Positions 1-64,000 of a stretch of DNA of 64,000 nt are shown here, piece by piece. The stretch is from Sinohyriopsis cumingii. Taxonomy: Eukaryota; Mollusca; Bivalvia; Unionida; Unionidae. The first letter of the stretch is position 1. Each line of letters opens with the position of its first letter. The notes beneath the pieces are model-generated. The model was given only the letters and a program-made list of their open reading frames with translations. It was not told where the DNA came from and made no database searches. The stretch is from the NCBI GenBank assembly GCA_028554795.2, contig CM068830.1, forward strand, positions 49,300,355-49,364,354, in the 5' to 3' direction. Both the position numbers and the translations under genes were made by a program.

Positions 1-402
1 CGAGGGGTTGCTCGACAGCGAGGACACGGTTTAGGAGATATGTTAAAATCGGCCTTTCGTTCGGTGACCCCGGTGTTGAAACCGATGGTGACACGCGGAT
101 TACACGCCTTGAAAGATGCGGCACTGACGCAAGGCAAAGAATTTCTCCAAAATGTCATCATCGACAAACAAAACCCTAAAGAAGCTTTCATGAGGGCAGG
201 TAAAAATGTCTTGCTGCAAACGGGCAAAGACCTTTTGGGCCGACGAGACACACCTATAAATGCCCTGCACGCTACCGAGTCAGGCATTCAGCAAGGACAA
301 GGCAGAAAGAGACGACGAAGAAAACACCCTTTCACCAGACTTCAAGCTAGAAAGGCCAAGAAAAGAAGAACCGTTCGAGACTTAGACGTTTTCGATTATT
401 GA
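1..402 (+). CDS. Minor capsid-like protein of a Polinton/adintovirus-like element, 5'-partial
   Basis: The frame is open from base 1 through the internal ATG at 40, so the gene very probably starts upstream of the window. The visible N-terminus carries a G-H-G-L-G-D turn, then an amphipathic helix-rich segment. The C-terminus is strongly basic (GRKRRRRKHP and KAKKRR). A GxGLG-type turn followed by a helix and a basic tail is the layout of pVI/pX-like minor virion proteins in Polintons and adintoviruses. That family knowledge, plus the capsid-type gene immediately downstream, is the basis for the call. The stop at 400-402 lies 15 nt before the next ATG, so the block is packed like a viral operon. 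No internal stop or frameshift is seen. A DNA-condensing core protein is the alternative. Confidence 0.6.
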   Translation, partial: RGVARQRGHGLGDMLKSAFRSVTPVLKPMVTRGLHALKDAALTQGKEFLQNVIIDKQNPKEAFMRAGKNVLLQTGKDLLGRRDTPINALHATESGIQQGQGRKRRRRKHPFTRLQARKAKKRRTVRDLDVFDY

Positions 403-416
403 AACACAGAAAAAAA

Positions 417-1733
417 ATGATGCACCGAGAATCTTGCGCTTGTTCCAAGACGGAACTGGATCTGTTTGCCATGCCCCCCACCATGATGACGATGCAAGAA
501 TCCCAGTGGGTGGAATTTCAGCCCGTCTCCTCACTGACCGATTCCGCTCCCATCGAGTTTGAAATCAAAGGACAGCCCGAAGATTACATCGATCTGAATA
601 GCAGTTACTTGTACTTGAAAGTCAAAGTTCAAGATAAGACTGGAGGTGATATAGACACTGAGCCAGTAGCTCCCGTCAACAATTTCATGCATTCCTTGTT
701 CAGTGGAGTGGACTTGTACTTGAACAACAAACTGGTCAGTAGCAGCATGGATACTTACCCTTATCGAGCGTACCTGGAAAATCTCTTGACGTACGGAATA
801 GACGCCAAGAACACTCATCTCAATGCCTGTGTGCTATGGGAAGCTGACGAAGCAGGCCAGTTTGAAAATTTAGAAGCTGATGAAAAGAAAGACAACAATG
901 AGGGATTTGTAGAACGAAGAAAGAGAATCATAGGACCCAAGAAAAGTTTAGAACTGATGGATCGTTTGCATTTGGACATGTGGTTGCAGGAAAAGTATTT
1001 GCTGAACTTGGTAGATGTCCGCCTGAGACTGAATCGGAGCAGTACCGCTTTCCATTTATTGGCTGATACTGACGATAATTACAAAACCAAAATCGAAGAA
1101 GCCAGACTCTACGTACGCCGCGTGGAAGTGTTACCTAAAGTGGGTAACGACATCAGTCAGACGTTGAGCAGAACGACCGCCAAGTATCCCATACGACGCG
1201 TGGAAGTGAAAACCTTCACCATTCCCAAGGGACAGCGATCCATGATCGAAGATCATCTGTTCCAAGGACAGTTACCCAAACGTTTGATCGTTGGTATCGT
1301 CGAGAATGAAGCCTTCAACGGAGCTATCAATAAAAATCCTTTCTACTTTCAACACTTTGGCGTGTCCAAAATCGAAGTCAGTCGCGATATCAAGACCTTG
1401 TGTACCCGACCTTTCGAACCTGACTTTACCAAGAAGAATTACTTGAGATCGTACTTGTCCTTGTACGAAGCCACCGGACAGTTAGGAACCAACACCAATC
1501 GCGGCATTACGTACGACGATTATGTAGGAGGCTATGCTTTGTGGGCTTTTGATTTCACTCCAGACCAAGGCATCAACGAGGGACATTTCCACCCTATAAA
1601 ATCCGGCCAGATTCGTGTGGAAATTCAGTTTGCAAACCGAGTCCCTGATGAAACGGTGAACGTCATGCTGTATGCAGAATTTGATAATACCATAGAAATC
1701 AACAGTTTGAGAGAAGTCATTCTAGATTACTAG
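417..1733 (+). CDS. F54H12.2-type capsid protein (probable double-jelly-roll major capsid), intact
   Basis: This is a 438-residue open frame starting at the tandem ATGs at 417/420. A longer frame from TTG at 399 exists but has no support. The protein is rich in beta-strand-like segments, with PVNNFMHSLFSGVDLYLNN near residue 85, KNPFYFQHFGVSKIEVS near residue 305 and a C-terminal half ending in a VNVMLYAEF strand. This pattern belongs to the animal 'F54H12.2-like' proteins encoded by Maverick/Polinton-type elements, which are interpreted as major capsid proteins. It would assemble the icosahedral shell together with the minor protein encoded just upstream. It is uninterrupted, while the two following genes each carry a stop, so decay is recent or capsid coding was kept longer. 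Assignment as hexon-like rather than penton-like is inference. Confidence 0.68.
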   Translation: MMHRESCACSKTELDLFAMPPTMMTMQESQWVEFQPVSSLTDSAPIEFEIKGQPEDYIDLNSSYLYLKVKVQDKTGGDIDTEPVAPVNNFMHSLFSGVDLYLNNKLVSSSMDTYPYRAYLENLLTYGIDAKNTHLNACVLWEADEAGQFENLEADEKKDNNEGFVERRKRIIGPKKSLELMDRLHLDMWLQEKYLLNLVDVRLRLNRSSTAFHLLADTDDNYKTKIEEARLYVRRVEVLPKVGNDISQTLSRTTAKYPIRRVEVKTFTIPKGQRSMIEDHLFQGQLPKRLIVGIVENEAFNGAINKNPFYFQHFGVSKIEVSRDIKTLCTRPFEPDFTKKNYLRSYLSLYEATGQLGTNTNRGITYDDYVGGYALWAFDFTPDQGINEGHFHPIKSGQIRVEIQFANRVPDETVNVMLYAEFDNTIEINSLREVILDY

Positions 1734-1738
1734 AAGTC

Positions 1739-2221
1739 ATGGAAGACTGTTATCCCTCTTTACCTAGTGGAGAAACTTTGGACATGAAATGTGAGGAGAC
1801 TGTGGAAGAAGAAGTGATCATGATGAAGTCAAGATAGCCAGAACAAGAAGCCCATTTAGTCTGCTGTTTTGCCAAACACTTGGTCGAAAAAATGACGGAA
1901 TTGATCAAGAAAAATTGCTATGGATGTCAAAACGCTCATCCCAGTCAAATTCAACATGATAAATGCCTGATGTTGAGTCAAGAAGAAAAATTGGACGAGT
2001 ATCTGGACGAAGCTTGGAGTCTCATCTCGGACGAAGACGTGTTGCACCAGTGGTATAAAGACTTGCGTGAAAATTCTTGTCCACCATTAACCACTCAAGA
2101 GATCCATCGTATCGAAGCTCTCCTGAATCAGAGTGAGGAAACGAAACGAAGAAACGGTTACTTGTCAGACATTTTCAAGCAAAAAGTCAGGATCGAATTG
2201 ACGACTTATTATTACCTGTGA
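1739..2221 (+). pseudogene. Small Cys-rich Polinton-associated protein, split by an in-frame TAG
   Basis: One reading frame runs from ATG 1739 to TGA 2219-2221 and is broken only by TAG at 1835-1837 (codon 33). The first part is short and acidic (EETVEEEV). The second resumes with EAHLVCCFAKHLVEKM and contains a C-x2-C-x4-HPSQ-x3-H-x2-CLM cluster that looks metal-binding. Such CxGC..HPSQ proteins recur beside capsid and protease genes in animal Mavericks, but their function is not known to me. Translation from ATG 1892 could still give a 110-residue C-terminal product. The gene sits 6 nt after the capsid stop, consistent with one late transcription block. Confidence 0.55.
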
Positions 2222-2240
2222 AGAAAAAAAACCACAAAAC

Positions 2241-2801
2241 ATGGATACCTGGGAACTTTATTACCTTTTGAACCACAGTTCGTATACGGCTTCTTGGAAT
2301 CCTGTCGTCTGTGCTAAAGATGAACTCCCTCATCGCAAACCTCAAGACCATCAAGCTTACGTGATCAACACGGACGACAGTCATCTCCCAGGAACCCACT
2401 GAATAGCCGTTTACTTTCCTCAAGAAGGATGTGTGAAATATTTCGATTCGTACGGATTGCCCCCTTTGGAAGACGATATCATTGACTTTATGAGAAGAAA
2501 TGCTCAAACCACCCGATTCAATAATGTGAAATTACAAGGCACAGATTCCTTGGTGTGTGGACAGTACTGTGTGTATTTTCTGCATCATCGCAGTCTGGGC
2601 TATTCTTATGAACATTTAGTGACTCATTTTGATCCTCGTTCTTCTTCAAGAAACGATGTGAAAGTAGATCGATGGTTTTGTGACCATTATGCTTATCTTT
2701 TGTCTCAAGCTAGGAAACGTAGTGTCCATCAATGGCCTAATGATTTCCAACAGTGGAAATCACAATTTCATTCACAACGTTGTCAGCCCTGTTTAAAGTA
2801 G
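2241..2801 (+). pseudogene. Adenovirus-type (Ulp1-like, C5) maturation cysteine protease with premature TGA
   Basis: The frame from ATG 2241 to TAG encodes about 186 residues, close to the usual size of adenain-like proteases. Codon 54 (2400-2402) is TGA. It directly follows the His of the P-G-T-H block, where the family has Trp. The rest of the catalytic set is present downstream: an acidic residue in the FDSYGLPP segment, then the oxyanion Gln and nucleophile Cys in LVCGQYCVYFL. In adenoviruses and Polintons this enzyme processes virion proteins, and here it follows the capsid genes as expected. A single G-to-A change (TGG to TGA) explains the break. No joined protein is offered. The fragment after the stop lacks the His and should be inactive. 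Confidence 0.75.
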
Positions 2802-3045
2802 ACTGTCAATTGAGAAAAAAATGTTTGTGATTTGAAAAAATTGTTTGATGTTATCATGTTGGATTATTGTTTAAAATATGTTAAAGTTGTTGTTTAGTGT
2901 TAAGTGATTTTTGAATAAAAATTGTTGTGTTTTGAAAAAATGCCTTTGTCTTTTGTTTAGCTATAAGAATGTTGGATTGATGCTCTTTCACTTCTTACTA
3001 TCCCTCTCATGACACTCATTGAACGTTGCGACTCGAAAACCGTGT

Positions 3046-3088
3046 GGGGGATGTTTTCCTTCACGTCCGCGCTTTGACTTTAAGAACC
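3046..3088 (+). promoter_or_regulatory. Repeated promoter module, copy 1
   Basis: A GGGGGATGTTTTCCTTCAC core is followed by GTCCGCGCTTT and a degenerate TATA (CTTTAAGAAC). It lies about 50 nt before the ATG of the first small gene. Near-identical modules precede the second and third small genes and their relative at 22.1 kb, always at similar spacing. Confidence 0.65.
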
Positions 3089-3139
3089 GGGGGCAGTTTC
3101 CAGTCTAACCATCCATTGTCGACTCATCCTCCTACGAAG

Positions 3140-3499
3140 ATGTGCTCCAAACTAGCTAAGCTCAACGAAGCCTACGTGAATTTGCATAGGGTCAGACACA
3201 GTCTGATACCGAAGCCAGAAGAAATAGAGAATGTGAGAATGTTAAAAGTCACTGAAGACCTGATAGAAGAGCTCTTCAGAGAAGAAATGAACAGGGAGAA
3301 AGAAGAATGGACAGAGAAGTACAGACTTCAAAGACAGCAGCAACAGCAACAACAACAACAACAGCAGCAGCAACCTGAACCTGACAGAGGCTTTGTCGAT
3401 TGTCGTATCGACACCAAAGAGTTCTTCTTCTCTTTCCGAAGAAGCAGACCTATCGCCAGAAAGTCTATCCTCAGAGGACATCGCATTCTTAGAAACTAA
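3140..3499 (+). CDS. Small gene 1: charged helical protein with poly-Gln tract
   Basis: A 119-residue frame begins at the ATG about 50 nt below promoter module 1. The N-terminal half is helical (KLAKLNEAYVNLHRVRHSL) and moves into a Glu/Lys/Arg-rich coiled coil. About 15 nearly pure Gln residues follow (3340-3372, mixed CAG/CAA), then a basic C-terminus (FRRSRPIARKSILRG). I do not recognise the family. It heads a run of three similarly organised small genes sharing promoter and 3' hairpin, so it is probably co-regulated with them. Mixed CAA/CAG use argues the Gln tract is not just a fresh microsatellite expansion. Function unknown; a virion or host-interaction protein is possible. Confidence 0.5.
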   Translation: MCSKLAKLNEAYVNLHRVRHSLIPKPEEIENVRMLKVTEDLIEELFREEMNREKEEWTEKYRLQRQQQQQQQQQQQQQPEPDRGFVDCRIDTKEFFFSFRRSRPIARKSILRGHRILRN

Positions 3500-3520
3500 A
3501 AAAGACTGCCATAGCAAACA

Positions 3521-3640
3521 AAAAACAGCCCTTTTCAGGGCTACCCCAATACTCTAGAAAAGAAATAACCATCGATTTGCCAATGTGTGTAGGTAGAGTA
3601 GTGTGAAAATAAGCACTAACTCTTTTTTAAAAAAATGTGA
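3521..3640 (+). repeat. 3' tail shared with 4321-4436
   Basis: About 115 bp from the hairpin through CAATGTGTGTAGGTAGAGTA and AGTGTGAAAATAA to a T-rich stretch is nearly identical to 4321-4436 behind small gene 2. The rest of the spacer (3641-3845) is AT-rich with CACGTACGTTG..GTGGATAG motifs also found at 4480-4560 and in the 21.4-22.1 kb array. Confidence 0.75.
3527..3567 (+). terminator. Histone-mRNA-type 3' stem-loop and downstream element, copy 1
   Basis: AGCCCTTTTCAGGGCT forms a perfect 6-bp stem with a TTTC loop, flanked 5' by AAAAAC and 3' by ACCCCA. A purine-rich TAGAAAAGAAAT lies about 13 nt downstream. These are the parts of a replication-dependent histone mRNA 3' end (stem-loop plus U7-binding element). 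It begins 28 nt after the small gene 1 stop codon, a typical histone distance. Confidence 0.7.
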
Positions 3641-3845
3641 GGGTATGTGATTGTGTATAGGATTGTGTGTTTGTAAGTGATCACGTACGTTGCTGTGGAT
3701 AGCAGATTAAAATAATGTTTTTGGTGTTTGAGGTGTAGATTTGGGGTTAGATTGCTTTGCGTATGTAAATAGTCTATTGAAGTGATTTATAAAAAATTTT
3801 AGAATAGGAATGGGTAGCATAAAAAAGTGAGTGAGTGTTTCTTTT

Positions 3846-3950
3846 AGGTCCGCGCGTTGTTTCTTTGGTCATGATCTAGGTAAGATCAATTTTATATTTT
3901 TAGGGGGATGTTTTCCTTCACGTCCGCGCTTTCACTATAAATTGAAACTC
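3846..3950 (+). promoter_or_regulatory. Repeated promoter module, copy 2 (compound)
   Basis: It has a distal GGTCCGCGCGTTGTTT, then GGTCATGATCTAGGTAAGAT (about 3869), then the proximal GGGGGATGTTTTCCTTCAC core with CGCGCTTTCACTATAAAT. The TATAAA lies about 45 nt before the ATG at 3993. Confidence 0.65.
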
Positions 3951-3992
3951 GCTGGGCAGTCTAGCTACCCTTGTTGATTGATCATCACAAGA

Positions 3993-4301
3993 ATGAATAG
4001 CAGAATAAGCAAACTTCTTGAACTCCAGATACATCTGGAATATGTCAGGCGCCTGTTAAATGAACTGGCCGCGGAGGCTATAGTAGAAGAGGAAAGAATA
4101 AAGAAGGAAGAGGAGGAGAGAATACAGAGGGAAGAGGAGGAAAAGAAAATAGGAGAGAGGATGTCGTACAATATTCCCGAGACAGAGGATTGGGGTGTTG
4201 AAGCGAATCATCCTCCCTCTGCGCTCCCCAGAAGAAAGGTGAAAAGAGACTGGGGAAGAAGATGCGTGTGTGGCGCCAGGCCAGGAAGGTGCCATCATTA
4301 G
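3993..4301 (+). CDS. Small gene 2: coiled-coil protein
   Basis: The 102-residue frame is taken from the first true ATG below the TATA box; a few extra upstream codons would need a TTG start. Residues 1-30 are Leu/Arg-rich and helical (LLELQIHLEYVRRLLNELA). Residues 30-55 are a very regular Glu/Lys/Arg coiled coil (EEERIKKEEEERIQREEEE). A less regular tail ends in a Cys- and His-containing stretch (RRCVCGARPGRCHH). Not recognised. The N-terminal helix spacing resembles that of small gene 3, which suggests a diverged gene family produced by duplication of the promoter-gene-hairpin unit. Confidence 0.5.
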   Translation: MNSRISKLLELQIHLEYVRRLLNELAAEAIVEEERIKKEEEERIQREEEEKKIGERMSYNIPETEDWGVEANHPPSALPRRKVKRDWGRRCVCGARPGRCHH

Positions 4302-4327
4302 ATAGGTGCATCTGGAGTTCAAAAAAC

Positions 4328-4369
4328 AGCCCTTTTAAGGGCTACCCAATACTCTAGAAAAGAAATAAC
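4328..4369 (+). terminator. Histone-mRNA-type 3' stem-loop and downstream element, copy 2
   Basis: AGCCCTTTTAAGGGCT has the same 6-bp stem with a TTTA loop, an ACCCA 3' flank (the exact histone consensus) and TAGAAAAGAAAT downstream. It begins 27 nt after the small gene 2 stop. Confidence 0.65.
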
Positions 4370-4578
4370 CATCCATTTGCCAATGTGTGTAGGTAGAGTA
4401 GTGTGAAAATAAACACTAACTCTTTTTTAAATAATGCAAGTGTATGTGTTTGTGTGTTAGTGATTGTGTTCGTAACTGCTCACGTAAGTTTGTGTGAATA
4501 GTAGATTATGGGTTTCTTTATTGTTTCTTAGCGTATGTGGAGAGTATAGTTAGGGTTTTATTATATGAAATGAGAAAG

Positions 4579-4690
4579 TAGGGGGATGTTTTCCTTCAAG
4601 TCCGCGCGTTGTTTGGTCATGATCTAGGTAAGATCAATTTTATGTTTTAGGGGGATGTTTTCCTTCACGTAAGCGCTTTAAGTATAAGAA
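4579..4690 (+). promoter_or_regulatory. Repeated promoter module, copy 3 (tandem)
   Basis: Two GGGGGATGTTTTCCTTCA cores (4580 and 4650) flank a GGTCATGATCTAGGTAAGAT block. The proximal core ends in AAGCGCTTTAAGTATAAGAACC, a TATA about 45 nt before the ATG at 4729. This matches the compound layout of copy 2. Confidence 0.65.
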
Positions 4691-4728
4691 CCCACAGTAT
4701 TCGTCGTTCAAACCATTCTACAGAGAAG

Positions 4729-5109
4729 ATGGCTTCGAACCACCTCGATAAATTTCAAACATTGCAAGACGTCCTTGACAATTTGGGCATGATAGAACAA
4801 ATGCTAGTACGACTCAATGAAGACCACTATTCTTATAGTCCGCATAGAGTAAAAATGGAAATTAACAATTTAAGAAAAGCAAAGGATATGATAAGTGGTG
4901 TAATGAAGGAAATAAAGGAGGAGAAGGAGGATGAAGAGGAAAGGATAAGAATACGAAAATGGAATGAAAAAATTGAAAAAGAAGAAGACAATGAGAAGAG
5001 GAAGAAAGAAGAGGAGGAGGAAGAGAAGAAAGAAGAGGAGGAGAAAAAAAAGAAGAGAAAGAGTGTAGGTGAGAAAATAAGAAATTGGTGGAGAAAACGA
5101 AGAAATTAG
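4729..5109 (+). CDS. Small gene 3: coiled-coil protein with basic/Trp C-terminus
   Basis: A 126-residue protein starting MASNHLDKFQTLQDVLDNLG. It has a globular or helical N-terminus to about residue 60, a long Lys/Glu coiled coil (residues 60-110) and a short basic end, RNWWRKRRN. A broken homologue with the same start (SNHLDK), the same middle (NLGMIE.MLV.L) and the same Trp-basic end lies at 22.17 kb, so the gene has been under selection as a unit. No known family is recognised. It is the last gene before the tandem-repeat element end. A virion scaffold or host-directed factor is possible but unproven. Confidence 0.55.
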   Translation: MASNHLDKFQTLQDVLDNLGMIEQMLVRLNEDHYSYSPHRVKMEINNLRKAKDMISGVMKEIKEEKEDEEERIRIRKWNEKIEKEEDNEKRKKEEEEEEKKEEEEKKKKRKSVGEKIRNWWRKRRN

Positions 5110-5131
5110 AAGCAGAAGAAGAAAAACAAAA

Positions 5132-5175
5132 GGCCCTTTTCAGGGCCACGCATATTTCTCGAAAAGAGAATGACT
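5132..5175 (+). terminator. Histone-mRNA-type 3' stem-loop and downstream element, copy 3
   Basis: GGCCCTTTTCAGGGCC is a perfect GC-rich 6-bp stem with a TTTC loop, preceded by ACAAAA, followed by ACGCA and then CTCGAAAAGAGAATGAC. This is the best match to a metazoan histone 3' end in the window, 23 nt after the small gene 3 stop. Confidence 0.72.
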
Positions 5176-5224
5176 TTTCAATTGCCTACCCCTTTTTTTT
5201 AAAAAAAAATTTAAAAAAAAAAAA

Positions 5225-5436
5225 TCCCATATTCAATTCCCCTTGTCCCTAAACAAGCCCAAACTCTATTCCTCATGTTAAATTCCCCTTGTACGTAAAA
5301 TGACCCACGATTTATTCCCATGTTAATTCCCCTTGTTCGTAATCTGACCCACGAGTTTTCGCCATGTTAAATTTCCATTGTACGTAATCTGACCCAGGGG
5401 TCTCTGTAATGCTAATTTCCATTGTACGTAATGTAT
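5225..5436 (+). repeat. Tandem repeat, about 47-bp unit, at element end
   Basis: Four diverged units contain CCATGTTAAATTCCCCTTG and TACGTAATCTGACCCA. The same motif string reappears at 22.83-22.88 kb behind the paralogous small gene, so it likely belongs to the element terminus. Confidence 0.7.
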
Positions 5437-5450
5437 CCCTACTTACTACT

Positions 5451-5607
5451 GACGGACACTTTCATCACACATCGGTCTGTCATAGACGGACATTTTCAAC
5501 ACACATCTGTCTGTCATAGACGGACACATTCATCACAAATCCACCTGTCATAGACGGACACTTTCATCACAAATCGGCCTGTCGTGGAGGACACTTTCAT
5601 CGCAAAT
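5451..5607 (+). repeat. Tandem repeat, about 34-bp unit
   Basis: Four to five copies of GACGGACACTTTCATCACA followed by TCGGTCTGTCATA. It directly abuts the 47-bp array and may mark the outer end of region 1. Confidence 0.75.
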
Positions 5608-6184
5608 ATATAAGGGCTGTATTGTATGTTAAAGTTATAAAAGAAACGGTTCACTGATGGAAAGAAGGTTGAATAGTTCTGGAAGCAAAGCAATTAAATA
5701 CATTTTGTTGGGCTTGAAGAAAAGAGACTAGCGTTTTAATCTTGTAAAATAATGTTTATTTTCTCCAGAAAGATGGTCATAAAGTAAATATAAACAATAC
5801 ACTAAAAACATGGGAGAGTAAAATGTGCTCAATTTTAACATTTTTAATTCCAATAAGGATGAACTAATTTTTTTTAATTTTACTCCGGTATATCGGTACT
5901 TCAAACATATCTAGATAATTTTGTTCAGTTGACAATAAATTCTCAGTAAATGTTGTAACATTACATCTAATAGATCATTAAGAAAATGAATACGAGTAAC
6001 ATGGAAAATATCCAAAGTCTAAAATATTGTAAATGGAAAAACAATTAATTTACTTACTGTAGAGTGAATTGTATTTGCTAACGTTTGTGAAATATAATTT
6101 TTACTACCAAAATGTCATTGTCTGTCTGTAAGCTTTTTTCATAACACATGGATGCTTAAGTACTCTTTGATGGACACCAGTCGA
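5608..6184. other. AT-rich spacer, no feature seen
   Basis: No convincing coding frame, RNA gene or repeat is seen in this stretch. Stops are dense in all frames. Confidence 0.5.
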
Positions 6185-6555
6185 TTTCCATACTGTATGA
6201 TTAAAACTCTGTATAATTAATTTTCCATACTGTATGATTAAAACTATGTATAATTAATTTTCCATACTGTATGATTAAAACTCTGTATAATTAATTTTCC
6301 ATACTGTATGATTAAAACTTTGTATAATTAATTTTCCATACTGTATGATTAAAACTCTGTATAATTAATTTTCCATACTGTATGATTAAAACTTTGTATA
6401 AATAATTTTCCATACTGTATGATTAAAACTCTGTATAATTAAATTTCCATACTGTATGATTAAAACTCTGTATAATTAATGATACATACTGTATGATAAA
6501 AACTCTGTATAATTAATTTTCCGTACCGTATGATTAAAACTCAGTATAATTAATG
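6185..6555 (+). repeat. Minisatellite, 37-bp unit, about 10 copies
   Basis: The unit begins TTTTCCATACTGTATGATTA and continues AAACTCTGTATAATTAA. The first eight copies are very similar and the last two carry more changes. Confidence 0.9.
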
Positions 6556-6709
6556 ATCTAAAGAAACTTGCGTATTGACTAAATCAGTATAAATTAAATC
6601 CAGAAGGAACTAAATATCGTTGTTTTTGTTAAACGTAATTGAATGGTCGCTTGCAGGTTATCTTAAGGCATTTACATAAAACTACATTTAAAAGGCTTGA
6701 CTTTTTTAG

Positions 6710-6711
<2 letters not shown>

Positions 6712-6767
<56 letters not shown>
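6712..6767. repeat. (TA)n microsatellite
   Basis: A near-pure TA run of about 56 bp. It abuts the possible exon that follows. Confidence 0.95.
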
Positions 6768-6769
<2 letters not shown>

Positions 6770-7230
6770 GTAATTCTCGTTGTATTTCCTATAACCAGTG
6801 CTTCTGCCGTTGAAGTTTCCTTGATTCCGCAGCTAAAGTTTATTCTCATAACGGGCATGTCGTCGTATGGTATATATGTTTTCTCAGAGTCTCTTCGAAT
6901 ATCCTCCACAAGTCGAAATATATCATCTCCTCGTTTCTCTATTGAAAGAGTGCTATCATCATTCACAAGTACCTTTATAGATCCGGTAGGCTTTTCGGTA
7001 AAACGGTTTGTGACAACGAGCCCAAATTTGGTCTCTTCCGAAGATCCAAGCATGACTCTTACCTTTTCTTCTGACCGTATATCAGGATGTATGGTAATCA
7101 GGTACACTTTCTTGTTGAACAATCGTATAATACTTCTTAGGTTGTCGGCAAGAAAATTAGTTGCTATTTGAGAAACAGGTCTCTTTGTAAGAAAGGTTTT
7201 GAAGCAGCCATTAACACATTGGGAAGATTA
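6768..7230 (-). other. Possible exon or decayed gene fragment, family unknown
   Basis: On the minus strand one frame is open for about 140 codons from near 7230 down to the TA repeat. Its composition looks coding: NKKVYLITIHPDIRSEEKV, then alternating charged and hydrophobic strand-like segments, then FSCGIKETSTAEALVIGNT. The upstream edge is bounded by a TAA close to a TGTGTAG that could be a splice acceptor, so it may be an internal exon rather than a complete gene. The downstream edge runs into the microsatellite. No Cys-Cys or catalytic signature lets me name it. It could equally be a chance long frame. Confidence 0.3.
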
Positions 7231-10200
7231 AAGTCTACACAATATAGACTAGGGAAAGTCAGGACAAAACAGCAACAAAACGAAAAAGGATAGCGACAAT
7301 AACAAACATATGATGTCGTCAGAATTATCATTAGTAGCATTAATAGTGGTAGTGTTTTAACAAGGATCTTACACTAGTATTCTAAAAGCAAAGAAATGTC
7401 CCTTGCAAATTTCCATTTCTAAACTTTTCATTGACTGTTGTTCTTCTAAGAATTATTAAAATCCCAAGGATTGCAGAATACAACGAAACCAAGGAAGTGA
7501 ATGTTTTCTCAAAATGATGTGATCAATATTGTATCCATCACAGTGATGTCCTGAGATTCTATCCAGTAATTTTAGCTACATCCTTTTCATTCGTGTGGAA
7601 CAGATTAAAATACGCTTATCTTTCTTTTTTTGTTGATAATTATTATTGAACCTCAAGACAGATATATACATATTAGATAGACAGACAGATAAATATGGTC
7701 CCTAGATTGGTATACCACAGCATGGTCTATTCCCCGTCATCGTAACCCCATCCCTTTATACAGGTATGAAAACGTGCCTGTGCATGACAAATGTTGCGAT
7801 TGTAAAATGCCGATTGAAATAATCACTCTTTAGTGAGACTATACTATTTATTTCTTTATATGACATTCTGCTTTGTCGATTTCATGAATGCTAGATTATT
7901 TGTGGAGCTTTATTCCTGACAGTTGGAGCATTTGTAGACCTTGGAACTCTACGCCATGGGCATTTAGCCTTGGGGGCAATGGCAAACCATATGGAATTTT
8001 AAAAAAAATAAGATCCATATCGCATACCAAAGTTCAGATACACCAGACCTTTAGCGGGTCCGAAGGATTGTATTGAGTATATAGTAGACATTATGTCACA
8101 TTTGGACGCAGTATTTAACAGTTTAACCAGGAGGTTAGACTCAATACAGAAGGAATAATTAAGCTTTCTTTAAGAAGAGTGCCGGGAAAACATTTGACTT
8201 GGATATTTAATGCTTTATGATGATATTCTGGATCTAAATGGCATACATTTTAGCAAATTAATTTAATTTCTACCTGTCCTTTGTTTTTATAAGGCGACTT
8301 TATTGATTGTTACGTGAATTAAGAATAGGTTTGCTTAACTAAACACTGCTTTCTCTTTTGATTTACAAGTGTTTCAGCATACAGTTTTATTCCGTTTATG
8401 TTATAATGAGAAAGTAAGTTCTTGCACGATCCTGGCATTGATACGGAGGAAAAAAGATTTTTTTGTTTTCTTAAAACCTGACTTTCACAATATTTTCAGA
8501 TTTTGTTGAATGTTTACGCTTATTGAGTTAACATTAAACATCTTCAATTCAGACTTTACTATGAGACATATTTTCCTCCACGTCTAATTTAATGTGTTTA
8601 CAAGATATACAGAATTACTTAGCATTGACCAAAACAGATTTGTTGAGAATTATACGATTGATAATGAAAGAATTTAGTAGGTGAAACGGTCAAGAGCTTA
8701 CCCATGAGAATGTTTCGTGTTTCCATTTTTCGTGACAATTTCATGTAATTAATAATAAGTGTAATATGTTGAGGAAAAAGAAAGAGTAAATAAAGTCGTA
8801 CTTCGAAAAGTCGTAGCTCCAACGGTTTTCCGAAGAGGTTCCTTTAGTTGCTATCGACATAGAATACTTTACACTAGCACAGAGTGACTTATAACATTTT
8901 TGTTCTGATTTTTTACATATAGTTTTCAATTGCATATTCAAAAAAGAAAGGAATTGAAAACTCACAATCACAATCAATTTTTAAAATTTAATATGTTTTA
9001 AATATCCTACACAACATTTTCATACGGCAACACGATGACTGTCCAACAAGCCTCTAAAACACATTATCTGTCATGAAAAATTAAATTTCACTCTAATCAT
9101 AACTTATAAGATTTTCATTAGAAACAAAATATAGACTTTTACATGTTGATTAATTTTCTTAAGTTTCTCTGTACTCATAATAGATGTTGCGGATAAATAA
9201 CGATTTTCTTTTACAAAATAATCCAATTTAGTGATTTCGGTACTTTAGATTTGGTAAAGAAATGTGTGAATTTGAGGACTAAATCTTGATTTTCCATCTG
9301 TTATTTACACAACCACAATTAGCTTCAAACCTGAAATTAAGCAATTTAAAACAAAAATTTGATGTAAGTAAATATCTACCGACCTCTAAATTTTTCTGAA
9401 ATGTTTCTTTTTAGTAACAACTTGATAGCTATGGATCAAGTCTATTGAGTCGATTTCATACCTGGAGCAAGAGTGCCTCAAACCTTTGTAGTACAGGGTA
9501 CACATTGAATATAATGTCACTAACTGTGTTATCTACAACACTATCAGTGTTGTCTATAATAAGTTCTGTTCAAACTCATATTTGTGCACTTAATATTTCG
9601 AACTAGATTAGGATTAACGGACTTCATTTTCATTATTTTCAGATGTTACACGTTGCATAAATTGTTTTGTGATAATCTTCTTAAGTAGAAAGGAATACTG
9701 CAAGCATGTTCTTCTTCTAAAGAATTATATACATTTTGTTTTTATCTAATCTATATATAAGTAAAAAATATATTTATACATAAGGCTTATTTTCTCTGAA
9801 GATTCATTCCTTGCATATTAAAAGAGAAACTGTCGCACAGCGGCTGAACTAATGTCTAGATATAGTAGTCTGGAATACACAACAGTTACTTTGGATACAT
9901 TGTTTACCACAATTACCATACACATAGTATAATGACCATTCAGAAATTGCATACAAATCTTTTAGAAAAATAGACGAGAATGTTGAATCGAATTTATACC
10001 ATAATTTCCTCATCGTCATGTTGTGTTGACTTTCGATACCTTCAAGAACAACGATCTAACCTAAAAATAAAACCAGTGTAATTAGAGATATCTCTTGCTG
10101 TGAGATTAAATCCCTCATGGGAAGTATTGCATGTATATTACGTTTTTTAATGGAATATGGTATGTCTTATCACATGATCGATTTTCATTTAAAGTTGATC

Positions 10201-13200
10201 GGTAACAATCAGTGATTTTAATGTTGAGTATTTTAAATAAAAAGCCAGTTACAGCCAATTATTCAGATACATGTTGTCTGCAATTCAAACAATTGTATTT
10301 CATTCCAATATAAAAAATGGCGATGGTATTTCAGATCTGTTCTCATCTTCTTTAGCAAAGCTTCCTTTTGTTAAACGTGGAAGCAATAATTGTAAGCATA
10401 ATTCTAACACCCCTTGCAATTGCAGCTCTATATTAGATAGTACTTGGTTTCCAAGTTGATCTGAAAATTCCTACTAGATGTAATCAACAACACTAATATT
10501 TACAACAAATATAAACAGTTTATACATTTTAATAAAGACTTTTAATTTTCTAATGGAATCTTTAATCATCACAGTCAGCACTGTTAATGAAAGGCTTCGC
10601 CTATTCCATTCTCGCTACATAGAGGTGGATTATTGAATTAGGAAAGATACCTAGCAACCCTGTCTACTTAGCCTTGTAACCTTCTAAGACTATGTCATTT
10701 AAATTGCATACAAATAATATTTTCATAAAGTTTAACGCTTAACAATTGTATATTTTTAGGTGGATAGGATTGTACGCTAAATGTTTCAGAATATCTTCCT
10801 AATCCTCACATGGGTGGATAATGTATTTAAAGAACAAAAACTCATCTAGCACCGGAGTTAGGTCAGTCGTATAAATAAACGGCTACAGTTCTGGTCACTT
10901 AACGAAAATCGCTTGGGATGCTCATTTATCCGAATAGCTTAAGGGTGAAGAAATAGCATGAAAATCAAAAATATTTGTAAATACAATCCGTTATGAAGCT
11001 ACATTTCGTTTCAGTATGATAACGAGGTTCCCAGAAAGCATGAAATGCGTAAAAACGAAAGGGGGTGGGTTAGTAAAAAGTTTGCGGTTAAGGGATAGAT
11101 GGATTTTATAGGCCAGGATAAATGTATTTAATATATTCCGGTCCAAAAATAGCAAATACTTATTATACCAACGTTGGTATATGACATACTGGTTTTTTTC
11201 TCCAGCACAATGTGGGTTATGCAATGTTTGTTCGGCACATTTTTGTTGATCGGCCCTTAGTAGGGTCAAATCGTTGAGTTCTTGTTGGTCCAACATGTTT
11301 GCCAACCGAAGATAATGTTAACAATATTGGTCCAACAGTCAAACAATGTCACAATCCATGAAGAATTGATATTGTCCCAACAAAATGTTGCTAGCTACTG
11401 ACAGTTGCTGTTTTGGTCCAACTATTGACCCTTCTTGCCCAAAGAAATACTGCAAAATGCTGACAAAGCAGGATCTGCATTTAAATAATATATTTTCCAA
11501 TGACCCATAAATGCTATAAGTGTTTCACTATTGATTGGAATCAAAAATAGGGAGAGCAAATTTTCGATGCGTATTTCAATAGCTACTTCAGCATTAAGGA
11601 AAAATATAGTGCAGTCTTATATTTTCAATTATGATACATTATTTCAATCAATACAATATTTAGTTCATTGGTAAAGCAGGAAGGAATAAGTTGCTGCAAT
11701 ACATGTCTCTCAAAATATCGATAAGTAGCGTATGTCTGCACACTGATATATTTCAACCAGTGTCAGTTGATGCTGTGACATTTTTAGTAAAGGTTAACTT
11801 TCGTTAATTATTTGAGGAACATATTGAATAAATTCAGATCAGATCAATTATTGGAGGATTAAACATAAGGTTCATTTCAAGAAATATATCGATCTGAAAT
11901 CGAATGACAATCCAATTAATTTTGTGAATCTTTAGAAATGAGGAAGGACACAAAATATTTACACACTGAATAGACAACAAAATGTAAGTATCTTTAATCT
12001 TAGCATCCAATCAAAGCAGAACACTGAAATATATCAGTCCACGACACTAACACGTATTCTCATAATGCGATTACAATTAAATAAAATATTAACACAGGCG
12101 TGGCTAGCTAAGTTAATATGCAACTAGTACACATGTCTTTTTGAGTGCTTTTACATATCCCCGAACCAAAGGTTTGAAGTTGTTCTTATGATTGTCATCA
12201 TTTGTTTATGATGTGTCATCTCTTCTTTCTCTCTTCCCTCTCTTTTGTAACCCCTTCTCTATCCATTTTCATTGATATGTTAATTCTGGTACGTCGTTAT
12301 GTATCTGAAGGAGAACAATATTCTATTCTCTTTAAAGATGCATAATCGCTTGCCGCGCCATTAAATGTTTGACTTCTTGCAAGTCTTAACAGTTTTAATT
12401 TAACCAGAAATCCCATTTATGAAAGTGAATTCAAAGTAAACAAGTGATTTGGTTGTATGTCTGATTAAAGGAGTATTATAAGACAGATCCACTGTAATAT
12501 CAATCATCAAAATAACAAAGATGGCGACTATATGTCCTTCTTTAATAAATGCTTTTCTAAATCCACATTGGACATCAGATAGTAGTTTATAGAAATGTTT
12601 ATAATGAGAGGTAAGTGTTTCAGAAGCTGACAGTGGATCTCATCCGGTTCTGATTCTATTGAAGTGACATGGACTCAATCAGAAGGAAATTTTAGTTCTC
12701 AGAGAGAGAAACGTTTATTGCAATCTTCAACACTTAAAGATTTTAAATTCCCACGAACCTTTTATTTAAGCTTTTTCATACTGCATTAATAAATAATTAA
12801 TAGAATCGTCAAATCCTTTCGAAGGCAAGGGGGTTCTGTAATTCCTTATTCGTACGTTGGAAACAGTCATTTCCACTCGCACCAGTGAACTACGGCTCTT
12901 TCAGTAGAGCTTGGACTTTTGTGTCACAATGTTATTGTAACCTCAATAGCCCTTTTGTGTGTCCTTCTCTTGTTCTACTTAGGGAAGTCGCTAAAGAAAT
13001 AGACGTGGTCGCCCTACTAAAGTGGCCGCCCTACTAATTCGCATCTAAGAACCATTGTGACCCTCCTGCCCAGATCTGGGGCGAACTCAATCAATCAATC
13101 AATCTTGAAACTATGTTTATGTTGGCCCTACGTTTGATAGTTCAAGTACCGCAAAGGATTAGGGATGAACCAGTGGATTAGGATATTCAAAAGCCAGGCT

Positions 13201-13394
13201 TTGATTGATATAGCCAACGTCTCGCAGTCGAACGTGAAGATGTAAGTGTTTCTGGAGTCAAACTTACATTACGGCGAATTAATTTCACTTGGGAGATATG
13301 AGATCTGAAATTCTCGAACATATTGGTCTTACTGCAATCATACAAATCGCTAACTCTACACGAGCTGAGAGATTTGTGTGGAAATACAGTAACT
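7231..13394. other. Long non-coding stretch
   Basis: AT-rich sequence with dense stops; the short frames present show no coding composition. A region near 11,280-11,430 repeats TTGGTCCAAC/TTGTTGG-like words, and 12,885-13,107 ends in (AATC)n after a GC-richer stretch. Both look like old interspersed repeats that I cannot name. Confidence 0.45.
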
Positions 13395-13462
13395 GGTATC
13401 TTCACAGATCGCTTCGAATGATCGCTTCGTAGATCGCTTCGAATGATCGCTTCGCAGATTGC
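13395..13462 (+). repeat. Short tandem repeat, GATCGCTTCG(A/T)A-type
   Basis: Five near-copies of a 13-14 bp word (AGATCGCTTCGAATGATCGC and variants). Confidence 0.7.
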
Positions 13463-14332
13463 GTCGATCATCAGAGTGAGCTGTGCCCCTCTGCCAATAA
13501 TTGATCCTAATTTAAGATATGTGTACATTCTTTGGCTCTCCAGAAAAGCTATGACGAGATTTAGCTATATCGATAAGCGATGTTGACTCTCATGGGTGGA
13601 TTCTGTTTGATTTGCCTCTTCATTATCCTGAAGTTTTCAAACGTACTTTACAAGCCTCACTCCCTTATTATAACAATATTTTTTAGAACATATTGTTATC
13701 TGCAACTATTAACGATTCATGAATCAAAATATATAGATTTAATTATTCTCCGAATAATCACTGTTTTTCGTAAAGATAATTCCAAGCAATGAAAACTTCT
13801 TTCCAAGAGAAATGTGTTCTATTATTTCTTAGCTTATTCACATGCTCCACCCTAACATCCGAAATTTGTTTCATGTCTCCATACTTAACGTTAGATAGTG
13901 GAAAATATCTTTCTAAACGTTCGTCAGCCTGTGCATCGTTTAAATGAATGTTTGAAAAGTATGATCAAGAAAGCACTAGCATTCGTACTTTGAATGAGAC
14001 GATTCTGTACGCAAAAGGACGTAGATAGCAGGGGTCATCCAGTGTGCAAGGAGTGACGATTACTTTCCATATATTGATAAATATAGTATTAAAATACACA
14101 TTTTTATACTGACATTTTTCAAGAAGATTTAAAGAAATTATTGTAAGCTCAAGCATCGTATTTACATTCCTTCTCTACGTATATGTGACGTTTTAAATTG
14201 TATTTTGGTATTAATAGTCTCTTATGTCCATTGTATAACATTCGTTAAATAATTGTAGTTGTTCCCATGTTCCTCTTTAGATTAGTAAGACGAGAACACA
14301 ATGCCATACAAATTACTATGGATATGTAATAA

Positions 14333-14467
14333 AGCTTGCCAATAGCCTACTGTGGATATTGGTGGTTCTTACCGGATTCCTGCTACACCAGATATAATGG
14401 TTGTATGAATATCTTATCATGAGCTGAAAAAATGGCGTTAAGCTCCAAACATGAACAACAACAACAC
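14333..14467 (+). mobile_element. SINE 3' fragment (family A)
   Basis: GCTTGCCAATAGC, GGTGGTTCTTACCGG and GAGCTGAAAAAATGGCGTTA followed by (AAC)n align with the 3' half of the full SINE at 31.94 kb. The tRNA head is missing. Confidence 0.7.
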
Positions 14468-15200
14468 ATTATTAGTCATCTAATTTGCATCGATCTAATA
14501 GTGTGTTTGAATAACTTTTCTTCATTAAGAAAATAAAAAGGTTGAATAAATTTCTTATAATGTATATTGCCACTTGAAAGTAATGTGTCTGCTTATTATT
14601 TCACAACTGTTCGCTTTGCTTGCTACCTTGAACAACTTATAATTAACAATGTATTTTCAACGTATACCAAAAATAACTATGCCATACCTGGTAAAAAGAC
14701 AGGGTCGGATATTCATGACCAGATTTTAAGGGAATTCCACGTACTATCAGACCAGATAGGGTCTTCGAGTGAGTCAAACAAACTTTAACGAAACAAAAAT
14801 TAACTTATACGAAACGAAAATTTTTGTCCATGGGGTTATCGCATCACACAACCACGCCTTACGAATAGATAAGAAAAATAAAAATCACGTAAATCACGGT
14901 TAAATTAAAGCAAAAACACAATATAAAATGATCACAAAAAATTAATGTTCAGTTCGAATGGCAGTCATTATTTCACAGTACTTCCAGCTCTCGTGACACG
15001 TGTTCACTATTCCGGATTAGAAAAATTCAAAAAGAATTCATCTATCTCCTTGGGTAGTTTCCTCTGTTTTCCTCTCTCTAATGGGTAGCTTATCACTAGC
15101 TTTTCTTGACTCTCTATTGTTTCTGTCTTTCACTGGAAGAATTTCTGTCATGGAGTCGACGGGATAAGTCGCAACAAGACTAGCATCATCGGGGTCGTCA
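14468..15200. other. Spacer, no gene seen
   Basis: No supportable feature; AT-rich with short frames only. Confidence 0.4.
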
Positions 15201-15420
15201 TTACCCTGATTTTTTATCAGTACTTCTCGAAGTCTCAGATTTCAATTCCCTCGCTCCTTCAGTGACTTCATCAAGTCCATGATACCTTTCTAAGTGATCC
15301 ACGTGCACTGTAAGAGGCTTTCCATATCTACCGCATTTGACTATATAATTGACACCACTCAGAATATTAATGACGTCATAGGGCCCATACCACCAAAACA
15401 AAACAATTAGCTTATGTGAA
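15201..15420 (-). pseudogene. Ty3/Gypsy integrase C-terminal fragment
   Basis: The minus-strand frame encodes WYGPYDVINILSGVNYIVK followed by GKPLTVHVDHLERYHG, the GPY/F-type module and chromo-like end found at the C-terminus of Ty3/Gypsy integrases (WxGPYxVxxxLxxVxYxVx...HVDxLxxY). The catalytic core is not present upstream, and the frame stops after a polar tail. It is a short relic in spacer DNA. Confidence 0.7.
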
Positions 15421-18400
15421 GCGAATATGACGGGGTTTTTCTTATTACAATACTCGATTCATCTCCTGCATTCCTTCAAATATCATTATTAATTTTCACT
15501 AAAACATCTTTGAAGAGAAAACGAGTGTTTAACTTATGGTTTCAATTTCAACTCGGTGGTGCTTCCAGAAATATCCATAGTTATGGTCCAAACGTAAATG
15601 AATGTTCAAATGTTTGTCATTTCCAGATATAAACGCATCAACGGCAAAGCTACTATCAGTCTAATCCAAGGTTTGAACACTGCAAAGTAGAGTGCCAATG
15701 CTACAAGACTAGTTTTGTAAGGATATCACGCAATTTTGTGGCGTTGTTACGTTGGCAACTGGTTGCGTGATTTTGTTTCGTTGTCGCTTTATCAACGCGA
15801 CAGTGACAATGATAGATATCAGCCAGCATCCCTCCCTGGTCAAGTGATAGCACAGGGTGCTCCAGAATATAGGGTGGAGTCACGATTTCCGAGTGGTTAC
15901 TACGCTACGTCGCACTACCAATCAACATACATCTACACCGTGTATCCAACGACATGTCTGAAGGACCATCATGAACATTCTTTTTCGATGTTAATCGTTT
16001 TAAAGATCCCCTGGTGTTGATAGAGCCTTAAAGGCTATCAACATCACCAGATCAGACACTTCTGGGTGTGGGTTCCATCCTCATCATCGCCATGTCTGAA
16101 GAAAAAAGAAGTTATTAATTGTTTCATTGAATTCTGAGATAGTCTGTTGCACAATGTCCTAAAATATTTGTTGACGAAATGTAAAGCACGCTTCACTCAG
16201 TCGCTCCTTCCTCTTTTCATTCATTCAGTGTGGATTGGATGAATGTGTCCTGAGTTTTGAGCAGGTACTCTTCTCATAGCGTATATACGAAATCTAGAAA
16301 CATCTCTCCCTCCCTCTTCCTTAAAGAGTTTTATAGAAGAATTGGTTCATTCTCTTATACATTTTCAGAACTCATAAACACGTTTATTAAGTGCTTTGTG
16401 GAGCGTTTAAGAGGAAAACATGTTAAAAGGCCTATTGGTCCAATATTTATAAAAAAAATTTAAATTCCAAGACAATAATATTTTTATCACAGTGCTTGAA
16501 TTTTGTTATAAAACCCAAGTATAAGAATAAAGAATATGAAAAAAATTATTTTCATCACATAATAAAAGTAAAACATTCAGATTGATTTCTTTTGCATACT
16601 TTTCAATCCTTTCAATGTCTTAATGGGCTTCTTTAAATTCTTTGATCTCTGTTTGACGATTGTTGAGTGTCTTCATCTTCGCAGTTACCCAACGGTGCCG
16701 CATTCAAAGCGCTTTTAGTGTTTGCGGGGCGGGTGGTTTCTAGTACCTATGTATGGGTTGCATTTAAAGACAGGTCTATTGTCGCCTGCCTAGCTGGTGT
16801 CTTCGCCATTTCATACTAATCACTGAGGTTTCGATTGTACATCCTGGTATGCGATAGTGAAGTATTTGTACGTATAGGAGAATAAGTAAGACTGGTGAAA
16901 TTGGTTTTGCCGTCGTTTCCTGGTGTTCACAATTATGCTTAAATCTATTATTTCCATCTTTGTAGCCCGTTTCTCATGAGCATACATCGATTCACTGATT
17001 TATGTGTTTATCGAGCGCGATTATATTGTTTGGAATACTCTCTTGTTTATGTGTGTGGTTACTTTGTGGGGGTGGGACCGTTTGTTTTTCTTTTGGGAGA
17101 TGGGGAAGGGCGAGAGGGATCATGAAATTTATGACATGCTCTCTGACTAACATAAGATAGGACTGAGTGGTAAAAGGCGCTACCCTTCCAACTGTGGAAT
17201 ATCGAGCTCGACCGCTAACCTCATCTTTTTTTCCGTTCACAAGAGCAGAAAGATCTTTTTTGTAAAGTTATGATCAGCAGTCTGTAAACAAATAAAATAT
17301 ATAGAAGCTTTGCATCCAAGTCACTGCTGTATTTGTTAACGAAACGGGTCAGCATGGAACAACGTGTGCGACTAAATCTTACTGTCAGACCCCTTTTTGG
17401 GTTGATAAATGGATGCAGTCCGGTGCTCTATACTCAGTTTGCTGCCCCCCACCACAAAGAAAAATGGTTAACTTTATTGCATAATTCTCTCCCTTGGTCT
17501 GTAGTTAATACCCCCGGTGTCCCGTGGTTACAAAGGTATTTAGTTAAGGCATTTTATAAAGAAATTGTTTAGCTCAGGAATAATTTTTATATTTTCTTTA
17601 ATAAGAAATTGTTTCGCTCAGGAATATTTCATCAGCTAATACATTGTTCTAAATTAATACCGAAGACGTATTCACTCTTTTAATAAAAAAATTACAACTC
17701 TGATGGAACATGTTAAAAATAACAAAAATAACAAATTTTCATTAAGATGGGCCTTTTTATACATATGTTAATGAATATTATTAGTCGTTTTCCTGGAAAA
17801 TCTGAATAGACGTGTAAGAGTAGATTTTTTTGCGAATATTGATACATTCTTTGTGAACAATTTTATTTTATTTTATCCCAACATAAGTGTCTCTTACGTC
17901 TCGTACGTGAAAGCAGTAGCCTTTTAATCGAAAATACTATTTATCCACATGTCAAGATGCTTATTTTATGAAAAAGTGACAATTTACACTTACTATCCAG
18001 CAAAAACAGTAAAACATTTGCCGTTGGGGCGATAACATCAACGGTTCAATTATCCAGCGTCCCGCACTACTATCCAATTTACCGCTGAACTGACCAATAC
18101 CTAGTTATGTACTATTCATAACCTTAAACTTACTATCCAACACGCCGATGTAGCGACCAATATCAACGATTACAAAGCAATGGAATGGTTAGGATAAGTT
18201 TGTCTTGAGAGAGGATTGAAACTCTGAGTTACACGGATGTGAAGGAAAACACCCCCTTTGTTGCTACATTTAGCTGTCGTTGTGTTCATTCTTATCATGC
18301 TTGCCGTATATCTTTGTGTTTTAGAGGTCATATTTCTTCTTAAGTAAATGCACGCATCAATAGACAGACAGCTTGGGTTTTCATCCTTGAGGTTCGCTGT

Positions 18401-19191
18401 ATTTTTCCTTCTTTACTTTATACAAACCCCAAATTCACTAGTTTGAAGAAGAAAAAAACCCAACAACAACAAAGAAACATGCCACTCAATACTGTAACAA
18501 GTCTGACTTTACCGATGTGAGTTCGAGTGTGAGTGTTTATGTCAAAATGTTTAAGTGAGATTTTTTTTAAAATTGTCAGCTAGGAAACGCGAACCAATAC
18601 TGTGCCCGATCAGTATTTGATGTGGTAAGAAGAAATGACACAATATACAATAGAGGGATTGTAAGTTCACTTTCCAGTCTGTCTGCACTGCAATGGTAAC
18701 AACGCAAGAGCGTAGGCAGTTTTTGCCATACTGTCTTAGGACAAAACGATGCATTACCCGTTGTAATCCATTGCATTTGCTAGACTTCTTTTCTTACCGC
18801 GTTCACTTCGAACTGACTTCAGTAGCTCTTCACACAGTGACGAGATAGGCCATGATTTTATGGGTCTTGCCGCTAGGCGATTTACAAAACAAATATTTAA
18901 AAAAAAATTAAAATAATGCACGAACAATCGTACCATGGGCGATCCCATAGAAATTGTGTCAATTTTATTGCAAAATGCACCAAGAAATGTTTGAATGTTT
19001 AATTGTACTTTTCTGAGAACATTTTAGTCGCATTCGTCCTCAGTTCACTGGTGATATTTTACAATGGTGAATTTTTCCTATGGATTTGATTTTCTAAGTG
19101 GAATGTGTGTTTCCTTGAAACTTTCTTAGGGAAAGAATACCATAAAAGCAAATGTAAGTGTCGTGATACGTTTTAACAGTAGGAACAACAT

Positions 19192-19194
<3 letters not shown>
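15421..19194. other. Non-coding stretch
   Basis: Isolated short frames (for example 17,333-17,572) lack coding features. No RNA gene, repeat array or transposon protein is identified. Confidence 0.4.

Positions 19195-19229
<35 letters not shown>
19195..19229. repeat. (CT)n microsatellite
   Basis: About 35 bp of pure CT. Confidence 0.95.
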
Positions 19230-19232
<3 letters not shown>

Positions 19233-20043
19233 ATAGGTTTGCCCTTTGAAGATACCTCACCAAAAATGTGATCAGTAGTTACCATAATTATCTGAACTGT
19301 TCTGTTTGACATGTATATTTTTCAAAACTTACCCCTTAACAATTGTAGGACGATGTTTTTCTTCTATCAGTGAATCGTTGGATGAAATAAAATCTTGAGT
19401 TGACTTGAAAATTTTACAATTCAAGTATCTTAATTTTATCCTTATTTTGGCACCGCAATGTGTCACGGAAAAAAATTCTAACATTAGAACTACCGTTTTT
19501 CAGAAAGGAAACAAACACAGTGCTTTTTCAAGAATGACATGATTGCACTGTATAACCCTGCCTATGGTTAACTCTGAATTCTAAAATCAAAACACAAGTT
19601 GGGAAAATATGTAACAATGTTCAACCTATTTTCTCTCAGTTTAGACTGTTCATTATTTTTTCCCCGCCCTTAGATTTGTGAAAACTTTACAACATTGTTT
19701 GTAGCGTGTGCTGCGAAACACAGGACATCTCTTAAATTTGGGATATGTTAAGCAAATATTAAGCAGTCAGTCGACAATAAATATACACTCTACCTTTTTA
19801 TGAAATTGATGAATAAATGAAAACAATGAACATATTTCACATTGAATGTATGTTTTTTTAATTATCTTTGTCCTATAATACCGCAAAAAATAACAAAACA
19901 AAACATGATGTCATACGTTGTTTGTTTTTTTTTCTTTACCATTCTTTCTTTCTCTCTCCAATGTAATGTTAAGTCTGTCTGCCCATCTCTCAAAACACTC
20001 CATATTAAAGTACTGCCCGTTATACCGTCACCCAATACAGTAA

Positions 20044-20046
<3 letters not shown>

Positions 20047-20082
<36 letters not shown>
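20047..20082. repeat. (GT)n microsatellite
   Basis: About 36 bp of pure GT. Confidence 0.95.
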
Positions 20083-20084
<2 letters not shown>

Positions 20085-20400
20085 GCTTTCACTTACACAC
20101 ATATCGTTCCTACAAAAATTTAATTACAAAGAAATATAAACCATTGGCGTAAACCATTTAAACCATTTAATTTAACCGTGTAGATCGCTAGCACAAACCT
20201 CTACCAACACACTTTGAAAAGTGTTGTGTGACATGGATCGCCATTGTCGCTTGGTATCTGATTTCTCCTTGGAAAATAGTTCGTTTCGTTCCGTCGTTCT
20301 CAATTTTCTGGAAATTCGTTTCTGCGCTTCTCAAATGTGGTAATAATTTTTATGGACCGAGCGAATTTCTTTTGGCGTGAATCAGGACTCTTGGTTTTGT

Positions 20401-20439
20401 GACATAAGTGGAGAGCGTGAATTCGAGTTCACTTATGTC
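20401..20439. repeat. Inverted repeat GACATAAGTG / CACTTATGTC
   Basis: Perfect 10-bp arms flank a 19-nt spacer containing GAATTC. It lies upstream of the zinc-knuckle gene remnant and could be a regulatory palindrome or chance. Confidence 0.4.
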
Positions 20440-20649
20440 GTCTTCGAAATCGCTGGCACGGATTTAAGCTAACAATTCAGCTCTTGTGTGAGGCGACACT
20501 GTATGTCTTTGCCTCTTACTTTCTCAGTGAAATCGTTTCATCTTATTGCAAACTTTCATTTGACTAGGTTTCATACGCAGCAGGTCCCTGTATATAGGGA
20601 GACTGTCTTAGAGTCAGAGTATTCATTCAACTCTCAAACGATAAAGAAT

Positions 20650-21037
20650 ATGGAAGAGACAGCACAGATCGACCTGCTGGTCAAAGATTTGCTAAGAGTC
20701 ATACGAAAATATAATTCACAGGCGAAAGTGGCAACAAAACGTACCTTCGCTGATTTGATGAGGGTCATACGAAAGTGTATAAGTGCTGATGAAGTTTTCT
20801 ATATCTGCAACGTAAATGGGTATTGTCTCCAGAATATCTTCTTCGTCCAAGAAAGAGAGACAAAAGTCAAGATACATGTCATCGTTGTCAGGAGAAAGGA
20901 CACTGGGCTTCAGAGTGCCCTAAGAGAAAAGAGAAGAAACAGAAACAAAAAGAAAAATAAAGAGGGGTTAAGAAGAAGAAGATATTGATGATGAGGAAGA
21001 ACTTGTACCAGTGAAGAGATGGAAATGGAAAAATTGA
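20650..21037 (+). pseudogene. CCHC zinc-knuckle protein, broken over three frames
   Basis: The start at ATG 20650 (AATATGG context) opens MEETAQIDLLVKDLLRVIRK, which contains an internal repeat (LLRVIRKYNSQA, then LMRVIRKCISA). Near 20,810-20,830 the coding sense moves to another frame. There a perfect knuckle C-x2-C-x4-H-x4-C (20877-20918, CHRCQEKGHWASEC) is followed by a Lys/Gln-rich tail. After 20,960 a third frame carries an acidic end (EDIDDEEELVPVKRW) to TGA 21035-21037. Zinc knuckles bind single-stranded nucleic acid in Gag-like and viral proteins. It precedes an orphan copy of the small-gene promoter, so it probably belongs to the related element. A host nucleic-acid-binding gene is the alternative. 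Confidence 0.5.
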
Positions 21038-21245
21038 CCATTTGAACCGATGCGTTGGCCCCGATGTGAAATTTCACACTAACTCCTAAAAGAAAATAGA
21101 CCAGAAAAAAAAACGTAAGTGTCTCTTGGTCTTGACATTTTACAATAAAGATTGTGTGTTTTGTTTTTATTGACACTGCATGAATATGTGCTCTTTCACC
21201 TCTCTCCATCCCTCTCGGTCATCTTTTAGTTAGAATTGAAATGGA

Positions 21246-21285
21246 AGGGACATTTTCCTTCACGCAAGCACTTTAAGCATGCAGG
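21246..21285 (+). promoter_or_regulatory. Orphan copy of the repeated promoter module
   Basis: GGGACATTTTCCTTCACGCA then AGCACTTTAAGC matches the module at 4650-4690. Sequence upstream (TGCTCTTTCACCTCTCTCCA) also matches 2980-3005 before small gene 1. No open frame follows; a minisatellite lies where a gene would be. Confidence 0.55.
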
Positions 21286-21384
21286 TGGGTAAAACATAGT
21301 GAGTCTGTTCATCCATCATTCTATGTCTTGATTTTTTCTATAACACACTGACGCCATAGCGTAACTTGTTAAAAGTGTTTTTGT

Positions 21385-22076
21385 GTGTGTGTGTATGGAT
21401 GTGGGTATTTGGTAGAGTTGGTCATTGTAGATGAGGGATTAGGTGAATTGAGAGAGAAAATACGTTTTCTTCTTCACTCTGTGTTGATAGTATATAATGG
21501 GTTATTTTCTTCCCCCTTTATTGCTGGTATATTACGTTTTTTTTTCCTTCCCTCTATGTGGATGGTAGATATGGGGTTTGTTTATTACTTCTCACCTCTG
21601 TGTGGAGAGTAGATATGGGTTTTTTGTTTCCTCTTCCGTGTGTGCATAGTACATTTCGCATTTGTGGTTTCTCCTTCCTCTGTGTGGATAGTACATTTGG
21701 TTTATTTTCTCCTTCCCGTGTGTGGATAGTATATTTGGGGTTTGTATGAGTGCACGTACGTTGTATGTATAGTAGATTTTGGTTTTGTATTTTTTCCCTT
21801 CCCTTCTGTGTGGATAGTATATATGGGATTTGGTTTTTCCTTTTCCCGTGTGTGTATAGTATATTTTGGGTTTGTTTTTCTTCTTCCCGTGTGTGGATAG
21901 TAGATTTGTTGGTTTCTTTTGTGCTCCTTCCCGTGTGTGGATAGTAGCAAATGGGTTTTTATTTCCTCTTCCCGTGTGTGGATAGTATATTTGTATTTTC
22001 TGTTTTCTTCTTCCAGTGTGTGGATAGTATATTTGGGGTTTGATTTTCCTCTTCCCGTGTGTGGATAGTAGATAAT
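21385..22076 (+). repeat. Minisatellite, about 60-bp unit, derived from element spacer
   Basis: About eleven units of TGTGTGGATAGTA(G/T)AT(A/T)T plus GGGTTT and a CTTCCCG-rich part. Single relatives of this unit (CACGTACGTTG..GTGGATAG) occur in the small-gene spacers at 3680 and 4480, so the array looks like an amplification of element DNA. Long minus-strand frames here (THTGR/YYPHTG repeats) are a by-product of the repeat. Confidence 0.8.
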
Positions 22077-22091
22077 ATGTGAAGTGAGTGT

Positions 22092-22133
22092 AAGGGATGT
22101 TTTCGTTCATGTCTGTGCTTGACATATATAAAG
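22092..22133 (+). promoter_or_regulatory. Repeated promoter module, copy 5
   Basis: TAAGGGATGTTTTCGTTCAT then GTCTGTGCTTGACATATATAAAG. The TATA box lies about 45 nt before the ATG of the broken small gene, as in the other copies. Confidence 0.6.
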
Positions 22134-22172
22134 TCGAGCGTTCGTCATTCGTGCCATTCAACGTTGAATACA

Positions 22173-22537
22173 AAATGACTTCGAACCACCTTGATAAAAT
22201 GAAGAGGTACAATATGTTATATACAATTTGGGAATGATAGAGGAGATGCTAGTCAAACTAGATGAGTTAAGATGGAAATCGACACTCTGAGAAAATCAAA
22301 GGATATATTAAGGGAACTAGTTAAAGAAGAAAAAGAAGAAACGGAAGTCATAGAAAACAAACAGGGGATGAGAGAACGTAATGCTTAGATTTAAAAAGAA
22401 GAGGAGAATGAAAAGAGAAAAAAGAGGAGTTAGTGGAGAAGGAAGAAGAAAAGGAGGATAAAAAGGAGAAGAAAAAGAAGAATGTGATATGGAGGATAAG
22501 GTGCTGGTGGCAAAGAAAACGAAAAGGCAGAAATTAG
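22173..22537 (+). pseudogene. Broken paralogue of small gene 3
   Basis: It opens MTSNHLDK, almost the start of small gene 3, then loses frame within 15 codons. The matching core (NLGMIEEMLVKLDE) continues in a second frame, and KMEIDTLRKSKDILRELVK in a third. A Lys/Glu-rich stretch ends in RCWWQRKRKGRN before TAG 22535-22537, matching the Trp-basic end of small gene 3. At least two frameshifts and stops disable it. It keeps the promoter upstream and a hairpin 16 nt after the stop, so the duplicated unit is promoter-gene-hairpin. Confidence 0.75.
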
Positions 22538-22552
22538 AATAAGATAACCAAC

Positions 22553-22590
22553 GGCCATTTTCAGGGTCATTCCACTGTCTCGAAAAGTTT
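22553..22590 (+). terminator. Degraded histone-type 3' stem-loop, copy 4
   Basis: GGCCATTTTCAGGGTC keeps the TTTC loop and most of the stem (one G-U pair and one mismatch) and is followed by CTCGAAAAGTTTTG, the same downstream element as copy 3. Confidence 0.6.
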
Positions 22591-22824
22591 TGCTTTCTTG
22601 CCTAATTTTTTTGTCCTTATGTATATGTTTATGTCTATGTCTATCCTGTTCTATGTCCCGTCCCGCCAAGCATTCTAGCTTTTATCACGCTGTTTGGTCC
22701 GATTGAGGTCAGCCCCTTGCAACATTGTTGCTAGCGGCCAGTACCATGACGTCAATTCCAATTGTTGCCAAACAGGCCCATACCCTTGTTGCTGTACTGT
22801 CAATATTTTTGTGGCTCTATAGGC

Positions 22825-22880
22825 CCACCCATGTTAAATTTCCCCATGTTAAAATCCCCTTGTAGCTATCTTTGCCCATG
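22825..22880 (+). repeat. Element-end motif shared with 5225-5436
   Basis: CCATGTTAAATTTCCCC and CATGTTAAAATCCCCTTG match the 47-bp array behind small gene 3, supporting common descent of the two blocks. Confidence 0.6.
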
Positions 22881-25800
22881 ACCTTTTTGACTGGGATTTC
22901 CATTGTCTCTATAGTGCCCCACTTCAATACTGCTATTGCCTATACAAAGAATCATAAACTATCGAAGAACTCTACAAGTGGTCCGCCACGTTTTGACGTG
23001 GTTGCATATAAACGTAGGATACGAGTTGGTGCAGTACTTGACTTCAGATCATTAAAAGTGAGAAGGCACTGGCAGGCAATCAACGCAAATTTGTACGCAT
23101 TGAAAAATGTGAGCACTGCGGCAGAACATGCAGTTATAAATATTGTAAATCACAATGACGTGTTGGTCTTGGTGCTTAAAATTGTATAATCAGTTTTGTT
23201 GCCCATGCCGAAAAACTCGACGACTTCAACGATGTAGAAGTCAATGAAGTAATAACCAGGATTTAGGCGATTTCCGTTTCTAATCATTGCAAAGTAAAAT
23301 ATTTTAAAACATTATTAATGGAATGTGCAAATAGGCAATGATTTTTCCCTTATATGTTAGCATTCCGACATTTATTCAACTAAGGTAACTCACGCGAGAT
23401 AGTGGGACACGAATAACAAGCGGAATGCGAAAAATATACATACATGTATTGTTTGGACTTTCTCCAGAGACTCCGCAGTTGAATGTGAAGCAACTTCAAG
23501 AAACAGCAGCGCAGCATCATTTCAAATTTCATACACAGGCCAAGATGTTTGAAACAGCAGAAATGATTGATACTAAATAAGAGCGTCTGCGCTGTATCAT
23601 AGCTTATCTATTATCGTCACTGAGGCGACCACAATAGAACGACAACTCCAAGTTTGTGTTTCATAAACGTCCTGGCGATTTACACAATTATCCACGGGAA
23701 ATCTTCCTTGGTGCGAGTTGTTAAATTTGCCACAGAGCTTGTTTGCCTTGGAATATTCGAGAAACTCCGATCATCACCTGTGTCGCGCTCGCTAACTTTT
23801 CAACGGCAGCTTCTACTTCTGTAGTAGATGGCGGCTGGTTTCTTTATATCAGTATGATTTATCTCCAATGAAAATCGTCGCCGTCATATATCTGAGGATC
23901 GGTCTGTCTATTCCTTATCTGAGTGCAGGATCAGGTCAAGGATGATATATGTACTGACATGTTGGCGAGCACGGCTATCATTTTATGCCTTATAAGCAAG
24001 ATCATGTCGCTTACATTCATCATCAGCACAATGAACAAGTATTTCTCCAGGCATAGGAACGTAAAACTCCTTGCTCCATGCAGAACACAAATTAAAGTGA
24101 TCGCTGCACTACCATTACGCGTTTGAAATCGAGTTGGACTTTCAGTGCCAGTTTCATGTGGCATTTCAAACAATATGACGGCATGATTGTATTATACAAT
24201 AATTGACATTTAGAATGTCACTCTTAGAAAAACCACCGCGTTTACCATCATCGACTTCTCTGCGGAGGCAAAGCCCAAACCACACAATCACAGTGTTATA
24301 TTTCCAATTCAGTCCTAGCATTATGTATTGGTCTGGCTGCATCAAGAAAAAATCAACTGTTGATGAATGCGATCATGAAATGGCTAGCGTTGGATCGTTT
24401 GTACGTGATTGCACCGTCGCGGACAACCAGTAATGTTATGCTATACTCAAGGGTTTTACTGAAGCGCTTCAATAGTCTTCGATAAGCAAATATCCACTTT
24501 TGATTTATTTTCAACAATGGATGTAGCCCTACTTTTTGAACACATATACAACCCGGACGAATATTTGTCCGATTCCAACACCAAAATACAAACGTCGTTT
24601 ATGTGAATCAACGAAGTGATCCGGGACAAATAAAACATATTGATGATATTTCGAATCATTGACGCAGATTTTCTCACTAATATTTAATGAACTTGATGTG
24701 CCTACGATCACTCATGGAATGAGTTTCGGAATATGTTTGAGGATATCTTCCAGGTTAACGTGTAGTTTCCTTACTATTAACTCAACCATAACATGCAGAA
24801 AATATCGAGCGGGTCAACACATAACAATTTAAACGACTACGACAAATTTAATGTCTAAAACCTACCAGTGATACCAAAGCAGAGTATGTAGAGCGATGAT
24901 GTAAATCTGTCCGCGAACACCTCGAGCTGATTTATAATGTCATATCCGACCGCACACTTCTCAAAGCTATGTTACAGTCGCAACAGATTGCATGAGAATG
25001 TCTCACAGAGGGCTTCGAACAAACGTTAACACCGGTGATCAAGCCAATAAAACAGAAGATAGGGACAACAAAAGAACATGTTCTGTTGTTAGGATAACCA
25101 AATATGTCCAAGTTATCGAGAAAGCAACCGCGGAGACTATTAGACGCATGCGAGAGATCATTGAGGAAATATAAGAAGACATCACAAAATTTGCACAAAC
25201 CGTTGGTGTGAATGCAAAGGGTACCCGTGAATCGATGAAGACATAAGAGCGGCAATTGAGAAGCTTCCATCACCACCACCACCCGTGTACGAATCAATGA
25301 TGAAAACACCAAAAGCAACATTCTGATGAACGAGATCGTAAGTGAATCTTTGAAAATCCCATATATGCTCTTCACGTATACTCCGATTGCGAACAGGTCG
25401 TGTTGGTAATAAACATCGTGACCATTGACTGTAGGTATTCCTGGAGATTACTGGGTATAAACAAGCCTCCAGTGAACCATGAGAATTTTATAATAAAGTA
25501 CTTTACACAAATAAATCTAGAGACGTTGACAACGGCAATGGAATGTTTGTAGAATTCATCAAAAAAATGGAGAAAACAAGACCTGTGAGGCCCCAAGCAA
25601 CAAGCACCTCAACGTGAACCAGAGCCCCAATTCGTAGACATACCTGAACCTAAACCTAGACCCTCTTAATACCGCGATTAGAGCAACAAACGTCTGCAAC
25701 CACACAAGAATTTGAACCTCTACTATTACCACTTTCTGAACTCGAAGATCTTAGAAAAGAGAAGTCACAAGAATCTAAGGAAGGAGAATGTTATGGTAGA

Positions 25801-25985
25801 CTGTTTGACCTCCTACCCCGCGACCTTCTGGATCGTTTGAAAAAACACTCTCTGGATAAGTTTCCGCGGGGAAACAACGCACCAGAAGCCTCTACAATTC
25901 TCATACTTGAACACCCTTGCACAATCTTTTCTGCCACCTCAATTAAATCTGCACTGTACGCTATTAACATTGTAAGAACCATTTT
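22881..25985. other. Decayed coding-like DNA, origin unknown
   Basis: Several plus-strand stretches have coding-like composition without a nameable domain. Examples are 22,980-23,189 (RFDVVAYKRRIRVGAVLDFR), 25,050-25,270 (helical, then a Pro run before VYESMMKTP) and 25,740-25,980 (RLFDLLPRDLLDRLKKHSLD). Frames change often and stops are frequent. Because the next block is a Ty3/Gypsy pol, part of this could be its Gag, but no zinc knuckle or protease motif is seen. Another virus-like remnant is equally possible. Confidence 0.3.
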
Positions 25986-25989
25986 AAAG

Positions 25990-27730
25990 AAAATGAAACT
26001 GTCACTTTAGATTGTGTCGGTCTCTTACCTAGATCAAGTCAGGCAAACAAGACTTGTTGACCATAATCTGTTCGGTCACAAGATTTCCAAAGCTATTCCT
26101 TTGATAAATATTAAAACTAAAACAGGATAAAGGCTTTGACAAAGTTTTTGTTTATACTTGTTGGCCTTCCCAAATCTGTCAAGTCTAATCACATTTTATT
26201 TCTGGAATTCTCCAGCAATGTATGCATGGATGAGGAATTCAGCAGTTGGAAAGATTACATCAGACTTTAAAAAACATTATTTGGTCATATTGTTTTAATG
26301 CAGGAGAGGATTGGCATGAGCAAAATCAATTTCTATAGGTAGATGCTAGGAAATGTGTTCAAGAATCATTGCGATTTGGACCTTTTGAACTGGATTTTGG
26401 ACTTATTATCCGTGCACTATTGAAGTTATTAAAATTGAAACTACTTTTAAATGAAGATTCCAAGATTACTTTTCTAGACTATGTCTCTGATTTCAAATGT
26501 AAGTCATGAAAGGCTTGTGAAGTAACAAGATCTAATCTTCACTCAACTCTGTCAAAAATTAAATTAAGATATGAAAAACATACACAGAAAAGGAGTTTAC
26601 AGCATGGTGACAAAGTTCTGGCCCTCTTGTCCATACCTCCAAATCCTCTTCGGGCAAATTACATGGTCCTAATAAAATTGAATAGAAACTAAATTACTTT
26701 AAAAAATTTATTATTAAGACTTCTGTGTGTCGGAAACAGAAACAACTTTGTCATACAAAGATGTTAAAGAAGTATTTAGCTACATCTAGCCTAGTTAATT
26801 ATTCAATCGGCTTAATTTCACTTGCACCACATAGATAGTTCAAGCTGACTGTAATGACTCTGGTTTACTGAAAAATCTGGACCAGAAACTTACAACTACA
26901 GCGACAGGAAAGAAGTGAACTAAAACAGCTATTACATTAATATGAGCACTTGTTGTTGTGTTGTTTTGTTCTGGGGATTGTGGGTTTGGGTGGGGGATTG
27001 TGGATTTGGATGGGGGATTGGGAGTTTGGGGTGGTGATGTTCAAACAAGAACAAATAAAATCGATAGTAACGGTGAAACAGCATCCTTATGGGATGAATC
27101 CTCTCAAGCAAAAATATTTGGAAAAAAAGAAAAATCAATATTTATTGTAGAATGATTTTATAGATCCAAGTAAAAGTAACTGGAGTTCGCCTTGCATTAT
27201 TGTGCCTAAACCAGATAATATAATCCGCATGTGTACCGACTATACAAAATTCAATAGTGCACCAAAGCAGATTAATTTCCAATGCCAAGGTTAGATGTCA
27301 CCAAGTTTGACGTTTTAAAAGGATTCTGGCAAGTTCCACTCACGGACAGAGCAAAAGAAAATTCGCCATTTGCTACTTGAGATGAACTGCATCAATATAA
27401 AGTGACAACATTTAATACAAAAATGTCTTCGTCTTCTTTCTGGTCTATCAATTTGAGATGCATTATCAATGACGTCATTAGCTGCAAAGATAAAGGTCAC
27501 CTGGAAACTATTCGAAAATTCTTTGATCGACTCTATGATGAAAATCTGATGGTTAATTTAGGTAAAAGTCAATTTCACTGTGCTTGTATCACATGTTTAG
27601 GACATATTGTGAGACACGGTCCAGTTAAAACCTGTAGAAGGGCAAAGCTAATTTTGAATTCCGTGTGCCCATCAGTAAAAGCAATTAATGCGATGTTTGC
27701 GTATGACTAGATATAATCGACTCAGTTCGT
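25990..27730 (+). mobile_element. Ty3/Gypsy retroelement pol remnant with integrase before reverse transcriptase
   Basis: Integrase-like sequence comes first (about 26,000-26,800). It holds the Ty3 core-type segments TIICSVTRFPK and ERLHQTLKNIIWSYC, then the C-terminal part with FGPFELDFG and GDKVLALLSIPPNPLRANY. After about 230 bp, reverse transcriptase follows: VKQHPYGMNP (27,080), NWSSPCIIVPKPD (27,180), the CTDYTKFN block, and NLMVNLGKSQFHCACITCLGH (near 27,550). The YxDD catalytic box reads IIND (27,462-27,473). Stops and frameshifts are frequent. Integrase upstream of RT is the order of Gmr1-like Ty3 elements, not of standard Gypsy. LTRs were not found. Confidence 0.8.
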
Positions 27731-28720
27731 TGTCCGATTATTGTATTCGGTGATTGATCACAACCCCCAAGCTGCACACAAAATGAAAACACAAATCAGA
27801 GATAGCTGAGATGGAGTTTGATACTTCAAGAATACAATATCTTCACTAGACACATCAGAGGAGAAAATAATCTGATTAGACATTCACTATAATATGTATA
27901 GAAGTGCTATGTTGCTTTATTGTGTGTCAATCATAACATATTTTCATATGTAATCTAAAATAGTATAGTATCTTATGTATATTTGACTCGTATGTGAAGA
28001 AATATTTGTGGCATAAATCTTTCTTTTTGTTTATGACGGGAGGTGTTATGTGTATTTAATTTATATTGTGTGCTTGACTCTAGTACACAATTGCGGGCTG
28101 TGGATAGCGTTTTGGCATACCTGACTTTTTACGTAATTGTAACTGGTATATAAGATTTTTTATAAGAATTTGAGTTCAAGGCCTAACCGTGCTTACAAAT
28201 TAGTGGAATTTTCTATGAGTTTCCAGAAATTACTATTGCGTCGTAGGACATGTGAGAGATGTATAAATAGAGGTTTGGTAAACAAATTATTCATTCCTAT
28301 TATAAGATCAATCTGTGGAATCCATTTATTATCAGAGTTTATGTAGTGATTTTCAAATATAATTCTAGAAGATTTTATTTATTCATTGGAATTACAAAGT
28401 GCTCATTGACTGGATTAACACATTGTTTTGGGAATTTTGTGAATTCTCTCAAAGACGTTCTGTATCCACTGTTGGTATATCAGGACATTTAAGATGATTG
28501 GTACATCAGGACTTTCAATGCGACTGGAATTTATTCGGAACATTCTATACATTTTTAAGGACAATTTGGATTATTTGGAATTTAATTCACAATACTGTAA
28601 CTTACACTTTATAACATGGAGAAATAAATTATTTGTTGAATTTTACTTAAATTGTTGGTTTCATTTCCTTTCTGTTACATATTTTAAGACCTAGAGTCAT
28701 AACAATATAACAACAAATAC
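27731..28720. other. Spacer after the retroelement
   Basis: AT-rich, no coding frame of note. A TTGTGTATTTAATTTATATTGT-like stretch near 28,050 and the following 600 bp could be a degraded LTR, but no matching upstream copy was found. Confidence 0.3.
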
Positions 28721-28749
28721 GATAATAATAATACTAATAATACTAATAC

Positions 28750-28791
<42 letters not shown>

Positions 28792-28803
28792 TAATAGTAA
28801 TAT
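28721..28803. repeat. (TAA)n microsatellite
   Basis: Imperfect TAA/TAC repeat of about 80 bp. Confidence 0.9.
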
Positions 28804-28879
28804 ACTCATGAAGAGATTAAATATAGAGAATCTGACATGCCGAGAAGAAGTAAATTAATAAAGAGGGTGCTAATTATCA

Positions 28880-29345
28880 TTGATAACACGGAGATTCACG
28901 TTGATATTGTGATTAGAAGGCGTAGGGTACAGTTGCGGAAGGTAAAGCTTAATGGGCGAGTGAGACACAGCAATTTTCACGCATTTAAACTTAATTTGTA
29001 GCTCTGTGAGCTGTGAATCTCACCAATGTTAAGAATCAAAACTCGATCACTGATATATGTATGCACGTGGTAATCTATTTTAAGTACGAGCTGGGTATTT
29101 TGTACCGATCTAATTATAGAAAAGTCTGTTTTTTTTAAGGATCTTATATATAGAATACCTATTTCTGATACTAGAATTCTGACAGTCATTCAAAATCAAA
29201 AACTTGTGTTCGAACTCGGTTTAATGTTAACTTAGATGAAATTTTTTGTTACTTTAATATGAGATTCTTTACATCACAGAAAGAAACATAAGGTCAGTAA
29301 CCAATTCCTCTGCCTTTCTAGATGGTGTATACTGTATTGGATAAG
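28880..29345 (+). repeat. Dispersed repeat, copy A
   Basis: It aligns over about 450 bp with 39,340-39,795, sharing GACACAGCAATTTTCACGC, CTGTGAATCT.ACCAATGTTA, CATATGTATGCAC and AAGGTCAGTAA..ATTCCTCTG. The orientation is the same and no coding potential is seen. Each copy follows a microsatellite. Confidence 0.8.
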
Positions 29346-29562
29346 CAGAAAAAAGTAATACCTTCCTCACGATACTAGTTATACCAGGGTAACTGAAAAG
29401 TCACTGTTAAAAATGTTATGAATACAAATTTGAATGAGATATAACAACACCGTACTGGACTTAATAACAAAGGATCGGTCGATGAATGAAACTGTAACAA
29501 ATTTCGAAGCCTAATAAAGATGCTTATATATGTATTGTGTCTTGATCGGAGAGCATAAAACT

Positions 29563-29595
<33 letters not shown>

Positions 29596-31924
29596 ATTTG
29601 GATTTTTAACGTAGCTTAACAATTTTTCAGTCATATTGCTACGATGTCTGCAGTGTGGCAGTAAAACTTACAGAAAGTATAGCTTTGAAATTTGTTCAGC
29701 CGGAAAACATCTTTCATTTGGGAATTGTTTTTCAATATTTTTTATTATAAATTTGGGCATGTTGATTAATAATAAAACAAGTGTTTTAACATTTTTATAA
29801 TTTGCTAGAAAGATATCATAATAATGCCACTATATTATTTTAAAATATTCTTTTAAACTTATATTGAAGAAAATTTTGCATAATTGAAAAGTTAATAATT
29901 GTGAAGTTTCCTAGTGACTTTTTCCAACGACTTTTCTCTTGTTACTTTTTTATGTTACTTTCTTTCCTTTGCTTTTTCTGTTGTTTTTTTTTTTTTTTTT
30001 CTTCTCTTTTTTTGCTTTTTCTGAATCCTCATATCAAACTTAATTAATTAAATTGAAATACGTCCACACAAAAATAAATCAAAAGATTTCATGCAATATT
30101 ACACGGCGTGTTTGCTATCATGAAGCAGCCGCAGTGAATGTGTATGAAAACATTATTTATGTTAATTTGTTTTTGGCTTTTACTTTCGCTCCCTGATCCG
30201 TTTTTATTTTTTCTCTCTCTCATGCGAAGACTTACAGAAACAGGCACTATAAACGAGGTTTAAAAGCACGTGACATCATTGTATAATTAAAGCCAGAGTT
30301 TGTCTGAAGAATTAAAACTAGATAAACTTGAATCGCCACGATAAATCCCAAAGCCTGTAAGAATTGTTTTATATATTTTGCGACATCGTACCGTAGAATA
30401 CAGTTTAACCAAATTTCCCATAACAGTTACCTTAAAATAAACTTAGCACTTTGCCATCGTTGTGACATTTTTTCTTTTTCTTGAAGTAGATATATTTCAC
30501 TTCGTTAAGATGAAGGTATTTGATTTGCTTTATAACATTTATATCCTAAAGATTTGCTTTTGTAACACCTTGGTCAAATGTATGCGAACTTTATAATTCA
30601 TATAGAATTTCGACCTCATTTAAATCTTTTTTATAAAATGCACCGTGAAACACAGCAAATCGGTTATTTCAGACATTTTAAAACAAGTTTAAATCTTATG
30701 CACGTTAAGTGTATTGCCCAAGGTCCAAAAAAGTAAAAGAAAAGAAAAAAAACAACATTTTTTAACAAAATATTCATCGGCCGTTTAAAACATTTAGCAC
30801 ATACGAAAATTGGGGATATAAGTCAAAAGTAAAGATCGAATAGAACTAAAAAGGATACAACATAATAGAAATGCGAACAGAAAAAAGCAATGCGTTTAAA
30901 TTACATTTGAAATTCTTATCATTATTCAAACAGAATCCAGATTTCGATTCATTAAAGCTCTAAATGCTATTTTTTAGATGATGCCTAATAAAATTTATAT
31001 TTTAACAAATAAATTCTATTGTCATAATCAACGTAGCTTCCATCCGGAAATCATGGCATAAATGTATTTATTTTATGATTATTTAGCGATTAATTTAAGG
31101 AATGTTATTTATGAATAACATATAACTCTAGTCCTCTATGATTCATGAACCATTGGAAATTCCTTGAATTTGAGAAGTTTCCTTGAAAAAAAAAAAATCC
31201 TGAAAAACCCTTTTAATCTTTGAAATGGCCTTACGTTTGCTGAAAACCTCGTTGCTAGTTTCCTAAAACTCACTGAATTAATCGAGGAAACACACATTAT
31301 TTAAATGGAATGAAATATACCACTTTAAATTAAGAATTTGCCTTATTCACGAAGTTTTGAAAATTAATTAATGAATAAGTACATAAAATGGGATAAAATT
31401 GTGTGGATCAAATGATATATGACACGATTAGTTATCAGATACAGTGTCATCCCTTTTGATGTAATGGCGTATTGGCTTTTAATTTTGTACCGATTTACGC
31501 AACATAAGCAGAAACTTGTATTTTGATAAGAAAAAATGTTTTCAACCTTCTGAAACCCCTTGAAAACCCTTTGAAAAGTTATTTTTAAAACAAAACCTGT
31601 CTAGGGCTATAGGAACAATGTACTATCGTTTTTAAGACGAAATGGTTGTGACAAAAGGAATGGGGAAAATGGTGGTGTCACCCGACTCGTATCCAATTAC
31701 ACGCTACTTATAGACAGTTGTGTTATTGTTGTGAAGGATCAAGGTTTTGTATCTTGAAGTAGCTAGAAGCTCTCCGTAGTCGTCCATTTTCTTCGAATGC
31801 ACGTAACCAAGCTTTAACTTGGATCCGTTTGCAAACGGTGTCATTCAATTTTCATAATGGGCATATTTTATTCCGTCATATTAAACAAAGTGTATATTTC
31901 TACGCCATCACTAGAAGGTATGTT
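29346..31924. other. Non-coding stretch
   Basis: AT-rich; contains a (GT)n run at 29,568-29,595 and poly-T at about 29,985. Nothing else is supportable. Confidence 0.45.
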
Positions 31925-32209
31925 ACGTGCTACATGGGGGCCCCGAGTGGCCGAGTGGTCTAAAGCGCTCTCCGTTACGGATCACTGCCATCTCACCTCT
32001 GTCTGCGTAGGTTCGAGTCTCGGATTCGGCCAATGTGGGTATGTGAGAAAGCTTGCCAGTAGCTTCTCGAGGGTCGGTGGTTCTTTCCGGGGTTTTCCCG
32101 GGTTCTTCCTCCACCATTAATACTGGCCGCCATGTATAGCCTATCGTGTGCTGAAAAATGGCGTTAAACCCTATAACAACAACAACAACAACAACGTGCT
32201 ACATGGGGG
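31925..32209 (+). mobile_element. Full-length tRNA-derived SINE (family A) with 16-bp target-site duplication
   Basis: The head resembles a tRNA with A box (TGGCCGAGTGGTCTAAAGCG) and B box (GGTTCGAGTCTC). A conserved body follows (GGTCGGTGGTTCTTTCCGGG, GTGCTGAAAAATGGCGTTAA) and an (AAC)n tail. Perfect 16-bp duplications ACGTGCTACATGGGGG lie at 31925-31940 and 32194-32209. Confidence 0.92.
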
Positions 32210-32261
32210 CGGTATCTTCGGGGTCTAAGTAACTGTTCAGTAATGTATGTTTTCATCTCAC

Positions 32262-32460
32262 TAGGGAGACGCGGCGCCTAATTTAGCAGAGCGTCAGAGT
32301 CGTAATCTAAGTAGTTAGGGTTTAATACCCGCCCAGCTAGGGTCGGCTGCCTCGGTGTGTTCTTGGGAAAGGCAAGTAGCTCTTATTTCCCCAGATGACA
32401 TAGCCAATAGTATGTTAGGAGTGTCGTCAAAACCACCAAAACTTAAATAATAAATAAATA
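32262..32460 (+). mobile_element. Second SINE-like element, different family
   Basis: A tRNA-like head (GCCTAATTTAGCAGAGCGTC, then GGGTTTAATACCCG), a GGGAAAGGCAAGTAGCTC body and an A/T-rich (TAAA)n end. Confidence 0.5.
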
Positions 32461-32477
32461 TATCACACTGATTTCTG

Positions 32478-32738
32478 CTCTATAACTTTGTTGTTGTTGT
32501 GGATTTAACGCCGTTTTTCAGCACACGATACATGGCGGACAATATAACTGGTGAAGGAAGAACCGGGAAAGTCCCGGTAAGAACCACAGACCCACTGGAA
32601 GATACTGGCAAACTTTCTCAAACGTTCACAACAGCTGAGTTCGAGACTCGAATCCACGGGGATAGAGGTGAATGGCCATGATCGGTAAAGGCAAGCGCTT
32701 TAGACCACTAGGGCGCCTGTGGCCCCCTCTATAACTTT
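32478..32738 (-). mobile_element. tRNA-derived SINE (family A), minus strand, with 12-bp target-site duplication
   Basis: Reverse complement of the 31.94 kb SINE from (TTG)n to the tRNA head. CTCTATAACTTT flanks it at 32478-32489 and 32727-32738. Confidence 0.9.
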
Positions 32739-33160
32739 ATAGCCGTTTGAGATTAAGGGATGAAACTTGGTGTGGATGCACATCATTACTGGAAAGTGTA
32801 ACACATTAAAATGGAGTCCCATCTTAAAGTCAACGACATTCTTCAATGCTTTGTTTTCTATAGTACCTTCTTTTTCTCTCTATAACGTGAATATTCTTTG
32901 AGATAAAGCGATGTAATTAGGTATGTATCCACATCATCATTAACAGGTAGAAATGCAAAATGAGTATATAATAAGAAGGTAACTGCATTTGTAAAGACAA
33001 ATATGAACTCGTTTTTTCTGACCTAAATTATTCTCCTAACGTCGTGCAGTATAGCTTATTAACTGCTACATATTTTCCTATACAATTGCAGTAACCGATA
33101 ATTATCCCGTACATTTTATAAGTCGTTCGTGAATGGAAATAAGACTTCCAAGAAACTCTG

Positions 33161-33633
33161 TAAGGGCCCGTCCATTTAGTACGTACGCATGGAGGGGGTT
33201 AACCCAAATGCATACGCTTGCGTATGGAGGGTCTACTGAACATGTACGTACACATAGGAAACGGGGGGGGGGGGGAGGGAACCTCGATAATAATTTGTCT
33301 AATACGTAACCTGTTCGACTGGGTTAAGTCGGCGTTTGAATTTTAGCGGACACTAGACAAACTTTTTAAAGTTACGAAACTTATTTCTTTGATGCAGCCA
33401 GACATTCAACGTCGGTGGACAGTCTGTTTTACTAAACACGTTAATATTATTAATCCTTGATCGTTTCTGCGTGGATTAAATATAGGTCGTTCAATAGAAT
33501 TCGGTGATGGGTTGCGTCAAACGTACGTACGCAGATGTGTGTGTGTGTGTCAAAAAGTACGCATGTGTACAGGGAGTGGGGAGGGGTCGAGCTTTACCAG
33601 ATTTTTGCGTACTTACTAAATGGATGGCCCCTA
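33161..33633. mobile_element. Non-autonomous TIR DNA element (MITE-like)
   Basis: Termini TAAGGGCCCGTCCATTTAGT plus ACGTACGCA and the reverse complement of TGCGTACTTACTAAATGGAT plus GGCCCCTA match over about 28 bp with few changes. The interior is G-rich (poly-G at about 33,265, GT run at about 33,540) and has no transposase. Confidence 0.7.
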
Positions 33634-34989
33634 ATTACTGTGAACAGGTCAGGTCTCTACCTCTCGGTAGTTGTGAAAGTCATTTATTAAGGGACAGGTT
33701 TAATGCAACATAGTATTCGGGTACAAATCCTGCATATTCTATTCACTTTGTTTCGATGTAAAAACAATAACATATTCAATTGCTGGTTTAGCTGATGAAT
33801 GTTTCTTGACATTTACGCATGCTCAGAGTTCGTGCATCTTTATGCTGACATATGAGCCTCCGGCTCCGCCCCCCCCCCTTTCCTTTTTGTGATTAAGAGG
33901 CTGTGTTCCGCGATTTCCTCAGCATCTGAAGTCCATTGTTGTTGCATTTGCCGAAGTCATTTTTGCCGAAGTCGCCTGACCATATTGCTTTACATTGGAT
34001 TTTTCCACCACTGGGTCAGGTCAAGAGACTTTGATGCAGTATTTGTATTACATTAACTAGCAAAATGCATACATTATATTGCTCTTGTCATACAAGCGCA
34101 TTCTGGCTTCCTTAAATACAGATGATATGTATGAGACGCGGTTTGTACATAAAATAAGTGTCAAAGGCAGACAAATTTATCATCCTTGGTACTTCATTGC
34201 TGGATTTCGACTAGATCACAAGAGCGTCCCGAGAAATTTTTTAATTTTTGCTGGGAAAGTAACAGTTTTTTTTACATGCCCAAATTTTCCATAGAATAAA
34301 ATGGTAAAATGAGACTTTTATGCATTTTCATATGACTTTAGATTTCAGGCAAGTAAACCATTCGGGATTATTTCATTCCTATGGCTTCATATTTATGAAG
34401 TATTTTGGCACAAATAATTGAACTTGTGCTGAAAACTCCAAATAAACAAAAACTCAAATATGTTGATGTTTACAGCATCACGTGACTTACGATGAGCTTG
34501 AAATGCTCCCAAAACAGGAGAGCCTTATAAATCGAGCACAGGCACTTTTTTCTCCATGATCTGCTAGACTTCTGAATGTGCATTAGGAAATTTTAAACTG
34601 TTTGAACAAAGATGTTACAGATTGGATTTTTTGACTGAATTTGTTTGGTTCATTATTGTTATTATTGTATGATTGATAGTGGTTCATACGAAAAGGTAGT
34701 GTTATAATGAAGTTTTTAGTTTCAAGGAAAGGTCTTTTAGCAAGATGATTTTATCATATATGATACTTTTTAATTGCAGCATTCGTTACAAGGATGCAAT
34801 GTTGTATTACTGCTAGCAAGGAGCGCGTAATTTTGTGTCCCAAACGGTTGAAGAAAAATTCAGAAGCGTTAAGAAGATTAACATAAACATGTACAGAAAA
34901 TGCATTATTTGTGTTCATATCTGTTATAGCCTGCAATGTATATTTTATGCCAGAAGCAACTTTTACAATTAATTTTAGTCTCTTTCCAG
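33634..34989. other. Spacer and presumed RO60 5' region/intron
   Basis: No coding exon identified. It ends in a pyrimidine tract and TCTTTCCAG acceptor at 34,980-34,989, so an upstream non-coding exon of RO60 must lie here or beyond. Confidence 0.4.
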
Positions 34990-35001
34990 GTGACTTTCTA
35001 C

Positions 35002-37096
35002 ATGGGTAGTTTTCTGTCAAGGGAATTGGAAGCTGAGGACGATGGTGTCTACCAATACAAGCCATCTGCAAGAAAACGTGGTGCGGAACAAACCCAAAAG
35101 GTGCAAATTCACCGCAAGCAGGTTAAAAATGCTTTTGGGGGCTGGAATTTCAACGTTGATGACATCCAACGGGCTCGGCGTTTTTTGGTCATGGGATGCG
35201 AAGGAGGCACCTATACAGCTTCAGAACAGTTACTAAAGAGAGAAAATGCAAAGTGCTTTGATAGGTACGAGCAAAATTTGACATTAATGTCGATTGTTTA
35301 CATCCAAATAACTAATTCAACGGATTCTTCAAGTCGTTACATGTTCAAGTACGGTATTTGGTTTTTAAGTTAGGGACTCTTCTAATAACCCACAGGAAAC
35401 ATCCATACATAAATAATGTAGTAGAGTGAGTGATTCCTATTTATGACGCTTTCAATGGGAGCCAGAAAAATTACATATTAGACAGAACATTTTTTTATTT
35501 GGCCTGATCATTGTTTCAGAGTATTTAGAAATGCAAACTAATAGCTGCAAGACACATTTTACGACATTTATTCAGCACATGAAGGAACTCTCATACTTAA
35601 AACAAAGGTAAAAAAAATCCATACAGAATGATCTTCTAAATTTTTTATTTTTATTTTTCAGGTTAATTTCTGAGGGGAAAGGAAAGGAGCTTGTTAAATT
35701 GATACGAGAAATAAGTGTGGAAGGGAGAGCTGCAAAGCAGGGACCAGTCATATTTGGCTTGGCTGTCTGTGCAAGATCAAATGATCAGGAAACCAAGAAA
35801 GCGGCTTATGGTTGCCTAAATGAAGTCTGCAGAATTCCCACCCATCTTTTTATGTTCCTCAAGTATGCTGAAGGTGAGAGCAATGGGACCGGATGGGGAA
35901 GAGCACACAGAAGAGCCATCAGCAACTGGTATGAAGAACTTGCAGAAGATAAACCAATGGTATTGTCTTTGCTCATCACAAAGTATAAAAAACGTGAAAA
36001 TTGGTCACACAGAGACTTGTTTCGTCTGTCACACATCAAACCAAAGAATGATTGCTTGAAAGTCATCACCAGGTTTGTCATCAAAGGACTTGAGGAGGCA
36101 AAGAAGTTACATGAAGAGTTTGAGAATAATGTGAATCTACAACATATCATTGCATTCTTGGAGGCAACGGAAAAAGCAAGAAAATGTACAGATGATAAGG
36201 TAATGATACAACTGATTGAAAAGCACGGGCTTGTCCGAGAGCATGTTCCAACATCCCTCTTGAATTCTAAAGAAGTTTGGAAAATCCTTTTGAAGAGGAT
36301 GCCAATGACTGCAATGATCCGTAATCTTGGAAAGATCACATCCCTAGGCCTTCTTAATGATGGATCTGAGTATGAGAATGCAATTGCAGAAAGACTGAAT
36401 GAGGAAGAAACATTAAAGAAAGCACACGTTCACCCCTTTAATATTATTGTAGCTTTGAATCAGTACAAAAAGGGGAAAGGTGACAAGGGACACCTGAAAT
36501 GGAATCCTAATGAAAAAGTGATGACTGGGCTTGACAGTGCTTATTACTTGGCCTTTAAAGCTGTTGAACCGACTGGAAAGCGATATATGCTAGCTATAGA
36601 TGTTAGTGGGTCTATGAGCGTGCCATGCATCGGAACACAGAGTCTCACATGCCGTGATGCTGCATCAGCCATGATGATGGTTACCCTTCGAACTGAAGAA
36701 CATTGCGAGGTTGTTGCCTTCTCGCATGAACTTCGTCCTATTCCAATTACAAAGAAAGACACCCTTAATGAGGTCATTGAGAAATCATCCAAGATACCTT
36801 TTGGTGGTACTGACTGTGCTCTGCCCATGCTGTATGCAATGGAAAATAAAAAGAAATTTGATGTTTTCATTGTGTACACAGACAATGAGACATGGTATGG
36901 GAAAGTCCATCCCTTCAAGGCCATTCAGGACTACAGACTTAAGAGCGAGATCTACAATGCCAAGTTGATCGTGGTGGGCATGTCCTCTAATGGATTTACT
37001 ATTGCTGATCCAGATGACCCCAACATGTTGGATATTGTTGGATTTGATTCGGGGGCCATTGAAGTCATGAAAGATTTTATTCTTGAAAAAGTTTAA
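35002..37096 (+). CDS. RO60: 60 kDa SS-A/Ro ribonucleoprotein (TROVE and vWA domains), two coding exons
   Basis: RO60 is a ring-shaped cytoplasmic/nuclear RNA-binding protein that binds Y RNAs and misfolded small RNAs. Coding exon 1 (35002-35264) begins MGSFLSRELEAEDDGVYQY and ends at a GT donor. A 397-bp intron ends in TTTTTCAG, and exon 2 (35662-37096) completes the Arg codon in frame. The total is 565 residues, close to human RO60 (538). TROVE HEAT-like repeats cover about residues 20-370 (CRIPTHLFMF, WSHRDLFRLSHIKP, LVREHVPTSLL). The vWA-like domain follows with MIDAS D-V-S-G-S (near 36,600), FGGTDC, and FTIADPDDPNMLDI at the end. It is intact with no stops, so this is host chromosomal DNA. 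Upstream exons and promoter were not located. Confidence 0.96.
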
Positions 37097-37639
37097 GCGA
37101 TACAGGGCATGGAAAAGGACGGTTTTATCGCAAATGAAGGTGATTTTTTGTGAAATATTCACCTTTTTGTGATAATATTTCTCCGAGAAACATTACTACA
37201 ATATTGAAATCATCGGAGACTGAGATATTACTTAATATCTACGTTTATTGTAATGGGTTTAAATTCTGTGTTTTAGTCATGTACAGTATTGTATTTCCTT
37301 GTAATAGTTCCATACTGGGACATTAGCACGCACCAAGTAATGTAGTACTATTTTTGGGAAGTCGTGACGTGATAAATGAACAACAATAGAATTATATGCA
37401 GCTCCTTAATGAAAAATTTCGAAAATTGAGTCGGTGCTAAAATCTAGACAAGATGATTTTTTTTTTCAGGCGTGTGTGCAGATGTCACTCCCGCATTTTA
37501 ACTCTAGCTCTTCATTGTTGGATACCATATTCACTCAGCCATGCTAAAATGTTTTATTTTAGAGCAGACTTTACGCCCAAAATCATCAACAACTTGTTTC
37601 TAAAAACGAAAATCTACTGTAATACTCTGAAAATTTAAT
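37097..37639. other. RO60 3' region
   Basis: AT-rich; presumed 3' UTR. No single clear poly(A) signal is decisive. Nothing else seen. Confidence 0.4.
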
Positions 37640-38515
37640 ATGGCCATCGACATACGACCATGACATAGCATGTCCTCCACTTATGACCATGATATCGCAT
37701 GTCATCCACTTATGACCATGATATAACATGTCATCTTCTTGTTACCATGATACATGATGCCATCCACTTATGACCATGACATAGCACGTCATCCTAAATG
37801 ACCGTGATATTGTATGTCATCCTCTAATGACCGCGATATAGCATGCCATCCTCCAATGACCATGATATAGCATGCCATCCTCTAATGACCATGATATAGC
37901 ATGCCATCCTCTAATGACCATGATATTGTATGTCATCCTCTAATGACCATGATATAGCATGCCATCCTCTAATGACCATGATATTGTATGTCATCCTCTA
38001 ATGACCATGATATAGCATGCCATCCTCTAATGACCGTGATATAGAATGCTATCTTCTAATGACCATGATATAGCATGCCATTCTCTAATGACCATGACAT
38101 CGCATGCCATCGTCGTATAACCATGATATTGTATGTCATCCTCTAATAACCATTATATAGCATTCCATCCTCTAAGGACCATGATATAGCATTCCATCCT
38201 CTAATGACCATGATATATCATTCCACCCTCTAATGACCATGATATAGCATGCAATCCTCTAATGACCATGATATAGCATGCCATCCTCTAATGACCATGA
38301 TATCGCATTCCATCCTCTAATGACCATGATATAGCATGCAATCCTCTAAAGACCATGATATAGCATGCCATCCTCTAATGACCATGATATAGCATGCCAT
38401 CCTCTAATGACCATGATATAGCATGCAATCCTCTAATGACCATGATATAGCATGCCATCCTCTAATGACCATGATATAGTATGTCATCCACTTATGACTA
38501 TGATATAGCCTGTCA
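37640..38515 (+). repeat. Minisatellite, 29-bp unit, about 30 copies
   Basis: The unit is ATGACCATGATATAGCATGC then CATCCTCTA. Variants alternate between ATAGCATGCC and ATTGTATGTC, giving a higher-order pattern near 37,900-38,040. Confidence 0.95.
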
Positions 38516-38619
38516 AATTGCATAGCTTTAAGTTAAATAGAGTTTGTGTTATCTTTCCACGACAAAATTCTCGTGTTATTGCAGCGGTGGCATAAAAAGT
38601 ATATCAAAGATTATACCTA

Positions 38620-38945
38620 TATACCTTCTCCTGTACACGTTTCACTCTGTATATCGAAGATTATACATACATACGCTGTACAGGAAACATTTCACTCTGT
38701 GTATAGAAGATAATACCCACATACATTGTCCTGTGAACATTTCACTGTGTATAGACGATAATACCCACATACCTTGTCCTGTGAACATTTTACTCTGTAT
38801 ATAGATGATAATACCCACATGCACTGTCCTGTGAACATTTCACTCTGTGTATAGATGATAATACCCACATACCTTGTCCTGTGAACATTTCACTCTGTAT
38901 ATAGATGATAATACCTACATATATTGCCCTGTGAACATTTCACTC
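38620..38945 (+). repeat. Minisatellite, about 50-bp unit, 6-7 copies
   Basis: The unit is CCTGTGAACATTTCACTCTG, TATATAGATGATAATACCCA, CATACCTTGT. Confidence 0.9.
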
Positions 38946-39168
38946 TATTTTAGAATTAAATTAAATTTCAATGTTGTACTGTTTGCTTTTTGTTTTAGAG
39001 AGTGTTTTGTGGGTTTTTTAAAGAAAGGCAAAATCTCGATTTTCACTACATTTCAAATTTATCTTCAAGTGAAGCATAGTTTCGCTCAATGCTACACAAA
39101 GCGAGTCTTTATTAGTTATTCTTTCCTGGATGACTGTTTGAATTCAGGTTACTTTCCGCAGCGACTTT

Positions 39169-39172
<4 letters not shown>

Positions 39173-39248
<76 letters not shown>
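39173..39248. repeat. (TC)n(TA)n compound microsatellite
   Basis: About 45 bp of TC followed by about 30 bp of TA. Confidence 0.95.
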
Positions 39249-39250
<2 letters not shown>

Positions 39251-39339
39251 ATGGGTGTGTAGATATGACAACAACTAAGACATTAAGTACAGTGTATTTG
39301 TTACACAGTGAGGAAGAGAGTCAATAAAGATGCAAATTA

Positions 39340-39795
39340 AGATTTAGAGCATGGATTTTCACATTTACACTGGGATGAGAAGGAGGTTTGATGGTACCGT
39401 ATCATAAACTAATGTCTAATGAGTGAATGGGACACAGCAATTTTCACGCCTATTAACCCAGCAGTGTGAACTGTGAATCTGACCAATGTTAACCATTAAA
39501 ACTCAATCACTGACATATGTATGCACACGGCACTCTAATCTATTTTGGGTAATGTGCTGGGAATTTTTGACGATCCAAAAATAGCTTTATGATCTGAAAA
39601 AAGTATACGAGGATATCGTCGTCCAGAACTGAAAGTCTGCGTTTGAAATCGGATTAATTTTACCTTTGGGAAAAGAGTATTTCTTTAAGTGCCTTTCACC
39701 TCTGAACTTTATTTTTATTTTTAAATTGAAACAGTTTAGATAGCAGAAGGAAATACAAGGTCAGTAAAGCCATTTCCTCTGTCTTCATAGTTGTC
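39340..39795 (+). repeat. Dispersed repeat, copy B, at the left junction of the second element
   Basis: It matches copy A at 28,880-29,345. Homology stops at about 39,795, and integrase codons start about 10 bp later, so the element is truncated here. Confidence 0.75.
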
Positions 39796-39804
39796 TTGTT
39801 TTTT

Positions 39805-40406
39805 GTTGCAAGTAGATACAAAGAAGCAGAACTGTTATCAGCAAAGGCAGCAACTGAAGTAGCTTCTGCGTTTGAACGAATTTATCGACGTGGACCCTTG
39901 CAATGGCCACAGCTGCTACAAGTTAATCCTGGCAGAGAATTTCAAGGTGCAGTATCATCGCTGATAAAATGAGCGGTTATTTGGATATCAATACGCGAAG
40001 AAAATAATTCAAGATACGAGATCTCGTGAATGGGTTGCAAGATTACCAAGTGTGATAGCTGCATTAAATAATGAAATTACTCGAACAACCAACATGAAAG
40101 CTATTAGCGCGATCACAAAAAAACATATACCCGTACAACGACGTGATTTTTCAGCGCAGCCAGTATTATTTAATGTGACAATAAGATATTTATATGAACC
40201 CGGTGAACTTGCAGGTGGTAAAAAAAAAAAGAGCAACTGATCCTGTCTGGAGTATTACGACACATAAAATTTCCAGTGTAGTAAGATCCACGGGTAGACC
40301 CGCAATCTACAGATTAGATTCAACTGGTCCTCAACGTGGATTTACACGTGAACAATTACAAGTAATTCCTGAAAAGACACAATTACCACCACCATCACTT
40401 AACTAG
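39805..40406 (+). pseudogene. rve-type integrase of the second virus-like element, 5'-truncated and broken
   Basis: Integrase-like codons begin at VASRYKEAELL (39,805) and continue through ERIYRRGPLQWPQLLQV. The expected second Asp reads N-P-G-R-E-F (Asn codon 39,925-39,927). A stop at 39,970 and a change of frame follow, with the segment that should hold the catalytic Glu missing. REWVARLPSVIAALNNEI and RYLYEPGELAGG follow, and after an A10 run a third frame gives PVWSITTHKIS to TAG 40,404-40,406 (C-terminal SH3/chromo-like part). The N-terminal zinc motif and first Asp are absent. This retrovirus-type integrase is what Polinton-like elements use to integrate. It converges on, and overlaps by 8 bp, the next gene. 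Confidence 0.75.
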
Positions 40407-43104
40407 CACCCCTACGTCGATTACACTCAAGACAGGCTAGCATCACATTTTCGCGTGTATGACCAAGACTACTATCTTTTCTATCCACGGTAAATTGTCT
40501 TGGATCATTATTTGAATATCGCCACAACATTATACAATTACGACTTGCACAACGATTATTCTGCTGTTGTTTCAGCGCTATGATAAATTCAACATCGAGA
40601 TCAAAGTCTCGTTTTTTTGTTACTTTGTTTATAACCAGCTAATTTTTTTCTTACTGTGTCACTATCATCGAGGACATCATCAATGGTTTCTGTAGCGTCT
40701 ATGACAATACTTCGCAGCTGAGATATTCTTCTGACTCGAGACACTGCGAGATAAACTAAGTTTGACCATTGGACACGATCATCGACAATCCAAACTCGAG
40801 TATCAGAGATGATTAACCCATGAGATGAATGAAATGTCATTGCGTATCCCAGCGTCCATGGAGTCTTGTTCGCGCTCAGCGCATCCTCAACAACATTGAC
40901 AGGAACCAAAACAACATCATTTAATACGAGATTCTTTTTCTCAGTCTGTCCTGGTGTGTCAACGTCAATATTCTGTCGTCGTGTAGCAGCTGGTCATTAA
41001 CACAATGGTATACGTAGATCTGAAATTTTTTCTTTATGCAACTGAAATAACCGCTGTTGAAGTGTATCAAGAACTATCTTTCTCCTTGCCACTATTAAAT
41101 CATTTGGTCTCCACACTTGCAGAAAATCGTTCATAGAATTTTCTGAAATTATTTTACTCATTATTTCACATTGAATTTTATTCGGTTGTAGTCTGATTAA
41201 TTTCTTAAACTCCCTTAATTCTGGATCAAGAGATCTATGATCATCAGTTATCTCCTCGTAATAATCCACAAAATTATATAGCCATTTGTCGGGAGATAAC
41301 CCAACAAACGGCGGTGGTTGACAGTGATCACCGCACATTATCACAGCTGTATTTTTCAATAACAGCCAATCGAGAAACATTTTTAATGTATCTTTAGATA
41401 CTGTGCATACTTAATCCCAAATTATGATCTTTGGAATATATTTCTCTCCCATCCGATCTGGAGTCCATACGTCTCCCTTCCATCAAAAAGAAGATATGAT
41501 AAGTACATGATTGCACTCCTCGTTCTCTCATTTCTCTTTCGAGTTTGTATGTAGATGTTAAAACCACCATATCATCTGAAGTCTGTCGAAATAATTCGAT
41601 CACTCGCGTTGTTTTACCAGAACCTCCTGATCCGTTTAGATAAACAGTCTTGTGTCGGGATACTGGATTATAAACAGATACCGCAGACAATAATTCTGAT
41701 ATCTGATGATGAAGACCTTTAGCAAACTCGAATGATATAGTACGAGCGAATCTGGTCAGAGTAAAATCAGGTAGGGGTCCATTTATCCATACTCTAGCCG
41801 TCTCGTGTTTGGGGTGTCCAAATCTTTTAAAATATCCAGAAAACTCTCCGTAACAGGAAAACTTACCGGGTAACACGCGACCATATCAATCGAGATAACG
41901 TCGCTGTAATTATACTTAGTATTCCACAATCCACCGTGTCCGTATTCACAGCATCTTAATTGTACGTCTTCGAGAAATTCAAATCGTGTTGGCTTCCACG
42001 AATTCTTTGCTCTTGCAAAGTGAGCAGCAACTGACGGAACGGTGAAACAATCATTTAATAATTGCTCAATATTCTCTGTTGAAAATTTCTGCGCAAGACT
42101 TTTCATTTCTTCATGAAGAGATTCTTTACGATATATTTCGCCGTTAGGTCGTACAAAATAGATCATATTTTTCATCATCTGAACTTTTAAATAGCCATAT
42201 TGACACAGGATCGTTTTTGCTTATTTCGTGAATAAAGTCAAACATGTTTCTCCCAGAGTCATTCTCTGGGTAAAATCTTACATTTCGATCTCGTGGAAAT
42301 ATTGTTACTGCACTAGTCCAGGCGTGTGCATTATGATCAATAATTTCAATTGGAGCTCCCTTCCACTTATTCTTTGATTCGTATAAAATCTCTCTGGTTA
42401 TCGTTTTTACTAATATTGGAAATTTTAATTTATTTCCTAACTCGGCGACATCATTTATTGTAGCTCCGGTATCCTTGACCGATTCAGCCCATTTGTTTAT
42501 TTTTTTCACGTCGTAGATCTGTTAACCCATTTACACGCATCGCATTTGTAAAATGTTCGTTTACTCGTTCGGCTACACAGTTCAGCTTTGAAAATCTAAT
42601 TGGCGCAAGATCATTAATGTTGGGGTTATTATTTAGCTGATAAATTCTATAAATAACCGCGGTCATAGGATACGCTCGAGCGTACTATGGTCTGTCAATA
42701 CCAGTCAACATTCCTAGCTTGGAATTTTTACTTAGCACAGCGTTTTTTCCATTATGAAAAACAGGATCACGTTTGTCACGAATAATCCAAAAATATCTTT
42801 GATCGTTGAGATAATCAACAATCTTTTTCGCCCGCTCATTGTTCACTGTAGCATCGATGACTTCATCGACACCCATGGCGATGACTTTGTCATTGCGTAT
42901 AATTTTGAATGTTGACAATACGTGAAATGCCCCATCGTCACGAAATTCTCTTTTAGCATTACGAATAATAGTAATCAGATTATTTGTCGGATCAGCCAGA
43001 GCTCGCCTCCGCAAGTAATGGGTTCTTCTGTCAATATCGAATCTGGATCCAGGAAACGAAGATTTCCAGGGCTCGATTGTGGATAATCTCTCAAACTCTT
43101 CCAT
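40399..43104 (-). pseudogene. Large replication gene: PolB-like N-terminal part, SF1/Pif1-like helicase, C-terminal HNH; multiply broken
   Basis: It starts at ATG 43,104 on the minus strand (MEEFERLSTIEPWKSSF). In order: an unassigned N-terminal region (43.1-42.2 kb, three frames), then DVISIDMVACYPVSF (near 41,900), which resembles B-family polymerase motif A. After a frame change comes helicase Walker A LNGSGGSGKTTR (near 41,630). AVIMCGDHCQPPPF (near 41,340, motif III type) follows, then AMTFHSSHGL and NLVYLAVSRVRR (near 40,760, motifs V/VI). A slip in an A7 run (40,613-40,619) leads into an HNH module, with Cys pairs and FTVDRKDSSLGHTRENV, ending at 40,399. Polymerase motifs B and C are not seen between motif A and the helicase, suggesting an internal deletion. 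At least six breaks are present, so it is non-functional. Confidence 0.72.
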
Positions 43105-43150
43105 ATTATGTTTAAAACAAGTATTTAAATTAAAAAATATTATATATACA
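43105..43150. promoter_or_regulatory. Divergent AT-rich promoter between replication gene and zinc protein
   Basis: A 46-bp spacer with AATATTATATATACA ends directly at the zinc-protein ATG. The same AATATTATATATA motif precedes the homing endonuclease ATG. Confidence 0.55.
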
Positions 43151-43444
43151 ATGACTCAAACAAGGAATCAGCGCAAGTGGCTGATGATAGGGTCTTCAAC
43201 CCCTTGTACCAAATCTTGTGTGAATGAAGTCTGCGGACAACATTTTCAGAGTGTACGAAGAGGAAGTCTAGGTCCAAAACACTGCTTAGGGTGTGGTGTT
43301 GGAGTTAGAGGGAAAACGCAGTTGTGTGTGCAATGTGGTGGTAAAAGATATAGAGAAATTAAACGAAATTATGATAAAAATAATAACAAACCCGACTCTG
43401 TCAAGATTCTTGATAAAGTTATAAGACCCCTGAAGATTATATAG
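43151..43444 (+). CDS. Small zinc-binding protein of the second element
   Basis: A 97-residue frame from ATG 43151, preferred over an upstream in-frame ATG because the TATA-like motif abuts it. It has a dense Cys/His pattern: PCTKSCVNEVCGQHF (C-x3-C-x4-C-x2-H), HCLGCGVGV, then LCVQCGGKRY, suggesting two or three zinc sites. The C-terminus is basic. It is uninterrupted, one of the few intact genes in this element. No named family is certain. The divergent placement opposite the replication gene suggests an early regulatory or replication-accessory role. That role is inference. Confidence 0.6.
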   Translation: MTQTRNQRKWLMIGSSTPCTKSCVNEVCGQHFQSVRRGSLGPKHCLGCGVGVRGKTQLCVQCGGKRYREIKRNYDKNNNKPDSVKILDKVIRPLKII

Positions 43445-43479
43445 CTAGATTTGTAAAGACAAATTATAATTTAGACAAA

Positions 43480-43495
43480 TAATATTATATATAAA
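43480..43495 (+). promoter_or_regulatory. AATATTATATATA promoter motif, second copy
   Basis: ATAATATTATATATAAA lies immediately before ATG 43496, nearly identical to the motif before the zinc-protein ATG. Confidence 0.5.
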
Positions 43496-44008
43496 ATGGA
43501 GCAAAAAGAATTTGTCAGACATCATATCAGCAAAAATTATGAAGCATCTCGTGATGGTGTAATCAGAAACTGTCGACTAAAACATGCAGTCGGTTTTGTT
43601 AATAGTACCTCTGGTTATCTAATGTCCAGTGCTGATGAAAATAAAAAGTATTACAGTCACCGATTTATATACGAATGTTTCTTTGGGTTGATCAAAGACG
43701 GTCTTGTGATCGATCATATTGACTCGGATAAAAAATATTCTTTGAATAAGTTAGAAGCTGTTACACAGAGCGAGAAATGCAAGTTCGGTGGTACTGGGAA
43801 GTATGAAATTATTGTTAGGAGGAGAGCCGTCAAATCAAAAAGTATTGAAACCGGTAAAGAAATAATATTTCAATCAATGAAAGCGGCTGCAAAGTATTTT
43901 GATATATGCATGTCTTGAGTACAAAAAGTCGCAAATAAAATATATAAATCAACTTTTTCACAGAAGTACAAACAGAGGATTTCATTTGAATACCTCCTTT
44001 TGTATTAG
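43496..44008 (+). pseudogene. HNH homing-type endonuclease, C-terminus cut by in-frame TGA
   Basis: It starts at ATG 43496. An N-terminal NUMOD4-like segment (YEASRDGVIRN) leads to an HNH core: HRFIYECFFGLIKDGLVIDH-type spacing (His near 43,661; V-I-D-H-I-D near 43,710), then LNKLEAVT-Q and a closing K-C-K. A NUMOD1-like DNA-binding segment follows (ETGKEIIFQSMKAAAKYF). TGA at 43,916-43,918 interrupts; the same frame then stays open and helix-like (VQKVANKIYKSTF) to TAG 44,006-44,008. Such enzymes are carried by many large DNA viruses and related elements and cut specific DNA sites. The HNH core is intact, and only the C-terminal recognition part is lost. Confidence 0.7.
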
Positions 44009-44101
44009 AGTGCCGTCCTCAGAATTAAGATTGTATATACTACATGTACTGTGCCGTCCTTAGAATTTAAGGTTTACTGTAAATATATCTTCCTGAGCCT
44101 G

Positions 44102-44207
44102 CTAGACTGTCATATGGCAATCTAGGTGTTTCACATGGGGTTGTGTCGTCCTTAGTGTGAAAAAACCCACCCTTCTGGAGTTGCTAGAATGTCATATGGC
44201 ATTCTAG
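44102..44207. repeat. Paired 24-nt palindromes in the gene-block junction
   Basis: CTAGACTGTCATATGG..TCTAG at 44,102-44,125 and CTAGAATGTCATATGG..TCTAG at 44,184-44,207. Both centre on CATATG with 10-12 bp arms; the second is fully paired if G-U is allowed. Each sits in an 80-bp imperfect direct repeat with GTGCCGTCCTTAG words. They lie downstream of the rightward genes. Confidence 0.65.
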
Positions 44208-44257
44208 AAGTTCACATAAGAGTGTAAAATATTTTTTAAACGTATATTTAGTATATA

Positions 44258-44386
44258 ATGTAGTACGAAAATATCAATGATATTATTTCTGCTATTAAAA
44301 AATTAGAGAAAGACGGCATAAATATATCTCATGAACTAAATCCTGAAAAAATTATTTCTGATTTTGAAACATTACAAGAACGTTAG
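44258..44386 (+). pseudogene. Tiny helical protein, start codon followed at once by TAG
   Basis: ATG at 44,258 is preceded by an AT-rich TATA-like stretch, as in the neighbouring genes, and followed directly by TAG. The same frame then encodes YENINDIISAIKKLEKDGIN and a short tail to TAG 44,384. Composition is coding-like, family unknown. It is probably a disabled small gene of the element. Confidence 0.4.
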
Positions 44387-44397
44387 GAGGAGGGGGG

Positions 44398-44750
44398 ATG
44401 CACACTACCATCCGAATACCGGTTCGTAAAGAAAATTCAAACGGGAATGTATCAATCGCTGAAGAAAATGAAGTGAGGGAGTTCGTCTCTCAGTCTCTCG
44501 CAATAGAAAATATTAGATGAGAACTGTCTCGTGAATACGAATAAAAAACGACAATCAATACTCGCATGTAGGGTTTAACGCCATTTTTCAGCACACGATA
44601 TGCTATACATGGCGGCCAGTATTAATGGTGGAGGAAGAACCCGAGAAATCCCCAGAAAGAACCACCGACCCTCGAGAAGCTTCTGGCAATACTCGCATAA
44701 GACAATTAAGAAAATGTATGTCAGAAACTGTCAGTGGTAATGAAAATTAA
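44398..44750 (+). pseudogene. Small gene interrupted by a SINE
   Basis: ATG 44,398 opens MHTTIRIPVRKENSNGNVSI and an acidic helix. TGA 44,518 and TAA 44,542 break it. Across the SINE (44,568-44,686) the same frame resumes in the right target-site duplicate as TRIRQLRKCMSETVSGNEN and stops near 44,750. Frame continuity across the duplication shows the SINE landed in this frame. Function unknown. Confidence 0.45.
44556..44698 (-). mobile_element. 5'-truncated SINE (family A) with 12-bp target-site duplication
   Basis: Reverse complement of the SINE 3' body (GGGTTTAACGCCATTTTTCA ... GAGAAGCTTCTGG). CAATACTCGCAT is repeated at 44,556-44,567 and 44,687-44,698. Confidence 0.9.
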
Positions 44751-45092
44751 AGTTAGAGTCATTCGTGGAAATGAAAGTGAAAGCATGTCAGATTTTAGTC
44801 TCTATCTTGCTGATTTTAGTCAATTTGCAGTAAAAATAATCCAAAATCAGGGGGATAAAAATCAAAGGACGGGATTATTCTTTTACTGTTTTTAATGTGT
44901 ATCACGCGTCAGTTGTATTTTTCAGGTATGTAATGTTCCCTTGACTCTGTCCTTGATAAGGGGACAACATTCTACGATTAAAAGTCCTCGAAAATCGTAG
45001 ATTTTTACGATTTCACATAAATTCAGACTCAGCGTTTTATTTCTTAAGTCAAGCAAGTTGCCGGAATGGTCAGGTAGTTTGAAATTTATTCT
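44751..45092. other. Junction between rightward and leftward gene blocks
   Basis: Contains short stop-rich frames only. A TCTACGATTAAAAGTCCTCG / AAATCGTAGATTTTTACGAT pair near 44,970-45,020 shows short repeated CGTAGA/TCTACG words and may be hairpin-forming. Confidence 0.3.
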
Positions 45093-45381
45093 TTATAATT
45101 GCGGATTATGACATTGTAGATAGACCGGGTGAATTGGTTCTTGCACAATCAGATATCCGCGTGGGATTTGTGGTGTAAAAGTATACAGAATATATCCTTG
45201 CCGTGCTTGATTTGATACGTCTGTGTTTGTCTGATAACTGCCATCAATTACATCACAAGTAAGGTTAACCACGATCGTTGAAGTTATATTTACAATTCCC
45301 GGCGAAATATGACGGCCTTGTCCGCATGGATCGTTGTTGTGTCTGAGAATACCTACCGGTGGATTTTTTTTCTCTCCATGA
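45093..45381 (-). CDS. Putative virion protein of unknown function, possibly frameshifted at its start
   Basis: A 95-97 residue minus-strand frame. The ATG at 45,381 is followed within six codons by an A8 run where the frame must slip to continue into NPPVGILRHNNDPCGQG. After that it is open, with beta-strand-like segments (NITSTIVVNLTCDVIDG, GYILYTFTPQIPRGYLIV) to the stop near 45,093. Strand-rich composition and its place at the end of the leftward block suggest a structural or appendage protein. No homologue is recognised. Alternatively, it is the C-terminal part of the preceding gene. Confidence 0.45.
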
Positions 45382-45402
45382 TTCAAGTATTTTAGGAAAG
45401 TT

Positions 45403-46404
45403 TTAGTTGAGAAGATCGTTAAATGATTTCTTCAGTTCATCAGTTGCAAGTGATTGTATCAAAAAGTTCGGTAATTGTTGTTCGGTTATTTTATAATGAT
45501 TAAGAAATAGTTATTTTGCCGTTATAGGTCTAAGATGAACCAATGCATCCGGATTAATATTCTCATCACCGCTAGCCATTACTGTTTCAACAATTACTTT
45601 ATTAACAAACTCGAGATCTCATCTAAGTTGGTTTAGATGCTGTATTAACTCGATAATCTGCTGTTTCACATCATTGCTATAATGCTGTGACAACAGCGAG
45701 AACAAATTTCGTAAATCTGCAAATGACCTAGTGTATTCAGATTTAATATCTTTAAACCAAAAATATGCATCATAATAATATTCATTTATGACTGGGGCAT
45801 TATTAGCAAAACGAAAATATACAAGGGGAAATATTTTAAGAATAATAGTGCCATCTGACGCAGTAAAATGTCCTGCGGTTTCTATCCAAAAATTTCTAGT
45901 TCGATATTCTGGTAGTTTTATAAATATTTTTTTTTATCGGTAATAAAATCAGGCCGCGCTGGTTCTGACGGCTCATGATATTTAGGAGCAACATCAGGCC
46001 ATCTTTTCACTGTTCTGATCGATGACTGATATATATATATATCCACGGCATAATCGGGGGAGTTTATCTCTATCGAGGCGGACAGTGTTGGTTCGTGTAC
46101 TGTTATAGCTATCTTGGATTCCCGTCCAGTAACAGATTTGATTCTACGTTGAAATTCATCATTGATTTGCTCGATTTGATAACTACCGGTCGGTATTCCA
46201 ACAACTACCCAGTCAGGTGTTCCATCTGGTTTATTTTTATTTGCAAATACCAACGAATTATTCGATTGGACCGCCGAATAATCTTGACCTGATATTTGGC
46301 CAACTGTAGTATAATCGCAATTGCTCAAGGGCGATTTCTTTTACTGGAATCGCGGTTGGAACATTAATACTGAATTTAGGGTTGGTTGAGCTTACTGATA
46401 TCAT
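45403..46404 (-). pseudogene. Putative appendage/structural protein with YYSWPN motif, broken
   Basis: It starts at ATG 46,404 (MISVSSTNPKFSINVPTAIP). A conserved-looking LEQLRLYYSWPNI comes next, then after a frame change near 46,300 a strand-rich domain (WVVVGIPTGSYQIEQIN). A slip in the A8 run at 45,930-45,937 leads to IKLPEYRTRNFWIETAGHF and a region ending in helices. In-frame stops occur near 45,626 and at 45,511, beyond which the same frame continues (EQQLPNFLIQSLATDELKK) to 45,403. Proteins with an LxxYYSWPN block accompany double-jelly-roll capsid genes in related invertebrate elements as far as I recall. The role is not established. Attachment is a guess. Confidence 0.5.
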
Positions 46405-46419
46405 TGTGGTTTCAGCGGA

Positions 46420-46929
46420 CTTGTATTTGCAGCTATCTGCTGAAGTAGTTCTCTCATTATTTAAACTCCCATTTTTCAAATGGCGGTTTTCTAAATCAAC
46501 TACATCATTGTATGTCTTAAGCATTGCGTCAAATTCAGAATCTGATATTGCCGTATCGTCAAGGCTTGATGATATCAGCGACGACAATTTAGAATCTGCT
46601 GTTGTTACCGTGTGTAACTTTACAACATATTCATGCAATTTTGTGCTCGTGCACGTGGATATCTTTTTCGCGATAATATTAAAAAACCCAGCGATGGTCG
46701 CCGATGATGAAACACATATTATCACAGCTGCACTGCTGTTACTGGTGTTAGCGCTGATAATATCACACCGGTACCAGCAGTGAGCGCGGCTACCGAGTAC
46801 ACAATAACATCAATGAGAACTGCACTTCTTCGGTATTTTTTTTACTTTCGTTGTATACTTGTCAATGATGGCTTTTAGCGCTGTTTGTCATTCACGTACT
46901 TGATCATATCTAAGTTTTAGAACGGCCAT
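46420..46929 (-). pseudogene. SLATT-like membrane protein, broken
   Basis: It starts at ATG 46,929 (MAVLKLRYDQVRE, then TGA and QTALKAIIDKYTTK). After a slip in an A8 run come two hydrophobic segments (VLIDVIVYSVAALTAGTGVI and ATIAGFFNIIAKKI). A helical C-terminal part with ISDSEFDAMLKTYNDV follows. Two transmembrane helices followed by a short helical domain is the SLATT-type layout seen in small membrane proteins of large DNA viruses and related elements. It would sit in a membrane; the exact role is unknown. At least three breaks are visible. The boundary with the next gene is uncertain because frames overlap. Confidence 0.45.
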
Positions 46930-46935
46930 TATATT

Positions 46936-47952
46936 TTACACAGTAACCAACTGAGGCGTTTCAGCAACAAATTCCAGACACAACCAGTAAGATTCTGCGG
47001 TTAATTTCTTATCAGCTGCTTCCATTATAAATGTGTCTTCATCTCCGCTATTTAACACAATAGACACATCCCCGGAAAACTTATCGGTTGAATGCCGCCA
47101 GGGATATGTAGTGTATATGCTAAATTTTGCAGCGCTGAACACAGACAACCTGTACACACCAGATACTTCCGCGGTATGTTTGATAGTATTATTCTGCTGT
47201 GGCCATGTTGAGAATCCCGATGACACTGTGTATACTATATTGGTAATCTGTCTGTAGGGGATTTTAATCAGATTAATTTTGTTAACGATACCAGGAGTTC
47301 CACTTACGATATCTTCTATTGTTTTTTTAATCGTTTCAGTATTCGTCTTGATATCAGAGAGTTGCATGTCATCAGTCAACGGAGTACCAAAGAATTCCTC
47401 TGCGATTTCACTCATTTTTCTCAAATTTCTACGAAGATTCGTAAACATACCCACATGAACGTCGTACTCGGCCCGCAACGTGGATAATTTGCCATCTACG
47501 GTGCTGTAGTTAGCATTAACATATTTTTTGTTGCGGTATCTTCGTCGGATGTTGGATCTCTTAGCACAACTATTTTGTTTCCGTTCATGCCGAGTTCACC
47601 TGTCATTGTGTCGCCGGTATTCTTCAAACGATTTGCAACGCTTCTGCAATTTCATCTCTGATGGTTGTAAACGATATATTTGAGTCTCTGATTTTACCCC
47701 CGTCAGTAAATACTGGAAAGTTATCCGTGGTAGCGCCGAGAACTCTGCGGACTATATCATTCCATTTGATATTACTCGTTTTTAAAACACCGTATTTATC
47801 CTGAAAAACAACAACTTCATCTCGGTCAGCTCTAGAAAGGTTCATGATATCAGCAAGTTTGTCTTTAGTCGCGTAATTTGACAGATCGATTTCGTCGAAT
47901 TGTTTTTACTCTTAGTAGTATCACCGCGGAATCTTCCGTAAATGTCTACCAT
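46936..47952 (-). pseudogene. Fibre-like protein with GDTMTGEL motif, broken
   Basis: ATG 47,952 gives MVDIYGRFRGDTTK, then after a frame change DLSNYATKDKLADIMNLSR and two repeats of strand-turn segments (GVLKTSNIKWNDIVRRVLG, FTDGGKIRDSNI). Around 47,600 another frame carries TGDTMTGELGMNG and LRDPTS, the 'GDTMTGxLxMNG...DPT' signature of tail-fibre/appendage stalks in phages and some large DNA viruses. After an A-run slip the final 180 codons run uninterrupted to 46,936 and look like a strand-rich head (FSTWPQQNN, VYRLSVFSAAKFSIYT). The likely role was host attachment. It is inactive as it stands, and no repaired version is given. Confidence 0.55.
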
Positions 47953-47965
47953 TATTTATTTACAG

Positions 47966-48318
47966 AGCACCTAAATTACGTTTTTTAAATACTGCACTTG
48001 TATAATCGTGCACGACTTGTGAGGTGGCAGCGCTGATTTTGATATAGCATTGAGTACAGCAATTACCTCACGGCCACATATCGGCGGATTGGTTAGTGTT
48101 TGTGTTGGTAGCGTTGAATACCAGACCGGGATCCTTGACTGTGTGACATAGTTGATAAATTCCTGCACTGCTATGCTACCCAGTGTGTTCGAAGTCCGTG
48201 CTGTTATCGATGTTGTTTGGTTGTTGTGGCAACTGATCACGTTATTGTGGTTCCGGATTTTTTCACTGATGCGGATTGCAGTTTTTTAATCTGACCAGGA
48301 GTCAGACTGAACTAACAT
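47966..48318 (-). pseudogene. Small protein with LTPGQIKKLQ motif, broken
   Basis: A short frame around 48,290 encodes LTPGQIKKLQSASVKKSGTT, a helix-like repeat seen in small proteins of related virus-like elements. A stop follows, and the longest downstream frame (to 47,971) starts without a supported ATG. Frame assignment of the C-terminal part is uncertain. It lies between the fibre-like and capsid-proximal genes, so a minor virion protein is plausible. Confidence 0.35.
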
Positions 48319-48370
48319 GATGATATGATGACATTTTATGATAATACTCGTAGTTTTAAATCATCACTAG

Positions 48371-48670
48371 TTACATGTTTTCTACTGGTGCATCAGTGAC
48401 TTTCATTCGACCACCAACACCTTCAAGTAACATTGCTTTGTCGCTAAGTATGACCGCAATTGCTCTAGCACCACCAGGAAGAGCCGGTGGACCAGCTACT
48501 GCTGCTGGTATTCGAGCTACACGAGCTCGGAAGTGTATATCAACGACAGATTGCCTAAATAAATCTAAATGTTCCAGCGAGAAGTAATAAATCGGATACA
48601 GTGTTGTAAAATCGCTCTGAGATATTTGCAAACCAGTGTCTACGTTTTGAACACGTCCCATATACGACAT
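48371..48670 (-). CDS. Small putative virion protein next to the capsid gene
   Basis: A 99-residue intact frame from ATG 48,670 (MSYMGRVQNVDTGLQISQSD). TTLYPIYYFSLEHLDLFRQS leads into a strand-like segment (VVDIHFRARVAR), an Ala/Pro/Gly-rich linker and a final strand (RAIAVILSDKAMLL). It directly follows the capsid gene with a 34-bp gap. I do not recognise a named family. Position and composition suggest a minor capsid or cement protein. That is inference. Confidence 0.5.
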   Translation of the reverse strand: MSYMGRVQNVDTGLQISQSDFTTLYPIYYFSLEHLDLFRQSVVDIHFRARVARIPAAVAGPPALPGGARAIAVILSDKAMLLEGVGGRMKVTDAPVENM

Positions 48671-48703
48671 TAATCAATGACATGCACGTGCAACATGATT
48701 GTG

Positions 48704-49785
48704 TTAAAAATCCAGCAATATTTCTTCAGAAGGTTCTTGATGTCCGTTTATCCTCAAAGCAACTTCAGAAACTCCCAATGAGTTAAATACCATTGGATTT
48801 CCTTCCTGTCTGCCTCCTCTGGTATTTACGTGAAGCGCGATAAATATATGTCGAGGTGCTGTCACTCCCTGCTGTGATGCTATTTGCCACGTGAACAAAC
48901 CAGCGGCGTTAACGGGGGCACTATCTGTGGACATTGTAAGCCATGATAGCATCGATTTACCACCTGTGTTCATGAAAGAAAGTAATCGCTGTTCTTCAGC
49001 AAGCGATGGAGTCATTACTGGCATCCACAGTGATAGTTTTGTTAGTGGCATTTTACCATCATCAACTCCACCAGGATGCCATATTGCATCATTGTCAATG
49101 GGTTTTCTAACAAGTACTACTGTGTGTTTAGCGCCGAATATAACCCTTCTACCATCTCTGCAAAATCCAAAAATATGGGTCAGTGGAATTGCGCATGAAA
49201 ACTCCTCGTTGGCGTTCAACATTGCTTGGCGTGTAGCAAAACCCAAGTTGAATTTTGAATTAACATTTATGACCACAGGCCCTACATCTACATCATCGGC
49301 GGGGGCAGTGTGCTTTTTTGGTCGTCTTATAATATATTGAGTACCATTAGGGAAGTCAGCTGTGTCTTTTGCAAACATCATTGTTGGATCAGACGATCTC
49401 GTATAGTCGTCGGAGTATCTTGCAAGACCAAGTATCGTCGTGGCAATATCGACATTTTCAAGACATGATTCTATATTCTTTCCATCAATCGAGTATGTGG
49501 CTCTGTTAAATAACGCCATTATGCCATTGTTAACAAAAACCAACTTGATCGCCATCTCCGTATGCTGTATCATCTGCTTTTGTAAGTCTACATTCAACTT
49601 CGATAAATGCCTCAGAGGGTAGGAAATATCAAATATCTGCTTATATCCTGAACTTGTAATTCAATTCTTCCTCGTGCGTCGGGTGTGCGCGCATCATAAG
49701 AATAATACTGATAATCACGCACAGACTCTTCTTTTTTAACTGGTGGATCTACGTCAAATGCTGGGTCAGATATGCGCTTAAACAT
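48704..49785 (-). pseudogene. Double-jelly-roll-type major capsid protein, N-terminus frameshifted
   Basis: ATG 49,785 (MFKRISDPAFDV) sits behind an ATTATAATAAA element. The N-terminal part (VRDYQYYSYDARTPD) ends in a stop at 49,612. The matching continuation uses a second frame from about 49,620 to 49,540 (EAFIEVE, LTKADDTAYG) and then a third frame open to 48,704 (ALFNRATYSIDGKNIESC, FSCAIPLTHIFGFCRDG, AIWHPGG, LSLWMPVMTPS, NAAGLFTWQI, EVALRING). The blocks and the total of about 360 codons fit a capsid protein of animal Polinton-like elements, clearly different from the one at 417-1733. Two frameshifts about 80 bp apart disable it. The body of 297 codons is otherwise clean. Confidence 0.7.
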
Positions 49786-49899
49786 TTTATTATAATAGCG
49801 TTTTTCCAAATGATGAATGGATTGTTTACCGTCTGTGTTTTGACCTTGTCAAATGAGTAAGAAGACCACTTCCAGCTATCAGACTTGCGGTTATATTTT
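49786..49899. promoter_or_regulatory. Spacer with TATA-like element before the capsid gene
   Basis: On the minus strand CTATTATAATAAA abuts the capsid ATG, similar in placement to the AT-rich motifs before the rightward genes. Confidence 0.4.
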
Positions 49900-50322
49900 T
49901 TATTGTTCTTTTTCTGTTAGTGGCGACACATCTTGATTTATCATGGCTGCTAGTTTTTGATTTGCGGCCTGGTTTAATATTTTACTGACATCTGCCGGCA
50001 AAACCTCAGTGGATGGCAATTTTACTGGTTGTTGTGGTTGGACCGTCTGCCGTCTGCGTAATAGTCGTGCTATTCTGTCTTTGATCGCCGTGAAGGCTTT
50101 ACCAGCAGCACTGGCAACTGCACCAAGAGCGTTTTCACGAATAACGTCGATAGCTTTCATTGATAATTGTTTTCCAATCAGTCCTGCTTTTGGAGCAATC
50201 TCTCTGAATAATCCCTGAACAACATCACCAAGTCCGTCTCCGTAATATGCTTCATATACAGATAATCGTGAGTTTACTGCTCTGATCATTACGGGTCTGC
50301 GTTCACCATCGTGTATGATCAT
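49900..50322 (-). CDS. Minor capsid-like protein of the second element, intact
   Basis: A 140-residue frame from ATG 50,322. It has an N-terminal RRPVMIRAVNSRLS, then an aromatic G-D-G-L-G-D turn (YYGDGLGDVVQGLFREI), amphipathic helices (KAIDVIRENALGAVASAAGK), a basic stretch (RIARLLRRRQ) and a Pro/Gln-rich tail. The GDGLGD turn and helix order parallel the partial protein at 1-402, although sequence identity is low. Both fit the pVI/pX-like minor virion proteins of Polinton-like viruses. It precedes the capsid gene in transcription order, as the 1-402 gene does in region 1. No interruptions seen. Confidence 0.62.
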   Translation of the reverse strand: MIIHDGERRPVMIRAVNSRLSVYEAYYGDGLGDVVQGLFREIAPKAGLIGKQLSMKAIDVIRENALGAVASAAGKAFTAIKDRIARLLRRRQTVQPQQPVKLPSTEVLPADVSKILNQAANQKLAAMINQDVSPLTEKEQ

Positions 50323-50350
50323 CTTATTTACTTACCATTTATCTAATCAT

Positions 50351-51633
50351 TTAGTCACTGTAGTCATCAGTGAGTTCATCTATACGTTCCCGATAAATGT
50401 TAATATCCATGACACCGCCTGTGAACAATCGTCGACAAATATCAGCTGCTTCAATGATTACTCCTGGAGAATTGTTACCGGCTCGTTTTCCTCCTATGAA
50501 AAATTCTAGTCGTTCTACGTAATAGGGAATATTGTTAGGGCATGAAGTAACAAGATCACTTCTTGTAGTAAAACCGCTACCAGTAGCACAAGAAAGACCA
50601 TCTGAATAATACGTTTCTTCTTCTTATGGAAACTATTCTTCTTCCGTTTGTTGCAATGGTGGAGGAAGTTGATAGGAAGGCTCTTGCTTAGGATGTTGTC
50701 GCTGCAATATTTTTTGTTCTTTTTCTTTCTGTTTCTGTTCTCGTTTTTGTTCCCTTTCTTTTAGTTTCTGTTCTTTTTCTTGTTCTTTTTGTTCTTTTAG
50801 TGTTTTATTATAACTTTTTACTCCTTCTGAATAAATTTTATAAGCAGTATTTTCTTTGTCTATATGATCAACATTTTGATTTATTTTAAACACCCAATCG
50901 TTCCATGTGTCATTATCTACTTTTTTTTTTACGTATTTGGGTTTTAAAAACTTATTTCTTGAATGATAATTTTCAGCAGCAAACTCACCAAACTCGACTT
51001 TTTCCTGTCTATTTTTCAATTTATGTTTTTGTATTTCTTGTATACCCTCTTTAGTAAATTTTTCCCAAAATCAACTCCCCTCTGTCTGCGTATGTTCGAG
51101 TCCAAGGCTCGGCTAGCGTGGGTACGTGGGAAAGCCTGCCAGTAGCTTCTCGTGGGTCGGTAGTTCTTTCCTGGGTTTTTCAGGGTTCTTCCTCCACCAG
51201 TTATACTGGCCGCCATATATGGCCTATCTTGTGCTGAAAAATGGCGTTAAACCCTACAACAACAACAACAACAACCAAAATCAACTCCTCTTTTTCCCTT
51301 TTGGGGTTTTTCACCAACAGCACCTTCAAGTGTTTCTTCACCTTCATTTTCAGGTTGAGGAAATGGTTGAGGTTGAGCTGCAGCTATCTTTGCAATTTGT
51401 TCAGCGGTTTGTTTGACTGATGGAAGAAGACCTTCTCTAATGACTGTTGTAACTCCCTCGGTAGCTTTTGTAACAGGTCTAAATAATTGTTATGTGCCTT
51501 CTGCATATTCAGCTTAAGATTCTTGCCTTGCTTGTAGGTTTTCCTTAACAGCATCTCTCAGTGGTAGATATTTATTAATTGCTTCTAGTCGTTCTCGAGC
51601 TAGACGTGTTGTATAAGCTTCTCCTATCGTCAT
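50351..51633 (-). pseudogene. Long coiled-coil/Gln-rich protein, first gene of the leftward block, broken and SINE-interrupted
   Basis: ATG 51,633 opens MTIGEAYTTRLARERLEAIN. Two TAA codons follow (near 51,517 and 51,493), then a readable stretch (LFRPVTKATEGVTTVIREG, SVKQTAEQIAKIAAAQPQP) to GKRGVDFG. There a SINE with 14-bp duplication sits at 51,065-51,288. Beyond it, after a one-base slip, comes GIQEIQKHKLKNRQEKVEFG, a Lys/Glu/Gln coiled coil and LPPPLQQTEEE. TAG 50,633 and a TAA 9 bp later are passed in the same frame. An ordered C-terminal domain follows (RSDLVTSCPNNIPYYVERL, VMDINIYRERIDELTDDYSD) to TAA 50,351. Family unknown. Possible scaffold or core protein. Confidence 0.5.
51065..51288 (+). 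mobile_element. 5'-truncated SINE (family A) with 14-bp target-site duplication
   Basis: It begins within the tRNA-like head (CTCTGTCTGCGTATGTTCGA) and continues through the conserved body to (AAC)n. CCAAAATCAACTCC flanks it at 51,065-51,078 and 51,275-51,288. Confidence 0.93.
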
Positions 51634-51654
51634 TATCTGATATAACTTTTTTAA

Positions 51655-51960
51655 TTGATAGCAGCAACGAGGGCGCTGTCTCAGCCCCCAGTCACCTCCG
51701 CGATCTTTTTTTATTTTTGTTGTTGCGATTTTCAGGAAGGCTTAGTTTTACAATTCGAGAGTGAGTCAATCAGAGTTTGTTCACCATATCTCTCTAGCAT
51801 TATTTGTTATAATTTTATTTAACTATAGCAGCAGAGAGGGTGAACAGCCTCATATGTGTCACGGTGCCGCCGCAACCTTTTTTGCGATTTTCAGGAAGGC
51901 TTAGTTTTACGATTCGAGTGTAAGTCAATTAGAGGCTGTTCACCCTCTCTGCTGCTGGAC
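51655..51960. repeat. Putative right terminal repeats of the second element
   Basis: Two imperfect tandem units share GCGATTTTCAGGAAGGCTTA plus GTTTTAC (51,725-51,751 and 51,884-51,910). The outer unit is bounded by perfect 25-bp inverted arms (51,827-51,851 and 51,932-51,956) that read AGCAGCAGAGAGGG... and its complement. The inner unit has a weak version of the same arms. All coding ends at 51,633, so this is probably the terminus. Confidence 0.65.
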
Positions 51961-52948
51961 CCAGACAATATTTTGGACAGTGTTTTATTCGCACATGTCA
52001 TATGGGGAGGGGACTAAGAGGGGAGCCTTTGTATATACTTGTATTTTTGTAAATTATTTGTCAATATTTTGATTTCCGAAAAAGTCTTTTGAACTCTCTA
52101 TACGTAATGGTATCACGGGAATCATGAGACTTGGTTAGTAGTATATCTCGATATATACTTTTCCGTGTACACAAAAGTAGATCAGTGTGTCCCCATGTTA
52201 GACTGCACTGAGTTGGGTTAAATTTTGTTTTAAGTTTATCTCTCAAACTCTGTTCAAGATGACGTTATTAAATTTTGTAATTGGATGAATCACTATTCGT
52301 ACCACACCATTGCAAAAAAAAATCACTTTGACCTAAATCTCACATTTTAAAGGCTTAAATTAACTATTTGCTTGTATCTGATAACCACGTAATTGTTTGC
52401 ACAGTGTATACATACGTTTATACGTGGAATCATGAAACGTGGTGAGCAGATCTTTATTGAAGTGTACTGCACCCTGTATGTGTAGTGACCCTGATCACAA
52501 ACGTAGGTCACTGTAACCCATATTTCATGCATCATTTACTTGGGCACATTCTGCGTTTTAAGTTTATTTATCAAGAGCATGATAGACTCATCAAACTAAT
52601 ATATTATATGAATCTCTATTAGTGACTCACACGTAGAACAAAATAATGTGACTGTGACTCATGATTCACATTTACTTGCTTAGATGGAGTTTGTGCAGTA
52701 TTGCATGCTCACGTAAAAATAAATTCTTTATATATAGCCTATTATATCCAGAATTATGAATTTTCCTTAGGGCATGCATTCTGATGAGGATCACACACTC
52801 GTAACAACTGCAGGCCACTACAATTCATATTTCACGCGCTCTTAATTAAGTTAAATGATGTGTTTTAGCTGTTCGTGCTCTAATCATTAGACTAAATCGT
52901 TGTATACATCGAGTTCAATACCACACCTGTTTAAGAATGATACTGCTC
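51961..52948. other. Flanking spacer
   Basis: AT-rich, short minus-strand frames without coding character. Three stretches repeat ACGTG/ATGTGACTC...TCATGA-like words around 52,130, 52,430 and 52,650; they may be old repeats. Confidence 0.35.
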
Positions 52949-53235
52949 CGGTGGCCTAGTGGTTAAAGCGTCTGCCATGGATGCGGAAGGTTTGAACCCC
53001 GGCCGAGTCATATAAAAGACTTATTAAACAAAATGGTACTAACAGCTGCCTCGCTAGGCGCACAGCATTAAGAGGTTAGTGTTAGGACTGGTTGGCCTGG
53101 TGTCAAGATAACGTGACTGGGTAGGACATCATGTTACATGTTTGCGACATTATGCCCCAGTCCACCATAAACTGCCACACCTGCAGACATCATAGCGATA
53201 TGACATCAAACTTGTTTAAACTACTTTACAAATCA
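52949..53235 (+). mobile_element. SINE-like element, tRNA head (family B)
   Basis: TGGCCTAGTGGTTAAAGCGT (A box) and GGTTTGAACCCCGG (B box) form the head. A body with GGACTGGTTGGCCTGGTGTC runs to about 53,235, where a CA repeat follows. Confidence 0.6.
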
Positions 53236-53238
53236 AAA

Positions 53239-53239
53239 C

Positions 53240-53269
<30 letters not shown>
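53239..53269. repeat. (CA)n microsatellite
   Basis: About 31 bp of CA. Confidence 0.95.
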
Positions 53270-53270
<1 letters not shown>

Positions 53271-53779
53271 TCAAGAAAAAGAAGGTTAGTGACCTACAGG
53301 TAAGATAAGATCTATTTAACGTCGGCATGATTTAAAAACAACAATTCAACATTAGCTATAATGAACTTTTTACTGACATTACATAAAACAAACATTCATT
53401 ATTAACAAGACATTAAAACATAGCATAATAAATTAATTGAACATAACACGTATTGCAAACTTCAGATACCAGTAAGCATATCATTTTAAAAGGCAAAATG
53501 TAAATGAAGTATCTCGATAAATTAAAACGTCAATTTTAGGATAATTTTTAAAAAAATTAAAATTGGTAAAAAATTGAATATAAATTAAATTAAGAAGAGC
53601 TAAATTAGGATTTAAAGAAAACCACGTTGCGATGCAGTTTACACCTTACCTAAAAGGAAAGGAGCTAAAAGTAGGGCACTTGATAGACGAGGATAGATAA
53701 ACGTAAAAAAAATAATAACACAAGCATTTGCTGTCGTTATCATGGCGGGGTGGATGGGTTATGATTTACAGATATTACA

Positions 53780-54990
53780 TTTACAGTCTATAATTCCAGG
53801 ATGGAATTAAAGATCTAAATGAATTAAAATTTGATTGCTCTCTAAAGAGATTTTGCAGCTCATTCCATATAGTGGCAGCTGCGTATCTAAAGGGTTTTGT
53901 GCCAAATGTTCAGGTTTTAATTCTTGGGGCATCTAAACTATTTGAAGATCTTAAATTGTATTTATTGTGTTTTAAAACATATTAAATCATCAAACCATTT
54001 GGGAGCATGTTTATTCATAATTTTGGAAGTCTCCCAGGCCATAACACGAAGTCTGCGCACCTTTAGGGTTGGCACTTTTGCGATAAGTAAGAGTTTATGA
54101 TAGCTGCTTGTGTAGTCGTCCTACACAAATTTCTTCTATTTTTTTCAAGTTTAGAAGTGTTCATGTCACTGCAGAAATGCCATGCTAAGAGACAGAAATC
54201 GAATTTAGAGAGGATAAATATATATGTGATTGTCAGTTATTTTTAGTCTAGTGAGCTCTGACGAATACGTTTTAGGACAGTTCTTTGCCTTGAGGCTTTC
54301 CTACATAAATTACATACATGTGAATCGAATTGCAGTTGATAGTCAGTGTCAGTTCCTAGTGGTTTAACAGTTTCTTCTTAGTTTATGGCAGCATGATGCT
54401 TATATTTAGTACAGGCTTCATGCTGAATGTCTTTCAACACACATCCTTGAAAGTTTTCCTGGTTGGATTGGATTTTGTTAGCAGTGAACCAATCAATCTG
54501 AATGTTGGAGTCTCCTTTAGGCATGTAAATCAGTGTCAAAATCCGGGGAGGAAACGGACAAAGTCTTAATTATCGGGATAATTAGTTAAAGAGCCATGTG
54601 TAATAATTTAGAATATATCATTGATAAAAGCACTAAAAGTAATGAACCAAGGATATATCAATGAGCAACCCTTTTCTGAATTTCATTTCAATTACTCAAG
54701 ATGCCCTGCAACTTAATTTGCTGCTTTTGATTCGACAGATACCTCAGTAAGAGCCCTACTGAGTCACATGACACCTTAACTTGCAGATTACACTATCACG
54801 AGGTAGACAGTCAAATGCCTTAGATCAATCCTTCAAAATTGCAGCTACCTATTTCATCAACAGCCTTACTCAGGCTTTCAAGAAAGCGAAACAGAGTGGT
54901 CAGGTATCCATGGCAAACATCTAAAGGCTTAGCTTGACCATTGGCTAGATGATACAACGTATGAAGACTACTCAGTGCATAAATATGTCC
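53780..54990 (-). mobile_element. Non-LTR retrotransposon (CR1/Jockey-type) reverse transcriptase remnant
   Basis: The minus strand carries, over changing frames, DLSKAFDCLPRD-type RT sequence (near 54,800), KQQ.KLQGILSNWNEIQKG (near 54,690), and the thumb/C-terminal blocks LKVRRLRVMAWETSKIMNK (near 54,060) and PFRYAAATIWNEL (near 53,880). These are the conserved 3' blocks of CR1/Jockey-like LINEs. No complete frame remains, and the 5' end with the endonuclease is absent. Confidence 0.75.
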
Positions 54991-56467
54991 TGGCTAATCT
55001 TATGTTTTTTTACCTGGGTTACATTTTGTATGTTGATATTCATTTCTTAGGCACGTCTTATGCTAGAATCATAGGTGTGTATGCAAGCATATGATTAATG
55101 GCACGCCATCAGATTACTGTCGATATGGTGTAACTTAAAAGGTAAGTTCTTCAAGAATCGCAACAAAATGATAAGCCCTTTGACAACGCAAACAACAATC
55201 TCAAGGATAAAAGGCGTAGATATAACAATTTTGTATGAAAATATAAAGGAAAAAAATTAAAACTGATGATGATATGCATTTATGTTAGTACCACACCAGT
55301 AACTAAAAGAAGCTTAGCAGGATCTAAACATCCTTTTCTGACTTCAAGTTTTTGCAGTTAGCTGATGACGATACGAGAGTTTGGGGGACGTTATATCCAT
55401 AATATCCGTCCTAGAATAATGAATAGGCATCTTTATAAGTAATACATCCTAGTGCAAAAAGAGGTCTCGGTGACTTATTATTAATATTTCGGTGACTAGA
55501 TTGAACTTTTGTGATTACGTTCCCTAACTGGATGCCGTATATGTGAAAATCATTATACTATTAACTGAGTTTATGTTAGTACAATACCATTGCAACCAAA
55601 GAAGATCATTGTTACCTTTAGTTAATGCTGTACTAATGCAGATTAATTATTTATGCTTACCACAAGTACCCGTATATTGTTCCATGTGATATGCATCCTG
55701 GCCAGACCTTTCTGACGACGGCAATTAAAAGAAGGAATAAATATGTTCATTCAGTCTTAAATGTTTCATATTAATGACCACACATTGTATTTTGTGTGAT
55801 GTGTTATCTTCAACTGCATATTTTTCGTGTGACATTCTATATGTAGTACCTCATTAAGGTAATCACTAAATTATAATGCTTATAATTTTGGCTGTCACTC
55901 AAGAATTATCCAAGGTCTGAGACTTCAACCAGTCAGATCTAAAATCTATCGCGAAGATAATGATAATAGGCATTTAAAGTATATTTGTGGGACAATGATT
56001 TAAAACGAAATGAACTTTTTGTCAACTCATGAAAATTATTATTATTATTATTATTATTATTCGTCTTTTTATGTTCGTACACAGTATGATACATACATGA
56101 ATCCCAGTTTCCGGAACACTTATGTTTGCCGGTTAGGAATAAAAGGTGGAATGCGTAATCGGCAACAGGTATTATGCGGAAAATATGTGGACTAGATTCC
56201 GCCTTCTACCCGTTGCCAATTCCGCAATACTATTTTATATCCATAACCATGTTTGCCGATGATATTGATTGACGAATTAAGATGGGAAGTATGGCAGTGT
56301 TCCAGCATCCACGAGACTCTAAAACAATATGCATGTAACCTATACCCAAATTAGAATCAAAGGGACGGAAAAAAGTGAAAAGCTAATAATAAAGATAGTA
56401 TTTCTTTTCAAAAGTTGCGAGAGAGTTTCAAGAAACATGGGGACTTTAAGTTTCCTTGTAGAAAAAA
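54991..56467. other. Non-coding stretch
   Basis: No gene. An (ATT)n run lies at 56,037-56,062. Several GACTCA/ATGATATGCAT-like words recur without clear periodicity. Confidence 0.4.
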
Positions 56468-56705
56468 ATGGCGTCTCGGGTGGACTAGTGGTCTAAAGCG
56501 TTCGCCTTTACCGATCAGTGCCATCTCACCTCTGTTTTTGATTTGAGTTTCGAGCTCAACCAATGTGGTTATGTGAGATAGCTTGCCAGTTTCTTCACGT
56601 GAGTCGGTAGTACTTGCCAATTTTTGTCCGGGTTCTTCCTTCACCTGTTATATTGGCTTCCATATAGTCTATCTTTCGTTAAGGAATGGCTTTAAACCCA
56701 ACAAG
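56468..56705 (+). mobile_element. Diverged SINE (family A)
   Basis: The head GGTGGACTAGTGGTCTAAAG, CACCTCTGTTTTTGATTTGA and the body AGCTTGCCAG..GGAATGGCTTTAAACCC follow the 31.94 kb SINE with many substitutions. Confidence 0.8.
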
Positions 56706-58517
56706 CAAACTACAGAACATTGTACAAAGGTTTATCCTGTATTAAAATAGATTAAAACTCTTCAGTGATAGCGACTGTTACCCATGGATGTCGAAATAAA
56801 AAAAAGAGAGACCCAGTGCCGATCCGTGTTCACTTCACATTATTTATTTATTCGAACCAAATACAAATTCGGGGTCCTCTTTCCCCGTTACTTACCACTG
56901 ACGAAATCTCTGTAAGAATTTTTTTTTCACAATGCATTGTAATCTTTCTACCGTAGTATCAACTGGAGCCGATAACTTCACCTACACGCAGATGAAGGAT
57001 TAGGTGGGTAACGTAACTTCTAAAGTAGATACGATCAGAGTTGAAGATGTCTAAATTGAAACATTATATAATATATAAAGAGAAGCAAATTAGATCTAAA
57101 GCCCTACAAGAATAATGAAATCCCAGTTCATACTTTTCGTCATCTAAATTTGGTATTTCTAAAGCAGTTTTCGTTTTCATCACGAAGGAGGGCTTTCAAG
57201 TCACCAGCGATGGTTGCGTATGCAATTTATTTGGCCCAGTTTGACTTAAAATCAATAATAAATATTGTGCATGCAAAAGCAGATGCACCCTGTGTACACA
57301 AATAAAAATATGGTGACATTATTAGTACAGAAGGGCACTCTAAAGGTTCTGTCATACTAACATCTATCCCCGTCACAATATATGCTTTTACTGAAGAAAG
57401 GAGTTGCATTTGCAGTTTGGCTGACTTGTGTTTTAAATGTTGTAATACTGAAATTCTGTTTTATTGTACAACCTTGTTCGTTGACTAAACTGGCTGGATG
57501 TTGATACAGGTGTCACTGTTGTGTGATTAAATGTATGCCGTGCATGAGAAAGCTTCTAAGGTTTCTACAGCAATTATGTAAATTAATTGTCATGTAACAT
57601 CCTTTGTTGTAGTCTTGGAAGTGGGGGAGGTGGTCAAAGTAGTTTTGTTGCCACTTTAAACATTGAATGAAACACAAACAGAATTTGTGAAGGCAATAAC
57701 ATAATATCTAAACTATTAATATTTGCAATTTTTTCTCTCCGATTGGTTCTAGTTCGAATTCGGTGCTTTTAAGATTTGGAAACTCCACGTGGATTGGTTT
57801 CGTAGCCATTCTATATAGAAGCCTGTCATGTTGTCAATTTTTCGAGGATGATTGTCTTTGAATTCTGGATACACTCGGAGACTGATGTACCAGTGTAATG
57901 TGATGTATGTTGCGTTTGTGTAATTTATCTTATATGTTTGCTTGTTATTTTTGTGTATGATGTATTGCCTGGATCTTGTAAGCATTGTTCCCTTGACCCG
58001 TCATAACTAAATCGGAGAAGAATGCATGTGATCAACGTCCTTTGGTGCATGGTGTGCAGTCTTTTACATGTTTATGGCAGTAATCAGCGTGGCAGTACTC
58101 ATGAAGTAGTCGACAAACAAACCCGAAGTATCTGTGTTTCGTTTATTGTACGTCCTTAAATAATCGTACCGCGTTTTATTGAATTTAACCTTGAGGTTTC
58201 CGACTTGTTTTTGTTCATACACACATACACAGTCAGAAGCATTGATGATTAGATGACACAGTTCCACCTGTCAGGTTACCTGAAATAATGAGTATCATAC
58301 ATTCAGTTTCATTTTGCACTTTTAAAAAATGTGACATGACGTGTCGTACAGGTGATGAATCGTGGAAACAACATCTTGTTTGCGTGAGGAGATGTGCTGA
58401 AAGAAGGTTTGAGACAAGGAAAGGAAATATCACATTAATAAAAATCGGAAGGAATTTGTAGAGAAATGGTATAGGCGGGAGAAAATATGTGACCTTATAT
58501 ATCGGAAAACACTACAA

Positions 58518-58519
<2 letters not shown>
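56706..58519. other. Non-coding stretch
   Basis: No supportable gene or RNA; short frames only. Confidence 0.4.

Positions 58520-58595
<76 letters not shown>
58520..58595. repeat. (TA)n microsatellite
   Basis: About 76 bp of TA. Confidence 0.95.
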
Positions 58596-58597
<2 letters not shown>

Positions 58598-58927
58598 AAT
58601 ATGCATAAGCAATAACCATCTCGATACAATTCAATTGATTTCATGGGTTTTGTTTGTTTTTAATAGCTATTATTAGGGACATGTGCATGTGACAGTATCA
58701 CCGTCAAGACTATGAAGAAATACCAGACACTTCAATGTTTACATATAACTTTTTTCTGGATAAACGTTATTGCATGCGTAAAGACATGACATAAAACATG
58801 ACCTTCGTGCAGCTGGAATAAGTGGGACAAGATCTGTATTCAAAATGTTTTCTCATTTTCCATTAGATCAAGGGAATCATTCTTTGAGGATTGCAAAACC
58901 TTCCAATTTTATCCCATAAAACTAAGG

Positions 58928-59212
58928 ATGTCGGACTTAATGAGGAAAGCTATGACGATAATAACAGCTCCAATCTGGGTACCCGTAGCCGCAGTAGGTG
59001 GGGTGATTTCGGGTCCTATCAGAGGAATTAAGGACGCCCTGGAAAATGGGGAACAAAACGGAGGAAGTGATGCTGATAAGGCTGCAAAAACAATAGGTGC
59101 TTTGCCAGGATCAGTAGTTTGACGTACCGTTACATGACCTTTTTAGGCTATTGGATATATTGGCAAATCCATGTGGGACGATGATGATGAGGATGAGAAG
59201 GAAAAGAAATAG
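58928..59212 (+). CDS. Possible small gene with a 33-nt intron
   Basis: ATG 58,928 opens MSDLMRKAMTIITAPIWVPV, a hydrophobic Gly/Val-rich helix (AAVGGVISGPIRGIKDALEN), then a Gly/Ser/Asp-rich part ending LPGS. The plain frame stops at 59,120. A GTAGTTTGAC...CTTTTTAG stretch (59,114-59,146) is exactly 33 nt. If removed, the frame continues AIGYIGKSMWDDDDEDEKEKK to TAG 59,210-59,212. The hydrophobic plus acidic-tail design and matching phase argue for a real gene. The tiny intron argues against it. Not a family I can name. Confidence 0.4.
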
Positions 59213-59559
59213 AGTGCACACACAGTTTAGTAAGTTTAACTGACAGTTATGATTTGCTTTATGATTGTTATTTTTTAAAAATTATCCCTTAGCTTCTTTA
59301 ATATTTATTTTTTGTAACAACTCATGCATGTAACTTGATATTTCATTATTTTATATGGGTATTTCAGTAGTGTCGCCTGCGTTTGTGAATGTTAGTTTTA
59401 CAGCAAATCAAAAACAAAAAAAAGAAGAAAAAAAAGAAAAGACAAAAGATATTAATATCAATAACAATTTATCCTATGATTAATCGACTGAGTGGCGTTC
59501 AACAGAAAATCAATGCATGATAGACTATTTTGTGTCTAGACGATGAGAGTAATGATATA
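59213..59559. other. Spacer
   Basis: AT-rich, A-rich run at about 59,405-59,450; nothing else seen. Confidence 0.4.
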
Positions 59560-60255
59560 CTATTAAGTGACGATATGAGAGCAATGATGGACTATTTGGT
59601 GCCGATATGAGAGCAATGATGGACTATTTGGTGCCGATATGAGAGCAATGATGGACTATTTGGTGCCGATATGAGAGCAATGATGGACTATTTGGTGCCG
59701 ATATGAGAGTACTGATGGATTATTTAGTGCTGATATGAGAATGAAGATGGACTATTTAGTGCCGATATGAGAGTAACGATGGACTATTTAGTGCAGAAGC
59801 GATGAGAGTAATAATAAACTATTTAGTGCCAATATGAGAGTAATGGTGGACTATTTAATGCCGATATGAGAGTACTGATGGATTATTTAGTGCCGATATG
59901 AGAATGAAGATGGACTATTTAGTGCCGATATGAGTGTAATGATGGACTATTTAGTGCCAGTATGAGAGTAATGGTGGACTATTTAATGCCGATATGAGAA
60001 TACTGATGGATAATTTAGTGCCGATATGACAATGAAGATGGACTATTTAGTGCCGATATGAGTGTAATGATGGACTATTTAGTGCCAATATGAGAGTAAT
60101 GGTGGACTATTTAATGCTGATATGAGAGTACTGATGGATCATTTAGTGCCGATATGAGAATGAAGATGGACTATTTAGTGCCGATATGAGAGCACTCATG
60201 GACTATTTAGTGCCGATATGAGAGTACTGATGGACTATTTAGTGCCAAAGCGCTG
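59560..60255 (+). repeat. Minisatellite, 32-bp unit, about 21 copies
   Basis: The unit is GTGCCGATATGAGAGCAATG then ATGGACTATTTG, with homogenised early copies and a three-variant higher-order pattern from 59,750 on. Confidence 0.95.
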
Positions 60256-60518
60256 AGAGTAATTATAGGCTATTTAGTGCAGAGACAGTAAGATTACAGT
60301 GCCTTGCCCAGGAACACAGACATGAACTTGGTTAATCTGTGTAAGATTTGAACCCGAAACTTTCTGAGTTTCAGCACAGTACTTAACAACCCAGAAGACA
60401 ATTCTTATATCAGTAATATTATTGTATCCATTTTCAAAAATGGCTATCATAGCAAAAACATTTTCCTCGTCCGTGTAATCGTAAGGCCCAATTCAGAACG
60501 TTATTGTTTCATTGATAG

Positions 60519-60521
<3 letters not shown>

Positions 60522-60606
<85 letters not shown>
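60522..60606. repeat. (TA)n microsatellite
   Basis: About 85 bp of TA. Confidence 0.95.
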
Positions 60607-60609
<3 letters not shown>

Positions 60610-63199
60610 AAATTAACAGTATACTCGCTACAATCTTTCTTTGCTTATTAGACATAGTAACCGTAAGTAGTAACTTGCAATATATATAATCAGGATAAAT
60701 ATATAGAGTGGTCAATCATGATTGAATTTTCCAAGACAAAAATGTCATTAGAAATACATTACTTAAATGCCCTCATTAACTTAGCCAAGGAAAAGAGTAA
60801 AGTCCAAATTGAGAGAGAACCAGGGTATATATGCATTAGACTTATATATTAACACACCGATCCTGTGTTGATAATGATAGACGATTTGAGGGTTGATGTC
60901 ACATATTTATAAAATCGAGGAATTTTTGAAGACAGACCTGTCCGAAACACATCCATGCTTACTTTAAACTATTACCGGCATGTCGGGTGAACGGTCCTTT
61001 TGCAGATATGCACAGAATATTCAGGATCAAATCCTGTTTTTGATGACCTGTATGTCCACGCGGACTAATACAACACTGTATTATGTGGCCCTATTGAATT
61101 TCCTGGCTCCATACGGGTGTTACGAATTACCGGTACGTGTCTAAACAGTACGCCGCCGTTTTCCGGACAAATTTGTATACAGAACAATTGCTCATTGTAT
61201 CCTCCATCAGTATCAAAACAGTTTTTGTTGTTTTGTTTTGGCTTTATTTGGGAGTGGGTGGGCTGATTTATCAGATTAAATTCGTATTTGTGAAAAGACG
61301 TTCACCTCTAAGCTATATTATAATATGCCTCTATGGGAAGGTACTCACCTCTAAGCAAAGAAAGGACCATATTAGAATAATCATCAGTGAAACGATATTT
61401 ACTTCTCGACCAAGATAGAACCATGTTATAAACTGCATCTCTTGAGAGGCAGTCACCTCTTAGTTAGGAGAAAACCATGTTATAATAAAGACTTTTGTGA
61501 AGTCAGTCACATTTGAGCAAAGAGAGTACCTTATATGTTTTTGCGATGTTATGAAATTTACTTAATCTAATGCGACATTTTAGTTCTGCAACGTCGACGT
61601 CATTTGGTCCATTAAAACGAAAATCTACGTCTTATTCAGGTAAATGTTTGTGCAGCTAAAGTCGATTAAGGCTCCTAGGTCCATTTATTGATCATTTTTT
61701 TGAAATAACTAATTGTTGCCAATTTTTTTGTTAAATCCAGTGTACTATCTTTAAACAAACACGGGAGCCCCAACGGAAGGCTCACTTAAAAGTGATATAA
61801 TGTACTACAATAGAAGGTATGTGCACAGTATAGCGATCGATATATGCTATAACTACACGGCAATTGCTATACAATAAAGTACATTATTATATGCTCATTT
61901 GTTTCTCCGTTAACTTTACATTCTCAGAATCGTTCAGTATTTTACGATATTGCACACCTTCATATTGCATTCACATGCATAAAGGAACAACTTTCTATTG
62001 TAAACAAACAATGGATGCAGACGCCAGCACTCTTGATTTGTAAACAAATCATCTACACTCGCGTAGTAGGCACTTTACGTTTTGGTTGATGAAATTTGTT
62101 TCTGAATGAACTAAAGCAGATGTTTCGTGAACTGCCACATAGCAGCTGCTTTGGCACATTCCGCGTTAACTTTCTTGATACAATGTTTCGGATTTAGGCT
62201 AGCTATACAGTAAACGCCAGACAGGGTCCTTACAAATACCATGCAAGTGACAAGGCATAAGCTTGTCTTCTTTAGCTGGTAATAATAATGGCAAAAAATA
62301 TACTTACAGTTTTACATCCTGAATTTCCTCAAAATGTACTTTCTTAGTTCAGCAAATCCGAATTACATGAGGCATGTCATGCGTTCTCACGCTTAATTAT
62401 ACATTTCGAAATTGTACTGTAATTACGACTATATTCCAAGTGCAATTACACCCTCCTTACTGCACTCAAAATTAAATAAACATTAAATTGAATAGCGTCT
62501 TGACAGTCAGTGACAGAACAAACACACTTGCAGATGTCAACACGTTTCGCCCGCGCTACTTCAATCCGATGTATTTCATATACAATCTGCACAGATGAAT
62601 CCAGTCTATAATCATGAAATTTCGTAGAATCGACACAAATACCAAAATCTATTCATTCCAGATCAAATAGAAAACTTTTTCCAATGCGCATTCATTAACA
62701 ATATGACTCCAAATTTCAATTTTAAATCGACAAAAACACCATTGTCTTTCGAAACTTATGTCTAGTGCGCGACAAGTTCAAATTTATCTGATCGGAGTTA
62801 TCTGCGCATTAATAATGTTGTTGCGTAATGATGAATCTGCGCTTGTGTATTTAGTTTGGGATACGGCATAGATTCATTTACTTTGTTTCTTATAGTGCAT
62901 TTTGTTTATGTAATTAACCCTTAGGTAGAATAAGAAAATGAGCATATAATAAAATGGTTACTATATTTGTATGGAAAAAATATGAACTCGCTTTGTCGGA
63001 TGGATATACTGCACTCCCAATTTCTTGCAGTATTCCATCCAAAAACTCGTTCATATTTTCCCATATAAATGTAGGAACGTATAATTCCAAATTTTTAAAG
63101 AAAGGATGAGAAATATATAGAATATGCTACTATCGGAACACCTTTATCTATGCTAATCCTGAGCTGGTAATCCCTATAATCCTTTGATATTAGCTCCTG
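60607..63199. other. Non-coding stretch
   Basis: No gene seen. Around 61,300-61,510 a TCACCTCTAAGC...GGACCATATTA-type motif recurs three to four times (about 70-bp spacing), an old tandem repeat. The 61,137-61,418 frame runs through it. Confidence 0.45.
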
Positions 63200-64000
63200 C
63201 TCATAGTGTCTTCTCCGAATGACATGTCCCAGCCACCAAGTGCAGAGTATCAATTCAAAAGTGTTCTCCATGGTATAGCAGTGTTAGAGACCAGCTTCGC
63301 ACTGCTAAAAGAGACCGCCGTAAAGCTCAGAGGCTTTGGCTTTCCATCAGACTCACTATTCATAAGCAAATCTATGAAGCCGCTAAAAAGAATGTCACAA
63401 ATATAGTCCATACAGCGAAATCAGCCCACTTCACTACTAAGATCATGGAATGTTCCAGCTGCAAAGAGCTCTTCGAGATTACTAACAAGCTAATGTCAAG
63501 GAACAAATCTACACCACTTCCAACTACCTTCTCTCCAGTCGACCTTCCGGACATGTTTGTAAATTTCTTCCATGACAAAGTACAAACCATTTGAGATAAG
63601 CTTCACACAATTTCAATTGACTCGTCATCGCCGTACAGTTGGGATACAGAATTTGAGCGGCAACCATTAGCAGCATTTGAACCTGTCTGTATATATTTCG
63701 TACGTGCAATGCTGATGAAGAGTGCACCAAAGTCGTGAACTTGATCCAATTCCAACATCACTGTTGCTTGAGTGCTTAGATCCAGTATTGCCTTCACTAA
63801 CCGATGTTATTAATAATTCTCTCTCATCCGGGGAATTCCCATTATTTTTCAAAATTGCCATTTAAAGGCCTCTGCTGAAGAAGCCAACACTAGATCATAA
63901 CGATTTCAAGAACTACCGCCCAGTTTCTAATCTCCCATTCATATAAAAAATCTCAGAAAAGGTTGTTCTATCCCAGCTTGTATTTCATCTGAATTCAAAG
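63200..64000 (+). mobile_element. Non-LTR retrotransposon (CR1/Jockey-type) pol remnant, runs off the window
   Basis: Plus-strand sequence encodes the linker and start of a LINE RT: AAKKNVTNIVHTAKSAHF, CKELFEITNKLMSRNKSTPL, DLPDMFVNFFHDKVQTI, then after stops and shifts AFEPV, LMKSAPKS, and near 63,900 an FKNYRPVSNLPF-type block (RT motif 1). Frames change several times. The element continues to the right of the window. Confidence 0.75.

Follow-up and report, generated by a model that had tools for sequence, protein, structure and literature searches.

In animals, the 3′ end of a replication-dependent histone mRNA is formed when SLBP binds a stem-loop, the U7 snRNP pairs with a downstream element, and CPSF73 cuts a few nucleotides past the stem. 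The mRNA so formed has no poly(A) tail and is made and kept mainly during DNA replication. The metazoan signals are a 6-bp stem with a UUUC or UUUA loop, an ACCCA-like flank, and, 13-14 nt past the stem, a purine-rich element; they follow small uninterrupted ORFs. Histone mRNAs are described as the sole protein-coding mRNAs of metazoans to have a stem-loop and not poly(A) at the end (PMC6303110). The genes considered here have the same arrangement, with the difference that they are non-histone genes and reside in a virus-like element. The element resembles Polintons/Mavericks and adintoviruses in having an F54H12.2-like capsid, a type-B DNA polymerase (PF03175) and a protease-like gene. From the sequence it is very probably a member of a large bivalve family of the Polinton/adintovirus type, in which five small non-histone genes appear to be built as histone genes, that is, as histone-type transcription units.

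The DNA analyzed, called the window here, is a stretch of 64,000 nt from Sinohyriopsis cumingii (GCA_028554795.2, contig CM068830.1, positions 49,300,355-49,364,354 of the forward strand). Its first 5 kb, which the earlier note had called a Polinton-like cluster, are indeed the end of a Polinton/adintovirus-type element. The genes are arranged in the order F54H12.2-like capsid, a short gene (up3), a protease-like gene (PRO), an AATAAA signal, and the small genes S1, S2, and S3 (Table 1). Of this element the window holds the right-end genes only, and the polymerase evidence comes from other copies: PF03175 was found near the left-end genes L1 and L2 at both of the loci scanned elsewhere in the genome (L037, E 1.5e-18; L028, E 1.7e-8). 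The capsid protein has 969 homologues; several of the 120 listed are named F54H12.2-like, proteins that we take to be Polinton/adintovirus hexons, and the best animal-named homologues among the matches listed are from Mercenaria (52-53% identity). PRO, a putative adenain-like protease, has no Pfam match, and in the window its open frame falls short of that in most of the other copies listed.

The small proteins are less easily placed. S1 (scanned as 3026-3499) and S2 match no Pfam family above the cut-off. S3 aligns over 64% of its length, at 80% identity, with a protein of another unionid mussel, Sinanodonta woodiana, and its model (mean pLDDT 85) is made up of one helix of about 29 residues and another of about 88. 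L1 and L2 proteins terminate in basic stretches; the structure model of L1 is poor (mean pLDDT 56), and a search with L2 gave 20 homologues, encoded on contigs 0.9-2.3 kb long. There is no histone family in the Pfam matches of S1-S3, L1, and L2, and the view that the small-gene products are themselves histones was rejected. Among copies, the coding frames are under constraint, with pN/pS values of 0.20 (L1), 0.45 (L2), 0.29 (S1), and 0.41 (S2). DNA packaging, or readying the cell for replication, are our guesses for what the small proteins might do.

Table 1. Positions of genes, 3′-end signals, and promoter motifs in the window
Feature	Position	Strand	Remark
Major-capsid (hexon)-like ORF, F54H12.2-like	417..1733	+	
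Protease-like ORF (PRO)	2433..2801	+	control gene without hairpin
AATAAA behind the protease-like gene	2914..2919	+	
Histone-type promoter motif of S1, GATGTTTTCCTTCACGTCCGCGCT	3050..3073	+	0 mismatches
S1, 119-aa non-histone ORF	3140..3499	+	
S1 stem-loop, histone type, A-U outer pair	3527..3542	+	RF00032 match
S1 GAAAAGA, histone-downstream-element-like	3557..3563	+	core same as in host histone genes
H4-promoter-type motif upstream of S2	3838..3862	+	alignment with host H4 upstream
H1/H2B-type promoter motif of S2	3907..3930	+	0 mismatches
S2, 102-aa non-histone ORF	3993..4301	+	
S2 stem-loop, histone type, A-U outer pair, UUUA loop	4328..4343	+	RF00032 match
S2 GAAAAGA element	4357..4363	+	
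Promoter-motif copy upstream of S3	4585..4608	+	2 mismatches
H1/H2B-type promoter motif of S3	4654..4677	+	2 mismatches
S3, 126-aa non-histone ORF	4729..5109	+	predicted helical hairpin, long charged helix
S3 stem-loop, histone type	5132..5147	+	RF00032 36.8 bits
S3 GAAAAGA element	5161..5167	+	
Zinc-knuckle ORF fragment, second decayed element	20650..20921	+	tblastn E 5e-11
Decayed promoter motif, second element	22096..22119	+	
S3-like coding fragments, second decayed element	22175..22266	+	tblastn E 1e-4
Decayed fourth stem-loop	22553..22568	+	5/6 standard pairs, one of these G-U; GAAAAG at 22582, 13 nt behind

Behind each of S1-S3, on the coding strand, lies a hairpin with a 6-bp stem and a 4-nt loop, where the earlier note had placed it and with its figures right to within a few nucleotides. 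In the window, the distance from stop codon to hairpin is 27 nt in S1, 26 nt in S2, and 22 nt in S3, and the gap from stem to GAAAAGA is 14, 13, and 13 nt, respectively. The pattern GCCCTTTTMAGGGCYAC-N5-14-GAAAAGA has three matches in the window, whereas none is expected from 100 dinucleotide shuffles. Chance hairpins are thereby ruled out, as they also are for the genome at large, where a reversed control gave 0. The Rfam covariance model Histone3 (RF00032) matches all three hairpins, but only the one at S3 exceeds the curated cut-off of 34 (5127-5172, 36.8 bits, E 4.2e-7); the matches at S2 (4323-4368, 31.1 bits, E 5.6e-5) and S1 (3522-3566, 29.3 bits, E 2.7e-4) fall below it. It should be noted that S1 and S2 have in common a 114-nt stretch, hairpin included, that is 88% identical, and hence their hairpins in the window are duplicates and not independent cases. 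A diverged fourth hairpin claimed at 22.55 kb is present behind an S3-like fragment, but RF00032 finds none there at E<=10.

The host's own histone genes provide the natural standard of comparison. H4 has 114 matches in the genome, most of which belong to arrays whose unit measures about 8.3 kb, and one such unit (L066) contains H4, H2B, H2A, H1, and H3. RF00032 matches behind all five of these genes (35.0-39.4 bits), scores that are surpassed by the best copies of the element (45.6 bits). The GAAAAG core is likewise present behind all five, in four of them as TAGAAAAGA, which is also the form found in most S1 and S2 copies; in L1, L2, and S3 copies the downstream element is often TCGAAAAGA.

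The similarity extends to the 5′ side of the small genes. S1-S3 share with host H1 and H2B a 24-nt promoter motif resembling GATGTTTTCC(A/T)TCACGTCCGCGCT. In the host histone unit, GATGTTTTCCTTCACGTCCGCGCT occurs with up to 3 mismatches at two sites only, upstream of H2B (1 mismatch) and of H1 (2 mismatches), against 0 expected. Local alignment of the 250-nt upstream regions of S1-S3 with those of H1 and H2B gives scores of 35-43, against 26-33 for the best of 300 shuffles, which in all upstream alignments were single-base shuffles. The S2 upstream region in addition aligns with that of host H4 (score 42, shuffle maximum 30) via TTTCTTTTAGGTCCGCGCGTT. No H4 match was found for the 250-nt upstreams of S1 and S3 and no H2A or H3 match for those of S1-S3, and host H2A and H3 themselves are without the 24-nt motif. 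The upstreams of L1, L2, capsid, protease-like, and zinc-knuckle genes gave nothing significant against host histone promoters. What sets the element apart from the host is that the motif sits on non-histone genes. With two positions left free, the promoter motif has 24,957 exact copies in the genome, against 0 in the reversed control, and the first listed sites are often 750-900 nt apart, as they are in S1-S2-S3.

Hairpins of this type recur throughout the genome (2.9 Gb, 1138 contigs). A Histone3 search yielded 75 scored matches, all above the cut-off and with a best score of 45.6 bits, with at least one on every contig from C1 to C18 and on six smaller ones; since only these 75 of 589,472 candidates were scored, the selection favors strong hairpins. 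The loci of 55 of the 75 were examined (with flanks of only 1.5 kb at L002-L009). A search with human histones (tblastn) found a histone ORF beside none of the 55, by which neighboring histone genes are rejected as the source of the matches. All 55 instead carry the left-end or right-end genes of the element: among the first 48, 33 are of left-end and 16 of right-end type, one being counted as both, and the remaining seven comprise four left-end and three right-end loci. At the left end, L1 (about 77 aa) and L2 (about 190 aa) form a divergent pair of small genes, both with a hairpin of their own and about 1.1 kb apart, that lies near a zinc-knuckle ORF and the polymerase gene.

The strict pattern of hairpin plus GAAAAGA is found at 52,028 sites genome-wide, compared to 0 in the reversed control. 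Host H2B ends fit this pattern too, and a small part of the sites are therefore histone genes. The first 100 listed sites all lie at the start of contig C1. Twelve complete arrays, each of five hairpins in the expected orientations, account for 60 of them, the outer hairpins being 16.3-20.9 kb apart (median 19.5 kb), a span in keeping with Polintons/Mavericks and adintoviruses. The arrays imply five histone-type ends per element, a divergent pair followed by S1-S3. Extrapolation from this sample, which is not a random one, would put the complete arrays in the genome at several thousand. Some element copies may be segmental duplicates. The present reading thus goes beyond the earlier note in two respects, the histone-type promoter motifs of S1-S3 and the divergent L1/L2 pair with the same putative 3′ ends.

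Two sets of copies were assembled to lessen the bias toward strong hairpins. One consists of five copies hand-chosen down a list of the 150 best protease matches, blind to hairpins. The S1 and S2 hairpins are present in all five, and the S3 hairpin is present in three of the four that are testable: it is missing from L068, and the stretch of L070 ends before S3 could show. The other set is of copies fetched on grounds other than the hairpin. The mean pairwise differences in stem-loop, spacer, and GAAAAGA are.020,.138, and.053 for L1 (19 copies),.036,.170, and.000 for L2 (20 copies),.027,.082, and.024 for S1 (14 copies), and.061,.197, and.017 for S2 (20 copies). The spacer is more variable than either of the two signals that it separates. 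The five flank bases of L1, with a difference of.194, run counter to this trend. The 40 nt further downstream also vary little (.060-.117, the S2 stretch being no more variable than its stem-loop), and conservation is hence not confined to the signals.

Across all fetched copies, an intact hairpin (G-U pairs allowed) follows L1 in 35 of 38, L2 in 31 of 36, S1 in 12 of 14, S2 in 15 of 20, and S3 in five of six, compared to 0 of 13 for PRO and 0 of 11 for up3, the control genes. The stem has G-C as its outer pair in L1 (32/34), L2 (28/32), and S3 (5/5), whereas S1 (11/11) and S2 (15/17) have A-U. This switch is a compensatory change, one that probably arose in one or two events. A GAAAAG-like element follows the hairpin in 30/34 copies of L1, 32/32 of L2, 10/11 of S1, 16/17 of S2, and 5/5 of S3. 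The hairpin, outer-pair, and GAAAAG-like counts all rely on tblastn match ends, and in the latter two L002 is entered twice for S2. Together, the covariance model, the host histone genes, the recurrence, and the controls within the element strongly support the earlier proposal that non-histone genes of Polinton type carry 3′ ends of the histone-mRNA type.

Could the signals be relics? Captured histone genes whose coding parts were replaced might have left both promoter and 3′ end to travel along unused, and the resemblance of both to host histone genes does suit capture as the origin. That 40 of the first 100 listed hairpins lie outside complete arrays also speaks for relics, and the region 10-50 nt behind GAAAAGA is fairly conserved, by which some of the conservation may reflect recent copying. 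Unused signals should, however, decay evenly, whereas here the spacer is more variable than the stem-loop and GAAAAGA on its two sides. The signals are also kept by five different genes, and the frames of the four for which pN/pS is given are constrained. We regard relics of this kind, no longer in use, as improbable.

A role at the level of DNA is more improbable still. Palindromes may serve terminal-repeat, replication, or integration functions, and the outermost hairpins, those of S3 and L1, do lie near the two element ends, facing outwards, with similar A/T-rich flanks and CCATGTTAAATTCCC-like repeats. But three of the five hairpins are internal, and all lie on the coding strand with near-constant spacing from a stop codon, an ACCCA-like flank, and GAAAAG at the histone spacing, an arrangement that host histone genes have as well. 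Least probable of all, in our view, is that these are ordinary hairpins that stabilize mRNAs polyadenylated further downstream. AATAAA or ATTAAA does occur downstream of some (at 3706 and 4408 of the window and at 872 of L067), but inconsistently behind S1, there being none up to the S2 gene in L070 and L071; the interval between the protease-like gene and S1, in contrast, has such a motif in 5/5 other copies. Ordinary hairpins would also leave the near-constant spacing of GAAAAGA and the histone promoter motif unexplained. We thus prefer the reading of the hairpins as histone-type 3′ processing signals.

The trans-acting factors of the host were sought with little return. The best U7 candidate by Rfam RF00066 scored 29.3 bits (E 0.27), below the cut-off, and 12 of the 14 control genomes also matched; a U7 pattern search of the genome gave 230 matches, fewer than the 372 of its control, and of six candidate stretches none has a clear U7 3′ hairpin, two being too short to tell. 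An exon-by-exon search of the genome found no SLBP, but all 14 controls were equally silent, so that this negative carries no information.

As for the expected recurrence of the hairpin in related elements, members of this family in this genome show it, and the six distant relatives scanned (capsid 26-44% identical) do not. Histone3 matched none of five, and the sixth (L055) was scanned by pattern. The pattern scan of the six showed unrelated hairpins in L051 and L054, without histone flanks. The six relatives are contaminant loci in prokaryote MAGs that may stop short of the element end, L051 being error-rich as well. As far as they go, this lineage may be the only one with the arrangement. 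Scans of viral contigs with the capsid protein and with its alignment gave no lead, and the single match there to a hairpin pattern (L001) was due to chance, lying inside a phage-like gene. Among the full-text literature matches listed, none describes promoters or 3′ ends of histone type in a mobile element, be it a Polinton, an adintovirus, or another kind. Histone-like ‘Histoid’ proteins have been reported in some adomaviruses, and these are a different thing from histone-type ends on element genes (PMC11071296).

How might such genes work? Transcription of S1-S3 would start from the promoter motif common to host H1 and H2B, and that of S2 additionally from the H4-type motif. Each small-gene transcript would end in a stem-loop for the host SLBP followed by a GAAAAGA for the host U7 snRNP. 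On the model of the histone pathway, CPSF73 would then cut a few nucleotides past the stem to give a non-polyadenylated mRNA. Given the histone-type 3′ ends and promoter motifs, expression, export, and translation of the small genes would follow the pattern of replication-dependent histone mRNAs and take place in cells that replicate DNA. The capsid/protease block would use ordinary poly(A) signals and is presumably polyadenylated. With the histone 3′ signal on five genes and the histone promoter motif on three, the element probably borrows the replication-linked gene control of its host. A bolder form of this view, to which we give even weight for and against, is that in a class of virus-like elements the small genes, with a role in regulation or packaging, are operated as counterfeits of histone genes, having both histone promoter and histone 3′ end, and that their products are made only during DNA replication.

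The finding has a practical side for annotation: Histone3 matches need not mark histones. In this genome, non-histone protein-coding genes of a virus-like element bear the complete known set of cis-signals tens of thousands of times, and strict-pattern sites outnumber genuine histone genes about ninety-fold (52,028 vs. about 5 x 114). If transcribed, the counterfeit ends would be numerous enough to compete with host histone mRNAs for SLBP and U7. The small genes may also serve as a natural experiment on what the histone signals can bring about by themselves, be it S-phase coupling, export, or translation without poly(A). For the family itself, building small genes in this way would mean that a DNA virus lineage mimics its host in a new manner.

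The Polinton family to which the window's element belongs is enormous in the Sinohyriopsis cumingii genome. Pattern searches of the whole genome returned 52,028 strict sites, in which the histone-type hairpin is accompanied by GAAAAGA, and 24,957 copies of the H1/H2B-type promoter motif. A search of the same genome with the protease gene gave 17,806 first-look candidates, the best 150 of which were listed; these show 98% identity, the window's own match excepted. The window's copy is probably partly decayed, because its protease open frame (2433-2801) encodes 132 aa vs. about 200 aa in most other listed copies. Matches to H4 number 114 genome-wide.

Repeats occur on the flank of the element (see table), and a 25-nt stretch resembling those at the S3 end is found 3′ of the decayed fourth stem-loop, at about 22.84 kb. 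For the inverted repeat farther along the window, a foldback transposon (MITE) is a likelier identity than a microRNA.

Repeats in the window and the host histone unit
Feature	Location	Strand	Remarks
Degenerate short repeats	window 5228-5590		flank S3 end
Tandem repeat	window 6180-6500		unit like CCATACTGTATGATTAAAACTCTGTATAATTAATTTT; a little way past the element
Inverted repeat	window 51812-51967		arms long and near-perfect; resembles MIR529 model on both strands, below cut-off
Host histone unit (L066)	G000:C531:6300-14650	one strand for all genes	H1, H2A, H2B, H3, H4; about 8.3 kb

Polinton/adintovirus-like capsid genes are also present on contigs binned into bacterial MAGs (L050-L055; Escarpia and Bathymodiolus symbionts, Breoghania, Leptospiraceae, and Poribacteria), where they are probably contamination. 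One of these contigs has a weak match to the twister-P1 ribozyme a little way past the capsid gene (L051:11734-11798; 28.9 bits, cut-off 67.2).

A protein search with L2, one of the divergent pair of small genes at the element's other end, found 20 relatives (P0125-P0144) on short contigs, one with 97% identity to L2 and the other 19 with 58-68%. Judging from these sequences, elements or viruses related to the window's element seem to occur outside the S. cumingii genome.
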